From an uncultured Bacteroidota bacterium (GTDB lineage: Bacteria; Bacteroidota; Bacteroidia; AKYH767-A; OLB10), in contig CAADHD010000033.1 in assembly GCA_900696575.1 (NCBI GenBank), positions 1 to 64,000 on the forward strand: a DNA stretch of 64,000 bases, in the 5' to 3' direction. The translations under genes and the position numbers were made by a program. The notes beneath the pieces are model-generated. The model did no database searches. It was not told the DNA's origin and saw only the letters and a list, made by a program, of their open reading frames with translations. Position 1 is the first letter of the stretch. The number at the start of each line of letters is the position of its first letter. Positions 1 to 64,000 of this stretch are shown here, one piece after another.

Positions 1-2055
1 GTACAGGCAAGCGGAACAGCTTTGGTAAATTTATTTGGAAATGATTTTGACGGAAACCAAACATCTGTATTTCTTGAAAACGGAAACTTCAGTAATGCTG
101 TTATTCAGGCAAACCGGTTTATATGCAACAGAGGGAGCATGCGCAGAGCACCTCTGAACGGCAAGATTCCTTATTATCATGTTCAATTGCAGAATGTCTG
201 CTCAACATGTACAAATAATGCCAGCTTCCCAAAGATTGGCCGTGATGTTAATTCAAAGGGAAATCTCTTCGAAAATGCTTTTGGAGGTATCAGTCTTATT
301 GACGCTAAGGCAATAGTTTATAATAACACCTTCAGTAACATCTTTAATAAAAATGGAAACTATCATGCCTCACATTACGGAACAGGTATCTTTGTTGAAA
401 ACAGGCAAATAAGTTCCGGAAAAATTTTTATTGGAGGTATGGATCCATTTCAAAGAAATACTTTTAATGTTGTAAACATTGGTGTGATGGCTATAAACAG
501 AAATTACAATTTTGAGCTTACTATAGCTGATAACCTGTTCAACAATAGCAGCTATTCTACTGAAAGATCAGGAACCAATTTTTATAATACTGCCGTAACT
601 GTTCAATTTAACAAGAAAGGAACTGCTAACAGTTCTGTTTCTGTATATGGCAATGAAATTAATGACTGCAGGATTGGAGTGCACGCAAATCAGGTACAAA
701 ATATCAAAATAGGCGGATACAATACCGGAGGAGGCGCATTATCTAATTTAATTCAATACCATCTTGGCACTTCGGTTTTAACGGATAAGCATCATGGCAT
801 CTGGCTGCAAAACTCACATCATGCCGATGTGCTTGAAAATACAGTTACTAACGATAGTCCCACTTCCGAAGCAACAGTGCGAGGCTTAGTAATTGAGAAC
901 TGCCACATTGCCAACATCGGATGCAACAATTTTGTAAACCTAGGCAGAGGCATCCGCTTTGAAGGCGACTGCACCGGCATGCCCGGTACCCAACTTATTA
1001 AAAACAACATGACCGATTATGAAATTGGTATTGAACTGGATTTGGCACAAATTCCTAATCAAGGCTCCCAAGGCGACCCTTGGGATAACAAATGGAATCA
1101 TTCTTACCCTGTTAATCACGATAAAGTTAGTGGACAACTTTTGCAGCCAATACTTATTGACTGGTATTTTCAAAACAATGATGGCGATGCAAACAATATT
1201 TTCGGCCCTTTCCCGAGAGGGGCTAATCTAATTTTACCTCATGACAATCAAACCACACTTTATCCTCAATGTGTCAACAGCAATCTGAAAGGAGATTTTG
1301 ACCGCGATGCACGGTTTGGCGCTGTGGTGGGCGATTCGGCTCAGTACGAAGATTACGGTAGTGAATTAATATATGCTGCTAAAGCCAGTGTGTATGAAAC
1401 TTTGAAGCAAAACGATTCTTTGCTCAACCTGGGTTTGCCATCAGATGCATCCTTTCAAGATTTTTTTAATGCTATGAACACAACCAATATTGGAGCACTG
1501 TCTGATGTGCAAACTGCTCTCGATTCAAATCAAATTGATACAGCGGCTGTAATCAACAAAGCTGTAAACGATACTAACAGCATTGAGTATGCGCGTAAAA
1601 GCATAAATTCAATTCTCAGTGAGAAGATTTTGAAAAATATTCCAATGACAGCTTCTGATACTGCAACACTTGAATACATTTTCAGTCAACATTGGATACT
1701 TGCAGGAGACGCTGTATATGCTGCTGCTGCCATTCTCTGCAAAGAATATCATTCTCCACATATCAGCTTACGGAAAAGGCATTCCTCTGAACCGGAAAAG
1801 CCAAAAACAGATGCAGAATTTACAAGCATCAGCCTTCATCCCAAACCTGCAAATAATAAATTACATGTAACAGGTTTACCTGAAGCAAACTGTGAGATTG
1901 AAATTTATGACAGCTACTGCCGGCTGTTGCTTAAAAAACTAAATGCTGTTAACAGTTTAATAATTGATTTGCAGGATTACTCCAACGGATTTTATCATTT
2001 ACGGATTCATAACAATTATCAAAATTATAGAACGAATTTTGTAATTCTGAAATAA
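1..2055 (+). CDS. T9SS-exported beta-helix protein, 5' end missing
   Basis: The reading frame is open from the first base, so this is the C-terminal 684 residues of a longer protein. The first ~340 residues are rich in Asn/Gly and in short alternating hydrophobic stretches (GNEINDCRIGVHAN, HHGIWLQNSHHADVLENTVT), as in right-handed parallel beta-helix (NosD-like) surface proteins. A less repetitive acidic middle follows. The last ~80 residues look like a type A T9SS sorting domain: a HPKPANNKLHV start resembling the usual YPNPA motif, beta strands, then YSNGFYHLRI and a short basic tail. This predicts export across the outer membrane and surface attachment or release. The gene 17 bases downstream is on the same strand and is also cargo-like, so they may be co-transcribed. 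Substrate or ligand is unknown. Confidence 0.85.
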   Translation, partial: VQASGTALVNLFGNDFDGNQTSVFLENGNFSNAVIQANRFICNRGSMRRAPLNGKIPYYHVQLQNVCSTCTNNASFPKIGRDVNSKGNLFENAFGGISLIDAKAIVYNNTFSNIFNKNGNYHASHYGTGIFVENRQISSGKIFIGGMDPFQRNTFNVVNIGVMAINRNYNFELTIADNLFNNSSYSTERSGTNFYNTAVTVQFNKKGTANSSVSVYGNEINDCRIGVHANQVQNIKIGGYNTGGGALSNLIQYHLGTSVLTDKHHGIWLQNSHHADVLENTVTNDSPTSEATVRGLVIENCHIANIGCNNFVNLGRGIRFEGDCTGMPGTQLIKNNMTDYEIGIELDLAQIPNQGSQGDPWDNKWNHSYPVNHDKVSGQLLQPILIDWYFQNNDGDANNIFGPFPRGANLILPHDNQTTLYPQCVNSNLKGDFDRDARFGAVVGDSAQYEDYGSELIYAAKASVYETLKQNDSLLNLGLPSDASFQDFFNAMNTTNIGALSDVQTALDSNQIDTAAVINKAVNDTNSIEYARKSINSILSEKILKNIPMTASDTATLEYIFSQHWILAGDAVYAAAAILCKEYHSPHISLRKRHSSEPEKPKTDAEFTSISLHPKPANNKLHVTGLPEANCEIEIYDSYCRLLLKKLNAVNSLIIDLQDYSNGFYHLRIHNNYQNYRTNFVILK

Positions 2056-2072
2056 ATCAATTAGAACACTAA

Positions 2073-3632
2073 ATGATTAATAGATCGTTATTAACTGCAG
2101 CTATTTTTTATTACTGCGTTTTATTTTGTTATTCTCAAAATAAAAATTCAGTTTGGATTTTTGGAGATAGTACCGGAATAGATTTTACTAATAGCTCTAA
2201 TCCAATTTCTATCGCTTCAGCTAATGAATCAAGAGGCACCTCTGCATCTATTTGTGATAGCAATGGACAGTTGTTATTTTATGCATATGATCCTAATATT
2301 GCATTATGGCAATCAGGCGGAACAAGTAAGTTAGGAGTAGTGAAGAACAAACTTCATCAGGTAATCAAGAACGGTGATTCATTAATTGGAAACGGATGGT
2401 ACCACGAAATGGTAATATTACCCATGCCAGGTAGTGATAGCTTGTATTATTTATTTACTGTTGGAGTTTCAGTACCTCCTGACTATGGATTATGGTATTC
2501 TGTAATAAATATAAATTCTGACTCCGTCATTCAGAAAAATATCCAGTTACAAAGTTTTCTGATGGTTGATTGCTTAACTGCCGTTAAACATGGTAATGGC
2601 AGAGACTGGTGGTTAGTTTTCAGAAGGTGGAATCCAAATGGATTACCTGCTATTGATGAGTTTCATTCCTATCTGATTAGCCCTGGAGGAATAACTAATT
2701 ATTCTGTACAGCATGTAGGTACTGGAAATACAACAAACGGAGGTCAAATAACTTTTAATTCAGATGGTGGTAAATTTATTTTTACTAATTTATTAGACTT
2801 GATAGAACAATACGATTTCGACCGCTGCACAGGAATAATTTCAAATCCTGTCACCATTCAGCCACCCGGTACCCCGCCTCCTTATTATCAAATTACATGG
2901 AGCAGCGCATTTTCTCTCAATGACAATGTGCTTTACGTTTCCACATCAGGGAGCGATACAAGTTATTTGTACCAGTTTGATTTAACAGCAGCTAATATCT
3001 ATGCAAGCCGGATAACTCTTGATACTTTTTATTTACCTCCCGTAAGCCCGGGTGCATTAAAGCTTGCACCTGATGGAAAAATTTATTTCAGTTGTGCCTA
3101 TGATAACGGATTTAATTTCAACTATCCTTATGCAGACACCATGTACAACTATGTAAACATGAACTTGAGCGTAATTAATTACCCTGATAGCCTGGGTACT
3201 GCCTGCGGTTATGCTCCATTCAGTTTTTATCTGGGAGGAAAGCGTACCTATTATGGCTTACCTAACAACCCCGATTATGACATGCCGCCACTGGCAGGTT
3301 CACCCTGCGATACGCTTACCGGCCTCACCCCCGGCCCCTCTCCAAAAGAGAGGGGTGCAGAACTCTTTGCAACGTGGGTGAGTTCCTGGCAGAAGCTGTT
3401 TGTGAATGCTCAAAATCTAAAAGGTAAAAAGGTAACGGTGGAGGTGTTTGATGTAACAGGCAAGGTGATTTCCGCCTCACCCCCGACCCCTCTCCCGGTG
3501 GAGAGGGGTGAAGCGCACAATGGCTACTTCACTCAGGATATTTTTCTGCCGAATCTTTCTGCAGGTGTGTATGTGGTAAAATTGCAGACAGAGAAGGAAA
3601 TGCTGAGCAACAAATTTGTGGTGAGTGATTGA
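2073..3632 (+). CDS. T9SS cargo protein, probable beta-propeller, with repeat insertions
   Basis: This 519-residue protein has an N-terminal signal peptide (MINRSLLTAAIFYYCVLFCYSQ) and opens with VWIFGDSTGIDF, a style common in Bacteroidota secreted proteins with propeller-like bodies. Repeated short motifs (LFYAYDP, YYLFTVGV, FIFTNLLDLIEQYDFD, KLAPDGKIYF) fit a beta-propeller. Residues ~430-519 form a type A T9SS sorting domain ending SAGVYVVKLQTEKEMLSNKFVVSD. Two GC-rich palindromic elements are translated in frame, as LTPGPSPKERG before the sorting domain and SPPTPLPVERG inside it. The start is the ATG 17 bases after the preceding stop. No catalytic motif was recognised. Confidence 0.82.
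   Translation: MINRSLLTAAIFYYCVLFCYSQNKNSVWIFGDSTGIDFTNSSNPISIASANESRGTSASICDSNGQLLFYAYDPNIALWQSGGTSKLGVVKNKLHQVIKNGDSLIGNGWYHEMVILPMPGSDSLYYLFTVGVSVPPDYGLWYSVININSDSVIQKNIQLQSFLMVDCLTAVKHGNGRDWWLVFRRWNPNGLPAIDEFHSYLISPGGITNYSVQHVGTGNTTNGGQITFNSDGGKFIFTNLLDLIEQYDFDRCTGIISNPVTIQPPGTPPPYYQITWSSAFSLNDNVLYVSTSGSDTSYLYQFDLTAANIYASRITLDTFYLPPVSPGALKLAPDGKIYFSCAYDNGFNFNYPYADTMYNYVNMNLSVINYPDSLGTACGYAPFSFYLGGKRTYYGLPNNPDYDMPPLAGSPCDTLTGLTPGPSPKERGAELFATWVSSWQKLFVNAQNLKGKKVTVEVFDVTGKVISASPPTPLPVERGEAHNGYFTQDIFLPNLSAGVYVVKLQTEKEMLSNKFVVSD
3323..3357. repeat. Palindromic repeat element, copy A (in-frame)
   Basis: CCTCACCCCCGGCCCCTCTC is followed by AAAA-centred inverted arms: CCCCTCTC at 3335-3342 and GAGAGGGG at 3348-3355. 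It is read as L-T-P-G-P-S-P-K-E-R-G. It matches copy B almost base for base outside the loop and is much more GC-rich than the surrounding gene. The peptide TPGPSPKERG is, as I recall, a recurrent insert in Bacteroidota proteins. Confidence 0.85.
3475..3510. repeat. Palindromic repeat element, copy B (in-frame, inside sorting domain)
   Basis: This is the same core as copy A with a 9-bp stem: CCCCTCTCC at 3487-3495 and GGAGAGGGG at 3500-3508, loop CGGT. It is read in a different frame of the element (S-P-P-T-P-L-P-V-E-R-G) and sits between GKVIS and the YFTQDIFLPNL strand of the T9SS sorting domain. The element therefore tolerates translation in at least two frames without a stop codon. Confidence 0.85.
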
Positions 3633-3670
3633 AAATTTAAAACACACCCCCGCCTGCGCTCCTGCATCCT

Positions 3671-3712
3671 CACCCCCTCTCGCCTGCGCACTATGCCGGC
3701 CGCACAGAGGGG
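3671..3712. repeat. Degenerate third copy of the palindromic repeat
   Basis: Intergenic sequence after the stop codon. A CACCCCCTCT arm (CCCCTCT at 3674-3680) pairs with AGAGGGG at 3706-3712 across a 25-base, GC-rich centre that contains GCCTGCG; GCCTGCG also occurs just upstream, at about 3651. It shares the stem of copies A and B but has a replaced or expanded loop. The element may act as a transcript-end hairpin here, but there is no clear T-run. Confidence 0.6.
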
Positions 3713-3791
3713 AGAAAGAAAAACTCAATCTACATAAGGCAAGGTCAATTCGTGAATTGTGAATTATTCTGAAGTTTCCCCTTATCTGGCA

Positions 3792-5870
3792 TCACCCAAT
3801 ATTCGGATACTCCACCCTCACATGATACATGCTCATGAGCATTTTTCTGAATACTTTTTTAATGGCCGTAACATCTTTAAAGGTAATGTCGCTGTTTATG
3901 AATTGTTCCTGTTTTATGAGCCTGTCAATGATATCATCAATCAAACCGGTAATGGATTTGGCATCATGATTTTTAAGACTGCGGGAAGAGGCTTCAACCG
4001 AATCGGCCATCATCATCACAGCCGTTTCTTTTGAGAAAGGCAGCGGGCCGGGATACCGGAACATTTCCTCATCCACCATTTCATCCGGATAATTTTTAAG
4101 AAAAGACTGATAGAAGTACTGAACCATGGTAGTACCATGATGGGTCCTTATAAAGTCAATTACCAAATCGGGAACATGATGCTGGCGTGCTTTTTCAATT
4201 CCTTTCATTACATGGCTGATAATGATGGATGCACTTTCTTCAAAACTCAGTTCATCATGCGGATTAAACTGCGGGTTCTGGTTTTCGATAAAGTAAAGCG
4301 GCATGTCCATTTTGCCAATATCATGATACAGTGCTCCTACTCTTACCAGCAAGGCATTTCCTCCGATCTCATAAATAGCAGACTCGGCAAGATTGGCAAC
4401 CTGCATGCTGTGTTGAAACGTGCCGGGGGCTTTAACCGATAAATCGCGGAGCAATGGAGAATTAAGGTCAGCCATTTCAAGTAAGGAAACATCAGACGTG
4501 AGCTTAAACATTCGTTCGATAATGTAAATAAGCGGATATGAAAAAAGCGTAAGCATCACGTTGCCCGAAAACCATCCGGCCATTTCGAGGTCAATGCCTT
4601 TAAAGTTGCCCTGATGAATTACAGAAAGGGCTGTGTAGGAAATAAGATAGGAAAGAAAAATCAATGCGATGGAGTAAAACAGTTGCGCCCTCCTTCTCAG
4701 ATGAGTGAAGGAGAAAATGGTAACCATGCCGGCAATGATCTGCATAAACACGAAATCATAACCGTTGTCAGCATACATACCGAGAAAGAGCATAGTGATG
4801 ATATGAGTAAACAGCGCTAACCGCGTATCGAAAAACACCCGGAGGATAATGGGAAGAATACAGACCGGAACAAGGTACTCGTTAATAAACGGATACTTTA
4901 ATGCCTGAGCAAAAGCAAAAGCCACAAGCACCACCATCGAAAGAATGAGCAACACTTTTACATTGTCAGCATAAATGTCTTTTCTCAAGGTGGCCAGAAA
5001 AATCAGAAGCATCATAAAACAAAGAACAACAACCACTGTTCGGCCTACCTGCGGAAGCATTCTTCCTGCACGATTATCAGGATTACGCTCATAAAGTTTT
5101 CGCAGGGATAATAGTTTCTGAGCTATTTCTGCACTTACAGGCTCATCTTTCGAAACAATCAGTTCATCCTTCAATACCATGCCGCGTGTGGTGGAAATGG
5201 CACTGAGTTTTTTCTGCAATTCTTTTTGAGAAAGCGCTGCATCGTATTCCATATCCGGCTGAAGCAGCGAAAGAATTACCGGTTCGAGTATGGAAGCATC
5301 TTCATTGTTAAGTTTTTCAATTTCATTCTGTATAAACTCTTGGGCATGCAACTCATCATAAACCGAAGCAGGGTCAAGGTTTTTCATTTCATTGCCTCGG
5401 ATAATAATAAACTCACGTCCAGGCAAATCCTCATCGCTTAGCGAAGATGCACTGTAGCCGTTTGCGTAAATGGTATTAATCCATTCGGTACCTGCCTGTT
5501 TTATTTTTTCCTTTATCTCATCAGCCTTTGACTTATCACCGGAATGAATTTTGTTCCATTCTAACTCAAATTCAGTTTCAAATTTTTTAATGACAATTCC
5601 CTTTACCGATTCATTGGAGCGGTAATAAGCTGCAGACTGCCTCATCAGCAATTTTTTTTCGGCTTCAACAGAATCTTTCGGTTTCAGTATAGTAAAATCG
5701 AAAGGCGCATACAAGTCATTGTATTTCCATGGAACTCCTTCATCAAATTCGTATTGATAACGGGTGTTGGAAGGAAAAAAACGGGAAATGAGAAATATAG
5801 AAACCACCACAAGGATGAACTTGAAAATATCTTCATGTCTGTTGCTGATGAAGATGAATAACTTTCGCAT
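3792..5870 (-). CDS. 7TM-HD family cyclic dinucleotide phosphodiesterase-like protein (PgpH type)
   Basis: This 692-residue integral membrane protein has the 7TMR-HD architecture. There is one N-terminal membrane segment (FKFILVVVSIFLISRFF), a long extracytoplasmic region rich in charged helices (~30-285, 7TMR-HDED type), a cluster of membrane helices (~290-470) and a C-terminal HD domain. HD residues are visible in TFQHSMQVANLAESA, ALYHDIGKMDMP and RTHHGT. PgpH-type members hydrolyse c-di-AMP in Firmicutes; the substrate here is not known. The start chosen is the ATG at 5870 (MRKLFIFIS). The longer open frame to 6002 runs into the RNase P RNA gene and is not credible. It lies directly downstream of rnpB on the same strand, 47 bases away. 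Confidence 0.9.
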   Translation of the reverse strand: MRKLFIFISNRHEDIFKFILVVVSIFLISRFFPSNTRYQYEFDEGVPWKYNDLYAPFDFTILKPKDSVEAEKKLLMRQSAAYYRSNESVKGIVIKKFETEFELEWNKIHSGDKSKADEIKEKIKQAGTEWINTIYANGYSASSLSDEDLPGREFIIIRGNEMKNLDPASVYDELHAQEFIQNEIEKLNNEDASILEPVILSLLQPDMEYDAALSQKELQKKLSAISTTRGMVLKDELIVSKDEPVSAEIAQKLLSLRKLYERNPDNRAGRMLPQVGRTVVVVLCFMMLLIFLATLRKDIYADNVKVLLILSMVVLVAFAFAQALKYPFINEYLVPVCILPIILRVFFDTRLALFTHIITMLFLGMYADNGYDFVFMQIIAGMVTIFSFTHLRRRAQLFYSIALIFLSYLISYTALSVIHQGNFKGIDLEMAGWFSGNVMLTLFSYPLIYIIERMFKLTSDVSLLEMADLNSPLLRDLSVKAPGTFQHSMQVANLAESAIYEIGGNALLVRVGALYHDIGKMDMPLYFIENQNPQFNPHDELSFEESASIIISHVMKGIEKARQHHVPDLVIDFIRTHHGTTMVQYFYQSFLKNYPDEMVDEEMFRYPGPLPFSKETAVMMMADSVEASSRSLKNHDAKSITGLIDDIIDRLIKQEQFINSDITFKDVTAIKKVFRKMLMSMYHVRVEYPNIG

Positions 5871-5917
5871 AAATGTTGAAAAAAAGTATGTTTTGGCAGT
5901 GCCGAAGATGCATAAAA

Positions 5918-6303
5918 AAAGCAAACCTGTAAGCCGGGTTCTGTACGGAACCGTTGCCGGTACCGCCTCTGCCATTAATCTGCGATGGGGCTCGCGCCTC
6001 ACCTGTATCAGCCTACCCGTTACGGCATGGAGTGAACCAACGGCAGCGGGACACTGCCCATCCGCAACTTATTTGGCCTTTCAACCCGCAAGGTTTGCCC
6101 GCCTGCCGTTTCGCAACGGCAAGCCGTGAGCTCTTACCTCACGATTTCACCCTTATCCGCCAAAGTCGGACGGTATGTTTCTGTTGCACTGTCTGTTTCA
6201 GCAGGATTTCTCCTGATGAACCTTCCCGTTAGGAAGTGCGGTACCCTGTGTTGCCCGGACTTTCCTCCCTGCCCGGTGGCAGAGCGGCAGAGCGGTTTGC
6301 TTT
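5918..6303 (-). ncRNA. rnpB: RNase P RNA, bacterial class A
   Basis: Read on the minus strand, the conserved 5' core GGAGGAAAGTCCGGGC occurs near 6262-6277 and the 3' core ACAGAACCCGGCTTACAG near 5928-5945. The P1 helix closes the molecule: AAAGCAAACC at 6303-6294 pairs with GGTTTGCTTT at 5927-5918, which sets the ends to within a few bases. Length is about 386 nt, normal for class A. A TAnnTTTG box lies just upstream, consistent with its own promoter. The RNA is the catalytic subunit that matures tRNA 5' ends. Open frames crossing this interval are artefacts. Confidence 0.97.
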
Positions 6304-6306
6304 GTG

Positions 6307-6314
6307 CAAAGGTA
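6307..6314 (-). promoter_or_regulatory. -7 promoter element of rnpB
   Basis: TACCTTTG on the minus strand matches the Bacteroidota -7 consensus TAnnTTTG exactly. It ends about three bases before the P1-defined 5' end of the RNase P RNA, so primary-transcript start and mature end probably nearly coincide. No convincing -33 TTG was found at the usual spacing. Confidence 0.7.
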
Positions 6315-6373
6315 ATATCCTAATGTTGCCGGTTATAATTTCAGCGAAAACACGACATTCGCAGCCGCTTTAA

Positions 6374-6461
6374 GGAGAGATGTCCGAGTGGTTTAAGGAG
6401 CGCGCCTGGAAAGTGCGTAAACCCCAAAAGGGTTTCGAGGGTTCGAATCCCTCTCTCTCCG
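6374..6461 (+). tRNA. tRNA-Ser(GGA)
   Basis: An 88-nt class II tRNA with acceptor arms GGAGAGA/TCTCTCC and discriminator G. The anticodon stem is CGCGC/GTGCG with loop CTGGAAA (anticodon GGA at 6408-6410, reading UCC/UCU). It has a long variable arm AAACCCCAAAAGGGTTT and T-loop GGTTCGAATCC. No CCA is encoded after the discriminator. It lies about 70 bases upstream of, and divergent from, rnpB. Confidence 0.97.
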
Positions 6462-6534
6462 CAAACTTTGCGTGTGGGTACATTTATTGTTTGGCCTTAG
6501 TTATTGTTACTGATTTCAGACATCAGAAAATTAC

Positions 6535-6557
6535 GAATTCTTAACTGTGAATTTTTT
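6535..6557 (+). terminator. Weak hairpin plus T-run after tRNA-Ser
   Basis: AATTC (6536-6540) and GAATT (6549-6553) form a short stem across TTAACTGT, followed by a run of T. It could terminate the tRNA transcript. The stem is AT-rich and only five base pairs, so the call is weak. A very similar word occurs at 56248-56264. Confidence 0.35.
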
Positions 6558-6581
6558 CCTTTTAGACGCATCACCCTTTTT

Positions 6582-7478
6582 TCACCCTTCCGGTTTATAA
6601 AGCACTTTATTCTTTATCTTTTTTGATGGTGAAGAAGGATCAGATGTGGATGGATTGCGGAGTTCAACATTTTTATGAAGCACCCATTTTCCCTGTTTCC
6701 ATTTATATGCATCGTATGTAAAATCAGGACCATAGGATTTGAAGTTTCCGGCAAGCTGAGGAGATGGTGGTGAAAGATGATCAAATACAATACGCTTTTT
6801 CTTTTCGTCATAATTCAACGACATTACTGCACGCGCATTGTACTCGAAAAGGATGCGTTGCCTGATCCCAAAGTCTGTTTGAAAAAGAGGAGCTCCAAAA
6901 GAAATTTTTCCATTTTCAATAGTCAGTACATCGATTACCTTCATGGTTGATTCGTTGTCTATACCCCGCCAGCCCAGCAACGTATAAAAAGCTTTTCCTT
7001 TTACTGATGTGGTAATCAATTTATAATAAAGTGAACCAAGCCAGTTATCAGAATTCAACAATAGCTTTTCGGCAATCTGCCTGTCGGGCATATTATTATG
7101 CAGCCGAATAACCTGAGGTATTTCTGCCTTTTTGTTCCTCCATTGTACAAAACCAAAATAGCGATATTGCTTTCCGCCTGTCAATGGACATATAAAAGTG
7201 TAAACACGCAGAAGCTTATCCCTGTCAGTGAGTACAGAGAGATTTTTAAGCGAATCAAACTGTAAATCCATACGGCTATCCTTTTTCAAAAGTTCAAAAA
7301 GGAGCGAATCAAATTTTCCGGCATGCTCCAACCTAACCGAATCGGTTGTGCCTTGCTGAATGCTGTCGGCCATTTGCTTTAAAAATTCAATTTCAATATC
7401 CCGGGCAGCAGGTTTTAGCTGAGCAACAGTGCGAAAGCCTAAAAAGAAAAAGATTACACTGGCGATATATTTAAACAT
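6582..7478 (-). CDS. Secreted protein of unknown function
   Basis: A 298-residue protein with a signal peptide (MFKYIASVIFFFLGFRTVAQ). The body contains CPLTGGKQYRYFGFVQW, LGWRGIDNESTMKVIDVLTI and a C-terminal basic stretch. Proteins of this style occur in Bacteroidota, but I cannot name the family or assign a function. The start is placed at the ATG at 7478. The open frame continues to 7748 but would overlap era and lose the signal peptide from the N terminus; an ATG at 7535 (MKFERF) is a second possibility. It is divergent from era. Confidence 0.75.
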   Translation of the reverse strand: MFKYIASVIFFFLGFRTVAQLKPAARDIEIEFLKQMADSIQQGTTDSVRLEHAGKFDSLLFELLKKDSRMDLQFDSLKNLSVLTDRDKLLRVYTFICPLTGGKQYRYFGFVQWRNKKAEIPQVIRLHNNMPDRQIAEKLLLNSDNWLGSLYYKLITTSVKGKAFYTLLGWRGIDNESTMKVIDVLTIENGKISFGAPLFQTDFGIRQRILFEYNARAVMSLNYDEKKKRIVFDHLSPPSPQLAGNFKSYGPDFTYDAYKWKQGKWVLHKNVELRNPSTSDPSSPSKKIKNKVLYKPEG

Positions 7479-7595
7479 GCGGCTGAAACGTATCAAAGCA
7501 AACAATATTGTATTGCTGAAGCGTTCAAATTTCATAAAGCAAATCGGGATTAAGAGGCATGTCTTTACAATTATATTCAAGAGAATTTCAACAAG

Positions 7596-7603
7596 TACCT
7601 TTG
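7596..7603 (+). promoter_or_regulatory. -7 promoter element of era, five bases before the ATG
   Basis: TACCTTTG is an exact TAnnTTTG match and is followed by CGCTG and then the era ATG at 7609. Transcription normally starts roughly 4-9 bases after this element, so the era mRNA may be leaderless or nearly so. The same five-base spacing is seen before the E1 dehydrogenase gene at 23506. No -33 TTG is obvious. Confidence 0.65.
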
Positions 7604-7608
7604 CGCTG

Positions 7609-8487
7609 ATGAAACACCGTTCAGGATTCTGCGCCATAACCGGTAAACCGAATGCCGGCAAATCAACCTTAATGAATAGAATCATAGGTACTTCCCTTTC
7701 TGCAGTAACTCCAAAAGCACAGACTACACGGCACAGAATTAAAGGCATATTAAATGATGATGATTACCAGATTGTTTTCAGCGATACCCCCGGATTACTC
7801 ACTCCTGCTTATCTTTTGCATGAGAAAATGACTGAAGCTATCAAGCAGTCCTGCGAAGATGCTGATGTGGTTTTACTCGTAACCGATTGCACTGAAAAGC
7901 CCGATGATGCTGTTGTTGATTTTCTTAAATCCGCTTCCTCTCCCTTAGTGATTGCTCTTAACAAAGCAGATTTATCAACGCAAACTGAAGTAGAACAGCG
8001 GATTATTGAATACAGACATTTGTTTCCTGCTGCAACCATCATACCCATATCGGCTCAGGAAAATTTCAATATTCGTGAATTGGTTGAAGCTATTCTGAGT
8101 CATTTGCCCGAAGGCGAAGCATTTTACAGCAAGGAAGAACTGAGCGACCGCAACCAAAGGTTTTTTGCAGAAGAGATTATCCGCGAACAGATTTTTTTGT
8201 ATTACGAAAAAGAAATACCCTACAGCGCTGAAGTAGCCGTTACCCATTGGCAGGACAAAGAGTCGCTGATAAAAATGGATGCCGTTATTTTTGTACTTCG
8301 CGAAACACAGAAAGCCATTTTGCTAGGACATAAAGGCTCGTCTATTAAAAGGATGGCCACGGCAGCTCGGAAAAAATTAGAATCGTTTACCGGCAGAAAA
8401 GTTTTCCTGGAACTTACCGTAAAAGTCAATCCCAAATGGCGGACCGATGAGTCAATGCTGAAGCGCCTTGGTTATGATGAGCACTGA
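7609..8487 (+). CDS. era: GTPase Era
   Basis: A 292-residue ribosome-assembly GTPase that binds 16S rRNA during 30S maturation. The G1 motif GKPNAGKST, G3 DTPG and G4 NKAD are present. The C-terminal KH domain contains ILLGHKGSSIKRMA. Length matches the family (~295). The start is the ATG giving MKHRSGFCAITGKP; the upstream in-frame extension to 7429 overlaps the divergent gene and adds no family-like sequence. Together with rnpB and tRNA-Ser nearby this is a small housekeeping patch. Confidence 0.96.
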   Translation: MKHRSGFCAITGKPNAGKSTLMNRIIGTSLSAVTPKAQTTRHRIKGILNDDDYQIVFSDTPGLLTPAYLLHEKMTEAIKQSCEDADVVLLVTDCTEKPDDAVVDFLKSASSPLVIALNKADLSTQTEVEQRIIEYRHLFPAATIIPISAQENFNIRELVEAILSHLPEGEAFYSKEELSDRNQRFFAEEIIREQIFLYYEKEIPYSAEVAVTHWQDKESLIKMDAVIFVLRETQKAILLGHKGSSIKRMATAARKKLESFTGRKVFLELTVKVNPKWRTDESMLKRLGYDEH

Positions 8488-8579
8488 TTTAATAAATTTC
8501 TGACCTTAATCAGATGCCTCGCTGATTTTGATTAGCCCCCTCGCTGAAACCTCATGTCAATTTTGAAATAAAAAAGGAC

Positions 8580-9302
8580 ATGAAAAAGATTACTATCCTC
8601 ATACTTATAGCGGCTGCTTTCCAGTCCTGCAAAAATGATAAGGACGAACAACTGCAACCGCAGCTTGAATATGTTACTGTAAATCTCACCTTTGATTGTG
8701 ACGGGGCTGCCATAGTTAAAGATCAGTTCAACTACACAAATGCTGCCGGCAACAATTATTCGGTGAGCAGGCTGCAGTTTTATTTGGCTGACTTCACTTT
8801 TCGCAAAACAGACGGAACAGAAGTGAAAAGCGATGAAGTGTTTTTCGTTGACTTTTTTGCCGGCAAAAATCTTAGTTTCAACTTTAGCAAAATTCCAAAA
8901 GGAGATTATGACAGGATAAAATTCTGCATCGGTTTACCTCCATCCCAAAACATTACCGGTGCATTACCCAATACGATTGACAATACGAATATGGTCTGGC
9001 CGGATATGATGGGAGGCGGATATCATTTTCTGAAAATGGAAGGGCAATTTAAATTCTCAGGAAACACGTATGGATATGCTTTGCATCTCGGCAAGAATCC
9101 TCACCTGGTCCGTATTGAATCTTCCAAATCATTTAATCTTTCAGGAAGTTCAGCATCACTTTCCATGAAAATGAACATCAATGAATGGTTCCGCATACCT
9201 CATACGTATGACCTGAATACGGATGGCAACTACACTATGGGCACCGATTCGCTGATGCTGAAGATTGCCGAAAATGGAACCGATGTCTTCACCATTCAAT
9301 AA
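8580..9302 (+). CDS. MbnP-like copper-binding lipoprotein
   Basis: A 240-residue lipoprotein (MKKITILILIAAAFQSC, lipobox AFQSC). The body matches my recollection of the MbnP family: LEYVTVNLTFDCDG near the N terminus, VSRLQFYLADFTF, then NTNMVWPDMMGGGYHFLKMEG and a C-terminal NEWFRIP. In characterised MbnP, a tryptophan is oxidised to kynurenine by the partner diheme enzyme MbnH and contributes to copper binding; W in MVWPDM and W in NEWF are the visible candidates. The next gene, seven bases downstream, encodes a diheme enzyme, which supports the pairing. Located in the outer membrane or periplasm by inference. Confidence 0.8.
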   Translation: MKKITILILIAAAFQSCKNDKDEQLQPQLEYVTVNLTFDCDGAAIVKDQFNYTNAAGNNYSVSRLQFYLADFTFRKTDGTEVKSDEVFFVDFFAGKNLSFNFSKIPKGDYDRIKFCIGLPPSQNITGALPNTIDNTNMVWPDMMGGGYHFLKMEGQFKFSGNTYGYALHLGKNPHLVRIESSKSFNLSGSSASLSMKMNINEWFRIPHTYDLNTDGNYTMGTDSLMLKIAENGTDVFTIQ

Positions 9303-9309
9303 ATCAGGT

Positions 9310-10329
9310 ATGAAACATCCGGCTATTATTTTCGCATTGATCCTTTTTGCGGCCATGATGCTTTTCTTCTCATGCAGTAAAGAGGATGACCATAACGGTG
9401 CAAACTACTCTCCCACCCCTTATTCCATTCAGATTCCACCTCATTTTCCCATTCCTGAAATTCCTGAAAACAATAAAACCACAGTGGAAGGAGTACGCCT
9501 TGGACGCATGCTTTATTATGATAACCTGCTACATCCTTCCGGCAGCATGGCATGTGCCACTTGTCATCTTCAGTCTTTTGGTTTTTGTACGCCCACCAAT
9601 AATGTAATGCCTCATACCAACCTTATTTACAGCAGTAATTTTTTGTGGAATGGAAAAGTTTCGGGTACCCTTGAGGATATCATGAAATTTGAAGTAGAAG
9701 AATTTTTTCAGGCGGATATGAATAAGTTTAAAGACCATTCGCAGTATCCCCGTTTGTTTTATGAAGCATTCGGAAACATAACGCCTACTTCTGAAAATGC
9801 AGCGAAGGCACTTGCACAGTTTTTCAGGGTGATGATTTCCGGTGATTCACGTTTTGATAAAATAATCCGTCATCAAATTGTTCCGACACTCGAAGAAGCA
9901 ACAGGCATGAATCTCTTTTTCACTGAGAAAGGCGATTGTTTTCATTGCCATTCCATGCCTCTTACATCTGATTATCAGATGCACAACATTGGCTTGGATT
10001 CTGTTTTCGTTGGCGTTAATGCCGGGCATTTCAACATCAGTGGTAACGCGGCTGATAAAGGAAAATTCAGGACGCCAACATTAAGAAATGTTGCCTTACA
10101 GTCCTCTTATATGCACGATGGGCGGTTTACTACGTTGGAAGAAGTAATCCAGTTTTATAATTCAGGCGTTAAACCATCGCCTTCACTAGATCCAATCATG
10201 ACTAAACCCGGAAAAGAAAACGGGTTGGGCTTAACTGCATATCAGGTTCAATGCCTTGTTGCTTTCTTGAACACGATGACCGATACGGTGTTTACAAACA
10301 ATCCGCAATTATCTTCACCGTTTCAGTAA
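9310..10329 (+). CDS. Diheme cytochrome c peroxidase/MbnH-like lipoprotein
   Basis: A 339-residue protein with a lipobox (ILFAAMMLFFSC) and two c-type heme motifs, CATCH near residue 77 and CFHCH near residue 205. This is the signature of the bacterial diheme peroxidase/MauG/MbnH superfamily. Family-like segments GRMLYYDNLLHPSG, KGKFRTPTLRNVALQSSYMHDGRF and LVAFLNTMTD are present. The ATG at 9310 is chosen because the signal peptide begins there; an in-frame ATG at 9265 overlaps the upstream gene. Adjacency to an MbnP-like gene suggests it modifies that protein rather than acting as a plain H2O2 scavenger, but a peroxidase role remains possible. Confidence 0.88.
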   Translation: MKHPAIIFALILFAAMMLFFSCSKEDDHNGANYSPTPYSIQIPPHFPIPEIPENNKTTVEGVRLGRMLYYDNLLHPSGSMACATCHLQSFGFCTPTNNVMPHTNLIYSSNFLWNGKVSGTLEDIMKFEVEEFFQADMNKFKDHSQYPRLFYEAFGNITPTSENAAKALAQFFRVMISGDSRFDKIIRHQIVPTLEEATGMNLFFTEKGDCFHCHSMPLTSDYQMHNIGLDSVFVGVNAGHFNISGNAADKGKFRTPTLRNVALQSSYMHDGRFTTLEEVIQFYNSGVKPSPSLDPIMTKPGKENGLGLTAYQVQCLVAFLNTMTDTVFTNNPQLSSPFQ

Positions 10330-10335
10330 ATACAA

Positions 10336-10359
10336 AAACCCCGCCTGAGAGCGAGGTTT
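10336..10359 (-). terminator. Hairpin terminator between diheme gene and dnaK
   Basis: AAACCCCGC (10336-10344) and GCGAGGTTT (10351-10359) form a nine-pair stem with one mismatch and loop CTGAGA. On the minus strand it is followed by TTTTTG, so it best fits termination of dnaK. On the plus strand it lies six bases after the diheme gene's stop but has only a short T-run, so a bidirectional role is possible. Confidence 0.6.
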
Positions 10360-10387
10360 CATCATTGCTGCCTGCTTTGGTACAGCC

Positions 10388-12304
10388 TTACTTTTTCTCG
10401 TCTTTTACTTCTTCAAAATCAACATCGGTTACATTTCCGGTATTTTCAGAATCAGCATTTCCCTGCTGTTGAGCATCGGCAGTAGTTGAAGTGTTTGACT
10501 CCTGAGCTGCTTTATAGATTTCTTCAGAAGCATCTTTCCAGGCAGCATTCATATTTTCCAATGCTTTGTCAATAGCAGCAATGTCGCGTTTTTTATGAGC
10601 ATCTTTCAGTTCAGACAGTGCTTTCTGAATCGGCTCTTTCTTTTCACGCGAAATTTTTTCTCCGAATTCATTCAACTGCTTTTCAGTCTGGAATATGAGA
10701 GAATCAGCCTGATTAATTTTTTCGGCTTCTTCTTTAGCCTTACGGTCTGCTTCGGCATTACGTTCTGCTTCCTCTTTCATACGCTTGATTTCGGCATCAG
10801 ATAAGCCTGAGCTTGCTTCAATTCTGATTTTCTGTTCCTTACCGGTTCCTTTATCTTTTGCAGTTACATGCAGAATGCCATTGGCATCAATATCAAAAGT
10901 AACTTCAATCTGCGGCACTCCGCGCGGAGCAGGAGGAATTCCGTCAAGATGGAAACGCCCGATGGTGCGGTTGTCTTTTGCCATTGGCCTTTCGCCCTGC
11001 AATACATGTATTTCAACCGAAGGCTGGCTGTCGGCTGCCGTTGAGAATGTTTCTGATTTTCTTGTAGGAATGGTGGTATTTGCTTCAATCAGTTTTGTAA
11101 ACACACCGCCAAGCGTTTCGATGCCAAGCGAGAGTGGGGTAACATCAAGAAGCAGTACATCTTTTACCTCACCGGTAAGCACTGCACCCTGAATGGCCGC
11201 TCCAACGGCTACGACTTCATCAGGGTTAACACCTTTTGAAGGAGATCGTCCGAAGAATTTCTCTACTGCCTGCTGGATGGCGGGGATACGGGTTGAACCG
11301 CCCACTAGAATGACTTCATCAATATCAGAAACTTTCAAACCTGATTTTTCTAGTGCAGTACGGCATGGGTCAATGGTGCGCTTAATCAGATCATCCACCA
11401 ACTGTTCAAACTTGGCGCGGGTTAAAGTTTTTACCAGATGCTTCGGAATACCATCGACCGGCATAATGTAAGGCAGGTTAATTTCGGTTTGGGTTGAACT
11501 GCTGAGTTCGATTTTGGCTTTCTCTGCAGCTTCTTTCAAACGTTGTAATGCCATCGGGTCCTTTCGTAAATCAATTCCTTCATCGTTCTTAAACTCATCG
11601 GCAAGCCAGTCAATAATGCGCTGGTCGAAATCATCACCGCCAAGATGAGTATCGCCATCGGTAGCTTTTACTTCAAAAACATTGTCGCCAAGTTCAAGAA
11701 CAGAAACATCATGCGTACCGCCACCGCAGTCGAACACTACAATTTTCATGTCCTTGTGTTTTTTGTCAAGGCCATAAGCTAAAGCTGCAGCTGTAGGTTC
11801 ATTGATAATGCGTAGTACATTTAAACCCGCAATTTCACCGGCTTCCTTAGTAGCCTGTCTTTGTGAATCGTTAAAATAAGCCGGAACGGTAATAACTGCT
11901 TCCGTAACTTCATTGCCGAGATAATCTTCAGCTGTTTTTTTCATCTTTTGAAGAATGGCAGCTGAGATTTCCTGTGGAGTGAAAGTACGGTCATTGATTT
12001 TAACACGCGGGGTGTTGTTATCGCCTTTAATTACTTCATAAGGCATACGCTTCATTTCATTGGTGAGTTCATCAAAACGCCCGCCCATGAACCTCTTAAT
12101 TGAAAAAATAGTGTTTTTGGGGTTGGTGATTGCCTGACGCTTGGCAGGATCTCCTACCTTGCGCTCTCCATTGTTCAGAAATGCAACAATACTGGGAGTA
12201 GTTCTTTTGCCTTCACTGTTGGGAATTACAACAGGGTCGTTGCCTTCCATAACAGCTACACAAGAGTTAGTAGTTCCTAAGTCTATACCTATTACTTTTC
12301 TCAT
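10388..12304 (-). CDS. dnaK: Chaperone DnaK (Hsp70)
   Basis: A 638-residue Hsp70. The ATPase domain (~1-380) starts [21 protein letters not shown] and carries [35 protein letters not shown] and [13 protein letters not shown]. The substrate-binding domain (~385-500) includes [14 protein letters not shown], and a helical lid and an acidic tail ([11 protein letters not shown]) follow. With DnaJ and GrpE it folds and protects cytoplasmic proteins; neither partner gene is in this window. A hairpin terminator follows the gene. The 130-base upstream region has no CIRCE element but has several TGTCA/TGACA words. Confidence 0.98.
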
Positions 12305-12324
12305 AGTTTTAAATGTTTATTTGC

Positions 12325-12414
12325 TGACAGTCAATGAATATGCCAGCGGATTTTAATAGTCAGAATGTCATAAGACTAACTAGGAAGCTTAAGAAAGAAG
12401 TCGAATTAATGACA
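12325..12414 (-). promoter_or_regulatory. dnaK upstream region with repeated TGTCA/TGACA words
   Basis: TGACAGTCA (12325-12333), TGTCA (12366-12370) and TGACA (12410-12414) lie within 110 bases upstream of dnaK; the first is a near-perfect palindrome around one base. No exact TAnnTTTG box and no CIRCE repeat was found. This may mark a heat-shock control site, but the words are short and the evidence is by eye only. Confidence 0.3.
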
Positions 12415-12434
12415 AAAAGACAGCCTTCAGTAGC

Positions 12435-13427
12435 TTATTCAAAACCAAGGTTGCCTGTTATCGGCCCGAAAATGAGTTCAGCCTCGGAAGTAGGATGCAG
12501 GTATTTGTCTCTTACCAGCTTTACGTTTCTTGAGGAGAAAATACCAAGCCCGTTATTGATGTTGGTAAACAAAGGAATTTCCTGGTTGATGCCTGTAGGT
12601 GCTGTGTTTACCTGAATATACTCAGTAAACGCTTTACCGGCAACATGGAAGTAAAATTCAAACTCAACCGCATGTCTTTTAACCGATGGATCGGGTTCTA
12701 ACTGGGAAGCAACGAAAATGAAAAAATCTGAATTTCCAATGGTAAATGCTGAGGATTCGTTTTTAGTTCGCTCAGGAAACTTCCAGTCAAGATATTTCAA
12801 TTTTGTATCGTTGGTAAAAACATTTCTTTCCGTGTAATAAAAACGGATAATCAACTGATAAAGATAACCTTCGGCAAAGGGAGAGTATTCAATGGCATAA
12901 GGAAAGCCAAGCCAGTTTATTTGAGAAGGAAACGGAGTTGGTTTGAGTACGTTCAGGTCATCCACCACCTCGGTCTGCGAAGTAAACACAGTTCCGGTTT
13001 CCATATTGGTAATGCTAAGTTTGTAATGGTATTGCGCGAAAATTTTTTCGCCTTGAGTTCGGTAAATGTAATGTATCATTGAAGCGAACACACCTTCTTC
13101 TTTGGGTTGCACATCGCGTATAAGGTTGATGCTTCTGATAAAGGTTCCGCTGCTGTTGAATTCTTCTAACTTCACATCAAGAATATCAGGGAAATAAATC
13201 GAATCTGCATTTTGAGCCATTGTAAGGGCATTGCCTTCGCCAAGGTAAGCTTTCTGAATGCGTATATATTGCAAACTGTCTGAGGCATTCAGTAATCCAT
13301 AAACTACAGGAATTTCTTTGTAAGGGGCAACAACTTCAAAATCGGTTTTGCATCCATGAATAATAAAAGCAGTTGAAAGTAACAAAGCGGTTAAAAGTTT
13401 CGTTCGAATTGTTGTTAAAAAAGTCAT
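12435..13427 (-). CDS. Putative lipoprotein of unknown function
   Basis: A 330-residue protein with a lipoprotein signal (LLTALLLSTAFIIHGC; Cys ~26) followed by KTDFEVVAPYKEIPVVYGLL. The body is beta-rich with IRIQKAYLGEGNA and a C-terminal DKYLHPTSEAELIFGP. It resembles Bacteroidota-specific lipoproteins in the DUF4249 style, but I am not certain of the family. A full TTG-N19-TACTTTTG promoter precedes it and overlaps the promoter of the divergent gene at 13500. It ends about 130 bases before dnaK and may read into it. Confidence 0.75.
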   Translation of the reverse strand: MTFLTTIRTKLLTALLLSTAFIIHGCKTDFEVVAPYKEIPVVYGLLNASDSLQYIRIQKAYLGEGNALTMAQNADSIYFPDILDVKLEEFNSSGTFIRSINLIRDVQPKEEGVFASMIHYIYRTQGEKIFAQYHYKLSITNMETGTVFTSQTEVVDDLNVLKPTPFPSQINWLGFPYAIEYSPFAEGYLYQLIIRFYYTERNVFTNDTKLKYLDWKFPERTKNESSAFTIGNSDFFIFVASQLEPDPSVKRHAVEFEFYFHVAGKAFTEYIQVNTAPTGINQEIPLFTNINNGLGIFSSRNVKLVRDKYLHPTSEAELIFGPITGNLGFE

Positions 13428-13444
13428 GAGATTAATTAAGCCCC

Positions 13445-13474
13445 CAAAAGTATTTTATCTAATTTTGAAAACAA
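13445..13474 (-). promoter_or_regulatory. Complete -33/-7 promoter for the 13427 lipoprotein gene
   Basis: On the minus strand TTG (13474-13472), a 19-base spacer and TACTTTTG (13452-13445) match TTG-N17-23-TAnnTTTG. The start codon follows 17 bases later. Confidence 0.75.
13460..13467 (+). promoter_or_regulatory. -7 promoter element for the 13500 gene
   Basis: TAATTTTG matches TAnnTTTG and lies 32 bases before the ATG at 13500. It sits inside the spacer of the oppositely directed promoter, so the two genes probably compete for polymerase or share control. No -33 TTG is visible on this strand. Confidence 0.6.
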
Positions 13475-13499
13475 GAATTATGAAAGCAAAATACATTTC

Positions 13500-14678
13500 A
13501 TGAAAAGAATAATCCATTCTTTAGTTTTTGTTTTGATTTTTCAGGACGTCATGTCTCAGGCCATTCCGGAAAAGTTTGACCGCATGGTTATGAGCGAGAA
13601 TTTTGACACTATAAACAGTTACTGGACAACAGCAGCCAACTCTGAAAACCTTTTTTTGGTGCAGGAAGGAGAGTATATATTAAACCGTAAGAGTGTTGCC
13701 TCGCCTTTTGCCGTTATAGCTGAATATAAAAACACTCTGCCTAATTTCAGGATAGTAACCTCCTTGAACCTTGAAAAAGCAAACAGCGAAAACGGCTCGC
13801 TGGGGATCATCATCATGGCTCAGCCCGGGGGTGAAGGCGGATTTCTCGTAGAAATTAATACCTTGAAACAATACAGGGTAAGGCAAATTGCAGGAAGCAC
13901 TTATAAATATCTTACCGGAGATGCTAAAAAAGGCGGATGGGTTACCTCAAAGGATATCAATAATATGAACAGCTACAATTTGATAGATATTCGTGTGTTA
14001 AACAGAAATTATGACTTGTATATTAACAGCATATTCATCATGTCGTTTTCTGAAATTGCCTACAAAACGGGTAACTTCGGATTTATTGTAGGTCCCGGTT
14101 CAAAAGGCCGTGTTGACTTTTTATATTTATTTACCATCGGTGAGCAGCAGGCTTTAGCTCCGGCATCGGATAATGAAACGAAAACTGAAACAGTTAATGC
14201 TTCTGCTACTCCTGATATGATAGAATTGGCAGAATCGATAATTAAGCTGAAAACTCAAATCAATAAACTAACCGAACAGAATGAAGATTTACGTAGATCC
14301 ATTGAAGTAATGAAAAGTGAGGAGTCAGATAAAGCCTCCATGCAAAAAGACTTTGATAAAACTATTAAACAATACCAGGCACAGGCTGCTAAGCATCAGG
14401 CAGCTTACGATTCGCTGTTAAAAGTTAATCAAGCCTTGCTCAGATATAAGGAAATGGTAGCCGGAAATGAAAACTCTGATCTCATAATTTCACTTTCCAA
14501 AAGCCTGAAAACCGAGAAAGAGCTTAACGAAAAATTGAAAAGGGAAAACAAAATGCTTACTGACAGTTTGAATGTTTTAAAGCAACAGAAGAAACCTTCA
14601 GAGATAAAAGATACGCTCAATGAGAGTGCTGATAAGCCGAAGCCAACCGGCAGCTTTTCATTGCCGGTCGAGAACTAA
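13500..14678 (+). CDS. Secreted protein: jelly-roll-like domain plus coiled coil
   Basis: A 392-residue protein with a signal peptide (MKRIIHSLVFVLIFQDVMSQ). Residues ~25-220 resemble a LamG/DUF1080-like beta-sandwich (MSENFDTINSYWTT, VSLNLEK-type strands, LYINSIFIMSFSE, TGNFGFIVGPGSKGRVDFLYLF). Residues ~240-370 are strongly helical and charged, with heptad-like patterns (ELAESIIKLKTQINKLTEQN, LLKVNQALLRYKEM), predicting a long coiled coil. No sorting domain or lipobox is seen, so it is probably periplasmic. Function unknown. Confidence 0.75.
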   Translation: MKRIIHSLVFVLIFQDVMSQAIPEKFDRMVMSENFDTINSYWTTAANSENLFLVQEGEYILNRKSVASPFAVIAEYKNTLPNFRIVTSLNLEKANSENGSLGIIIMAQPGGEGGFLVEINTLKQYRVRQIAGSTYKYLTGDAKKGGWVTSKDINNMNSYNLIDIRVLNRNYDLYINSIFIMSFSEIAYKTGNFGFIVGPGSKGRVDFLYLFTIGEQQALAPASDNETKTETVNASATPDMIELAESIIKLKTQINKLTEQNEDLRRSIEVMKSEESDKASMQKDFDKTIKQYQAQAAKHQAAYDSLLKVNQALLRYKEMVAGNENSDLIISLSKSLKTEKELNEKLKRENKMLTDSLNVLKQQKKPSEIKDTLNESADKPKPTGSFSLPVEN

Positions 14679-14719
14679 AATATTTACTCCCTTATTTTCA
14701 GGTAATTAATTTTAAGCAT

Positions 14720-14753
14720 AGGGAAAACCCTACCCTAATTTAGTAGGGAAAAC
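14720..14753. repeat. Operator-like direct and inverted repeat
   Basis: AGGGAAAAC occurs twice (14720-14728 and 14745-14753), 25 bases apart. Between and overlapping them, CCCTAC (14728-14733) and GTAGGG (14743-14748) form an inverted repeat. The set lies 29-62 bases upstream of a near-consensus -7 box at 14782-14789 (TTTATTTG, one mismatch), which is where an activator would bind. Confidence 0.5.
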
Positions 14754-14846
14754 ACGGTAACACCTGCACCTTTTTTCTATATTTATTTGTCTTCGATAAT
14801 CCACTGATCATGCGTATTAACAGGCTACCCAAGTGCCGGCATACAA

Positions 14847-14863
14847 ATCCGGATATTCCGGAT
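14847..14863. repeat. Short inverted repeat in intergenic region
   Basis: ATCCGGA (14847-14853) and TCCGGAT (14857-14863) are inverted around TAT. In RNA this would be a tight 7-bp hairpin. It is located between the possible promoter at 14782 and the terminator at 14904. Confidence 0.4.
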
Positions 14864-14903
14864 GGTCTTTAGGATTATAATGTTCTTACCAATTAGTCCG
14901 GTT

Positions 14904-14963
14904 TAAGGGGAGAAACAAAAAAATTATCGGTTCTTTTCCAATTATTCTCCCCTTATTTTTTTT
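14904..14963 (+). terminator. Strong rho-independent terminator
   Basis: TAAGGGGAGAA (14904-14914) pairs perfectly with TTCTCCCCTTA (14945-14955) across a 30-base loop, followed by a run of eight T. It reads on the plus strand and overlaps the stop codon of mfd. It is 226 bases beyond the stop at 14678, so it may serve a separate short transcript. Confidence 0.75.
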
Positions 14964-17900
14964 CCTCAACATGCATACTTAACATTTCTTCCAGCAGTTT
15001 TACGGCATTACTCACAGAACTTATTTCATTAACTGCCATTAAGGCAGCATTTTTTTCTTGCTTTAATGAACAACGGTTATCGTTCAATTTTATAAAACTC
15101 AAAAGCTGACTGAATTTTTCTGAATTAAAAAACTCCTGCGAAGACTTTGATGGAAAATAACATTTGAGTAGATTCTTCTTTATCACCACTTTCTCCAACC
15201 CAATTTGCATGGCTAATTTTCTCATCCTTATGGTCTGAATTAGTTCGCTTACCTGTACAGGCAAAGGCCCGAACCGGTCAATTAATGCTGATTTAAAATC
15301 GTGCAATTCAGTTTCGTCTTTAATTTCATCCAGTTGCTTATAAAGTTTAAGTCGCTCATTTGCGCTTTCCACATAGTTTGTCGGAATTAAAATTTCAAGA
15401 TCGGTTTCAATCTGGCAATCGCTTGTTGTGCTGGTACTTTGTTGAGTAAACAACTCTTTAAAATCAGTCTCTTTAAGTTCACGAATGGCTTCGTCAAGAA
15501 TTTTATGATACATCTCAAAGCCTACTTCAGAAATAAACCCGCTTTGCTCACCACCAAGAATGTTACCGGCTCCACGAATATCAAGATCGCGCATAGCAAT
15601 ACGAAAACCACTTCCCAAATCGGAAAACTCCTCAATGGCTTTAAGTCGTTGCCTTGCTTCGGCAGTAAGTACCGACTGAGGTGGAGTAAGAAGATAGCAA
15701 AAGGCTTTTTTATTGGAACGCCCTACCCTGCCCCGCATCTGATGTAAATCGCTTAAGCCATAATTCTGTGCCTGATTGATGATAATGGTATTGGCATTGG
15801 AAATATCAAGACCTGATTCGATAATAGTTGTAGAGATGAGTACATCCGATTCGCCTTCAACAAATGAAAGCATTGATTCTTCCAATTTCTCACCTTCCAT
15901 CTGGCCATGGGCAACGGTTACTCTTGCGCCCGGGCAAAGTTTTCTTATCAGAGCAGCAAGGTCATGCAAATCATTGATCCGGTTATGCACAAAAAAAACT
16001 TGTCCTCCGCGGGCTAATTCATAGCTTACTGCTTCTCTTATAATGTCTTCATTGAATACATGCAACTCGGTTGTAACGGGAAAACGGTTGGGTGGCGGTG
16101 TGTTGATGATGCTCAGATCACGTGCTCCCATCAATGAGAATTGAAGTGTACGGGGAATAGGAGTTGCCGTAAGCGTCAAAGTGTCCACATTCACTTTTAT
16201 CTGTTTGATCTTTTCTTTAGATGTTACTCCGAATTTCTGCTCTTCATCAATGATCAGCAAGCCAAGGCTTTTAAATTCCACATCTTTACTGAGTAGCCGA
16301 TGAGTACCGATGATGATGTCAATCTTTCCATCCTTCAATTGTTTCAATGTTTCTTTCTGTTTTGCAGAAGATTTAAAGCGGTTCAGGTAATCAACAGTAC
16401 AAGGAAAATCCTTTAATCTTTCGCTGAATGTTCTGAAATGTTGCAAAGCAAGAATGGTGGTAGGCACCAGAACAGCCACTTGCTTTCCATCAGCAGCCGC
16501 TTTAAAAGCAGCGCGGATAGCAATTTCTGTTTTCCCGAAACCAACATCACCGCAAATTAACCGGTCCATAGGAGCAGCCGCTTCCATGTCCTTCTTTACA
16601 TCACGCGTTGATTTTAACTGATCAGGAGTATCTTCATAAATAAACGATGCTTCTAATTCGGTTTGAAGATAGCTGTCCGGTGTAAAGCTGAAACCCTTTT
16701 GCGCTTTACGTTTGGCATAAAGTGTAATGAGTTCTTTGGCAATGTCTTTTACTTTCTTTTTTGTTTTCTGCTTTAAGGTTGCCCATGCCGTTGAACCTAA
16801 TTTATTAAGCGATGGTACACTTCCCTCCTTACCTGCATACCGTGCTATCCGGTGAAGGGCATGAATGCTGATATACAATACATCGTTGTCTTTATAAATT
16901 AACCTGATGGCTTCCTGTTCTCGTCCATTCACTATCAATTTTTCTAATCCTCCAAAGCGACCAACGCCATGATCAATATGTGTAACAAAATCGCCCGGCT
17001 TTAAACTATAAAGTTCTTTTAACGACATGGCCTCCGACTCGGTGTACTTCCGTTTCATGCGGTAGCGGTGGTAGCGGTTAAATACCTGATGGTCGGTATA
17101 ACATGCTAACTTTAAGTCATGATCCATAAAGCCCTCATGTACTGAAAGCTGCTGGCTTGAAAAGAGATTCTCAGCAGTTACGGGATTAAGGTTTTCGTAA
17201 ATGGAATACAACCGTTCAACCTGTTTTGCAGAATCGGCTAACAATAACAACAGGTAATTTTTCTTTTTCCATTCGTGAAGATGGCTGAAAAGGAAATCAA
17301 AATTTTTATTGAATGATGGCTGTGGCGCTTGATTAAATTGAACTGTAACACCATCGCCAGTAAAAAAACTACCAAACTGAACTAAAGAATAACTGAGAAT
17401 TTTTTCTTCCAATAAATGCGGCTGCTGAAAGGAAACGCGCTTTTCTTCAAACACAATTTCACTACCGGCAGGAAGCGAATCATGGTCTGTATAAACAGAT
17501 TGCAGGACAGATGGAAGATCAGACGCCCAGATGATGGTATCCTGTGGAAGAAAACTGAAAAGGGAGTCATACTCCTGATATACTTCGCGGTTGCTGAAGT
17601 CAGGAACTATAGTTACAAAGCCGGCAAGCTTTTCAGTAAGTTGCGTTAACGGATTGAAAGTACGTACCGATTCAATAACATCACCATTGAATTCAAGGCG
17701 GTACGGTAATTCATTTCCGAAAGAGAATACATCTGCAATACCTCCTCTGATGGAGTATTGACCGGGTTCATAAACAAAATCGGAAAGCAGAAAACCATGC
17801 GTATCTAAAAACTCACGCAGAAATTCCATACTTAAAGCTTCGCCCTGTTTAACCCGAAAGGTGTTTTTGTCAAGCTGCTGACGGGCCACAACGCTTTCAT

Positions 17901-18285
17901 GAATGGCTGAAGGTGCTGTTACAACAATGGAAGGATTCACACTGCGGCTGATTCTTGCCAACGTTTCTGACCTTGCCAGTACATTATTGCTGTCAATTTC
18001 ACCATGCTTCAAATCGCGTTTAAAAGAAGATGGAAACAGCATTACTTTTTCTTCTCCAACCAGGCTTATTAAGTCGTTGGCGAAGTAGGCTGCTTGTTCA
18101 TAATTGGGAAGTATAGCAAGGGCAAGCCTGCTCCGCTGATAATTGGCAGCCAACAGAAATGCTGGAGCACTGCCGGCTAATCCTTTTAATTGAATGCGTG
18201 TTTTTGTAAGTGAATGAAATTTTGAAAATGCTTCCGTTGCAGCAGGATGCTTTTCAAACTGAATTAAAATTTCTTTGGTGTTCAT
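14953..18285 (-). CDS. mfd: Transcription-repair coupling factor Mfd
   Basis: An 1110-residue ATP-dependent translocase that removes stalled RNA polymerase and recruits UvrA to DNA lesions. The UvrB-like N-terminal region includes [14 protein letters not shown]; the polymerase-interaction domain contains [17 protein letters not shown]. The helicase core has [18 protein letters not shown] (Walker A), [12 protein letters not shown] (DEEQ box), [16 protein letters not shown] and QMRGRVGRS. The C terminus has the TRCF domain. Length matches the family. The ATG at 18285 ([10 protein letters not shown]) is preferred; an in-frame ATG at 18312 would add nine residues. Confidence 0.97.
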
Positions 18286-18329
18286 TAAAATAATAAATGC
18301 CGGAGATGACATTCATTCCGGTATGGTTG

Positions 18330-18337
18330 CAAAGCTA
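18330..18337 (-). promoter_or_regulatory. -7 promoter element of mfd
   Basis: TAGCTTTG on the minus strand matches TAnnTTTG exactly, 17 bases before the ATG at 18312 and 44 before the ATG at 18285. No -33 TTG at the usual spacing. Confidence 0.55.
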
Positions 18338-18427
18338 ACCTGCAGCGATTGATCTTAACCTTAAAACTGAAAATTCATTCATGCTTAAAGGCTTTCTTTT
18401 ATTTTAGCAGCAAATTATTCCATTTTC

Positions 18428-18685
18428 ATGCTCAGAAAATTATTTTTTGCTGTAACGTTTTCCATAGTTGCCCTTCATGTACAATCACAGCAAACCATAA
18501 AAATAACTCAGGATTCTACTGAAAGAAAAGGCGGCCATCAGATTAAAACTGTAAACAGCAAAGTGATTAAACTTGATAAGCCGGAACATCAAAATAACAA
18601 GTCTTTGCTTCCTATGAAGACCAGACAGGATACACTATTGTACCTTATTCAGCAGCATAAGCAAAACAAAAACAATACACAATAA
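18428..18685 (+). CDS. Small secreted protein of unknown function
   Basis: An 85-residue protein with a clear signal peptide (MLRKLFFAVTFSIVALHVQSQ) and a short, basic, low-complexity mature part rich in K, Q and N. It is divergent from mfd and convergent with porQ, ending five bases before porQ's stop. A near-consensus -7 box (TATTTTAG) lies about 20-30 bases upstream. No family recognised; coding status rests mainly on the signal peptide and the position. Confidence 0.55.
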   Translation: MLRKLFFAVTFSIVALHVQSQQTIKITQDSTERKGGHQIKTVNSKVIKLDKPEHQNNKSLLPMKTRQDTLLYLIQQHKQNKNNTQ

Positions 18686-18690
18686 AAGGG

Positions 18691-19755
18691 TTAATTTTCT
18701 ATGGAAGGCTTTTCCGTTTTCTTAAACTTTCCAAGGTTGGTAGAGATGGAAAAATGATTACTGCTTCCGGCAGCATTGTAAGAGGCTAATGCATAGCTGA
18801 AATGAAACCTGGAAACACGGAATCCGATTCCGAAAGATAAGCCTGAGATAGATTTAACCGAATCAAAAGCAAGATCGCGTCTTCGCATAAAATTGTAAGC
18901 AAGCCTCAGGTTAAAATTTTTAGTAATAAGTATTTCTGCAGCAGGCGTAAGATGCCGTGATACTTTCTCGTAAAAGGTAACTTTCAGAATTGTTGTATCG
19001 CCCGTAAGCGGATCCACCTTACCTTGTTCATCGGGATTAATGAATCCGAGATTCCATTTCTCAAGATGGGATAAAGTCATACTTAACCGGAAAGGCGCTT
19101 TAGGCATAAGGTAAGAAAAGCCGGCCTGAATCTCGAAAGGCAATGGTTCGCGGTTTCCATCAGTGTAAGTACTCAGTTGCATGCCCGCATTTTTAATAAC
19201 CAATCCGGCTGAAAAATAATTTGATGGGCTTTGATAATGCATCCCTATATCAGCCATAACACCGGTTGAGTTGTAAGACTCAAGTTTTGAATAAACGGTT
19301 TTCAGTGTAACTCCAGCCTGAATACCTTCATATAGTTTTTTAGACCATGCGATGTTGAATGAGTATTCGGCAGCGGAGAAAGTTCCTGTTTTATTTCCTG
19401 TTTCATCAGTTCGGTCAAAATCTCCATAGTTGATAAATTGCATTCCTGCCGAGAGCATACCTGCCTTTTTAACTTCAAAACCATAAACAGCATAACCGAA
19501 ATGGATATCAGCAAAATAAGGTGCATAATTGAAGCTCATACTGTTTTTCATTTCAGGATTCAATACGGCAGGATTCTGAAATGAGAGATTAATGTCATTA
19601 TCCAGCACCGAAATATGATTTCCGCCAAGCGCGGCACTACGTGCAGTGGCAGGAAGGTTGAGAAACTCAAAGGTATTGTTTCCTCCGGTTTGTGCGTATA
19701 GCTGCTGCGATATTAAAAAAGCAGATAAGGAAATAAAAAAGATTCGGGTGGTCAT
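18691..19755 (-). CDS. porQ: Type IX secretion system protein PorQ
   Basis: A 354-residue outer-membrane beta-barrel-like protein with signal peptide MTTRIFFISLSAFLISQQLYAQ. It has the PorQ-style opening GGNNTFEFLNLPATARSAALGG and then ISVLDNDINLSFQNPAVLNPEM. PorQ is part of the T9SS attachment module with PorU, PorV and PorZ in species where it has been studied. The start at 19755 is chosen because the signal peptide begins there. It follows glyA by about 60 bases on the same strand. It fits the many T9SS cargo genes in this window. I identify it by recalled family motifs, not by alignment. Confidence 0.85.
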   Translation of the reverse strand: MTTRIFFISLSAFLISQQLYAQTGGNNTFEFLNLPATARSAALGGNHISVLDNDINLSFQNPAVLNPEMKNSMSFNYAPYFADIHFGYAVYGFEVKKAGMLSAGMQFINYGDFDRTDETGNKTGTFSAAEYSFNIAWSKKLYEGIQAGVTLKTVYSKLESYNSTGVMADIGMHYQSPSNYFSAGLVIKNAGMQLSTYTDGNREPLPFEIQAGFSYLMPKAPFRLSMTLSHLEKWNLGFINPDEQGKVDPLTGDTTILKVTFYEKVSRHLTPAAEILITKNFNLRLAYNFMRRRDLAFDSVKSISGLSFGIGFRVSRFHFSYALASYNAAGSSNHFSISTNLGKFKKTEKPSIEN

Positions 19756-19815
19756 TGGTCGGGTTGAAAGGAATGATAGCTTAACGCTGGCATTTTGAAA
19801 TAATTGCAAAGTGAA

Positions 19816-21087
19816 CTACTTGTATAACGGAAATTTTTTCATCATTTCATGTACTTCTTTTTTCACTTCCAGAATCACCTTTTCGTTTTCATGATGTGTA
19901 ACAACCTTATCAATGAGCGAAGCAATTTTTTTCATGTGAGTTTCTTTCAGACCACGTGAAGTTACAGCGGGGGTTCCGATACGTATGCCCGAAGTAACCA
20001 TGGGCGATTTATCATCAAATGGAACCATGTTCTTATTCAGGGTAATATCAGCTTTTACCAGAGCATTTTCGGCTTGTTTACCTGAAATGTTTTTTGAACG
20101 CAGGTCAATCAGCATGCAATGATTATCTGTCCCGTTAGAAATAATATGATATCCCCTGTCGGTAAATTCCTTTGCCAAAGACTTTGCATTCTTGATAACC
20201 TGCAGGCAGTATTTAAAGAAATCATCGGTTAATGCTTCGCCAAAGGCTACAGCTTTAGCTGCAATGACATGTTCAAGCGGTCCGCCTTGTGTACCCGGAA
20301 AAACTGCACTGTCAAGTATGGAAGACATCATTCGTATTTCGCCTTTTGGTGTTTTCAATCCCATGGGATTTTCAAAATCCTGACCCAATAATATCATTCC
20401 TCCGCGCGGACCGCGCAACGTTTTATGCGTAGTTGTTGTAACCACGTGGCAATAAGGCAGCGGATCGTTCAATAATCCGCGAGCAATTAATCCGGCCGGA
20501 TGGGCAATATCTGCCAAAAGAAAGGCACCAACCGAATCGGCAATTTCGCGAAGCCGCTTGTAATCCCAGTCGCGTGAGTAAGCAGATGCTCCGCAAATAA
20601 TCAATTTCGGCTTTTCCTTATGAGCTATGTGCGAAACATTGCTGTAATCAATACTTCCTGTTTCTTTATCTACACCGTAAAAAGTGGAGTGATAGAGCTT
20701 GCCTGAGAAATTAACAGGTGAGCCATGTGTCAGGTGTCCTCCATGCGACAGATCGAAACCAAGAATTTTGTCACCGGGTTTCAGCAAGGCAAGCATCACT
20801 GCGGCATTGGCCTGCGCACCGGAATGTGGCTGTACATTAACCCATGCAGCGTTAAACAGCGTTTTGGCTCTCTCAATAGCAAGGGTTTCAACCTGATCAA
20901 CAATTTCACAACCTCCGTAATACCTGCGGCCCGGCAACCCTTCAGCATATTTATTAGTAAGGCATGAGCCCATGGCTTCCATCACTTCTTTTGAAACAAA
21001 ATTTTCGGATGCAATGAGTTCCAGCCCTTCGCGCTGGCGTTTTAACTCTTTCCCGATAAGATCAAATACTTGCTTGTCTTTTTTCAT
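19816..21087 (-). CDS. glyA: Serine hydroxymethyltransferase
   Basis: A 423-residue PLP enzyme interconverting serine and glycine with tetrahydrofolate and supplying one-carbon units. Motifs include [49 protein letters not shown] and the PLP-lysine segment [15 protein letters not shown]. Length matches the family. Nineteen bases separate it from the upstream nucleotidyltransferase, so the two are probably co-transcribed, with porQ possibly included. Confidence 0.97.
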
Positions 21088-21106
21088 TTTGATTTATGTG
21101 TTTGGT

Positions 21107-22102
21107 TCAGGTAAAATCTATTTCGGTACTGTCGCCAATATTAAGGCTCTGTCTTAATCCTTTCAAAGAAGTATCGCTGCCTATGATGGAACTTGTAAGG
21201 ACAGCAGTTTCAAGATGTGAATAAGTACCGATGATAGAATCAGTTACAATGGATGACTCTATTACTGTATTCTCTCCAATAGAAACATTCGGTCCCAGAA
21301 TGCTGTTGGAAATTTTGCAGTTAGCCCCAATTACGACAGGGTGAATGATGATGGTATTTGAAAAGTTATATTTTTTCGATTCGGTGTTGAGTCTGTTGAG
21401 TAAAATAGCATTAGTTGCCAGAAGCGATTCTTTACTTCCGCAATCAAACCAGTTGCCTGCCTGAAATGTTTTAAATACCACCTTATTTTCTTCAATCATT
21501 TTCTGAATGCCATCCGTCAGGCTGAATTCTTGCGTATTGCTTGCTTTCTTTCGGTTAATTTTATCAAGGCATTCAAATAACAACTCCGACTCACGTATAA
21601 GGTAAACGCCTACTAAAGCATTATTGGATTTTGGAATAGCAGGCTTTTCAACAACACGGGTTATGGTTCCCTGATCATCAATTTCTGCTACTCCAAATGC
21701 GCGGGGATCATCCACTTTTTTTATGCCAAGTATTGATCTATCCTCTTTTCTTAACTGAGCTAAATCAAAATCAACAATTGTATCGCCCAAAACAATGAGA
21801 ATTTCTTCGCCTTTGTCTATTTTGTCTTTGGCCATATAAACGGCATGCCCTGTACCCAGCCGGGGCTCCTGAATTACGAAGGAAGATTTAAGTTTGGGGT
21901 ATCTCTGACTGATGTAATCTTCAATTTTATCGCCCAAATAACCAATAATAAAAATGAATTCGTCAGCTCCCTGTAAAACCAATTGATCCACAAGGTGAGA
22001 AAGAATAGGTTTTCCGGCAACAGGTACAAGCGCTTTTGGCTGAGTATGTGTATGCGGACGAAGTTTGCTTCCAATTCCGGCAACCGGTACAATGACCTTC
22101 AT
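21107..22102 (-). CDS. Sugar nucleotidyltransferase (RmlA/GlmU-like)
   Basis: A 331-residue protein starting MKVIVPVAGIGSKLRPHTHT. The N-terminal nucleotidyltransferase signature (GIGSKLRPHTHTQPKALVPV) and the metal/sugar region ILIVLGDTIVDFDL are present. The last ~80 residues are hexapeptide repeats of a left-handed beta-helix (VVIGANCKISNSILGPNVSI). It probably makes an NDP-sugar for envelope polysaccharide; donor and sugar cannot be read from sequence. The start at 22102 is chosen over 22120 because the family begins at the MKVIVPVAG strand. Confidence 0.9.
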   Translation of the reverse strand: MKVIVPVAGIGSKLRPHTHTQPKALVPVAGKPILSHLVDQLVLQGADEFIFIIGYLGDKIEDYISQRYPKLKSSFVIQEPRLGTGHAVYMAKDKIDKGEEILIVLGDTIVDFDLAQLRKEDRSILGIKKVDDPRAFGVAEIDDQGTITRVVEKPAIPKSNNALVGVYLIRESELLFECLDKINRKKASNTQEFSLTDGIQKMIEENKVVFKTFQAGNWFDCGSKESLLATNAILLNRLNTESKKYNFSNTIIIHPVVIGANCKISNSILGPNVSIGENTVIESSIVTDSIIGTYSHLETAVLTSSIIGSDTSLKGLRQSLNIGDSTEIDFT

Positions 22103-22119
22103 AAGGATGGTTATGGCCA

Positions 22120-22127
22120 CAAAAATA
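22120..22127 (-). promoter_or_regulatory. -7 promoter element of the nucleotidyltransferase-glyA operon
   Basis: TATTTTTG on the minus strand is an exact TAnnTTTG match, 17 bases before the ATG at 22102. Confidence 0.6.
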
Positions 22128-22189
22128 AGGATTGAGTTGCACCTTCATTTTTCCGAAGGCTCATGCTTTGCTGATTATTATTGCCGGCT

Positions 22190-22783
22190 GTGAAAAAGCT
22201 ACTTGTCATTATTCTCACCATTCCTGCACTGGTTATTTTCAATTATAAAATCATTGCCCTCTCTTCTGCACCGTTTATTCATTCAGATTTACAATCATTC
22301 ACTATTCCTGATTATATTGTTATACCCGGTGCCGGCAATCCGGATAATGACCGGAATGTTTTTTTTAGCAGCAGAGTTGGGGCTGCCCTGGCAGCTCACA
22401 GTAAATTTCCTTCTTCAAAAATTATCTGCATAGGAAGAAAAGACAATTTCCGTTACAATGAACCGGATGAATTGAAAATCGCTCTAATTCGAAACGGAGT
22501 TGCTGAATCATTAATAATAACTGATACAGGCGGATTTAACACCTTTAATATGCTTGTAACATTAAATGAAAAATACAATGGCAGGATGTTGTTTGTCAGT
22601 CAGCGGATTCATCTACAGAGAATTCTTTTTGCAGCCGGGCGAATGTCTATTGTTGCCGAAGGCTTTGAAGTTTCGCATCCCATTTCTCGCAGAAAGCAGA
22701 AATATTTCCGTAACCGGGAAATTATTTCTTCTTTACGGATGACCGCTTCGCTGGCCGGTTATAAAATTTCGAGACTTTTCTGA
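22190..22783 (+). CDS. DUF218 (YdcF/SanA-like) membrane protein
   Basis: About 197 residues with an N-terminal membrane segment (LLVIILTIPALVIFNYKIIAL) followed by a DUF218-type domain: PDYIVIPGAGNPDN, SRVGAALAAH, KIICIGRKDN and TDTGGFNTFNM. YdcF/SanA proteins are linked to envelope integrity, but their chemistry is poorly defined. The start is uncertain: GTG at 22190 (MKKLLVIIL) is preferred; a TTG at 22181 adds three residues. It is divergent from the nucleotidyltransferase and convergent with the next gene. Confidence 0.75.
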   Translation: MKKLLVIILTIPALVIFNYKIIALSSAPFIHSDLQSFTIPDYIVIPGAGNPDNDRNVFFSSRVGAALAAHSKFPSSKIICIGRKDNFRYNEPDELKIALIRNGVAESLIITDTGGFNTFNMLVTLNEKYNGRMLFVSQRIHLQRILFAAGRMSIVAEGFEVSHPISRRKQKYFRNREIISSLRMTASLAGYKISRLF

Positions 22784-22786
22784 ATG

Positions 22787-23431
22787 TTACCATCTGAAAA
22801 AGTCTCCTTCTTTCAAAACCTTATTACCAGATGTAACGGAATACAGATACTTCCCTTTACTGAGCAACGCTATATTTATTCGCAGAAAATCGTTTGTTAT
22901 TTCATTAGTTCTGATAAGCTTGCCGTTTAAATCATAAATGAAAATCCGGCTGTTTTTCTTTTGATGACTTTCTATTATTAGGTCATTCCCCTTTACAAAA
23001 ACACTTATCAATTCCTCATTTACCTGATTAATTCCTGTAACAGGACTTACCACAAAAGTTATAGAATCAGACGGTCCCGAAATAATACCCGGGGTACAAG
23101 GAGACGGAAGCATGCCTGCGTCTAATTGAAAATGAAAAGAATATAATCCTGCAGGCAGAGGATTTACTTTAAACGTATCAGTATGATTGCAGATGTAGGT
23201 AAGCATACCGAGGCAATGCAAAGCAAAAGCTTCGATTTTATTTCCATTGATGTTAATTCCCTGCGTATGCTGGTCACATGTTCCGCTGGGAAAAGATAAT
23301 GCTACATAAAAAGTAACGGTATCGCTGGCTGTCGGATTGGATGGTTGGTATTGAATGCTGTTTATCCATTGTGCAGATAGAGTAGCATTGAGGCACAAGA
23401 AAATGCTGAGGGTGTAAATTATTTTTTTCAT
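22787..23431 (-). CDS. Short T9SS cargo protein
   Basis: A 214-residue protein with signal peptide MKKIIYTLSIFLCLNATLSAQ, a ~110-residue beta-rich domain with several Cys (GTCDQHTQGI, HCLGMLTYICNHT, PSPCTPG) that may form disulfides, and a C-terminal sorting domain (VKGNDLIIES, IFIYDLNGKLIR, LLSKGKYLYSVTSG). Function unknown. It is divergent from the E1 dehydrogenase gene; a near-consensus -7 box (TATTTTAG) precedes it. Confidence 0.8.
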   Translation of the reverse strand: MKKIIYTLSIFLCLNATLSAQWINSIQYQPSNPTASDTVTFYVALSFPSGTCDQHTQGININGNKIEAFALHCLGMLTYICNHTDTFKVNPLPAGLYSFHFQLDAGMLPSPCTPGIISGPSDSITFVVSPVTGINQVNEELISVFVKGNDLIIESHQKKNSRIFIYDLNGKLIRTNEITNDFLRINIALLSKGKYLYSVTSGNKVLKEGDFFRW

Positions 23432-23492
23432 GGTTTTAAAATTTGAATGCTAAAATAAACATAAGAACCGGTACGATTGATGGCCAAACTTC

Positions 23493-23500
23493 TATTTTTG
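23493..23500 (+). promoter_or_regulatory. -7 promoter element of the E1 gene, five bases before a GTG start
   Basis: TATTTTTG is an exact TAnnTTTG match followed by CTCAC and then GTG at 23506. The spacing equals that before era (five bases) and suggests a leaderless transcript. It also argues against starting the gene at the upstream in-frame TTG (23443), which would place the promoter inside the coding region. Confidence 0.65.
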
Positions 23501-23505
23501 CTCAC

Positions 23506-25584
23506 GTGCAAAAAGAATTTATTTCTTCCTCGGTAAAGCTTGATCAGGAAATCATCCGCAAAGCATTCAGGCTTATGTGTACGGCTAAAACCATGACGGA
23601 ATGGTATGAGCAGAATTTTTCAGTTGTTTCAAAATATGTTCATGCCACATCTCGTGGACATGAAGCCATACAGATAGCCACCGGTTTATTTTTAAAACCG
23701 CAGGATTATCTCTCCGCTTATTACCGTGATGACTGTTTGCTTCTTTCCATCGGAATTTCACCATACGAGCTCATGCTTCAATTGCTGGCAAAACGTGATG
23801 ATCCGTTTTCTGGAGGAAGGCTTTATTATTCGCATCCCAGCCTGAAGCGTGAAGACTTGCCTAAAATTCCGATGCAATCATCGGCAACGGGAATGCAGGC
23901 AATTCCTGCAACCGGAATTGCCATGGGAGTGCAATACCTTGAACTAATCAGCCATCATCCATACAAAGGAAATGACAGGCCGGTAGTTGTATGCTCTTTG
24001 GGTGATGCATCAATAACGGAAGGTGAAGTTGCAGAAGCATTTCAGATGGCAGTTCTTAAAAAGCTTCCGATTATTTATCTGGTTCAGGATAATGGCTGGG
24101 ATATTTCTGCTGATGCCAAAGAAATAAGGGCTATGGATGCATCGGAGTATGCCCGGGGATTTAAAGGGTTGGAAGTATGCCGGATTGAAAGTGGTTTTGA
24201 TTTTCCGGAATGTTTTGAAAAGCTGAATTACGTTTTCAGTACGGCAAGAACAGAACGGAGGCCATTCCTTATTCACGCCAAAGTTCCATTGCTTAATCAT
24301 CACACTTCGGGTGTCAGAAAAGAATGGTACCGCGATGATCTGGCTGAGCACGAAAAGCGCGACCCATATCCTTTTTTCAAATCTATTTTGCCCGGTTGGG
24401 GTATCAGCGAAAATGAAATTGCTCAGATAGAAGCCGAAGTACTTGAGCTGGTAAAGAGCGATTACCAGAAAGCAATTGATTCCGAAGATCCTAAACCCGA
24501 AGATTTATTTAACCATGACTACGCTCCTACTCCGGTTACTGAAGAAAAAGGCCAGCGCGAACCGGCCGGAAAAGAAAAAACAATGATGGTTGATTGTGCA
24601 TTGTTTGCTGTTCGCGAACTGATGGAAAAACATCCTGAATGTTTGTTGTACGGTCAGGATGTTGGGAGAAGATTGGGAGGCGTATTCCGCGAAGCAGCAA
24701 CGTTGGCACAGCAGTTTGGCGATCACCGCGTATTCAATACCCCCATTCAGGAAGCATTTATTATTGGAAGCACCGTAGGCATGAGCGCTGCAGGATGCAA
24801 GCCGATTGTCGAAGTTCAGTTTGCCGATTATATCTGGCCCGGTTTGAATCAGTTATTTACAGAAGTAAGCCGTTCCAATTATTTATCTAATGGCAAATGG
24901 CCTGTGAGCTGCATTATCCGTGTACCCATTGGCGCCTATGGCAGCGGAGGTCCTTATCATTCTTCAAGTGTAGAAAGCATTGTATTGAATATAAAAGGAA
25001 TTAAAGTTGCGTATCCATCCACTGGCGCGGATTTAAAAGGGTTGATCAAATCGGCATACTATGACCCTAATCCGGTGGTGATTTTTGAACACAAAGGGTT
25101 GTATTGGTCAAAAATTAAGGGAACTGAAGAAGCAAAAACCATTGAACCTGACTCTGACTATATCATTCCGTTCGGTAAAGGAAGAGTGGTAAAATCATCC
25201 TGCAGTAAAGATGAAACCTGCCTCAGCATAATTACTTATGGCATGGGAGTATATTGGGCTCTCGGAGCAGAAAAAGAATTTCAGGGGCGGATTGAAATAG
25301 TAGATTTGAGAACGCTGAATCCTTTGGATGAAGATATGATATATGAATCGGTAAAGAAAAACCATCGTTGCCTTGTCCTTACTGAAGAAACATGGTTGAA
25401 TTCATTTGCCGAAGCTTTGGCCGGCAGAATTGCTAAAAAATGTTTTCAGTACCTTGATGCGCCAGTAGAAGTGTTTGGTTCAGAAAATCTTCCTGCAATA
25501 CCATTAAACAGCACCCTGGAATTCACCATGATTCCGAATGATAAAAAGGTTGCTGCAGGAGTAAAGAAAATACTGGATTATTAA
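23506..25584 (+). CDS. 2-oxoacid dehydrogenase E1 component, fused alpha and beta subunits
   Basis: A 692-residue fusion. Residues ~1-330 are the thiamine-diphosphate-binding alpha part (HATSRGHEAIQIATGLFL, YYRDDCLLLSIG, SLGDASITEGEVAEAFQMA). Residues ~365-692 are the beta part (LYGQDVGRRLGGVFREA, TPIQEAFIIGSTVGMSAAG, EVQFADYIWPGLNQL, EIVDLRTLNPLDEDMI). This layout is typical of the Bacteroidota single-chain E1, usually assigned to branched-chain 2-oxoacids; substrate is not certain. E2 and E3 genes are not in the window. Its stop overlaps the stop of the convergent stress-protein gene by four bases. Confidence 0.92.
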   Translation: MQKEFISSSVKLDQEIIRKAFRLMCTAKTMTEWYEQNFSVVSKYVHATSRGHEAIQIATGLFLKPQDYLSAYYRDDCLLLSIGISPYELMLQLLAKRDDPFSGGRLYYSHPSLKREDLPKIPMQSSATGMQAIPATGIAMGVQYLELISHHPYKGNDRPVVVCSLGDASITEGEVAEAFQMAVLKKLPIIYLVQDNGWDISADAKEIRAMDASEYARGFKGLEVCRIESGFDFPECFEKLNYVFSTARTERRPFLIHAKVPLLNHHTSGVRKEWYRDDLAEHEKRDPYPFFKSILPGWGISENEIAQIEAEVLELVKSDYQKAIDSEDPKPEDLFNHDYAPTPVTEEKGQREPAGKEKTMMVDCALFAVRELMEKHPECLLYGQDVGRRLGGVFREAATLAQQFGDHRVFNTPIQEAFIIGSTVGMSAAGCKPIVEVQFADYIWPGLNQLFTEVSRSNYLSNGKWPVSCIIRVPIGAYGSGGPYHSSSVESIVLNIKGIKVAYPSTGADLKGLIKSAYYDPNPVVIFEHKGLYWSKIKGTEEAKTIEPDSDYIIPFGKGRVVKSSCSKDETCLSIITYGMGVYWALGAEKEFQGRIEIVDLRTLNPLDEDMIYESVKKNHRCLVLTEETWLNSFAEALAGRIAKKCFQYLDAPVEVFGSENLPAIPLNSTLEFTMIPNDKKVAAGVKKILDY

Positions 25585-26465
25585 TAACCGGTAGTAATAT
25601 TTCCGGAAGAAATTTCCGGATGTACAGTCATTACAGGTATTTTAGACTGATTAACAACCTGGGTTGCCCATGTTCCCATAAACAATCCGGTAATGCTTGG
25701 TTCCTGCTCCGTCATAATGATGATTAAATCAGCGTTAACTTCTTCTGCAAATTCCATTGTCATCTTGGCAAGGTTATCTCCTGTTTTGAACTGTATATCA
25801 CACCCAGCATCATGTTTCTTCAACCATTCCTCAACTTGTTCCACTTTTATTTTGAACTTTCTTTTGAGCTCATCATTTGAAAAATTTATTAATCCCAAAA
25901 CGTGTACATGAGCGCCATACAACTTTGCCATTTGAAGAGCATGGTTAACTTTTTGTCTGGAAGTTGGTGAATCATCTATAGGTACTACAATTTTTTTAAA
26001 CCCGATTTTGGTTGCATGCGTTTGAACTGAAATTACAGGACAGTCAGATTCCATTACTACTTTGCCTGTATTGGTTCCGACAGTAAACTTCTGGTATCCG
26101 CTTGACCCATGGGTACCCATTACAATTATGTCGGCTCCAATTTCCTTCGCAACAGAAGCAATCTTCCGGTAAATACGGCCAACTTCTGTTTTGGCAGTAA
26201 CCTTTACACCTGACTCTACATGTATTTTATTTGCTAATTCGTCTAACTTCTTAGCTGCTTCTCCTTCTACCTCCTTTTCATAGCTTTTGCTGAAGGCATG
26301 CGCTAAGGCCGAAGTGAATGAAGCGGATTCAGCAATATGCAGCAGTACAATTTCGGCTTTATTTAATTGGGCCATGTGAATGGCATGTTCAAGGCTTAAC
26401 GTTGCCGTTTCAGAAAAATCATAAGGAATAAGAATCTTTTTGATAGTGGATGTGCTGGTACTCAT
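25581..26465 (-). CDS. Universal stress protein, two UspA domains
   Basis: A 294-residue tandem UspA protein. Domain 1 (~8-152) has IPYDFSETATLSLEHA and the ATP-binding type loop MGTHGSSGYQKFTVGTNTG (G-2x-G-9x-G-type). Domain 2 (~158-285) has VVPIDDSPTSRQ and a degenerate loop (MTEQEPSITGLFMGT), so it probably does not bind ATP in the same way. It lies 21 bases downstream of a second, related gene, and the two form an operon. Confidence 0.92.
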   Translation of the reverse strand: MSTSTSTIKKILIPYDFSETATLSLEHAIHMAQLNKAEIVLLHIAESASFTSALAHAFSKSYEKEVEGEAAKKLDELANKIHVESGVKVTAKTEVGRIYRKIASVAKEIGADIIVMGTHGSSGYQKFTVGTNTGKVVMESDCPVISVQTHATKIGFKKIVVPIDDSPTSRQKVNHALQMAKLYGAHVHVLGLINFSNDELKRKFKIKVEQVEEWLKKHDAGCDIQFKTGDNLAKMTMEFAEEVNADLIIIMTEQEPSITGLFMGTWATQVVNQSKIPVMTVHPEISSGNITTGY

Positions 26466-26486
26466 ATCAGTTTATTTTTAGGTTAA

Positions 26487-27362
26487 CTAAGAAGTAACAA
26501 ACTCAGTAGTATCACGGAGAGTTGGACGGATGCAAAGAACAGGAATTTCGGACGAATTTATAATTTCCTGAGCAGCAAACCCTATAAACATTTCCACCCA
26601 GTAAACTTCCTGTTGCGTCATTATAACAATCAAATCGGCATCAATCTTTTTTGAATATTCAATGACTGTTGCCGGAACATCATCAGCACGTATAACTTCT
26701 GTAACAACAGGGATATTGTATTGTTCAATATAACCTTTTACTTGCTCCATTTGACGGGCTAACCGGCCCGAAATAAAGTCATCATCCGATTCGAGAATGG
26801 AAAGTACATAAATTGTGCTGTTAAAAAATCTGGCGAGTTCAACTGCTTTCACAACTTTCTCTTTTGTCTCTTTGGTTAGATCAAGTGGAAGCAGAATTTT
26901 TGCACATCCGCGGTGATGCTCTTTGCCTTTTATGGTAATAACAGGGCAATGTGCCTCTTTTATAACCCGTGCTGCATTAGAACCAATAAATTTCTTTTTA
27001 ATCCCTTGCGCTCCATGAGTTCCCATAATAATAAAGGAAGCTTTAACTTCATTGGCTACGCTGACAATCTCTTCATAAATCTTTCCTTTCCTGATAGTGG
27101 TATTTACGGTAAGTCCTGTTTCTTTTTCTACTTCCCTTGCAAGTTTATCAAGTCGCTGCTTTGCCTGATCTTTTACCGGATCCTCGTAAGCCTGATCTTT
27201 AAAAAGATGTTCCAGGGTTTCAAGAAAATCTTCGTCAATTACATAAATCAACAACAATTCAGCTTTTGAAAACCGTGCAATGTTATAAGATTGCTTCAAT
27301 GCAATTAATGACTGTTCTGAAAAATCAATCGGAACAATAATGGTGCTTGCTGCTTTACTCAT
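26487..27362 (-). CDS. Universal stress protein, two UspA domains
   Basis: A 291-residue paralogue of the following gene with the same two-domain layout: IVPIDFSEQSLIALKQS and the loop MGTHGAQGIKKKFIGSNAA in domain 1, a degenerate loop in domain 2 (MTQQEVYWVEMFIGFA). Probably arose by duplication. It is the first gene of the pair and has a complete -33/-7 promoter interlocked with that of the divergent nucleoside phosphorylase. Confidence 0.92.
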   Translation of the reverse strand: MSKAASTIIVPIDFSEQSLIALKQSYNIARFSKAELLLIYVIDEDFLETLEHLFKDQAYEDPVKDQAKQRLDKLAREVEKETGLTVNTTIRKGKIYEEIVSVANEVKASFIIMGTHGAQGIKKKFIGSNAARVIKEAHCPVITIKGKEHHRGCAKILLPLDLTKETKEKVVKAVELARFFNSTIYVLSILESDDDFISGRLARQMEQVKGYIEQYNIPVVTEVIRADDVPATVIEYSKKIDADLIVIMTQQEVYWVEMFIGFAAQEIINSSEIPVLCIRPTLRDTTEFVTS

Positions 27363-27376
27363 TTCTTCTACTTTTG
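27347..27376 (+). promoter_or_regulatory. Complete -33/-7 promoter of the nucleoside phosphorylase gene
   Basis: TTG (27347-27349), a 19-base spacer and TACTTTTG (27369-27376). The -33 element lies inside the coding sequence of the divergent stress-protein gene. Transcription should start near 27381-27385, leaving a leader of about 25 bases. Confidence 0.75.
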
Positions 27377-27384
27377 TTGTTGAG

Positions 27385-27416
27385 CAAAAATAATCTGAAT
27401 CAAGTTATGCACCAAA
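27385..27416 (-). promoter_or_regulatory. Complete -33/-7 promoter of the UspA operon
   Basis: On the minus strand TTTG (27416-27413), a 20-base spacer and TATTTTTG (27392-27385). Its -33 element lies just inside the start of the nucleoside phosphorylase gene (ATG 27407). The two -7 boxes face each other eight bases apart. Confidence 0.75.
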
Positions 27417-28273
27417 TTCCTGAATCAGAACTTATTCTGAATCCTGACGGAAGTATTTATCATCTCAGCCTTTTTCCTGAAGATATTGCTGATACAATCA
27501 TCAATGTCGGAGATCCTGACAGGGTAAAAATGGTCAGTGATTTTTTTGATAAGGTTGAAATCCGTAGGCAAAAAAGAGAGTTTATTACCCACACAGGTTC
27601 ATACAGCGGAAAGAGAATAACCGTTATTTCAACAGGCATCGGAACAGATAACATAGACATTGTTTACAATGAATTGGATGCTTTGGTAAACATTGACTTT
27701 AAAAGCCGCACAATAAAGAACGACTTGAAAAGCCTAAACCTGATCCGAATAGGAACTTCAGGAGCTTTGCAAGAAGAGATTTTGCCTGATTCGTTTGTCT
27801 GTTCTTCTTATGGATTGGGTCTTGACGGACTTCTTAATTATTATCACTGGAATCCTGACAAAGAGGACAGAGAATTACATCATTTACTCATGAGTGAATT
27901 GCCATCTGAAGGCAGGTTTCCCGCAGTTTATATTGCAAAGGCTTCCCAAACCTTACATGCTAAACTTTCAGAAGGCATGCATACTGGAATTACGGCTTCC
28001 TGCTCCGGATTTTATGGACCACAGGGAAGAGAAATCCGGCTTAGGCCTTTCAGGAATGACTTGATTGACCGGTTATCCGCATTCCGATTTAAGGGTTTAA
28101 GGATAACTAATTTCGAAATGGAAACAGGAGCTATGTATGGCTTGGCACGAATGCTTGGTCATCATTGTTGTTCTGTAAATGTGATTGTAGCCAACCGAAT
28201 AAGGCAGGAATTTTCTAAAAAACCTTATAAATCCGTAAATGAGCTCATAGAACTGACCTTATCACGAATTTGA
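27407..28273 (+). CDS. Nucleoside phosphorylase (uridine phosphorylase-like)
   Basis: A 288-residue PNP/UDP family protein that splits nucleosides with phosphate to the base and ribose-1-phosphate. Visible motifs are IINVGDPDRVKMVSDFFD, the phosphate/ribose region ISTGIGTDNIDIVYNELD, IRIGTSGALQ and the base/ribose segment FEMETGAMYGLARMLGH. Substrate (uridine or purine) cannot be fixed, though the family with this start is often called uridine phosphorylase. The start is the ATG at 27407 (MHQIPESEL). Upstream in-frame codons back to 27347 lie within the promoter. Confidence 0.9.
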   Translation: MHQIPESELILNPDGSIYHLSLFPEDIADTIINVGDPDRVKMVSDFFDKVEIRRQKREFITHTGSYSGKRITVISTGIGTDNIDIVYNELDALVNIDFKSRTIKNDLKSLNLIRIGTSGALQEEILPDSFVCSSYGLGLDGLLNYYHWNPDKEDRELHHLLMSELPSEGRFPAVYIAKASQTLHAKLSEGMHTGITASCSGFYGPQGREIRLRPFRNDLIDRLSAFRFKGLRITNFEMETGAMYGLARMLGHHCCSVNVIVANRIRQEFSKKPYKSVNELIELTLSRI

Positions 28274-28289
28274 AAAAATCATTTTAAAC

Positions 28290-28377
28290 TTACATCCGGC
28301 TTTCATAAACTATCCGCTTCGGAAACCGATAATGCGGATAGGATGTAAAAAGGTACATCAGAAAAAACTTAGTACCT
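28290..28377 (+). promoter_or_regulatory. Structured 5' leader: two hairpins before the giant T9SS gene
   Basis: Hairpin 1: TTACATC (28290-28296) pairs with GATGTAA (28342-28348); CTATCCGC (28310-28317) with GCGGATAG (28334-28341); TCGG (28319-28322) with CCGA (28326-28329), a stacked stem of 19 pairs with one 13-base 5' bulge. Hairpin 2: AGGTAC (28351-28356) pairs with GTACCT (28372-28377), which ends at the base before the ATG at 28378. No T-run follows either stem, so these are not ordinary terminators. A role in translation control is an inference. Confidence 0.55.
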
Positions 28378-31300
28378 ATGAAGTCTGTATTCAAAATCAG
28401 TTTATTATTCTTTATTTCGATTTTCCTGTTAACACGGGAAACCAAAGCGGTAGTTACAGTAACCCCGGCACCCAATGGAGGCTGTTTAAACACCAGCCCC
28501 GGAGCATACATTTCAATCGGCAATATTTTAATTACTGAGAATAGTAATAATGACTTAGCCGTACAAACCGGAGCTACGCTGATTCTTTCAGCGCCTGCAG
28601 GATTCCAATTCAATGCAGGTGTTGGAAGCGTATCTTACATTGCAGGCAGAAATATTACTGCCGCTTCCATAACCGTAACGGCAACCACCATTACCGTAAC
28701 TTTTTCGGTTAACAATACTCATCGCTCAGACCAACTCACCATAAGCGGCATACAGGCGCGTGCCACTTCTCCGGGTGTTTCAGGCAATATCCTTCGAACC
28801 GGAGGTACAGCCAGCATTTCAGGAAATAATACCGGTGGCGGTGTAAACCATGGATCGCTCTCCAATATCAAAAATACAAGAACATCCGTGGCGGCAGGAA
28901 ACTGGAATGCAGCAGCAACATGGTCTGGCGGAGTCATTCCTGGAACATGCGATTCGGTAGTAATTAATCACACTGTCACAGCTAATGTATCAGCTACAGT
29001 GTCTAACCTGACTATTAATGCCGGTGGAAATCTTATTGCCAATAATGCTGTTACCGTAAATTCTACATTTTTCATTAACAGTACCGGAACTTATACTCAT
29101 GCCAATACTTCCAATGCCACAACAACCATTTTTAATGGAACCGAAAATTTTTCTACCACGAGTACATTAGTAATGAATGCATGGTTTGATGGAAATGTAC
29201 CTTTAGCTTCAAGTGTATCAGGTAATTTCGGAAACATTACTTTCAATGCCGGTGCTTACGTTTCTACATGGCAACAGGATGGCATGTTTGCACCTCATCG
29301 TATTAAAGGAAATTTAACCATTTCGAGTGGCCGTATTACCCTTGATGATGGAACAGGAATGACAACAGCCATAACCTTGCAGGATGTATTAGTAAATGGA
29401 ACAGGAAGAATTTTTTATGCCACAGGAGCCAACCGTGATTTAAACTTAACCACTAACAATTATACAGACATCAGCGCCTCATTCAGCTTATCAGCCATCA
29501 TGTACCTGACTTATGGAACTTTAAACTGGCAATGTAACGGAAGCTTTACAGTGAGTCATGATTTCAGTGCAACGCAAGGCACAGGCTCACAATCTGCCTC
29601 GGCAGTGGTAAACATTACGAATGATCTTAATATCAATGGCGGTTTGTTCGATTTCAATTATCTCATTAACGGTTCGCTGACTTTGACCGTTGGAGGCAAT
29701 ACCAATATCAATTGCGGTTCGTCTGCATGGAGTCATTTTATTGAATCTAATTCGCAAGCCTTAAATTATACGACCACTAATCTATACTTAACCGGTAGTT
29801 GCTCTAATAATTACTTGCAGGGAAGCACTGGTACTACAATTATTAATATATTAAACGACATTTCTTCAAGTGGAACAGACATATTCCAATTAACCAGAAG
29901 ATCTGCAAATAATTCAGGATTTCAGGTAACCATAGGTAGAGATCTTATAGTCAGCTCCGGTACATTTTCCATAGCACAAAGCAATCAAACAACTACCTGT
30001 TATATCGGAAGAGACTTAATTGTTTCGGGGGCTGCAACTGTTTTTAATGGGCAGGCATATACCACCGCTACCAATGATTTAACCCTGACTGTTGAGCGTC
30101 ATATTCAGCTCAGTGCAGGAACATCAACAATTAATGGCGGTAGAGGAAATACCATTATTACCGCGAATGGCGATCTGATTATGTCGGGCGGAACCTTTGT
30201 AGGGTCAACCAATGGTACAGCCGGAAACTGGGGAACCGCAACTTATACCTTTAACAATATTAATTTCACAGGAGGCGTTTGTTATTTCTATAATAATAAA
30301 ATCACCGATGGAAGGGCTGTTACCCTTAATGTTACCAATAATGCCAGTTTTGCCATGAACAGTTCATCAGACATCGTAATTATTGTAAGAGCACCAACAG
30401 CCATCAATCCGCAGTTAAATTTTAATGTAGGTGGAGATTTAACTTTTAGCGGACATGCAAACGCACAGTTTCTGAGTTCTGCAGCCAGTGGAAATGAATA
30501 CATTTCCATTACCGGCAATGTTACTATGCAAAGCAGTAAAGCTTATTTTGCAGGAAATGATGCCGGCACCGGAAGCCCTCACGATTTAACCATGCTTATC
30601 GGTGGTAACCTGAATGTAAATGGCGGCCAGTTATTCCTCTCCACACTTGATGGAACTGCCAACGTAACCGTAAATGGTAATTTCAACATACAAGGCGGTA
30701 CAACCAACGTAAAATGGGACACAGGACCGGCTACTGTCAATATTATCGGTCAGTTAAATCAAACCGGAGGAACAGTTAATCTTCATAGCCGGAATGCGGC
30801 CTCCCCCAACCCGGTTACCATGAATATCTATGGAAATTTCAGCCAAACAGACGGCTCCCTGAATTATGATGTACGATCAGGAAATGATATTGCCAACAAT
30901 GTGATTAATCTTTATGGTTCACAGGTAACCTTTGGAGGAACCGGCATCATTTCGCACCCTAATCATTTATCAAACAATACCGTTTTTGGATACTTGAATT
31001 TTTATAGGAACGGTACTATAATTTTTAACCGCTCTTCAGCCACTCATGACATACGACATATAAGACAATACATCTCCAGTGAATGCACTCTCAATACAAC
31101 TTCATCGGCTAATAACTATCAGATTAGTTCAAACAGCAGCAGTTCGTTCGGCAACCATAATGCATTAACAATTGACGGCACACTTGACTTAGGAACCAAT
31201 CAGGTTTTCGGCAGGTCACAAACTGATTATTATTCAGCCATTACTGTAAATGGTAACGGACGAATTCGTTTGGAGCATACCGGTGGATTGTATTCCGGCA

Positions 31301-32694
31301 ATGCAACACCTTCTGCCATCAATTCAATGATTGCAGGAAACAACCGGATGAACTACTATCTTGATCCTGCCAGTATAGTAGAATTTTATGGTTCAGACAA
31401 TCAACTTATCACCGGTATTCCCAACGGTATCGCAAACGGCAACCAGCACAAGTACGGTATTCTCGAAATCAATTTTCAAGGCACCCCCGATACCGAATTT
31501 ACATATCCTGAAACCTCCGGTGAAGTATTTATTCGTTCAGGCTTACTGCTTACTTCAGGAGAATTTAACCTCGATGATGATCATGATCCTCTTGGCGGAG
31601 GAAGGCTTATTACAATCGAAAACGGAGCAAACATAGCCCGTACCAGCGGGTACATTAGAAGTGAAGTGTACGATGGAAGTGCTGAAGTTCTCTGGAATAT
31701 AACAGGTCTTGGAAATTTCACTTTTCCGTTCGGTTTTTCATCAACAGAGTACATTCCATTTTCAGTTACTACCACTTCAGGTAGTGCCGGTGATGTGAGG
31801 TTAGCCACTTATCATACAAATGCTCTGAATATTCCGTATCCTTCGGGCGTAACTCATGTTAATGATCAAAACGGAAATGATAACAGTTCCTTTACTGTTG
31901 ATCGCTTCTGGAAAATTATGATTGCAGGCACACCTACTGTTGATTTTGAATTTACCGCCACTGCATCAGAAGTAGGAACAATATCTTCTCCTGTTGCACA
32001 GCGCTGGACAGCAGCCAACAATGGATGGGAAGCGCCACAGGGGATACAATCTAATCCTACATCTTACTCTACACTTGCATCCGGAATTACAGGACTTACC
32101 ACCTGGTGGACGCTTTCTGCCGGATCTTCACCTCTGCCGGTTGAATTGTTGCATTTTAAATCACAATGTGAGAATAGCAAAACTAAGTTATCATGGGCAA
32201 CTGCATCAGAAAAAAACAATGCAGGATTCGAAATTCAAAAATCCGTTAGTGGAGATAATTTTGAAACCATCGGATTTATCAAAGGAACCGGAACTACTTC
32301 ACAGCTATCTGAATATACCTTCACAGATAATTCCCCATCAGACAAATCGCAGTTTTACCGCCTGAGGCAATGCGATTTTAATGGCACATGCACTTTGTCA
32401 AACACCATTATCTCCGTACCTTGCAGCAAATCTGCACCTGTTCAACTAATTTCGTCTGCAGTAATGGAAGGAAACCTTATAGTCAATGTAAGTTCTGAAA
32501 CAGATACAGAAGCAACCGTTAAAGTCTTTGATGCACAAGCTCGTTTGTTATGTAGCAAGAATTTTTACCTGCAAAGCGGATTGAACCGGATTGATCTATG
32601 TAAGGATAAAGGCTATTCCATCTACTTGTTTACGATAACTGAAAACCACGGGCAGCACTCTGTTTCTGCTTTTAAAATGCCCGTAATGGATTAA
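28378..32694 (+). CDS. Giant T9SS-exported beta-helix repeat protein
   Basis: A 1438-residue protein with signal peptide MKSVFKISLLFFISIFLLTRETKA. Residues ~30-160 form a beta domain. ~165-240 hold a W-x-W-G-type segment (AGNWNAAATWSGGVIPGTCD). ~250-1000 hold many repeats of the style NVNGGQLFLSTLDGTANVTV and GNFNIQGGTTNV, predicting a long beta-helix. Near 1240-1330 is a fibronectin-like region (LPVELLHFKSQCEN, SWATASEKNNAGFEIQKS). The last ~80 residues are a divergent sorting domain (ATVKVFDAQARLLCSKNF, YSIYLFTITE). It is homologous in layout to the 34091 protein. Likely an adhesin or surface-matrix protein; ligand unknown. Confidence 0.82.
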   Translation: MKSVFKISLLFFISIFLLTRETKAVVTVTPAPNGGCLNTSPGAYISIGNILITENSNNDLAVQTGATLILSAPAGFQFNAGVGSVSYIAGRNITAASITVTATTITVTFSVNNTHRSDQLTISGIQARATSPGVSGNILRTGGTASISGNNTGGGVNHGSLSNIKNTRTSVAAGNWNAAATWSGGVIPGTCDSVVINHTVTANVSATVSNLTINAGGNLIANNAVTVNSTFFINSTGTYTHANTSNATTTIFNGTENFSTTSTLVMNAWFDGNVPLASSVSGNFGNITFNAGAYVSTWQQDGMFAPHRIKGNLTISSGRITLDDGTGMTTAITLQDVLVNGTGRIFYATGANRDLNLTTNNYTDISASFSLSAIMYLTYGTLNWQCNGSFTVSHDFSATQGTGSQSASAVVNITNDLNINGGLFDFNYLINGSLTLTVGGNTNINCGSSAWSHFIESNSQALNYTTTNLYLTGSCSNNYLQGSTGTTIINILNDISSSGTDIFQLTRRSANNSGFQVTIGRDLIVSSGTFSIAQSNQTTTCYIGRDLIVSGAATVFNGQAYTTATNDLTLTVERHIQLSAGTSTINGGRGNTIITANGDLIMSGGTFVGSTNGTAGNWGTATYTFNNINFTGGVCYFYNNKITDGRAVTLNVTNNASFAMNSSSDIVIIVRAPTAINPQLNFNVGGDLTFSGHANAQFLSSAASGNEYISITGNVTMQSSKAYFAGNDAGTGSPHDLTMLIGGNLNVNGGQLFLSTLDGTANVTVNGNFNIQGGTTNVKWDTGPATVNIIGQLNQTGGTVNLHSRNAASPNPVTMNIYGNFSQTDGSLNYDVRSGNDIANNVINLYGSQVTFGGTGIISHPNHLSNNTVFGYLNFYRNGTIIFNRSSATHDIRHIRQYISSECTLNTTSSANNYQISSNSSSSFGNHNALTIDGTLDLGTNQVFGRSQTDYYSAITVNGNGRIRLEHTGGLYSGNATPSAINSMIAGNNRMNYYLDPASIVEFYGSDNQLITGIPNGIANGNQHKYGILEINFQGTPDTEFTYPETSGEVFIRSGLLLTSGEFNLDDDHDPLGGGRLITIENGANIARTSGYIRSEVYDGSAEVLWNITGLGNFTFPFGFSSTEYIPFSVTTTSGSAGDVRLATYHTNALNIPYPSGVTHVNDQNGNDNSSFTVDRFWKIMIAGTPTVDFEFTATASEVGTISSPVAQRWTAANNGWEAPQGIQSNPTSYSTLASGITGLTTWWTLSAGSSPLPVELLHFKSQCENSKTKLSWATASEKNNAGFEIQKSVSGDNFETIGFIKGTGTTSQLSEYTFTDNSPSDKSQFYRLRQCDFNGTCTLSNTIISVPCSKSAPVQLISSAVMEGNLIVNVSSETDTEATVKVFDAQARLLCSKNFYLQSGLNRIDLCKDKGYSIYLFTITENHGQHSVSAFKMPVMD

Positions 32695-32779
32695 AACTGC
32701 TTCTTTCTTACATACATGAAAAAACACTGATGAATATGGCATAATACTTTCAATTAAAAAATTACCACAACTTTTAGCT

Positions 32780-33223
32780 ATGATACAAATTTTTCCTTTC
32801 AATTACCAGCATAACCTGATTGCTTCGCATGCGCACGAGATTCGAAGAAAAGTTTTTGTAGTGGAACAATCCGTAGAGTCAACTCAGGAATTTGATCAAT
32901 TTGAAACATTCTGCCAGCATTACCTGGCTTATTTTGAAAACCGTGCCGTTGGTACAGCCCGCTGGCGCGAAACGGACCAGGGAATAAAACTGGAACGGAT
33001 TGCCGTTCTTCCTCAATACCGTTGTCATGGTATTGGCACCATTCTTTTAAAACATTTGATTGAAGATGTAAAGATTCACCAACGGTGCATTTATGTAACA
33101 GCGCAATTACACATGTGCGCCTGGTTCGAAAAAAATGGATTCGTTCTTGAAGGCGATGAATTTATCGAAGTAGGCATTCCCCACAGAAAATTAGTTTATC
33201 CAAACTGGCCAACCTTGAAATAA
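32780..33223 (+). CDS. GNAT family N-acetyltransferase
   Basis: A 147-residue protein with the GNAT acetyl-CoA fold: AHEIRRKVFVVEQSV at the start of the domain, ARWRETDQGIKLERIAVLPQYRCHGIGTILLKHLI (motif A region with R/Q-x-x-G-x-G/A variant RCHGIG) and a closing CAWFEKNGFVLEGDEF segment. The ElaA/YjcF-type opening suggests a small-molecule or protein acetyltransferase; substrate unknown. It precedes a thioesterase gene by 32 bases. Confidence 0.9.
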   Translation: MIQIFPFNYQHNLIASHAHEIRRKVFVVEQSVESTQEFDQFETFCQHYLAYFENRAVGTARWRETDQGIKLERIAVLPQYRCHGIGTILLKHLIEDVKIHQRCIYVTAQLHMCAWFEKNGFVLEGDEFIEVGIPHRKLVYPNWPTLK

Positions 33224-33255
33224 CTTTGATTATTTAGCAGTCTGTTTTTGCCGAT

Positions 33256-33660
33256 ATGCCATTAATCGCCAGACTGCCGCTTCAGATCCGCTTCAGTGAT
33301 GTTGATTCGCTGGGTCATGTCAATAATGCTTTTTATCTGTCCTATTTCGAACTGGCAAGAATGGAATTTTTTAAACTTTCCGGATTGAAAATTAACTGGC
33401 ATAAAATCGGCATTATTATAGCCAGAGTTGAAATTGATTATCTGCGGCCGCTTCTGCTTTATAATTCGGCTGAAGTAATCTGCAAAGCTGGAATTACCGG
33501 AAACAAAAGTTTTGAGTTGCTGTATGAACTTACCGCACAAAATAAAGAGGATAATGCCGAAATAGTTTGTAAAGGCAAATCTACTCAGGTTTGTTTTGAT
33601 TATGAACTGAATAAATCGGTGCTGATTCCGGAAGACTGGAAACAAGTTCTGTTATCCTGA
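33256..33660 (+). CDS. Acyl-CoA thioesterase, 4HBT/YbgC family
   Basis: A 134-residue hot-dog fold protein. The YbgC-like signature IRFSDVDSLGHVNNAFYLSYFELARMEFF is present (D in DVDSLGHVNN is the usual catalytic Asp). It hydrolyses acyl-CoA or acyl-ACP thioesters; substrate unknown. A near-consensus -7 box, TGTTTTTG (33243-33250), is followed by exactly five bases and then the ATG, the same spacing as before era and E1. Confidence 0.9.
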   Translation: MPLIARLPLQIRFSDVDSLGHVNNAFYLSYFELARMEFFKLSGLKINWHKIGIIIARVEIDYLRPLLLYNSAEVICKAGITGNKSFELLYELTAQNKEDNAEIVCKGKSTQVCFDYELNKSVLIPEDWKQVLLS

Positions 33661-33692
33661 GAACTTATTACTTGAAAATTTTTCCTTGCTGA

Positions 33693-33713
33693 ATTCTGTA
33701 TTTATTACAGAAT
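33693..33713. repeat. Inverted repeat between thioesterase gene and surface-protein operon
   Basis: ATTCTGTA (33693-33700) and TACAGAAT (33706-33713) form a perfect 8-bp stem with loop TTTAT. No T-run follows, so it is either a weak transcript end or an operator ahead of the gene at 33767. Confidence 0.4.
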
Positions 33714-33766
33714 CTCTGCAACATAATACCCTCCATTCATGTAAAAGGGTTGTTATCAACTCATTC

Positions 33767-34075
33767 ATGAAATCTGAAAAAGAAAAGGACAGGCGAAAAA
33801 AATCAATCAAAATAGCTCAGCGGCAAAGCCTTAAACTCCGCTATGTAATTGCAGCAGGCTCGGCAGTTATAGTGACTTTATTGCTCATTTTATACTTCAA
33901 TCTTTCAAAAAATGAAGTAATGAATGCTAAAGATAAAGAAGCAGTGATCACATCCGATTTACCCTGTGATTTAAAAGTTGAACATCCTTTAATTATGACT
34001 CAACAGCCTGAAGTTAGAGGAATCCATTACAAACCTGTACGCGAAGAAAAAGATTTTATCAATCAATCAAACTGA
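33767..34075 (+). CDS. Small single-pass membrane protein
   Basis: About 102 residues: a strongly basic N terminus (MKSEKEKDRRKKSIKIAQRQ), one membrane helix (YVIAAGSAVIVTLLLILYF, ~28-48) and a short outside tail ending YKPVREEKDFINQSN. The positive-inside rule predicts the N terminus in the cytoplasm. The ATG at 33767 is preferred over 33686, whose extra residues add no recognisable sequence. It is the first gene of a three-gene operon; the next starts 15 bases later. No family recognised. Confidence 0.7.
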   Translation: MKSEKEKDRRKKSIKIAQRQSLKLRYVIAAGSAVIVTLLLILYFNLSKNEVMNAKDKEAVITSDLPCDLKVEHPLIMTQQPEVRGIHYKPVREEKDFINQSN

Positions 34076-34090
34076 GAATACGACCCGCTC

Positions 34091-37000
34091 ATGAAGCCTG
34101 CATTTCTTCCTTTCTGCTCTTTCCTGGCTATGCTTTTATTTCCATTTTTTCTGCATGGTGGCAATAAATACTCCATTAAAAACGGAATATGGAGCGATGC
34201 TTCGATTTGGAGCCCTGCCGGAGTGCCTGCAGATGATGATGATGTTTATATCATGCAAGGCCATAGCGTTTCCATAAGCGCAGGCCAACATTCAACCCGT
34301 TCGCTCTATGTAAAAAAGTCTGCATTGCTACAGCTTTCTGCAGGGGCATTATTAAATATCAAAATTCTTTTAAAGGTTGATGGAGAGGTTAACATGAACA
34401 ATGGTGATATCGCTGCTGAACCCGCTTTACAATTTGTTTTAAGTGACTCTTCCGTTTTCCGATGGGAACCCGGAAACAATTCGGCTGCAGGAGCTTCACT
34501 TTTCAATAATGCCGATGAATTCTTTTCACCTTCATCAAATCTCATTATTACAAAATGGTACGACTATTCTGTGCCACTGGCTCAAAACATTTCAGGAAAT
34601 TTCGGAAACGTTCAATTGAACTCTTTTTCAAATAATGTCATTTTTGAATGGAATCAGGATAACGGGTTTTCTACTCACGTAATAAACGGCACCCTGTCCA
34701 TTAACAAGGCTTGGATAACTCTTGACAAATCAGGGAAAATAGATTCCGTTTACATTAAACGAATCAAATTAGAAAACACAAACTCCTATCTTGACTTGCA
34801 TGGCGGCAATCATCCTTCAGGTTTTACATTAATAACCGATGAGATCTACAATTACGGTGGTGAAATAAACGGTATTTACAACGGTAATGGAGACATAAAC
34901 ATTCAAGTTAATGGAAATATTACCAATTTCGGCAACATTGTTTTAATCAGAAACACCGGTATTTTCGGATGTGGAAACGGAAATGCTTCCTTACAGGTGG
35001 CAGGCACTTTCACACAGAATACTGGCGATTTCAGAGGCATTTTCAACTTAACTACGTTTCAAGCCGGAATTACCGATTTGCGTTTCAATAATCTGAAACT
35101 GCTTGGAGGCATTTTTCTTTCTCAGTATGCGTGTCATACCGGCACAGGAGTAAACCGCTTTGAGGTAAATGGTAATCTGGAAATCAATTTCAACAATAAT
35201 CAAAATAAATTCAGGGTTTCAGGGCTTACTTCACTTGCCGGTACCTTAAACAAAGCAGGCACTGAAATAATTGTACACGGAAACACATATATCAATGGTC
35301 CTCAGCAGGCAGAAATAACATCCTCCGGTGCTTCGGGTTTTGAATCGCTTTATTCAGGTGGAAATTTCGAGGTGAATGGCTGCCGTGTTACTCTTAATAT
35401 GGGCGATCACTCTTCGTCACTGGCTTTCAATCAAAACTTGCTAATTAACAACGGCTACCTTTCATTAAGCAGTACGAAAGGAGATATAACCGCTGCAGTC
35501 TTGAAAAATTTCATCATTAATGGAGGATCCGTTTCTGTAAAAGAAAACACAGGAAATGCTACTTTCCTCGTATCGGGAGACTACATACAGGCAGGCGGCT
35601 GGATGCTGCTCTACTCTAATACAACCGAATCCTCTTCTAATCCCATTCAGATGAATGTGCAAGGAAACTTTCTTCAAACCGGAGGTCAGCTAAATCTGTG
35701 TAATAATCCTTCAAGCCTTCAACCCATCTCCATTTCACTGGAATCTCCTGAAGTAGTATTAAACGGAAATGCCGTGATTACCCGAACCGGCAACATTTAT
35801 GGCAAGCTTGCTTTTGTAAAGCAGGGCATTACCTCATTCAAAAGATTATCGAATGCCCATCAGCTTTCCCAGTTGAAACTCACCATTGCCAACGGCTGCA
35901 CTTTAAATCTTGCAGCAGGTAACCTGCAGATTTCATCTTCACAAACAAAGGTTACCGATATGCTGGTTGTTAAAAACGGGGGAGTGCTTCAGGCAGGAGA
36001 AGCCAAAATTTTTTCGAACATGATCCATCAGAACTCCGGTATAAAAGTGGAAAACGGAGGCCGGTTAAGTCTTATGAATGCCAATGGATTTTTTAATGGA
36101 ACAGAAACCGGATGCCTTAATGCGGCAGGAAACATGGATTATCTGCTTGAGCCGCTGAGTACGATTGAATACTGTGGTATTGAAAACCAATTTGTAACTA
36201 GTCATTTGCACGTTGCTTCGCCAACAGAAAATCATAAATATGGCATTCTCGAAATCAACCTTTATGGAAATGCAACTAAAAAAGTTTCTGTAGGCGATAA
36301 AGATGCTGCAGTAAGAACAAAATTGAAACTCACAAAAGGTGAACTTTCCATCTCAGGAAAAACCCTGTTTATTGAATCAGGTTCAGCCGATGCCATACAG
36401 GCTGAAAATGGATATATCAATACCCAACCCTTGGCTTTATCACATGCCGGATTCATCTCCTGGAGTAATTTATCTGCAGGCATTCATGTTATTCCATTGG
36501 GAATTTCAAACCAGGAACTGATTCCCTTCACCTTCAACCTGAAGTCAGGAACCGGAAAATCAATAAAGGTTTCTACACGATCTGTCAATGAAAATAACCA
36601 GCCTTACCCGAATGCTAATCCTGCTATCACTGGCATCATTCGAAATGGCCTTGATGTCTCCGTTTCAGATGTGATTGACCGTTATTATGAAATAATTGCT
36701 ACAGGAATCAAGGCTGATATAGAATTAAGTTATGCAGCATCAGAAAATACTATTACTGCCAGCGGAAACCGGCTGGCTGTTCAATCGTGGAATAATGGCA
36801 GATGGTCAAACTCATTCGGATACGGTGCCTTTTCAACAGGAAGCGGAACAGTCTCTGTAAAGGATAAAACAGAATTCGGAATTTGGATAATAGCTACTCC
36901 TTTTAATCAATCAACAGGCCCATTTTTAAGTTTTGAAGCTATTCACGAAAATTCACTTGTAAAACTGAATTGGGAATTGACACCGGGCATGGTCATTCCT

Positions 37001-37471
37001 GAAACTTTTCAGATTCTGCGATCATTCAATAGTTCTGCTTTTAAAACGATTAAGGAGCATAAAACAGTTTCTTCTGGTATGTATACATTTGAGGACCATG
37101 ATGAACTTACGGCAGAAGGAGCATATGAATACAAAGTAGCTTTCAGTCAAGGCAACCAGACTGAATATTCCGAAATCAGAAAAATAATCTACAAAAACTC
37201 CATTGATCCGTCAGTTGAGATTGCCAGTTTAAAGCCGAATCCATTTCGCAATTTCTTTGAAATAGGTTTTATTGTTCCGGAGGATGGAACTGCAGAACTT
37301 TTGCTTGTTAACCAGGCCGGGCAGGTAGCTGCAAGAGAATCAATTGAGGCAGTAAAGGGATTAAACTATTTTAAATTTTACGGTAAGGATAACCTTCGTT
37401 CAGGTCTTTACGTAATAACGGTCAGTTTCGGAAATATCACTAAAACAGGCAAACTTTTTAAAACAGAATAA
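34091..37471 (+). CDS. Giant T9SS-exported beta-helix protein, paralogue of the 28378 product
   Basis: An 1126-residue protein with signal peptide (MKPAFLPFCSFLAMLLFPFFLHG) and then GIWSDASIWSPAGVPADDDD, the same W-x-W-x-G-x-P segment as in the 28378 protein. The middle (~100-700) has beta-helix repeats. Shared blocks with the paralogue include NISGNFGNVQLN (NVSGNFGN-type) and HKYGILEINLYGN. Near 960-1050 is a fibronectin-like part (LSFEAIHENSLVKLNWEL), and the last ~85 residues are a type A sorting domain (SLKPNPFRNFFEI, LRSGLYVITVSFG). It sits between two genes for single-pass membrane proteins. Confidence 0.85.
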   Translation: MKPAFLPFCSFLAMLLFPFFLHGGNKYSIKNGIWSDASIWSPAGVPADDDDVYIMQGHSVSISAGQHSTRSLYVKKSALLQLSAGALLNIKILLKVDGEVNMNNGDIAAEPALQFVLSDSSVFRWEPGNNSAAGASLFNNADEFFSPSSNLIITKWYDYSVPLAQNISGNFGNVQLNSFSNNVIFEWNQDNGFSTHVINGTLSINKAWITLDKSGKIDSVYIKRIKLENTNSYLDLHGGNHPSGFTLITDEIYNYGGEINGIYNGNGDINIQVNGNITNFGNIVLIRNTGIFGCGNGNASLQVAGTFTQNTGDFRGIFNLTTFQAGITDLRFNNLKLLGGIFLSQYACHTGTGVNRFEVNGNLEINFNNNQNKFRVSGLTSLAGTLNKAGTEIIVHGNTYINGPQQAEITSSGASGFESLYSGGNFEVNGCRVTLNMGDHSSSLAFNQNLLINNGYLSLSSTKGDITAAVLKNFIINGGSVSVKENTGNATFLVSGDYIQAGGWMLLYSNTTESSSNPIQMNVQGNFLQTGGQLNLCNNPSSLQPISISLESPEVVLNGNAVITRTGNIYGKLAFVKQGITSFKRLSNAHQLSQLKLTIANGCTLNLAAGNLQISSSQTKVTDMLVVKNGGVLQAGEAKIFSNMIHQNSGIKVENGGRLSLMNANGFFNGTETGCLNAAGNMDYLLEPLSTIEYCGIENQFVTSHLHVASPTENHKYGILEINLYGNATKKVSVGDKDAAVRTKLKLTKGELSISGKTLFIESGSADAIQAENGYINTQPLALSHAGFISWSNLSAGIHVIPLGISNQELIPFTFNLKSGTGKSIKVSTRSVNENNQPYPNANPAITGIIRNGLDVSVSDVIDRYYEIIATGIKADIELSYAASENTITASGNRLAVQSWNNGRWSNSFGYGAFSTGSGTVSVKDKTEFGIWIIATPFNQSTGPFLSFEAIHENSLVKLNWELTPGMVIPETFQILRSFNSSAFKTIKEHKTVSSGMYTFEDHDELTAEGAYEYKVAFSQGNQTEYSEIRKIIYKNSIDPSVEIASLKPNPFRNFFEIGFIVPEDGTAELLLVNQAGQVAARESIEAVKGLNYFKFYGKDNLRSGLYVITVSFGNITKTGKLFKTE

Positions 37472-37494
37472 AACAAAGAAAAACATAATCCGTC

Positions 37495-38646
37495 ATGGGG
37501 CGAACAAAAATGAAACAGCGTAACACACAAAAACAAAAACTTTCCACTTTGACCAAAGGAATCATGGTGGCAGCCGGAGGTTCTATACTCGGCATGATGC
37601 TTTACTTCACTGTATTCTTTAACAGCGCTGATGTTGAAATCAGCAAAGCCGAAGAGCATGCACGCAGCATGATGGGTTATGAAATAACAGACGGAGAAGT
37701 ACTTGCTTCCTATAATTGGGAAACTGCAGATATCCTGAGAGCTGAAAATGGAATTGATGCAGCTTCCGTTAGCAAAACCGCACAGATAACTCCTCATGGA
37801 AAAGACGATTCGCAGGGACTATCTCCAATGGGAAAAGAACTGAACATGAAACTTGCTAAATCGAAAAAACTGAATCCCGAAGGTATAGATATCAGTTTTG
37901 ATTTCCGCAGGTTTGAAGATGACTGCGATTTTTATTCGCGCGGCAGTTATTTCAATTTCGGAATGCGCAAAGGAAAAATTGTCATTGCCTATAAAGTAAC
38001 CGATATGGACGGTTATATCACTCAGATAAACGAAAACACAAGTTACGAAATACCAAAAGACAAAGAATACAGAACCTATCGTTTTTCCTATGACCCGCAA
38101 AAGGGCAAAGCAGAAATAATGGTTAATGGTGTAACCGTGTGGAATAACACCAGCACTCCGCAGTCAGCCTTGACATGGAAAACATCTGATCAGGTAATTA
38201 TTGGCAGAGGCATGAAAGGTGATGGCAGCGAAATGGCCGTGCTTGATAACCTGATGGTGCGCTCTACACGAAATGTTAACCGTATGCCTGTTCATCTGCT
38301 AAGCTTTGAAGCAAAGGCAGAAAAAGATTATGTCATGATCCGATGGTTTACCGCAAAAGAAATCGAAACGGATACTTTTGTTGTGGAACGCTCTCTTAAC
38401 GGAACTCAATACGAAGAAATAGGCCGCGTTAAAGCTGCCGGTACCTCTACTACTCTGCAAGCTTATGCTTTAGTGGATAAAAACCCGGTGATTGACAAAC
38501 CGGCTTATTACCGTTTGGTACCCGCCAATAAAGCATTAAGAAGCATTACCGTTCCGGTTATCGGATATAAGTTCAGAAAAGATCATATTGAAAACCTGCC
38601 TGCCGAACAAGCAGAGGCTAAGTTTAAAGAAGACACTCAAAAATAA
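37495..38646 (+). CDS. Membrane-anchored protein with LamG-like and fibronectin-like domains
   Basis: A 383-residue protein with a basic N terminus and one membrane helix ([21 protein letters not shown], ~22-42). Residues ~80-250 form a LamG/concanavalin-like sandwich ([55 protein letters not shown]). Residues ~260-350 carry the fibronectin-like segment usually found just before T9SS sorting domains ([21 protein letters not shown]), but the sorting domain is absent and the C terminus is charged. ATG at 37495 or 37510. It ends the operon; a terminator follows. Confidence 0.75.
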
Positions 38647-38670
38647 CAGTTCGATTTTTTGCATTGATAA

Positions 38671-38698
38671 AAGGAAGCTTCGGCTTCCTTTTTCTTTT
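38671..38698 (+). terminator. Rho-independent terminator
   Basis: AAGGAAGC (38671-38678), loop TTCG, GCTTCCTT (38683-38690), then TTTCTTTTT. A perfect 8-bp stem with a stable UUCG tetraloop, 25 bases after the stop at 38646. It closes the three-gene operon. Confidence 0.88.
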
Positions 38699-38709
38699 TC
38701 ATTTTTACA

Positions 38710-38717
38710 TACTTTTG
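38710..38717 (+). promoter_or_regulatory. -7 promoter element of mscL
   Basis: TACTTTTG is an exact TAnnTTTG match, 21 bases before the mscL ATG and just after the preceding terminator. Confidence 0.65.
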
Positions 38718-38738
38718 CCTCTGCAAAAAATAAATTTT

Positions 38739-39116
38739 ATGGGACTCGTAAAAGAATTCAAAGCCTTTGCCCTGAAAGGCAATGTACTTGATCTGGCAGT
38801 TGGTGTAATTATCGGAGCTGCCTTTGGCAAAATCGTTTCTGCTTTGGTTGACAACATTCTGATGCCCGTCATCGGCATCCTCATGCAGGGACAAAACTTC
38901 GCAGACCTTTCCGTAAAAGTAGGTGATGCTCAATTAAAGTATGGATTGTTTATTCAGAATATCATTGATTTTATAATTATCGCTTTTGTTTTATTCCTCA
39001 TCATCAAAGGAGCGAATAACATGAAAAAGAAAGAGGAAGCTGCTGCTGCACCTCCTCCCGGCCCTACTCCAACAGAAAAACTGCTGATGGAGATTCGCGA
39101 TTCACTGAAAAAATAA
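38739..39116 (+). CDS. mscL: Large-conductance mechanosensitive channel MscL
   Basis: A 125-residue channel subunit that opens under membrane tension to relieve hypo-osmotic shock. The family signature [20 protein letters not shown] with [14 protein letters not shown] forms the N-terminal amphipathic helix and TM1; TM2 is [16 protein letters not shown]; the C-terminal bundle ends [14 protein letters not shown]. Start at 38739 (MGLVKEF). The frame is open back to 38664, but that would run into the terminator. Confidence 0.96.
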
Positions 39117-39178
39117 TTTTCTATCCGCTGTTGCTTTTCCGATAATTCGGACTTTTATTCTATTGATTTATCTTTAAA

Positions 39179-40099
39179 ATGAAACATAACATGAAAAAAA
39201 CATTTATCCTTTTCGCATTCTTAATTTTCTCATTCAATTCTTATTCTCAGAATGACACCATCTGGCGCACAGGCGGTCTTTCTGCCTTAAACTTTAATCA
39301 GGTATCGCTTACCAACTGGGCAGCCGGTGGCGATAACTCCATTGGCGGAAATGCTTTATTGAATTTGTATGCCAACATGAAAAAAAACAAATGGGCATGG
39401 GATAATTCTCTCGATATGGCTATTGGCGGAGCGAAAATCGGTAAACAGGAATTCCGTAAAACGGACGATAAAATTGACTTAAATTCCAAAGTAGGTTATG
39501 ATGTAGGCAAGAATATTTATGTTACTTATCTCTTTGGTTTCAGAACACAATTTACCGAAGGTTTCAAATATGCCGATGATAACAGCCGTACACGTATCTC
39601 CAATTTTCTCACACCGGGCTACATGCTCAATTCGCTGGGTATTGACTGGAAACCGATGGAAGACCTTTCTGTTTTCATTTCACCGGTAACAGCCAAAACA
39701 ACCATTGTAAATGACCCGTTGCTTGTTAACCTTTCAGAGTTGGCCGGGGTACCGCTTTATGGAGTTGATCCCGGTAAAAAAATTAGAAACGAAGTTGGAG
39801 CTTTCTTTGTTGGAAAGTACAAAAAAACGCTCATGGAAAATGTTGTGTTCAGCACCAAACTGGAACTTTTCTCCAGCTACAATAACAATCCTCAGAACAT
39901 TGATATTAATTGGGAGAATATCATCTCTTTTAAAATTAACAAGTACATCAATGCTCTTATCATGACTCAGTTGCTCTATGATAACGATGTATTTGTTCCG
40001 AAAAACGATGTAAACGCTCCGGCAGGACCCGGTACTCAGTTTAAAGAAACCTTCGGAATTGGATTCTCTTATAAGTTTGACGGGGTTAGTATAAAGTAG
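39179..40099 (+). CDS. DUF3078 family outer-membrane protein
   Basis: A 306-residue protein with signal peptide MKKTFILFAFLIFSFNSYSQ. The start of the mature part, WRTGGLSALNFNQVSLTNWAAGGDNSIGG, is the DUF3078 signature as I recall it. Alternating aromatic strands (YVTYLFGFRTQF, AVFISPVTAK-like) and a C-terminal GIGFSYKFDGVSIK fit an outer-membrane barrel. Two ATGs are possible (39179, MKHNMKK; 39191, MKKTF). Role unknown. Confidence 0.85.
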   Translation: MKHNMKKTFILFAFLIFSFNSYSQNDTIWRTGGLSALNFNQVSLTNWAAGGDNSIGGNALLNLYANMKKNKWAWDNSLDMAIGGAKIGKQEFRKTDDKIDLNSKVGYDVGKNIYVTYLFGFRTQFTEGFKYADDNSRTRISNFLTPGYMLNSLGIDWKPMEDLSVFISPVTAKTTIVNDPLLVNLSELAGVPLYGVDPGKKIRNEVGAFFVGKYKKTLMENVVFSTKLELFSSYNNNPQNIDINWENIISFKINKYINALIMTQLLYDNDVFVPKNDVNAPAGPGTQFKETFGIGFSYKFDGVSIK

Positions 40100-40273
40100 C
40101 TTTTATTGCGTTTCCCATTATTGATGGATGACATTAATCATTACAAGATTAAATACAAATGCCATTTGAATTTAAGTCCGGTTAGCTTATAAATTGAAAA
40201 CTATCCCTTTCAATTGACTTTGGTCTTTAGTCCCAATACATGATAACAAATAACCCGTTTCCGCAAAAACCCG

Positions 40274-40281
40274 TAGGTTTG
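40274..40281 (+). promoter_or_regulatory. -7 promoter element of serC
   Basis: TAGGTTTG matches TAnnTTTG, 28 bases before the serC ATG. No -33 TTG at the usual distance. Confidence 0.55.
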
Positions 40282-40309
40282 TAAGCAGATTTTTAAACCT
40301 TCATCAGTC

Positions 40310-41374
40310 ATGAGAAAACATAATTTCGGAGCCGGGCCCGGCATTCTGCCCGAAAGCGCTTTACACAAAACCCGGGAAGCGATAATTGATTTTAACGGCA
40401 TAGGAATGGGTGTGATGGAAATTTCGCACCGCAGCAAAGAATTTGAAGCAGTACTTGATCGAACTAAATCCCTTGTGAAAGAATTGCTGAAAGTGCCGGA
40501 TACGCATGAGGTGCTTTTTCTGCAGGGTGGCGCCAGCCAGCAGTTTGCCATGATCCCGATGAATTTCCTGAAAACCAAAGCTGCTTATCTCGATCAGGGT
40601 GCATGGAGTTCAAAAGCTATTAAAGAAGCAAAAAACATTGGCGAGGTAGTGGTGCTGGCCTCCTCCAAGGATAAAAACTACTGTTATCAGCCTAAAGGAT
40701 ATTCCATTCCACAGGATGTTGATTACCTCCATATCTGTTCCAACGAAACCATACATGGCACACAGGTTAAAATATTTCCCTCCTCCCCTGTTCCGGTGAT
40801 TTGTGATATGAGCAGTGATATTTTTTCACGCCCAGTTGATGTTTCTAAGTTTGATGTAATCTATGCAGGCGCTCAGAAAAATATGGGTCCGTCAGGCGTT
40901 ACATTAGTCATTATCAGGAAAGATAAAGCCGGAACGCATGGAAAAAAATTACCGGCCATTTTTGATTACAAAACACATCTTGACAACAACTCTCTCTACA
41001 ATACACCACCAGTTGTCTCCATCCTCGTTTGTATGTACACACTTGAATGGCTGAAAGAACAGGGAGGAGTTGAAGGCATTGAAAAAATTAATAAGCAGAA
41101 AGCCGATTGGTTCTATGGCGAGGTGGACAGCAACCCGATGTTTTACGGAACTGCTGACAAAGAAGACCGCTCACCAATGAATGCCTGTTTCTTACTGAGC
41201 GACTCTTCACAGGACGAAGAATTTCTGCACGCAACCAAGAAAGCAAACATTGTAGGGATAAAAGGCCACCGCAGCGTTGGCGGATTCCGTGCATCCATGT
41301 ACAATGCCCTTCCTTTTGAAAGTGTAAAGATGCTGGTGGAAGTTATGAAAGAGTTTGCCAAGGTAAAATCATAA
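40310..41374 (+). CDS. serC: Phosphoserine aminotransferase
   Basis: A 354-residue PLP enzyme making phosphoserine in serine biosynthesis and also acting in pyridoxine biosynthesis in many bacteria. Motifs: HNFGAGPGILPESAL, GMGVMEISHRSKEFE, LFLQGGASQQFAMIP and the PLP lysine in VIYAGAQKNMGPSGVTL. Length matches the family. Serine made here could feed glyA at 19816, though the genes are unlinked. Confidence 0.97.
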   Translation: MRKHNFGAGPGILPESALHKTREAIIDFNGIGMGVMEISHRSKEFEAVLDRTKSLVKELLKVPDTHEVLFLQGGASQQFAMIPMNFLKTKAAYLDQGAWSSKAIKEAKNIGEVVVLASSKDKNYCYQPKGYSIPQDVDYLHICSNETIHGTQVKIFPSSPVPVICDMSSDIFSRPVDVSKFDVIYAGAQKNMGPSGVTLVIIRKDKAGTHGKKLPAIFDYKTHLDNNSLYNTPPVVSILVCMYTLEWLKEQGGVEGIEKINKQKADWFYGEVDSNPMFYGTADKEDRSPMNACFLLSDSSQDEEFLHATKKANIVGIKGHRSVGGFRASMYNALPFESVKMLVEVMKEFAKVKS

Positions 41375-41429
41375 ATAAGGGTGAGTGAGTTGAGGGAATG
41401 CAGAGCGTTTTGAATGTTGAATTTTAGTG

Positions 41430-42296
41430 ATGGAAAAAGTGACAACAGAACTTAAACCGGTTCGCAAGCCCGACTGGCTGCGCGTTAAACTTCCTATTGG
41501 TGAGGAGTACCGAAAAGTACGCGGATTGGTTGACAATTATAAACTGCATACCATCTGCGAAAGCGGCAATTGCCCAAATATGGGCGAATGCTGGGGAGCA
41601 GGAACGGCCACGTTTATGATTCTCGGTAATATCTGCACCCGCTCCTGCGGATTTTGTGCGGTTGCTACCGGAAGACCCAAAGCTGTGGATAAAGATGAAC
41701 CTAAGCGTGTTGCCGAATCGGTTAAGAAAATGGGAGTTAAGCATTGCGTTATTACTTCGGTTGATCGCGATGATTTGAAAGACGGTGGTTCTGTCATTTG
41801 GGCAGAAACCATTCGTGAAGTCAGAAAAATTTCGCCTGAAACTACACTTGAAACTTTGATTCCTGATTTTGCCGGCAAATGGGATAACCTTGAACGTGTG
41901 CTGAGTGAAAGACCCGAAGTAGTTTCCCATAATCTTGAAACCGTAAGAAGGCTAACTAAAAAAGTACGTGTACAGGCTAAGTACGACCGCAGCCTTGAAG
42001 CATTACACAGAATTCATCTTGCAGGCCTGAGAACAAAATCAGGAGTGATGCTGGGCTTAGGCGAAGAAAAAGACGAAGTGCTTCAGACCTTGGAAGATTT
42101 ACTTCGCAACGGAGTACAAATACTCACTCTCGGCCAATACCTGCAGCCAACCAAACAACATTTGCCGGTAGCCGAGTTTATCCATCCTGATGTTTTTGCT
42201 CAATACAAAAGCATCGGTTTACAGATGGGCTTCAGGTATGTGGAAAGCGGCCCGCTGGTGCGAAGCAGCTATCATGCAGAGCGGCATCTGTACTGA
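41430..42296 (+). CDS. lipA: Lipoyl synthase
   Basis: A 288-residue radical SAM enzyme inserting two sulfurs into protein-bound octanoyl groups. The auxiliary cluster motif [12 protein letters not shown] (C-x4-C-x5-C), the radical SAM motif CTRSCGFC (C-x3-C-x2-C) and the terminal RSSYHAE ligand motif are all intact. Start at the ATG at 41430; a GTG sits immediately before it. It supplies lipoyl groups for 2-oxoacid dehydrogenases such as the E1 partner complex encoded at 23506. Confidence 0.97.
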
Positions 42297-42347
42297 TTAT
42301 CATTTCTTCACATTGTTTTTATTCATTTGCCATTAAACAATAAGAAC

Positions 42348-43352
42348 ATGATACGCATTGCCATAAATGGATTCGGACGAATTGGAAGAACGGTTTTTAA
42401 AATTTTATCTGTCGGCAGCGATGCCGAGGTAGTTGCTGTTAATGACCTTACCGACCCTGCTACGCTCGCTCATCTGCTTAAATACGATTCGGTTCACGGC
42501 AGATTTAATGCCCGTATTGCTGCTTCTTCCAATGCTATTATTCTTGATGGTAAATCCATTCCTGTTTATTCGGAAAAAGATCCGTCTCAATTGCCCTGGA
42601 GAGAATTAAAGGTGGATGTGGTGATTGAATCAACCGGAAAATTTACGGATGCAGCAAAAGCAAAAGCACACATTGATGCAGGCGCATCATTTGTAATCAT
42701 TTCTGCTCCGGCAAAAGGAGAGGTAAAGACTATTGTTCCGGGAGTAAATGAAAGCGTACTCGATGGCAGCGAACAGATTATCAGTTGCGCTTCATGCACC
42801 ACCAATAATGCAGCCCCCATGATTCAACTTCTTGACGAAAACTGGGGTATTGAATCGGCACACATTACCACCGTGCATGCTTACACTGGTGATCAGAACC
42901 TGCACGATGCCCCGCATAAAGATCTAAGGCGCGCACGTGCTGCTGCTCATTCCATTATTCCAACAACTACAGGCGCTGCCAAAGCCGTAACAGCCGTTTT
43001 TCCGCATCTGGAAGGAAAGCTGGGCGGTGCCGGAATCCGGGTGCCGGTTATCAGCGGTTCACTGACCGATATTACCTGCATCCTGAAAAAAGAAACAACT
43101 GTTGAGCAGATTAACGAAACCTTCCGCCAGGCGGCTAAAGGAAAATTCAAATCCATTCTGGAATACACCGAAGACCCGATAGTTTCTGTTGATATTATCA
43201 GCAACCCTCACTCATGCATTTTTGATGCTAAGCTTACTTCCGTTCTCGGCAGGATGGTTAAGGTTGTTGGTTGGTATGACAATGAGATGGGGTACTCTCA
43301 CCGCATTTCCGAACTTGCCGTACGTGTTGGTCAAAAAGTTTTTTCGAATTAA
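42348..43352 (+). CDS. gapA: Glyceraldehyde-3-phosphate dehydrogenase
   Basis: A 334-residue glycolytic enzyme. NAD-binding MIRIAINGFGRIGRT, catalytic cysteine in SCASCTTNNAAP, TVHAYTGDQNLHDAPHKDLRRARAA and the C-terminal WYDNEMGYSHR are present. The ATG at 42348 gives the standard N terminus; an in-frame TTG lies 21 bases upstream. Its stop abuts the stop of convergent aroC with no gap. Confidence 0.98.
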   Translation: MIRIAINGFGRIGRTVFKILSVGSDAEVVAVNDLTDPATLAHLLKYDSVHGRFNARIAASSNAIILDGKSIPVYSEKDPSQLPWRELKVDVVIESTGKFTDAAKAKAHIDAGASFVIISAPAKGEVKTIVPGVNESVLDGSEQIISCASCTTNNAAPMIQLLDENWGIESAHITTVHAYTGDQNLHDAPHKDLRRARAAAHSIIPTTTGAAKAVTAVFPHLEGKLGGAGIRVPVISGSLTDITCILKKETTVEQINETFRQAAKGKFKSILEYTEDPIVSVDIISNPHSCIFDAKLTSVLGRMVKVVGWYDNEMGYSHRISELAVRVGQKVFSN

Positions 43353-44438
43353 TCAGTACAATTTATCCGTCCGCATGCGCAGCCAGTGATCAGCTAAAAC
43401 AATGGCTGTCATGGCTTCCACCACAATCACCGCACGCGGAATAACACAGGGGTCGTGACGGCCTTCTATTTTAACTTCTGCTATCTCTCCTTTTTGATTT
43501 ATCGTTTGCTGCGGTTTCAGAATACTCGATACCGGCTTAAATGCTGCTCTGAAATTTATTTCCATTCCATTACTGATGCCGCCTTGTATGCCGCCAGAAT
43601 GATTGGTTCTTGTCCTTACATTCCCTTTTTCATCCGTAAAAAACTCATCATTATTTTCAGACCCTTTTCGGGTTATACCTTCAAATCCGCTTCCGTATTC
43701 AAACCCGTGTACAGAAGGGATACTCATTATAGCCTTGGCCAAATCAGCCTGAAGTTTATCAAACACCGGCTGGCCTAAACCGGAAGGACAATTTCTAACA
43801 ATACAACAGACAATGCCGCCAAGCGTATCACCCTCTGCTTTCGCTTTTTCAATTTCCTGTTTCATCAGTGCAGCAGTTGTTTCATCAGGACAGCGCACCT
43901 CATTCGAAAAACGGTTATTCAATTCCTTCTGCGTTGCGTCACGGTTCATTTTAATTTTTCCGATAGCATCGGTAAAAGCATAAATCTCAACTCCTGCCGT
44001 ATTCAATAATTGTTTTGCCATTGCGCCTGCTATTACGCGCGCTGCCGTTTCGCGTGCCGATGACCGTCCGCCTCCGCGGTAATCCCTGATGCCGTATTTC
44101 TGCTGATAAGCATAATCAGCATGTGACGGACGGAAAACATCTTTCAACGATTCATAATCTTTTGAGCGGGCATCTTTATTAAAAATCAAAGCAGCAATGG
44201 GCGCCCCTGTGGTTACACCATCAAACAAGCCTGAAAGTATTTCAACTTTATCTTCTTCTTTTCGTTGGGTGGTTATGGTGGATAGGCCGGGTTTTCTTTT
44301 ATCCAGCTCCGACTGAATAAAATCAATATCTGCTTTTAAACCTGCCGGGCAACCGTCAATGACAACACCGATGGCAGCACCATGCGATTCGCCAAACGTG
44401 GTGATGCGGAATAAGGTACCGAAAGTGTTGCCGGGCAT
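43353..44438 (-). CDS. aroC: Chorismate synthase
   Basis: A 361-residue FMN-dependent enzyme for the last shikimate step. Motifs: TFGESHGAAIGVVIDGCPAG, the signature YRGGGRSSARETAARV, and GFEYGSGFEG. Length matches the family. A TATCTTCG box (one mismatch to TAnnTTTG) lies about 20 bases upstream of the ATG. It is divergent from the MFS gene at 44509. Confidence 0.98.
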   Translation of the reverse strand: MPGNTFGTLFRITTFGESHGAAIGVVIDGCPAGLKADIDFIQSELDKRKPGLSTITTQRKEEDKVEILSGLFDGVTTGAPIAALIFNKDARSKDYESLKDVFRPSHADYAYQQKYGIRDYRGGGRSSARETAARVIAGAMAKQLLNTAGVEIYAFTDAIGKIKMNRDATQKELNNRFSNEVRCPDETTAALMKQEIEKAKAEGDTLGGIVCCIVRNCPSGLGQPVFDKLQADLAKAIMSIPSVHGFEYGSGFEGITRKGSENNDEFFTDEKGNVRTRTNHSGGIQGGISNGMEINFRAAFKPVSSILKPQQTINQKGEIAEVKIEGRHDPCVIPRAVIVVEAMTAIVLADHWLRMRTDKLY

Positions 44439-44508
44439 AAATGTTAATCAGTGTGCGAAGATAGAGATGGTAAGTAACCTCATCCGATCGCTTTATTTTT
44501 ACCGTGAA

Positions 44509-45690
44509 ATGAAATACCTCACCCGCTCTGTATGGATTTTATCAATCGTTAGTTTACTAACTGATACAGCCAGTGAAATGCTGTATCCTGTCATGCCGCT
44601 CTATCTGAAAAGCATCGGCTTTTCCATCGTCTTAATCGGAGTACTGGAAGGAATTGCCGAAGCGACAGCCGGATTGAGCAAAGGCTATTTCGGAAACCTA
44701 TCTGATATAAAAGGCAAACGTGTTCCGTTTATACAGGCTGGTTATGCCCTCAGCGCCATTTCAAAACCCCTGATGGCGGTATTTATTTATCCTCTTTGGG
44801 TATTTTTTGCAAGAACCATTGACCGATTAGGAAAAGGATTGCGAACTGGAGCAAGAGATGCCTTACTTTCGGATGAAGCATCAACAGAAAACAAAGCAAA
44901 AGTTTTCGGCTTTCACCGCTCTATGGATACATTGGGTGCTGTTATCGGACCTGCTTTTGCCCTGCTTTATCTCTATTTCAATCCCGAAAATTATAAAACA
45001 CTTTTCTTCATTGCTTTTGTACCGGGCTTGATGGCTGTCTTAGCCACTTTATTACTTAAAGAGAAAAAGAAGAAGATAGCTGAGAAAAAACAATCCGTTC
45101 ACTTTTTCGAATTCCTCCATTATTGGAAGCAAAGCCCGGTTCGGTATCGAAAACTGATTATTGGCTTGCTGGCATTTACATTGTTCAACAGCTCAGATAT
45201 ATTCCTTCTGCTGAAAGCAAAACAATCAGGTTTGAATGATACCATGCTCATCGGTGTTTACATTTTCTACAATCTAATTTATGCATTGTTTGCCTTTCCG
45301 CTCGGCATCATGGCAGACAGAATCGGGCTTAAGAAAATGTTTCTTGCCGGACTGCTTTTATTTTCCGCAGTTTATTTCGGCATGTCATCAACCGGAAACA
45401 CAACGATGTACTTCGTTTTGTTTTTTCTGTATGGCATTTATGCTGCCGCCACCGAAGGAATTTCAAAAGCATGGATCAGTAACATTACCGAAAGACAAGA
45501 TACGGCTACAGCCATCGGTATGTATTCATCGTTTCAAAGCCTCTGCACCATGCTGGCCAGTTCGCTTGCCGGTTTGATCTGGTTTAAGTTTGGCGCTGCT
45601 GCTATGTTTATGATAACCGGTTCTGCAGTAATGTTAATTGTTCTTTACTTCGCTGTTATCATTAAAGAACAACAGGTCAGCAATACCTGA
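44509..45690 (+). CDS. MFS transporter
   Basis: A 393-residue, 10-12 helix membrane protein. The N-terminal LLTDTASEMLYPVMPLYLKSIGFS and the loop GNLSDIKGKRVPFI (MFS G-x-x-x-D-x-x-G-x-K-type motif between TM2 and TM3) are visible, with a second-half counterpart GIMADRIGLKKMFLAG. Substrate unknown; drug or small-metabolite export is common for this type. The ATG at 44509 is chosen; the open frame to 44359 overlaps aroC. Confidence 0.88.
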   Translation: MKYLTRSVWILSIVSLLTDTASEMLYPVMPLYLKSIGFSIVLIGVLEGIAEATAGLSKGYFGNLSDIKGKRVPFIQAGYALSAISKPLMAVFIYPLWVFFARTIDRLGKGLRTGARDALLSDEASTENKAKVFGFHRSMDTLGAVIGPAFALLYLYFNPENYKTLFFIAFVPGLMAVLATLLLKEKKKKIAEKKQSVHFFEFLHYWKQSPVRYRKLIIGLLAFTLFNSSDIFLLLKAKQSGLNDTMLIGVYIFYNLIYALFAFPLGIMADRIGLKKMFLAGLLLFSAVYFGMSSTGNTTMYFVLFFLYGIYAAATEGISKAWISNITERQDTATAIGMYSSFQSLCTMLASSLAGLIWFKFGAAAMFMITGSAVMLIVLYFAVIIKEQQVSNT

Positions 45691-45905
45691 TCAACTTTCA
45701 TCGTAAACTTTTTGTCACTTTTCCTGTGATTGGTACTTCTTCACCAACCGGCACATTTTACATTGCACTTTATGCTATCTCATACTGTCTTTCCTCCTCG
45801 GCAATATCCCATCGTTGTGCTTAACATTATTTTTCGATTCAAAATAGTTTACATTAAAGGAAGCATCAGGCAGTTGTTTTGCGTCTATGCATCAACAGCC
45901 TTATC

Positions 45906-48900
45906 ATGAAAATCTTACTGGCCTCTGCCCTGCTGCTTGTTTTTACTTCAATGCTGCAGGCACAAAATAAAAAAGCAAAGCAACTTCCGCAGGTCAAAAA
46001 CAAACCTCAGCCTGCCGCTGCCGGTTGTGCAGCATCTGTTGCCGCTGCCGAGCTTGACATTAATAATGTACGGGCTATGGTATTGGCCGGTGGCGATATG
46101 TGGTGGGATCTGGCAACCGCTCAATACGAAATTCCGAAAGGCTCCGGCAAAACTTCCATATTCAATGGCGCCATTTGGATTGCCGGCATTGATGGCAACG
46201 GTCAAATAAAAGCGGCTGCACAAACTTACAGGCAGCAAGCAGGCAATGATTTCTGGACAGGCCCTATTGATACTGCTAACCTTACCATTTCTACGGAACG
46301 TTGCATCAAGTTCGACCTCCATTTTAAAATCACCAGAAAGGAAGTAAAAGAGTTTAGCAGTGCGGGTAACTATTCCGATGCTCCCGAAATAATCCGCACA
46401 TGGCCGGGCAATGGCAATTATACTTCGGGCAATGAAGCCCGCTACCTCGCTCCTTTTATTGATACCGACCTTGACGGTATTTATGATTACACCAAAGGCG
46501 ATTATCCGGGTTATTCATTAAATGGAGATTATCCTTTCAGCATCGTTACGGGAACTGACTTTAAAAAATTCCATTGTAACCATTACTTGTTTGGCGATCA
46601 AACACTGTGGTGGGTCTTTAATGATGTGGGAAACAACAAAACCGAAACGGATTCGGATCCTATTGGTCTTGAAATACGCGCACAGGCTTTTGCCTTTAAA
46701 GCGCCTGATGAAATAAATGACATGACTTTCTATCAGTTTCAGATCATCAACCGCTCAACGCTTGCTTTTAATGATGTTTATTTCTGTCAATGGACTGACC
46801 CCGATCTTGGAAAATATGATGACGACTATGTGGGATGCGATGTACCACGCGGACTGGGATATTGCTATAATGGCGATAATGATGATGAAGGCATTGCTGG
46901 TTATGGTCTTATCCCGCCTGCTGTGGGCATTGATTTTCTGCAAGGGACCGATGCCATTACAGGTAACCTGAGGGATGACGATTTTGACGGCTGTGCTGAC
47001 TGTACATTCATTGTAAATGCAAATGGCGATACTGTTGTTATTGCTGATACAGACCTTCCCGAGAGAAACGGTCTTACTAAATTCAAATTCTATGAAGGGA
47101 GTTTTTCTGTAACCGGTAATCCACAGAGCCTTATCCAATACTTTTACTATACCAGAGGTTTATGGCTGGATGGAAGCCCTCAGACTTATGGAGGAAATGG
47201 ATCTGGCGGACAATATCCATGCGATTATATGTTTCCCGGTAAAACCGATCCGATTTATTATCCATTGTTAGGAGAATGGAGCGAACCAAACGCAGGCAAT
47301 GCTGCGGGCGACAGGCGTTTTATTCCTTCTACCGGCCCGTTTCACATGGCGCCCGGCAGCGTACATTATATCATTACCGGTGTCATTTGGGCGCGTGCCG
47401 ATTCGGGTAATCAATACTCATCCTTACAAAAACTTCTATATGCCGATGATAAAGCGCAGGCATTATTCAATAATTGTTTTCAAACTATTGAAGGCCCTGA
47501 TGCACCCGATCTTGCTATCCGCGAACTGAATAAAGAAATAATCATCTCTCTTGAAAACACTTTTGATTCACGAACAGAATTGTACAGGCAGAAAGACCCG
47601 ACTATAGTTTCGGTTAACGGTCAGCCTGTACCTGATTCTCTGAAATACTTCGTGTTTGAAGGTTATCAGGTTTTTCAACTGAAAGATGCCTCGGTAACAA
47701 TTGCTGAATTAAAAAATCCCGACCGTGCAAGGCTTGTTTTACAATGTGACATTAAAAACGGAGTAAGCAAATTAGTCAATCATTATTACAACTCTGAAAT
47801 TGGCGCGGCTGTGCCTGCAGAGGAAGCAAACGGAAAAGATGCAGGCATTGTTCACACATTACGTCTTACCAAAGATATGTTTGCCAGCGGAGCCAATGAC
47901 CTGGTTAATCATAAAACGTATTACTTCATGGCCATTTCTTATGCCTACAATAATTTCTCACCATTCAATCCTTTCCATCCCGATTCACTGCAGGGGCAGC
48001 GCACCCCTTACAAAGCGGGTATTAATAATGTGAAAGTGTATTCAGCCGTTCCGCATCCTTATCAGCCCGAAGCAGCAGGACTTATCCTTAACAGCAGCTA
48101 CGGCAACGGCCCACGTATTCAACGGATAGAAGGTCAAGGAAATGGCGGCAATGTGATTGACTTAACCGATGAATCCATTGCTGAAATTCTTCAAAACAAT
48201 ATCGCATACAACCCCGTTTACAAACCTGCTTACGGGCCTGTTGGAGTTAAACTGTATGACCCGGTTATGGTTTCTGATGGAAGATTTGAAATACGATTGA
48301 ATGGTGTGGATGATAACTCTGCCTGGAGTATGAAAGAATTAAACAGCAGCATTACTGCCAACGCTGATTACACACTTGGTTATGCCAACGAACAATTGAT
48401 GAAAGGCGCTGATTTCAGCTGGGGATTGTCAGTTAAAATCAATAACGTAATTGAAGCCGGAAAACCCGGAGCCGTTAACAATGCTTTTCTTGAAGCCACC
48501 ATTCAGTACAGCGACAATGCGCAACGTTGGTTAACGGGAGTGAAAGATGTGGATGGTGTAAGTCCTGAAAACTGGATTCGCAGCGGGATTAATGTTGTAT
48601 CGCCATCCAATCCGCAAGGCGATTATCCCGGTATAGATGATGAACAGGTGTATGAAAAAGTGCTTGACGGTATATGGGCTCCGTTCAAGTTGGCTGCAAT
48701 TGCCAATCCTGCCGAACCACATTTTCCACGTACCAGTGTAATTGCTTCTGCCATACCAATCATTCAGCTTTCGCCAACTGCAAATTCAAAAACAGGAATT
48801 GCCAGTGTAGATATTGTCATTACTCCCGATAAATCAAAATGGAGCCGTGCTGCAGTTATCGAGATTGGCGCTGATCAAAGCAGAACCATTGGTAATGCCA

Positions 48901-50015
48901 GACAGTTTGATTTGCGTAAATCGCCTTCTATTGATAAAGACGGAAATCCGGGAGGTGATTTATCGGTGCTTCCTTTTGGCATGGGTTGGTTTCCGGGTTA
49001 TGCCATCAATGTGGAAACCGGAGAGCGGATGAATATTGCTTATGGCGAGAACTCCATGATGGCGCATCAGAATGGCACTGATATGAAATGGAATCCAACT
49101 GCTCAGAAGTATAAAAACAACAACCCTGCAGATTCGGTCTTTTTCGGAGGGATGCACTACATCTATGTATTCGGTCATCATGGCGATAATGTATCAGGTA
49201 AAACCGATGTCCCTGCTTATGATCAATGTGAGTTTATTGCCACCATGTTAGACCTTGCCGCAACTACCAACAACAACACCATCAGAAGAAATGTATGGAA
49301 AGATTGCCAATGGGTAAACCTGCCATTATTGGCAACAGGAAAACAGGTGCTTTCTTCAGAAGTGAAAATCCGTTTAAGAGTAGCACGAACGTACAGGCCG
49401 CTTGCCGGAAATGCAGTGATTAACAACAATCAGCCTCTTACTTCCGGAACAACCTATTATGTATGCAGCACACCCGTCACCTATGGCATTGTTACCTACA
49501 ATACGGTTGGCAATACTTTCATTGCCGGTAATGATCCGCTTTTTACGGGAAGCGGGTTAGTTACAGCCATACAGCCTGAGAACAATTTCATGCCTTACTA
49601 TCGTTTCTCTACCAATGAACTTTCTGCCAAAACCAATGATGTTGAAACTGCAAAGAATGCTCTTGACCTGATAAACATTGTTCCTAATCCTTACTACGCT
49701 TACAGTGCTTACGAAAATACTGACAATGATTTCAGAGTTAAAATAAACAACCTTCCGCCAAAATGCACCGTCAGCATTTTCAACCTGAGCGGAACACTCA
49801 TCAGAAAATACTACCGCAATGCCGCTTTAAATAATACATCCGGAACTGAAACAGCCATTGAAAACTCTTCCACCGGTATAGATTGGGATTTGAAAAATCA
49901 CAACGGAAAATTAGTAAGCAGTGGTATTTATGTGATTCACATTAAAACGCCCGACTTTGGCGAGCAGACTATTAAATGGTTCGGAATGCTGAGGCCGGTG
50001 GAGGAAGTGGAGTGA
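45906..50015 (+). CDS. Very large secreted protein with FlgD-like/T9SS-type C-terminal module
   Basis: A 1369-residue protein with signal peptide MKILLASALLLVFTSMLQAQ. After a charged linker comes VRAMVLAGGDMWWDLATAQYE and IFNGAIWIAGIDGNGQ, an opening seen in Bacteroidota gliding/secretion-associated surface proteins. Acidic Ca-binding-like stretches occur (DTDLDGIYDYTKGDYPG, DDDFDGCADC). The end (IVPNPYYAYSAYE, TVSIFNLSGTLIRKY, NGKLVSSGIYVIHIK) resembles a FlgD-Ig/sorting-type module but closes with KWFGMLRPVEEVE rather than a usual basic tail. Function unknown. ATG 45906; a TTG at 45879 is in frame. Confidence 0.78.
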   Translation: MKILLASALLLVFTSMLQAQNKKAKQLPQVKNKPQPAAAGCAASVAAAELDINNVRAMVLAGGDMWWDLATAQYEIPKGSGKTSIFNGAIWIAGIDGNGQIKAAAQTYRQQAGNDFWTGPIDTANLTISTERCIKFDLHFKITRKEVKEFSSAGNYSDAPEIIRTWPGNGNYTSGNEARYLAPFIDTDLDGIYDYTKGDYPGYSLNGDYPFSIVTGTDFKKFHCNHYLFGDQTLWWVFNDVGNNKTETDSDPIGLEIRAQAFAFKAPDEINDMTFYQFQIINRSTLAFNDVYFCQWTDPDLGKYDDDYVGCDVPRGLGYCYNGDNDDEGIAGYGLIPPAVGIDFLQGTDAITGNLRDDDFDGCADCTFIVNANGDTVVIADTDLPERNGLTKFKFYEGSFSVTGNPQSLIQYFYYTRGLWLDGSPQTYGGNGSGGQYPCDYMFPGKTDPIYYPLLGEWSEPNAGNAAGDRRFIPSTGPFHMAPGSVHYIITGVIWARADSGNQYSSLQKLLYADDKAQALFNNCFQTIEGPDAPDLAIRELNKEIIISLENTFDSRTELYRQKDPTIVSVNGQPVPDSLKYFVFEGYQVFQLKDASVTIAELKNPDRARLVLQCDIKNGVSKLVNHYYNSEIGAAVPAEEANGKDAGIVHTLRLTKDMFASGANDLVNHKTYYFMAISYAYNNFSPFNPFHPDSLQGQRTPYKAGINNVKVYSAVPHPYQPEAAGLILNSSYGNGPRIQRIEGQGNGGNVIDLTDESIAEILQNNIAYNPVYKPAYGPVGVKLYDPVMVSDGRFEIRLNGVDDNSAWSMKELNSSITANADYTLGYANEQLMKGADFSWGLSVKINNVIEAGKPGAVNNAFLEATIQYSDNAQRWLTGVKDVDGVSPENWIRSGINVVSPSNPQGDYPGIDDEQVYEKVLDGIWAPFKLAAIANPAEPHFPRTSVIASAIPIIQLSPTANSKTGIASVDIVITPDKSKWSRAAVIEIGADQSRTIGNARQFDLRKSPSIDKDGNPGGDLSVLPFGMGWFPGYAINVETGERMNIAYGENSMMAHQNGTDMKWNPTAQKYKNNNPADSVFFGGMHYIYVFGHHGDNVSGKTDVPAYDQCEFIATMLDLAATTNNNTIRRNVWKDCQWVNLPLLATGKQVLSSEVKIRLRVARTYRPLAGNAVINNNQPLTSGTTYYVCSTPVTYGIVTYNTVGNTFIAGNDPLFTGSGLVTAIQPENNFMPYYRFSTNELSAKTNDVETAKNALDLINIVPNPYYAYSAYENTDNDFRVKINNLPPKCTVSIFNLSGTLIRKYYRNAALNNTSGTETAIENSSTGIDWDLKNHNGKLVSSGIYVIHIKTPDFGEQTIKWFGMLRPVEEVE

Positions 50016-50059
50016 TGAAGTTTAAAGCCGGAATGGCATAAACAACTCCTTGAGAGATA

Positions 50060-50587
50060 CTATTTTGTTGTCTTTGCACCCATCTGCTGGCCCATCTTTT
50101 CATACTCAACATCATCAGGCTCCCAAAGTTCAATCTTGTTTCCTTCAGGATCGAGAATGTGAACAAACTTGCCATAGTCATATTTTTCAATAGCATCAAG
50201 CACGGTTACTCCGTTCTTCTTTAATTCAGCTACCAGTGCTTCCATGTTCTCCACACGGTAGTTAATCATAAACTCTTTGGTGGAAGGCTCGAAGTACTTT
50301 GTAGTTTCCATAAACGGACTCCATTGCGTGAACCCTTTCTTAGTGTTATCTGCGCCCTGGTACCATTCAAACACAGAGCCGTATTCGTTAGTTTCCAACC
50401 CCAGATGAGTGGCATACCATTCACGTACTTTTTTCGGGTCTTTGCATTTAAAGAATATGCCCCCGATGCCTGTTACTTTTTTCATAGTTGATGGATATGT
50501 TTGCGGTGGTGAAAGTACGGTTTTGAAGGCAAAGCCGAGAAGGAAGAAAGAAACTGCTGTCAGAATAATAAGGTTGTTTGGTTTCAT
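50060..50587 (-). CDS. VOC (glyoxalase/bleomycin resistance-like) protein with N-terminal anchor
   Basis: A 175-residue protein. Residues 1-34 form a hydrophobic signal or anchor (NLIILTAVSFFLLGFAF). Residues ~35-165 form one VOC domain (VTGIGGIFFKCKDPKKVREWY, FMINYRVENMEALVAELKKNG, FVHILDPEGNKIELWEP), with the E in KIELWEP as the usual metal ligand. An internal ATG at 50485 (MKKVTGIGG) would give a cytosolic 141-residue form. A TATCTTCG box (50624-50617 on the minus strand) lies 29 bases before the long start. Substrate unknown. Confidence 0.85.
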   Translation of the reverse strand: MKPNNLIILTAVSFFLLGFAFKTVLSPPQTYPSTMKKVTGIGGIFFKCKDPKKVREWYATHLGLETNEYGSVFEWYQGADNTKKGFTQWSPFMETTKYFEPSTKEFMINYRVENMEALVAELKKNGVTVLDAIEKYDYGKFVHILDPEGNKIELWEPDDVEYEKMGQQMGAKTTK

Positions 50588-50835
50588 ATTCGGTTAGGTA
50601 TGATGATAAACCCGAGCGAAGATAAACTTTACTCAACTCAATGAAATTTTCGTCACGTAGTAGGTGTTCCCTCACCAACCACATTCATCTCCTTCAATAT
50701 CTGTTGGCTGATTTAAAAAAACTTATGGCTAAATACCAATTAGGGGAAAACTATATCCTTTCGAGGCAGAGTCTTGATTATACAATCTCTAAACTGAATC
50801 CTAAACCTTAATTTTCCGCCTTCAAAATCACTCCA

Positions 50836-51456
50836 TTGCATACCGAATTACCGAAGATACTCGAAGATGTTGTCAATGCGTTTACACGGTTGCCGGGCAT
50901 TGGCCGCAGAACCGCGCTCCGAATGGCATTGGCTCAATTGAAAAAAAGCAGGGAAGAAACCCGATTGATGGCACAGGCGCTTTTAACTTTAGCAGAACAG
51001 GTAAAGTTCTGCCGTATATGCAGAAATATTTCCGACCATGAAATCTGCTCTATCTGCAGCCATCCGAAACGCGACCGCACCTTGATTTGTATTGTAGAAG
51101 ACATACGCGACATCATTGCCATAGAAAACACCGGGCAATACAACGGCCTGTATCACGTTCTTGGAGGTATCATCAGCCCGGTGGAAGGCATCAGTCCTTC
51201 GCATTTAAATATTGAATCGCTGCTGCAGCGCCTGCAGGATAATGAAGCTACAGAAATCATCATGGCATTGAATGCAACCATGGAAGGCGATACTACAGTC
51301 TTTTATTTATACAGAAAACTTCAAGCTTTCAACATAAAAATTTCGACTATAGCCCGCGGAGTCTCTGTTGGAAGCGAACTGGAGAATGCCGATGAAACCA
51401 CCCTTGGGCGCAGCATCATTAACCGCCTGCCTTACGAAAATGTTTTTAAAAAATAA
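50836..51456 (+). CDS. recR: Recombination protein RecR
   Basis: A 206-residue recombinational repair protein acting with RecF and RecO to load RecA. HhH region RLPGIGRRTALRMAL, zinc finger CRICRNISDHEICSIC (C-x2-C...C-x2-C) and Toprim segment IVEDIRDIIAIENTG with HVLGGIISPVEGISP. The only start giving a normal N terminus is TTG at 50836 (MHTELPKILE, 18 residues before LPGIG). A near-consensus -7 box, TAATTTTC, lies at 50809-50816. It is followed 15 bases later by a glycosyltransferase gene. Confidence 0.95.
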   Translation: MHTELPKILEDVVNAFTRLPGIGRRTALRMALAQLKKSREETRLMAQALLTLAEQVKFCRICRNISDHEICSICSHPKRDRTLICIVEDIRDIIAIENTGQYNGLYHVLGGIISPVEGISPSHLNIESLLQRLQDNEATEIIMALNATMEGDTTVFYLYRKLQAFNIKISTIARGVSVGSELENADETTLGRSIINRLPYENVFKK

Positions 51457-51471
51457 TTAAGTCTGACCTGC

Positions 51472-53403
51472 ATGAAACTTTCTGTTGTTATTGTTAATTA
51501 CAACGTGAAGCATTTCCTGGAACAATGTCTGCTTTCTGTTTTTAAAGCAATGGAAGGAATACAGGGTGAAGTGCTGGTAGTTGACAATAACTCGGTGGAT
51601 GGCTCGGTGGAAATGGTTATGCAGAAATTTCCGGCTGTGAGACTCGTGGCCAATAATTTCAATGCAGGCTTCTCTAAAGCTAACAATCAGGCTATACGTA
51701 TTTCAAAGGGCGAATATGTGTTGTTGCTCAATCCGGATACAGTAGTTGAAGAAGATACTTTTAAAAAAGTAATTCAGTTTATGGATGAACATCCTGATGC
51801 CGGAGGATTGGGCGTGTATATGATGGATGGCAAAGGGCGTTTTCTTCCTGAATCGAAACGCGGATTGCCCTCCCCTGCCGTAGCCTTCTGGAAACTTTCG
51901 GGATTGTCTTCCTTATTTCCCAAATCAAAAATCTTCGGCAAATATCATCTCGGTTATCTTGATAAAGAGCATGTTCATAGTGTGGAGGTGCTTTCAGGTG
52001 CATTCATGCTTCTGCGGAAGTCGGTGCTTGATAAAACCGGCTTGCTTGATGAGGAGTATTTCATGTATGGCGAAGACATTGACCTGAGTTACCGTATTAC
52101 CCGGGCCGGATTCAGGAATTACTACTTTCCGCATACACGCATTATTCATTACAAAGGCGAAAGCACGAAGAAGAGCAGCGTGAATTATGTTCTGGTGTTT
52201 TACAAAGCCATGGTCATTTTTGCCAGAAAGCATTTTTCGCAGAGCCATGCTGCCATATTTTCATTGCTGATAAATTTTGCCGTATGGCTAAGAGCAGGAG
52301 TTGCACTCTTGTCACGTTTTATAAACAAAGTGCTTATTCCCTTTTGCGATGCTGCTCTTTTTTTTACCGGGATGATTTTTCTTAAGAGCTATTGGGAAAC
52401 ATCCGTTAAGGCGCTTAATTATCCGCCTTTTTTTGTGAATGTGGTCATTCCTATTTATGTACTGATCTGGATTGTTGGTATCTACCTGAGCGGTGGATAT
52501 GATAAGCCGGTAAAACAGATTAAAATTCTGAGGGGAATACTGAGCGGAACCATTTTCATACTGGTTGTTTATGCATTGCTTCCTGAAACACTACGTTTTT
52601 CGCGCGCTCTTATCCTTATCGGTACATTCTGGACAGGATTGAGCGCCTTGCTGCTTCGCAATCTACTTTATTATGCAGGTTTCAAATCGCTTGGATTGTA
52701 TCAGCAGCAGCGCAAACGAATCATCATTGCTGCTGATGGCGAGGAAGGAACACGTATTCTGTCCATGCTCAATCTTTCAGGTTCACCTTTTACTTTTATC
52801 GGATTTGCAAGGCAGCATGAACAGTTGCACGATCAATATGCAATCGGAAAAGTAGCCCGGCTTCCGGAAGCCGTGAAAATTTACAATGCCGATGAAATTA
52901 TTTTTTCATCAAAAGATTTGTCCTCTTCCGAAATCATGAAACTGATGCAGGAAGAAATTCCGGGTCATGTTGAATTTAAAATTGCACCTCCTGAAAGCAT
53001 GTTCATCATCGGAAGCAATTCCATTGATGAACAGGGAGACTTATACATGGTTGACATCAATGCTTTATCGGACCCGGCCAACCGCAGGAAGAAAAGAATT
53101 TTTGACTGGGTGGCCTCGTCTGTAATTTTATTACTCTCCCCTGTCCTTGTTTTTATCATGAAAAAAGGTGCCGGCAAAATTACCGATGCTTTTCAGGTAT
53201 TCACCGGAAAGAAAACATGGATTGGCATTCCGGTAACTTCAGGAAAAAAGTCTTTTCTGAAAGAAGGGGTTTATTCTCCGGCAGGTTTATTTGAGAGCAA
53301 GAAACTTGATGAGGCCACCCTAAACCGCATTTATGTACTATATCTGAAAGAATATGAGGTAATAAATGACTTAAAAATACTTTGGCATCATTTAAAAAAA
53401 TAA
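51472..53403 (+). CDS. GT2 glycosyltransferase fused to membrane and nucleotide-binding region
   Basis: A 643-residue protein. Residues ~1-260 are a GT-A family 2 glycosyltransferase of the rhamnosyltransferase style (VVIVNYNVKHFLEQCL, LLLNPDTVVEEDTF, FMYGEDIDLSYRI). Residues ~265-405 have several membrane helices. Residues ~415-520 resemble the nucleotide/CoA-binding-like domain of polyprenyl glycosylphosphotransferases (RIIIAADGEEGTRILSML, ADEIIFSSKDLSS). One more helix (VASSVILLLSPVLVFIM) and a short tail follow, without a full bacterial sugar transferase domain. It probably acts in surface polysaccharide or lipid-linked sugar assembly. Confidence 0.82.
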   Translation: MKLSVVIVNYNVKHFLEQCLLSVFKAMEGIQGEVLVVDNNSVDGSVEMVMQKFPAVRLVANNFNAGFSKANNQAIRISKGEYVLLLNPDTVVEEDTFKKVIQFMDEHPDAGGLGVYMMDGKGRFLPESKRGLPSPAVAFWKLSGLSSLFPKSKIFGKYHLGYLDKEHVHSVEVLSGAFMLLRKSVLDKTGLLDEEYFMYGEDIDLSYRITRAGFRNYYFPHTRIIHYKGESTKKSSVNYVLVFYKAMVIFARKHFSQSHAAIFSLLINFAVWLRAGVALLSRFINKVLIPFCDAALFFTGMIFLKSYWETSVKALNYPPFFVNVVIPIYVLIWIVGIYLSGGYDKPVKQIKILRGILSGTIFILVVYALLPETLRFSRALILIGTFWTGLSALLLRNLLYYAGFKSLGLYQQQRKRIIIAADGEEGTRILSMLNLSGSPFTFIGFARQHEQLHDQYAIGKVARLPEAVKIYNADEIIFSSKDLSSSEIMKLMQEEIPGHVEFKIAPPESMFIIGSNSIDEQGDLYMVDINALSDPANRRKKRIFDWVASSVILLLSPVLVFIMKKGAGKITDAFQVFTGKKTWIGIPVTSGKKSFLKEGVYSPAGLFESKKLDEATLNRIYVLYLKEYEVINDLKILWHHLKK

Positions 53404-53404
53404 C

Positions 53405-54346
53405 ATGCAGAACAGAATTACCGAACTTTTCAAAATTGATTATCCCATCATACAGGCCGGAATGATTTGGGCCAGCGGATGGCGTCTTGCCTCGGCTGTA
53501 GCCAATGCCGGAGGATTAGGATTGCTGGGTGCCGGCAGCATGTATCCTGATGTGCTGCGCGAGCACATCCGAAAGTGCAAAACCGCAACTTCCAAACCAT
53601 TTGGAGTAAACCTTCCGCTTCTTTATCCCGATATTGACAAACACATCAGTATCATCATTGAAGAAGGTGTAAAAATTGTTTTTACTTCGGCAGGTAATCC
53701 GTCCACATGGACTAAGAAACTTAAGGAACATGGAATAACGGTAGTACATGTAGTAAGCAGTTCGAAGTTTGCGAAAAAATCAGAAGATGCCGGATGCGAT
53801 GCAGTGGTAGCCGAAGGCTTTGAAGCCGGAGGACACAATGGCCGCGAAGAAACCACCACGCTGGTGCTTATTCCATTGGTATGTAAAGCAGTCAGTATTC
53901 CGGTTATTGCAGCAGGTGGTATTGCCTCGGGCCGGGCCATCGCTGCCATTATGGCTCTGGGTGCTGATGGCGCTCAGATAGGTTCACGGTTTGTGATGAC
54001 GCATGAAGCTTCTTCACATCTCAACTTTAAAAACTCCGTTGCAAATGCCAAAGAAGGAGATACAATTTTAACTTTAAAGCAGCTTACACCCGTAAGGCTT
54101 ATTAAAAACAAATTTTATGAGCAGATTAAACAGGCTGAAGAGCGATGTGCTTCATTGGAAGAACTGAAAACCATTTTAGGCCGCGCACGCGCCAAAAAAG
54201 GAATGTTTGAAGGAGACCTGGAAGAAGGCGAACTGGAAATAGGCCAGGTATCAGCCATGCTTAATGATATTCAACCTGCCGGTGAAATAGTTAAGCAACT
54301 CTGGAATGAGTTTTTGGAAACAAAGGACCGCATCAGCAAAATGTAA
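53405..54346 (+). CDS. Nitronate monooxygenase / FabK-like flavoprotein
   Basis: A 313-residue FMN TIM-barrel. KIDYPIIQAGMIWASGWRLASAVANAGGLG at the N terminus, VVAEGFEAGGHNGREE (AGGHxG motif) and IPVIAAGGIASGRAIAAIMALGADGAQIGSRF are present. Sequence alone does not separate nitronate monooxygenase from enoyl-ACP reductase II; the AGGHNG motif occurs in both. It starts one base after the preceding stop, so it is translationally coupled to the glycosyltransferase gene. Confidence 0.88.
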   Translation: MQNRITELFKIDYPIIQAGMIWASGWRLASAVANAGGLGLLGAGSMYPDVLREHIRKCKTATSKPFGVNLPLLYPDIDKHISIIIEEGVKIVFTSAGNPSTWTKKLKEHGITVVHVVSSSKFAKKSEDAGCDAVVAEGFEAGGHNGREETTTLVLIPLVCKAVSIPVIAAGGIASGRAIAAIMALGADGAQIGSRFVMTHEASSHLNFKNSVANAKEGDTILTLKQLTPVRLIKNKFYEQIKQAEERCASLEELKTILGRARAKKGMFEGDLEEGELEIGQVSAMLNDIQPAGEIVKQLWNEFLETKDRISKM

Positions 54347-54407
54347 GCATATTCCTTAACTTGGTTTCAGTGCTGGTTTTTCTTTTAAATTTCTGTTTCC
54401 GGAATCA

Positions 54408-54415
54408 TATCTTTG
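54408..54415 (+). promoter_or_regulatory. -7 promoter element of the lysyl-oxidase-like gene
   Basis: TATCTTTG is an exact TAnnTTTG match, 18 bases before the ATG at 54434. TTTA sits 20 bases upstream in place of a -33 TTTG. Confidence 0.6.
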
Positions 54416-54433
54416 AACCACCAAAAACCGGTT

Positions 54434-56245
54434 ATGAAAAAATTAATACTCTTTGCATTGTTACTTGCTTTCAAATTTGTTTCAGCACAAACATTCAGCA
54501 CTACCACCTGGGTTGCTATTCCTGATAATGGTCCGCAGGTAAGTGTACCGGTTGCCGTTTCCGGTTTGCCTGCATCCATCAATTCATCCTTCGGTTTTGT
54601 TCAGGTTTGTCTTGAAATTACACATACCTGGGATGCCGATCTGGAAGTACGATTGAAATCTCCCGACAATACCAATATTATTTTATTCAGCGGAGTTGGA
54701 GGATCTGAGAATAATTTCACCGGTACGTGTCTCTCCAACAATGGCGGCAACGGATTTATTTTAAATGCCAACGCTCCGTTTACAGGAAATTATATCCCAT
54801 TTAACGGTTTGAATGTTTTTAATAACAATCAGGATCCAAACGGAACATGGGAATTGTTAGTGCGTGACACCTATTCTGCCGATACCGGTTCTATTCATTT
54901 TGCAAGCATCACATTCAGTAACAATCCTCCGCCCGACCCGGGGCCTCCTCCTGTTATTTGTTCAACTTGTGCATGTCCAAGTGGCGCTGCAACTTGTCCG
55001 CTTATGCCTGATATGACAGCCTCTGCCCTTTGCATCATTCAACAAATGAATGAAACACCCGGATTTGTTGATATAGGTAATGCCACTCCCAACATCGGAT
55101 GGGGACCTTTGGAAGTTCATGGCACCGGTAATTGTTATTGCGATACGGTTCCAGTTCCCTGTACGCTTTCGCAGTGCCCCAACGGAACACAAGTTAAAGA
55201 GGCCATTTATCAAACCATTTACACCCGAGTGAATAACAATGACACACTTCAATCCTACAATGTACCAGCCGGTTACATGAGTTTTCACCCGAATCATGGC
55301 CACATGCATGTTGATAATTGGGCAAGCTACTCTATCAGGCAGGCAACCTCTAACCCTGATGCTACTACCTGGCCCATTCTTGCTGCAGGAACCAAACAGA
55401 GTTTTTGCTTAATCAACCTCAGTTCATGCACTGCCAGCCATGGATATTGCGTAAACAATCAAGGCGATACACTTCATACCAATCAGGTGCTGAATGGCGG
55501 ATTCGGGGTGATTTCAGGATGCGGACGCCATCAGGGAATTTATACCGGTATGCTCGATATTTATGCTATGGGACTTAACGATCCTATACCTTTAAACGGT
55601 CTTTGCAATGGCGATTACTACATTGTGTCTATTACTGATCCTGACAACAATTTTGTTGAAGCCGATGAAAACAATAACTGGGTAGCCGTTCCCATAACGC
55701 TTACCCAGCAAATGCAGCCACCCTCTGCAGCATTTAACATTACGCAGAATGGCGGAAGCCCGAATGTAGGTTTTACCGCTTCCAATCTTGTAAATGCTAC
55801 TTCCTTTTATTGGGATTTCGGTGACGGTAATATTGACAGCACCAACAATCCTGTAATTCATACATACTCAGCCAACGGAACTTACATGGTTACTTTTACC
55901 GTTATCAGCCCTTGCGGAATTTTTACGGTAACAGATACAGTGGTAGTAACAACCGTTTCAGTAAGTGAAAACCTGCCTGCATCTTTTTATGTAAGCATCA
56001 CTCCGAATCCTGTCAATGAAAAAGCAGTACTTAAGTTTTATTCATTCGGCACCCAAGAAATTCCCGGTATTTCTCTCGTTGATATTCATGGAAAAGTAAT
56101 CCATCAACTCTTAAATAAACGGTTTGCCGAAGGATATCATCAAATTGAATTGGATGTAAAATCGCTGCAGTTAAGTGCCGGTGTCTATATGCTTCGAATC
56201 AACAACGGCAGGCAAATACATACCCTGAGATTTACAGTTATTTAA
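54434..56245 (+). CDS. T9SS cargo: P-domain, lysyl-oxidase-like domain, PKD domain, sorting domain
   Basis: A 603-residue multidomain protein with signal peptide MKKLILFALLLAFKFVSAQ. Order: proprotein-convertase P-like domain (~30-165, EITHTWDADLEVRLKSPDNT, DPNGTWELLVRDTYSADTG); Pro/Cys linker; lysyl-oxidase-like domain (~190-425) with the His-rich copper-type motif FHPNHGHMHVDNWASY and several Cys; PKD domain (~445-520, YWDFGDGNIDSTNN); type A sorting domain (ITPNPVNEKAVLKF, LSAGVYMLRINNG). Lysyl oxidases oxidise peptidyl lysine to aldehydes. The activity and target here are inferred only. Confidence 0.85.
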   Translation: MKKLILFALLLAFKFVSAQTFSTTTWVAIPDNGPQVSVPVAVSGLPASINSSFGFVQVCLEITHTWDADLEVRLKSPDNTNIILFSGVGGSENNFTGTCLSNNGGNGFILNANAPFTGNYIPFNGLNVFNNNQDPNGTWELLVRDTYSADTGSIHFASITFSNNPPPDPGPPPVICSTCACPSGAATCPLMPDMTASALCIIQQMNETPGFVDIGNATPNIGWGPLEVHGTGNCYCDTVPVPCTLSQCPNGTQVKEAIYQTIYTRVNNNDTLQSYNVPAGYMSFHPNHGHMHVDNWASYSIRQATSNPDATTWPILAAGTKQSFCLINLSSCTASHGYCVNNQGDTLHTNQVLNGGFGVISGCGRHQGIYTGMLDIYAMGLNDPIPLNGLCNGDYYIVSITDPDNNFVEADENNNWVAVPITLTQQMQPPSAAFNITQNGGSPNVGFTASNLVNATSFYWDFGDGNIDSTNNPVIHTYSANGTYMVTFTVISPCGIFTVTDTVVVTTVSVSENLPASFYVSITPNPVNEKAVLKFYSFGTQEIPGISLVDIHGKVIHQLLNKRFAEGYHQIELDVKSLQLSAGVYMLRINNGRQIHTLRFTVI

Positions 56246-56247
56246 GC

Positions 56248-56264
56248 ATTCTTAACTATGAATT
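56248..56264. repeat. Short hairpin word shared with 6536-6553
   Basis: ATTCTTAACTATGAATT here and ATTCTTAACTGTGAATT at 6537-6553 differ by one base. Each has an ATTC/GAAT inverted pair around TTAACT. Both lie just after a gene end. They may be decayed copies of a dispersed element or a common 3' signal. Confidence 0.35.
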
Positions 56265-56377
56265 GCTGAAAACTAAACCATCAGAAGTTTCAGTTTGAAC
56301 ATGTTAAATAATCTCTGATGATTTTTTTAACAGAATAGGAACAACCTGTTCATCAGGCTTATACTTTTACAATCGAA

Positions 56378-56611
56378 ATGGAAGGTGAACTTATAACTCT
56401 GCTGTCATTAGACGATGCCCGAAGGGCTTCTGAAATAAAAGAAAAGTTAGAGCAAAAAGGAATTGCCTGTTATATGGGAAAAGGCTGGCGAAAAAATGCA
56501 GCCAAGCTGAAATCTCCTGTTGATTTACGGGTAAATATCAAGGACCTTGATGAGGCTTTGAAATTGATTTCTGATGAAAGTGAACCTCAACTTAACGACT
56601 CTGTTGATTAG
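56378..56611 (+). CDS. DUF2007-like small protein
   Basis: A 77-residue protein resembling the DUF2007 putative signal-transducing family: ITLLSLDDARRASEIKEKLEQKGIACYMG and a second part VDLRVNIKDLDEALKLI. No signal peptide, so cytosolic. A near-consensus TACTTTTA box lies at 56362-56369, eight bases before the ATG. Its stop region overlaps the convergent gene by four bases. Function not established for the family. Confidence 0.75.
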   Translation: MEGELITLLSLDDARRASEIKEKLEQKGIACYMGKGWRKNAAKLKSPVDLRVNIKDLDEALKLISDESEPQLNDSVD

Positions 56612-59600
56612 CGTACCACTGTTAATCGTCCTGTTATTCCTTTGTCTTCAAAACTGAACCGAACAACGTATGAACCTTCGGCTAAAGAGCGGACATCCAT
56701 AAAATATCCGTTTTCAGAAACTGCATCATCTGCTGCTTTGCTTAAAACCAGCCTTCCGGTCAGATCATATATTCCTATTTCTGCATCTGTGAACTCAGTT
56801 TCTATTAGCGGATAAACGGAAATGTATGCTGAGGCAGGATTAGGCGAAACCATTAGTTGTTCTTCGGTTATCCATTCTTCCAAACCTGCAGCATTGATTT
56901 TGCAAGGAACTGAAACAGTAATTCCTGCTTGTGAAACTTTGGTGCAGCCATTAGGATCAGTTGCACGAACCTTATAAGTGCCTGCTCTTTTTGCATAGTA
57001 AACCGTATCAGTAGCTCCGGCCTGATCTACACCATTTCTTCTCCATTGGTAAGTATATCCTGTCAACGGACTGACATAAAGCATTACGCTGTCGCCATTG
57101 CAGAATGTGGTGCTGCCATCCGCCTGAATTACCGGGTTCACCACCTGCCTTACCACGATTTTTTTGATGGCTGAAGTTTTGGAGCAACCGGTGCTGCGTG
57201 TTACGGTTACTTTGTAATTTCCCGAACCTGTGGCTGTGTAGGAAGACTGGGTGGCTCCTGAAACTGGCACATTATTCTTTAGCCATTGGTATGTTAAATT
57301 ATTTCCGGTGTTTGCCGAAAGCAAAACGGATGTTCCAGAACAGACCGAATCCGTACCACTGGGTGTGATAGTAGCTGAAGGTTTTCCGCCTACGGTTATA
57401 TATGCAGTTTTGGTGGTAGAATTTGTTCCTCCAAAATTTTCTGTTTGTAAAGTAACACTGTAAGTGCCAATTGTATTGTAAGTCACCAACGGGTTTTTAA
57501 GGGTTGAGTTGAGAGGAGTGCCTCCGTCAAAAGTCCATGTATAATAATCGGGTAAACCGGTTGAGACGTCAGTGAATTGTACCTGATCGCCAATACATAC
57601 AAAAAACTTATCGGCAGTAAAGTCAGGCTGAGGTGCATTACAGGCCGGATAAATATTCTGTTCAACAAAAGATGACAATCCTTCTGCATCAGTAACGGTA
57701 AGTTTTATACGGTACCAGTATGTTTCGACCGAATCGCAGCCTACCGGAGTAATGAATGCAAAAGTATTTCTGTTGGTATCGGGCGCTTCGGGGTGGTTGT
57801 GGCTGTTATGATGAAGCGCTAATTGCCATGAATAAAATAACTGAGACGGTCCGTGTTCTGCATCGGTAACCTGTGCCTGCAGTGGCAGTGAAGTGGGAAA
57901 TGACATAGAATACAAATCGCCATCCTGAAAACTGGTAATCTGAATCTGTGGTGGCGTATTGTTCACATAAACTTTAAGAGATGCAGAATCCTGCTGGCCT
58001 ATATCATCTGTTACCACTAGTTTAATCAGGTAAGTAGCCGGATTTCCATTGGGGGTTGTAAAAGTTTTTAATGGATTCGCAAGAGTACTGGTAGTTCCAT
58101 CGCCAAAAGTCCATGCATAGGAAAGCGGAAGATTCTCGGGATCGGTTGAGTTGCTGCCGGTAAATTGTATTTCCAATGGCGAAGCACCGTAAATAATGCT
58201 CTGTTCAGCTACTGCATTGGGTGGATTATTTACAGCACCATTGTATCGCAGGCGGTTTAAGTTTGATGGATATGAAACAAAATACAACCACTGGTCTTTT
58301 GGATTGTATTCAATAAAGATACAGGGGCCTAAGCCGGTTGCAAAATCAAATACCTGTACAGGCTTATCGGAAGCATCGAACTTAAATTGCCTCATCCAGC
58401 CATGAACATAATCGGCATGAAAGTAAGTGTTCTGATACTGAAGTGGAAACTTTGTACCTGTGTACCAAACTCCGCCAACTGATGCCCCGCCTTTAAATAC
58501 AGGACCAGGAACAGGCGAATTAGGATCATTAAGGTTAATGGTTGCAGCATTGTTTCCGTTAAAAATTCCTGTTCGTGCAATGTTGTTTACATGATTCCAG
58601 TCAATTTCAGGTCGGCTATGTACAAAGCGCGGAATGCCTGATGGAATCTGAACAGCAGTACTGCAAGGGTTTGGCCATGAATACGTGTTTAAGGTAGCCT
58701 GAATAATTAAATCGCGGAAACGGAAGAAAGGTTGATTGCAACCACCTGTTCCAAATAATGGATTTGGTGCATCTCTGTTGTAAGGCGAAGCATTAAAGTA
58801 GCCGGTATGAGTGGTTAATCCTTCAAAAACGGGCCAACCGTAATTCTGAGCCGGGCCGGTGCATACATGAAGGTCTTCCCAGTTATCCCAACCAACATCG
58901 CCAATGTAAAGTACTCCCGGATTTCCGGCTGTAATGTCTGTATTTCCTGTTCCCGGTCTAAGTGTCATACGGAATGGATTTCTTAAACCCAGCGCCCATA
59001 CTCTTGATTTAGCCGAACGGGGCGCTGAAGCATCATAATAAGGATTGGTGTTTAATCCGTTTCCTGAGGTGGGATCTACTCTAAGGATTTTTCCATTTAA
59101 GCAATCAACTAACTGGCTGCGGAATGCGCCTACGTTTTCTTTTAAAACAATAATAGAATCCGTCAACGCCTGGCTCCAGTATGTTACTGCATGGCTGCCG
59201 CTGTCAATGGCTGTATAACTGGCTGCATCACCTGTTGAAACCAGAAGTGAACCATCCGTTCCAAATACCAACTGACCTCCCGAATGCGATTCGTGTAAAA
59301 CCGGTATGCCTGTTTTCTTTGTTTCGCCAATCAATATCAACCTCGAATTTGAAACTACTGTTGTAAAGTTTGTTGCAGCATTGGCCTGATAGCGTGTTAC
59401 CCTTGATATGGTAGCTGAATAATACTGATTGGTAGATGGATTGTAATTAGCCGTACCGAAGTTCATCAGATGATGCCGGTCAACAGTATAATAAAGATAG
59501 AAATAGCCATTTACCCTGAAATTGGGATCAAGGGCAAATCCGTTCAGACCATGGTCTCGCCAATCGCCCACTTCTTCGCTAATATCTATTAATGGAGCCG

Positions 59601-59850
59601 ACAGTTTAACTCCATTGGTATCAACCACCCAAACCTTTCCTGATTTTTCCCATACATACATCTGTCCGGTATTATCAAAACGGAACCCCTCTAAGTTAGT
59701 CCATGAATTGCTTACCAACTGTACCTGAAAATTGGCCGGTAATGTCTGGCTGAAGGCACTGAAACAAAGTATCAGCGAGATAATCCATATAGAAAGAATG
59801 ACAAGCAGTCTTTTATTTAAGTTCTGATTACTTAAAACAGTACGTGGCAT
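56608..59850 (-). CDS. T9SS cargo: PQQ-dependent sugar dehydrogenase-like propeller with PKD/Ig domains
   Basis: A 1080-residue protein with a long signal peptide (RLLVILSIWIISLILCFSAFSQ). Residues ~40-510 are a soluble glucose/sorbosone dehydrogenase-like beta-propeller (SGKVWVVDTNG, GLNGFALDPNFRVNGYFYLYY, LHESHSGGQLVFGTDGSLLV, RVWALGLRNPFRM). PKD (YAWTFGDGTTST, ~575-600; YYTWTFDGGTP further on) and Ig-like repeats follow. The type A sorting domain closes (VSPNPASAYISVYP, LAEGSYVVRFSFED). Likely a surface PQQ or sugar oxidoreductase, or a binding propeller. Start at the ATG at 59850; the open frame to 60006 lies in the divergent control region. Confidence 0.87.
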   Translation of the reverse strand: MPRTVLSNQNLNKRLLVILSIWIISLILCFSAFSQTLPANFQVQLVSNSWTNLEGFRFDNTGQMYVWEKSGKVWVVDTNGVKLSAPLIDISEEVGDWRDHGLNGFALDPNFRVNGYFYLYYTVDRHHLMNFGTANYNPSTNQYYSATISRVTRYQANAATNFTTVVSNSRLILIGETKKTGIPVLHESHSGGQLVFGTDGSLLVSTGDAASYTAIDSGSHAVTYWSQALTDSIIVLKENVGAFRSQLVDCLNGKILRVDPTSGNGLNTNPYYDASAPRSAKSRVWALGLRNPFRMTLRPGTGNTDITAGNPGVLYIGDVGWDNWEDLHVCTGPAQNYGWPVFEGLTTHTGYFNASPYNRDAPNPLFGTGGCNQPFFRFRDLIIQATLNTYSWPNPCSTAVQIPSGIPRFVHSRPEIDWNHVNNIARTGIFNGNNAATINLNDPNSPVPGPVFKGGASVGGVWYTGTKFPLQYQNTYFHADYVHGWMRQFKFDASDKPVQVFDFATGLGPCIFIEYNPKDQWLYFVSYPSNLNRLRYNGAVNNPPNAVAEQSIIYGASPLEIQFTGSNSTDPENLPLSYAWTFGDGTTSTLANPLKTFTTPNGNPATYLIKLVVTDDIGQQDSASLKVYVNNTPPQIQITSFQDGDLYSMSFPTSLPLQAQVTDAEHGPSQLFYSWQLALHHNSHNHPEAPDTNRNTFAFITPVGCDSVETYWYRIKLTVTDAEGLSSFVEQNIYPACNAPQPDFTADKFFVCIGDQVQFTDVSTGLPDYYTWTFDGGTPLNSTLKNPLVTYNTIGTYSVTLQTENFGGTNSTTKTAYITVGGKPSATITPSGTDSVCSGTSVLLSANTGNNLTYQWLKNNVPVSGATQSSYTATGSGNYKVTVTRSTGCSKTSAIKKIVVRQVVNPVIQADGSTTFCNGDSVMLYVSPLTGYTYQWRRNGVDQAGATDTVYYAKRAGTYKVRATDPNGCTKVSQAGITVSVPCKINAAGLEEWITEEQLMVSPNPASAYISVYPLIETEFTDAEIGIYDLTGRLVLSKAADDAVSENGYFMDVRSLAEGSYVVRFSFEDKGITGRLTVVR

Positions 59851-59931
59851 TTGGTTGATTAATTTTAGAGAGTGTGTTTTGGTAAGAGGCAATGCAACAT
59901 AAATAATATTTAACCTTCCTCCAGAAATTAT

Positions 59932-59961
59932 TTGGTTAACAATAGTCAACAGTTGGTTAAC
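59932..59961. promoter_or_regulatory. Tandem operator-like direct repeats
   Basis: TTGGTTAAC occurs at 59932-59940 and 59953-59961, exactly 21 bases (two helical turns) apart; the second extends to the palindrome GGTTAACC. The site lies about 80-110 bases upstream of the sugar-dehydrogenase-like gene (minus strand) and about 110-140 bases upstream of the FKBP gene (plus strand). It fits binding of a regulator to one DNA face. Confidence 0.45.
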
Positions 59962-60072
59962 CGGTATTTTTAACTGAAAGGGTTCATTAAACAAGATGTT
60001 ATTCACAGTCTGTTAATTTAAAAATGGCACTTAATGGTTAAAGTCTATATTCGCACGCTCAAAAAAATCAAA

Positions 60073-60765
60073 ATGAAACTCAAACAATCAATTGCTATTG
60101 GCTTTATGAGTATGATCGCATTTACATCATGCAATGGCCAGAAAGGAACAGAAACCAAAACAACAATGAACAACACTAAGGACTCGGTTAGTTATGCATT
60201 GGGCGTATCCATTGCCTCTAACCTTAAGAAAAACGGATTTGACGGCCTTGACCTCAATCTTTTAAACACTGCCATGAAAGAAGTTTACAATGGTGCTGCA
60301 CCAAAAATTTCTGTGGAAAATGCCGATATGGTTATTCAGGATTTTATGATGAAAGCCAAAGCCGAAAAAGGAAAAGCAGCTGTTGAAAAAGGACAAAAGT
60401 TTCTTGAAGAAAACAGTAAGAAACCCGGAGTAGTAACCCTTCCCAGCGGCCTGCAATACCAAATTATTAAAGAAGGAAGCGGGCCTAAACCTGCTTTGAC
60501 TGACAAAGTAACCACTCATTATCACGGTACCTTGATTGACGGAACCGTCTTCGATAGCTCTGTTGATCGGGGTCAACCTGCTCAGTTCGGAATTAATCAG
60601 GTTATCCCTGGTTGGACGGAAGCATTGCAATTAATGCCTGTAGGTTCTAAATGGAAACTTTTTATTCCGTCTAATCTAGCATATGGCGACAGAGGTGCCG
60701 GTGGCGCTATAGGACCAAATGAAACTTTAATTTTTGAAGTTGAGTTGATCTCGATTGACAAATAA
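60073..60765 (+). CDS. FKBP-type peptidyl-prolyl isomerase lipoprotein (Mip/FklB-like)
   Basis: A 230-residue lipoprotein ([20 protein letters not shown]; lipobox IAFTSC). An N-terminal dimerisation-type region (~40-130, [42 protein letters not shown]) is followed by an FKBP domain (~145-230): [55 protein letters not shown]. It speeds prolyl isomerisation during folding of exported proteins. The ATG at 60073 is chosen for the signal peptide. A terminator follows. Confidence 0.94.
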
Positions 60766-60786
60766 CTCTTGCAATAGCTAAAAAGA

Positions 60787-60817
60787 AAAACTGCAGCTAT
60801 TCAGTTGCAGTTTTTTT
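60787..60817 (+). terminator. Rho-independent terminator after the FKBP gene
   Basis: AAAACTGCA (60787-60795) and TGCAGTTTT (60806-60814) form a 9-bp stem with a 10-base loop, followed by more T (seven in a row from 60811). It lies 21 bases after the stop. Confidence 0.85.
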
Positions 60818-60887
60818 ATTTCGTCAGTACTTTCAGGAGGATTATTAAATTACTGTTACCTGAATAATTCCTTACCAAATATCTCCT

Positions 60888-60895
60888 TAGTTTTG
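60888..60895 (+). promoter_or_regulatory. -7 promoter element of the TonB receptor operon
   Basis: TAGTTTTG matches TAnnTTTG, 37 bases before the ATG at 60933. Confidence 0.6.
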
Positions 60896-60932
60896 GCGCG
60901 CCAATAAACGGACTACTACTGCCCGAACTTCT

Positions 60933-63701
60933 ATGAAAATAAAACAATCACTGCTGGCTTTTTTATGCTTTTCCTCTTTTTGCTCCTTCTCACAGAATGC
61001 CGAAGTTAAAGGCATTGTTCATGACGAGTCAGGCAGAAAAATAGCAGAAGCAGTTGTTCAATTATTACCGGCTTCCATTTCATCAAACACCGATGTCAAC
61101 GGCACTTTCCATTTGAAAGAAGTAGCTTATGGAAATTACACCTTGCAAATAAGTTATCCCGGTAAAGCATTGTTCGTTCAGCAATTATCAGTTGACAAGC
61201 CTTTAATTGAATTGAACGATATTGAACTAAGGGTTGATATTCAGCAAACAACAGATGATATTCCTGTAGTTTCTTTAAGTGAGGATGATTTAAAACCCAC
61301 CTTGAGCAGCAATGTTTCAACTGTACTCTCTGCCTCGCGCGACCCGTTTATTGCAGCCGCCAGTTTTAATTTCAGTATTGCCCGTTTCAGAATGCGGGGT
61401 TATGACGATGAAAATTCTTTTACCCTGATGAATGGAGCACCCATGACTGACCTTGTTACCGGCCGGAACATGTACTACTCATGGAGCGGACTTAATGATG
61501 TAATGCGTGCACGCGAAAACACCTATGGCTTAGCCGCTTCAAATTTTTCTTTTGGCGGTGTAGGCGGGTCCTCTTCTATTGACAGCCGGGCTTCTAGGCA
61601 ACGAAAACAATTACAGGCCTCCTACTCTCTTTCTAACCGAAGTTATGACAACCGCCTGATGCTTACCTATGGCTCAGGAATCAGAAAAAACGGATGGTCT
61701 TATGCTGTTAGCGGTAGCAAACGATGGGCAAACGAAGGCTACGTTCAAGGTACATTTTATGATGGCTACAGTTACTTCGGCACTATAGAAAAACTTTTCG
61801 GAATTAAACATTCCATCTCCTTAACTGCTTACGGACTTACCACCAAAAACGGTCGCTCCTCACCGGTTGTTCAGGAACTCTATGACCTGGCAGGAACGAA
61901 TTATTATAATCCTAACTGGGGATGGCAAAACGGTAAAAAGAGAAATGCTTCGGTAGCCGATAACCAAAGTCTTACCGGCATTCTGATGCATGAATTTAAA
62001 ATTGATAACAAACAATGGTTAACCTCCTCTCTGGCTTACATCAAAGGAACTTCAAAAAACTCAGGGCTTGACTGGTACAATGCCGCTAATCCGCGGCCTG
62101 ATTATTACCGCAATCTCCCATCCTATTTTTCAGATTACCCGGCTATTCAGCAACAGTTAACCCAGCTTTACCAAAACAATGATTCTTTGCTTCAGCTTAA
62201 CTGGAATGCCATTTATGAAGCTAATTATAAAAGCGATACAACGCTGAATGATGCCAACGGCATAACAGGCAATACTGTTTCAGGCAAATGGTCGCGTTAC
62301 ATACTTGAAGACCGTGTAACCGGTAACAACATTATCACCTTCAACACTTATTACAACCGTATTCTTTCCGATGTGGTTTCACTTACAGCCGGTGCCGGTT
62401 ACCGAAAGCAGCAATCTGATTTTTATAAAGAAGTAAAAGATTTATTGGGTGGCGATTTTTATGTTAACCTTAATCAATATGCCGAAATGGATAACCCGGG
62501 TAATACGGTTGCCATTCAGAATGATTTGAATACCCCAAACCGCGTATTGAAAGAAGGCGACCGCTTTGGCTATGACTATACTGCTCACATTTCACGATTC
62601 AATGTCTGGGTGCAATTAGCTTTCAGAAAAGGAAACTTTGAAGGATTCGTTGGCGGAGAAATGACTCAGACCTCGTTTTACCGCGAAGGCAAAACCCGAA
62701 ACGGTTTGTTTACCGATAATTCTTTCGGCAACAGCGAAAAGAAATCATACGCAAACCCTGCTTTTAAAGGCGGATTGACTTACAAACTTGACGGACGAAA
62801 TTTTCTGTTTGTAAATGGTGCTGTGTTTTCGCGCGCTCCTTACTTCGACAATGCATTTTTATCACTTCGTGTAAACAACCAGTATGCACCCGGACTTACC
62901 TCCGAGAAAATAAATTCTGTTGAAGGCGGATACCTGATGAAAGCCCCGCGGATGAAAATCCGGTTGACAGGCTATTACACCAACTTTAATGACGGTGTAG
63001 AAACACGCAGTTTCTTCAATGAAGCCACCAACTCGTTCGGCAATTTAACACTCACAAACATTGACAAACGCCATCAGGGAATTGAAATAGGCATAGACCG
63101 AAATTTCGGAAAAGGCATTTCGGCCAATGCAGCCGCATCATTCGGCTACTTCTATTACGCTTCGCGCCCGCTTGGAACTTTTACCGAAGATGAAAGCACC
63201 GAGCCTTTGTTTACCAACGAAATTATTTATGCAAAAAATCTGCGTATCGGCAGCTTGCCGCAAACAGCCGCTATGGCTGGCATAAGCTACCGTTCACCTA
63301 AATTCTGGACGGTTAATCTCAGTGTAAATTATCTGGCTGATATGTTCATTGATTTCAGCCCTATACGCAGAACCGTTGAAGCGCTTGACCTGCTTGAAAG
63401 CGGAAGCGAACAGTTCGAAAAAATACTGAAACAGGAAAAAGCTGATTCAAAAGTTACGATTGACTTTTTCGGATCATGGTCTTACCGCCTTAACAATAAA
63501 ATAAAAGCACTTAAACGCAATTCATTCTTCGTTATCAATGCCGGTATTACCAACCTTCTTGATGAAAAAAATTTTAAAACGGGCGGCTTTGAACAACTGC
63601 GTTTCGATTTCAATGAACAGAATCCCGATAAATATCCGCCTAAGTATTTCTATGCTCCCGGCCGTACTTACTTCCTTAGTTTCATCTTTCGTTTTAACTG
63701 A
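60933..63701 (+). CDS. TonB-dependent outer-membrane receptor with carboxypeptidase-like N domain
   Basis: A 922-residue receptor. Signal peptide MKIKQSLLAFLCFSSFCSFS; carboxypeptidase-regulatory-like domain (~22-95, VKGIVHDESGRKIAEAVVQLLP); plug region (~105-230, FRMRGYDDENSFTLMNGAPM); then a barrel rich in aromatic strands (YVQGTFYDGYSYFGTIEKLF) ending YFLSFIFRFN with a terminal aromatic-x-N close, as in outer-membrane barrels. It imports a substrate powered by TonB. The DUF5689 lipoprotein 15 bases downstream is its likely partner. Substrate unknown. Confidence 0.92.
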   Translation: MKIKQSLLAFLCFSSFCSFSQNAEVKGIVHDESGRKIAEAVVQLLPASISSNTDVNGTFHLKEVAYGNYTLQISYPGKALFVQQLSVDKPLIELNDIELRVDIQQTTDDIPVVSLSEDDLKPTLSSNVSTVLSASRDPFIAAASFNFSIARFRMRGYDDENSFTLMNGAPMTDLVTGRNMYYSWSGLNDVMRARENTYGLAASNFSFGGVGGSSSIDSRASRQRKQLQASYSLSNRSYDNRLMLTYGSGIRKNGWSYAVSGSKRWANEGYVQGTFYDGYSYFGTIEKLFGIKHSISLTAYGLTTKNGRSSPVVQELYDLAGTNYYNPNWGWQNGKKRNASVADNQSLTGILMHEFKIDNKQWLTSSLAYIKGTSKNSGLDWYNAANPRPDYYRNLPSYFSDYPAIQQQLTQLYQNNDSLLQLNWNAIYEANYKSDTTLNDANGITGNTVSGKWSRYILEDRVTGNNIITFNTYYNRILSDVVSLTAGAGYRKQQSDFYKEVKDLLGGDFYVNLNQYAEMDNPGNTVAIQNDLNTPNRVLKEGDRFGYDYTAHISRFNVWVQLAFRKGNFEGFVGGEMTQTSFYREGKTRNGLFTDNSFGNSEKKSYANPAFKGGLTYKLDGRNFLFVNGAVFSRAPYFDNAFLSLRVNNQYAPGLTSEKINSVEGGYLMKAPRMKIRLTGYYTNFNDGVETRSFFNEATNSFGNLTLTNIDKRHQGIEIGIDRNFGKGISANAAASFGYFYYASRPLGTFTEDESTEPLFTNEIIYAKNLRIGSLPQTAAMAGISYRSPKFWTVNLSVNYLADMFIDFSPIRRTVEALDLLESGSEQFEKILKQEKADSKVTIDFFGSWSYRLNNKIKALKRNSFFVINAGITNLLDEKNFKTGGFEQLRFDFNEQNPDKYPPKYFYAPGRTYFLSFIFRFN

Positions 63702-63716
63702 TAACTTTTTTAACTC

Positions 63717-64000
63717 ATGAAAAATATACTATCTATCTTCACTTCATCAATTACGTTGGTTTCGCTTCTGGCATTCTCGTCATGTGTTAAAGACGATTTT
63801 GACGCTCCTGAAAATAACAATACAGACCCATCGGGAATTGCAGCCAACATTACCATCAAAGACCTGAAGGCCTTGTATGCCGATACTATACTGGTGGATA
63901 ATGCCACTGTTCAGATAACTGAAAACCATATCATTTCCGGTGTGGTGGTGGCTGATGATAAATCAGGTAACTTTTACAAAAGCATCATTATTCAGGATGC
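63717..64000 (+). CDS. DUF5689-type lipoprotein, 3' end missing
   Basis: The first 94 codons of a gene that runs off the window. The N terminus is a lipoprotein signal (LVSLLAFSSC; Cys ~23) followed by VKDDFDAPENN. The body has ITIKDLKALYADTIL and ISGVVVADDKSGNFYKSIII, which matches my recollection of DUF5689 (OB-fold-like surface lipoproteins encoded next to TonB receptors). It starts 15 bases after the receptor gene's stop and is surely in the same operon. Confidence 0.85.
   Translation, partial: MKNILSIFTSSITLVSLLAFSSCVKDDFDAPENNNTDPSGIAANITIKDLKALYADTILVDNATVQITENHIISGVVVADDKSGNFYKSIIIQD

Follow-up and report, generated by a model that had tools for sequence, protein, structure and literature searches.

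In-frame hairpins in Bacteroidota genes as possible relatives of a homing-like DUF559 nuclease element

The common view is that homing endonucleases depend on a self-splicing intron or intein to invade conserved genes. The mobility of in-frame palindromic repeats is, to our knowledge, a long-standing open question. Rickettsia palindromic elements (RPE) and intragenic GTAG/CGTC REPs are short palindromes found in frame in many unrelated genes, including genes of DNA repair, tRNA synthetases and truB, and the accessible part of their description reports no evident function for the protein (PMC3733652). Going by the same part, in-frame palindromes as such are already known (PMC3733652). The Caulobacter protein VsrA, a DUF559 protein, has been tied to the DNA damage response in vivo, according to the accessible portion of that report (PMC12907096). 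It belongs to the same nuclease domain family as the hairpin-flanked DUF559 described below, but it is free-standing and is discussed in terms of mismatch repair, and that portion describes neither hairpin ends nor in-frame insertion (PMC12907096). Our literature search, largely confined to papers available without subscription, returned no paper describing DUF559 either bounded by hairpins or in frame within host genes.

The hairpins studied here are like the RPE in being short palindromes in frame, in several frames and in many unrelated genes, a likeness judged on the insertion pattern given in the accessible part of the RPE description. They differ from RPE and REPs in occurring in another phylum, in having neither a GTAG/CGTC tag nor a RAYT link, and in being related to the ends of a putative nuclease element. 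That element has in common with EDxHD homing endonucleases (I-Bth0305I, 3r3p) and inteins a predicted Vsr-like fold, recurrent sites, patchiness and purifying selection. Unlike these, it has C-rich inverted hairpin ends and its nuclease is kept as an internal domain of the host; no intein splicing domain was found and no extra DNA-binding domain was recognised. As with MITEs, the ends of a longer, coding element appear to have short non-autonomous relatives, which share its terminal inverted repeats. However, the partner here is a PD-(D/E)XK nuclease and not a transposase, and the solo copies resemble one end, not two.

The window is the whole stretch of 64,000 nucleotides analysed here, from an uncultured Bacteroidota bacterium. 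Its features are collected in the table below. Homologues of the host gene were present in 23 of 25 searched genomes, the own genome included. The protein scores 35.2 bits against PF18962 (cut-off, 27 bits), which predicts a sorting domain and marks it as a putative T9SS cargo. Two hairpin copies of ∼36 bp each, A (∼aa 417–428) and B (∼aa 468–480), are each built of a C-rich tail of 12 nt, CCTCACCCCCGR, and then a GC hairpin, and have in common CCTCACCCCCG-CCCCTCTCC plus the inverted arm. This shared core, noted in the first-pass annotation, was confirmed: the pattern with up to three mismatches gave two matches in the window and none in any of 100 shuffles. Also as annotated, both copies lie within the host ORF, in frame and in different frames of the element. 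R1, a covariance model made from six copies with copy B held out, scored copy A at 54.8 bits (E = 4e–8) and copy B at 41.5 bits (E = 2.6e–5). Both are predicted to form stable hairpins, with folding energies of –17.0 kcal/mol for copy A (z = –3.5) and –20.3 kcal/mol for copy B (z = –2.1).

Table. Features of the host gene and its hairpins, in window coordinates.
Feature	Position	Strand	Remarks
Host gene ORF	2073..3632	+	519 aa, with C-terminal T9SS sorting domain; in a paralogous Bacteroidota family
Hairpin copy A	3323..3357	+	In frame as LTPGPSPKERG; linker ahead of the sorting domain
Por_Secre_tail (PF18962), predicted T9SS C-terminal sorting domain	3393..3623	+	aa 441–517, Pfam E = 1.6e–8
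Hairpin copy B	3475..3511	+	In frame as SPPTPLPVERG; within a sorting-domain loop
GC-loop variant hairpin	∼3671..3714		Between convergent genes

The extent of PF18962 places copy B inside the sorting domain and copy A outside it. That copy B interrupts a loop of this domain agrees with the alignment, in which the loop of the homologues is shorter and free of the element. The annotated in-frame insertion thus stands for copy B, but for copy A a clean insertion is unsupported: at this site paralogue L004 has an unrelated linker sequence, of which copy A replaces ∼31 bp. Since the linker of L004 is of nearly equal length, copy A looks like an insertion plus a loss. An element-like sequence is also present in the corresponding linker of genome G018 (L039) and, in degenerate form, in that of G005 (L067). 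Paralogue L004 has an element of its own ∼8 nt from the position of copy B, read in another frame. A scan of window positions 1–9000 against Rfam found no known RNA family at the hairpins. Its matches were a class A RNase P RNA (241 bits) at 5914–6303 (–) and one tRNA gene at 6374–6461 (+); the ORFs called over 5914–6303 are probably spurious or have a misplaced start.

Genome-wide, the pattern with up to three mismatches was matched 8 times, compared with once for a reversed control, and R1 recognised seven strong copies, copy B among them, plus a few weak ones. The genes with in-frame copies include metG, a dnaE-like gene and L004, the paralogue of the T9SS host gene; a further copy is located near a gene start. 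The dnaE-like gene has a second related hairpin ∼30 codons upstream of its element, and metH harbors a degenerate copy. The consensus of the element ends in CCTC on one side and in GAGGGGAG on the other. For metG, the element is lacking from all 29 of the other 29 aligned rows, one of them from the same genus; together with the shorter copy B loop of the homologues, these are empty sites. In a by-eye search of the metG and paralogue alignments the empty-site orthologues were too diverged to show any target-site duplication. In metG of G009 (L090) a different, repeat-like sequence (GSRITHHGSR) occupies the same MetRS loop, which may thus serve as a landing place for more than one kind of insert.

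A third, degenerate copy had been annotated behind the host gene. This hairpin is instead a GC-loop variant: R1 did not report it in a genome-wide search even at E ≤ 10, and it folds no better than shuffled sequences (z = –0.8). It matches the 3′ flank of paralogue L004 (93% identity, 44 nt) and that of a truncated DUF559 gene in locus L392 of the same genome (91%, 22 nt), and we rejected it as a copy of the element. In L392 (G000:C10, near 1490–1800, –), a 5′-truncated DUF559 fragment stands behind a thioredoxin-like gene, with the GC-loop hairpin after it. The genome yielded no intact DUF559: the strong match is this fragment, and a second, weak one scores 23 bits and falls within a frame of 1462 aa. 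Since the only hairpin-adjacent DUF559 gene found is truncated, the solo hairpins of this genome look like relics.

Copies are not confined to the host gene and its genome. R1 matches at E ≤ 0.01 were found in 27 of 61 genomes, with 86 in G041, 73 in G032 and none in a genome of the same genus. A phylum-wide scan at E ≤ 1e–4 yielded matches in at least 27 of 296 genomes, a lower bound because at most 23 candidates were scored per genome, and an exact pattern scan of named genomes yielded at least 120 stretches. Nearly all titles among the matches listed are Bacteroidota (Hymenobacter, Prevotellaceae, Flavobacteriales, Cytophagales); the exceptions among the pattern-scan matches listed are two records without a phylum name.

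To describe frames and hosts we used loci from four relatives, G035 (∼17 of 37 matches), G041 (41 of 86), G037 (6 of 19) and G044 (2 of 24); the fetched loci overlap in part, and some places were taken twice. From 80 element rows, 74 were kept after leaving out five of partial length and one on the opposite strand, and 73 after leaving out one 66-nt match; in two further listings 9 of 59 and 4 of 63 rows were omitted for partial length. Of the 73 elements, 42 lie within ORFs of at least 200 aa and 20 aa or more from either end, as compared with 66% of random positions. These 42 occur in both orientations and use five frames (16, 12, 7, 6 and 1 elements), while the stop-containing frame is never used (0 of 42). 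The base preceding the element is G in 57 cases and A in 15 (n = 72), a purine preference at –1. At the loci of named genomes the stop frame is again unused and 28 of 88 elements are intragenic versus 77% for random positions; the element is therefore depleted in genes at these loci. Sequence context or Pfam identified alaS, leuS, truB, polA and a folC/Mur-ligase-like gene as hosts, and in G041 elements are also found at T9SS loops and linkers. The first-pass annotation had taken the conserved unit to be a DNA or RNA hairpin and not a peptide. For a DNA hairpin this reading is supported by the further copies in the genome, by the use of five of six frames, by the copy of L004 in another frame and by the empty sites in orthologues.

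The 1158-aa ORF of leuS in G035 (L117, 720–4193, –) contains five hairpins and, in frame between two of them, a DUF559 domain. We found that presence of DUF559 and of the element is associated across the 61 genomes (both present in 20, a single one in 7 and 7, neither in 27; Fisher test, P-value 3.5e–5; Spearman 0.68). An R1 match lies within 250 bp at 23 of 51 DUF559 loci, taken from a Pfam-only search with weak or short matches and a few others left out, versus 0 of 31 Y1 loci. The density of elements near DUF559 is 18-fold above the density far off. Independently of the model, 29 of the 45 DUF559 loci that could be tested have flanking inverted repeats, as against 0 of 200 random windows of the same loci; 9 of 25 Y1 loci have inverted repeats, none with an R1 match. 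The whole unit is compact (∼450 bp). When used as a query for the phylum, it matched in 166 of 395 genomes, and the most similar matches lie mostly within long open frames, from which the 40 modules examined were drawn. Across these modules the hairpins are ordered (left: 20 plus versus 3 minus; right: 14 minus versus 5 plus), although their presence is partly a matter of selection, because the query included hairpin-derived residues. All both-sided in-frame cases among the DUF559 loci are left plus and right minus. No R1 match lies nearby at 28 of 51 DUF559 loci and at 15 of 40 modules. Since 7 of the 27 element-bearing genomes (G018 and G027, for example) have no DUF559 match, the element does not at present strictly depend on an intact nuclease. 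Two further forms of the hairpin were observed. Locus L159 (1334–1380) has a double-tailed element (CCTCACCCCCGA-hairpin-TCGGGGG), the shape that would be left by loss of the stretch between a pair of inverted ends. Longer variants (∼70 nt) recognised by R1 are present in several copies near a DUF559 gene in L332 (G010) and L333 (G014).

DUF559 is found together with Pfam domains of LeuRS, MetH, RecG, IleRS, RecJ, acetyl-CoA synthetase (Acs), CoA-transferase, methylmalonyl-CoA mutase (MutB), a SpoIIE-type regulator, HsdR, HsdM, an Eco57I-type methylase and a UvrD-type helicase. Pfam scans of the host proteins revealed no Hint/intein splicing domain around it. Restriction-modification genes (HsdR, HsdM, Eco57I-type) are frequent hosts (L505, L511, L506, L514, L517, L353, L504, L512, L513), and a nuclease within a restriction system may follow a logic of its own. 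In L355 (G048:C20), an ORF with SpvB/TcdB-like domains has DUF559 towards its N-terminus.

Insertion sites recur. Thirteen distinct modules are located at one turn of LeuRS, between NWIGxSxG..F and FTTRPDT, among them those of a Tannerella MAG (L229), a Cytophagales MAG (L176), a Flammeovirgaceae MAG (L192) and a Flavobacteriales MAG (L236); eight are at one MetH linker and five at one RecG site. Of 30 aligned LeuRS sequences, 27 have this turn empty. Among 49 genomes there are four LeuRS insertions, all open and in frame, three at the main site and one elsewhere. In a tree of 91 DUF559 domains (identical and short sequences excluded) most modules of housekeeping genes form one group, the LeuRS-site modules are scattered over several places, and L236 from leuS is paired with L209 from mutB (support 0.99). 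The identity of modules is weakly correlated with that of their hosts (rho = 0.26); for L485 and L516, from one genus, the hosts are 86% identical and the modules 43%. In these comparisons the relationships of DUF559 do not track the host leuS. The dN/dS ratio is 0.05, 0.14 and 0.18 in the three pairs with usable dS (in most remaining pairs dS is saturated, and one pair is near-identical), which indicates that the nuclease is under purifying selection. Judged from sequence, then, homologous genes repeatedly carry the insertion at one site, its distribution is patchy and it does not track the host, a pattern that suggests a homing element.

The predicted core of DUF559 is confident, mostly with pLDDT above 75, and the model points to a nuclease fold of the homing type. 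Its structural matches are 3hrl (Z = 15.4), the homing endonuclease I-Bth0305I (3r3p, Z = 13.5) and Vsr (Z = 10.6); a match to 3r3p on sequence has an E-value of 0.26. The hairpin-coded peptides are predicted with low confidence, as in disordered stretches. A fold in common with homing endonucleases does not prove the function of DUF559.

Overall, we suggest, with a probability of about 0.6, that behind the solo hairpins stands a homing-like DUF559 element, in frame and non-splicing, of which they are non-autonomous relatives. Copies A and B would be solo representatives of a family of Bacteroidota elements, ∼36 bp long and made of a 12-nt C-rich tail and a GC hairpin of 8–10 bp. Such elements would be inserted as DNA and then read through as surface linkers of 11–14 residues, because five of their six frames are open and only net in-frame insertions in tolerant turns would survive. 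This survival is a selection step that we infer, with frames and empty sites read from the sequences. Hairpins of the same family would form the inverted ends of a ∼450 bp element encoding a Vsr/I-Bth0305I-like PD-(D/E)XK endonuclease (DUF559); no splicing domain is recognised in it, and the nuclease would be produced as an internal part of the host protein. We infer from the recurrent sites, the patchy distribution and the purifying selection that the nuclease probably cuts empty alleles and that repair copies the element in, as for homing endonucleases. The solo hairpins, those of the window included, would be non-autonomous copies or one-ended derivatives that such a nuclease may have moved in trans. 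Somewhat better than an even chance may be given to a broader proposal, that hairpin-bounded DUF559 in turns of essential proteins, expressed in frame and unspliced within the host enzyme and homing into empty alleles while its ends spread solo through coding genes as linkers, constitutes a new class of selfish elements.

It is also conceivable that two independent elements settle in tolerated loops, the hairpins being moved by another enzyme and DUF559 merely nested or adjacent without mobilising them. The seven element-bearing genomes without DUF559 would fit, as would the large excess of solo copies over DUF559 in some genomes (86 versus 4 in G041) and the acceptance of other inserts by some loops, such as the MetRS loop of G009. 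However, the left plus and right minus order of the hairpins fits a single unit with defined ends, and random windows showed no such inverted repeats (0 of 200), so that we consider independence rather unlikely, if still a serious contender. It is improbable that the hairpins are REP-like sequences moved by a Y1 (IS200-like) transposase, as in REP/RAYT systems. Their size, shape, both orientations and in-frame intragenic copies do resemble REPs and RPEs as far as the accessible description goes (PMC3733652), and Y1 genes exist in the own genome. Nevertheless, no Y1 locus has an element match (0 of 31, 93 kb), no relation is seen between the presence of Y1 and that of the element (24/3/28/6, Fisher test, P-value 0.72; Spearman of counts 0.25, P-value 0.05), and a GTAG or CGTC tag is absent from both consensus ends. 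Both own Y1 genes are bordered by other palindromes. We therefore rejected RAYT/Y1 as the mover. From the comparison with REP/RPE palindromes in the first-pass annotation, the in-frame insertion behaviour survives, but the tag and the Y1 transposase it had pointed to do not. The palindromes at the own Y1 genes (L009, L010) are CATCCCTTCGGGATTGAA around one and GGCGCGCGTTTGTAACGCGTG around the other, which has an open frame of 227 aa.

Proteins would remain uninterrupted if the inserts were removed before or during translation, as an intron, an intein or by ribosomal bypassing. Homing endonucleases are often found within self-splicing introns or inteins, according to the accessible part of one account (PMC3943268), and the insertion sites are in conserved catalytic genes, as with inteins. 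On the other hand, the Pfam scans of host proteins detected no splicing domain, and splicing or bypassing would require neither the open frame nor the correct phase that all four LeuRS insertions among 49 genomes have; we hold removal to be very improbable. A protein-level repeat or functional linker peptide is barely credible. LTPGPSP-like peptides do occur in the same frame in some linkers of three genera, yet the DNA is conserved while five frames and both strands are used, and orthologues are without the peptide. Frame usage led us to reject a repeat at the peptide level.

The homing-like DUF559 element proposed here places a nuclease of predicted homing fold, with no splicing device found, in the middle of LeuRS, methionine synthase and RecG at recurrent sites. 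If this reading is true, a selfish gene would have a second route into essential genes, being translated with the host protein after landing in a turn. It would also suggest a role for DUF559 and provide a candidate mover for in-frame palindromic repeats. Many odd Pro/Gly-rich linkers of Bacteroidota proteins (LTPGPSPKERG, SPLLWRGAGGE, PLSFGEGPGVR) would then probably be scars of DNA elements and not functional peptides.
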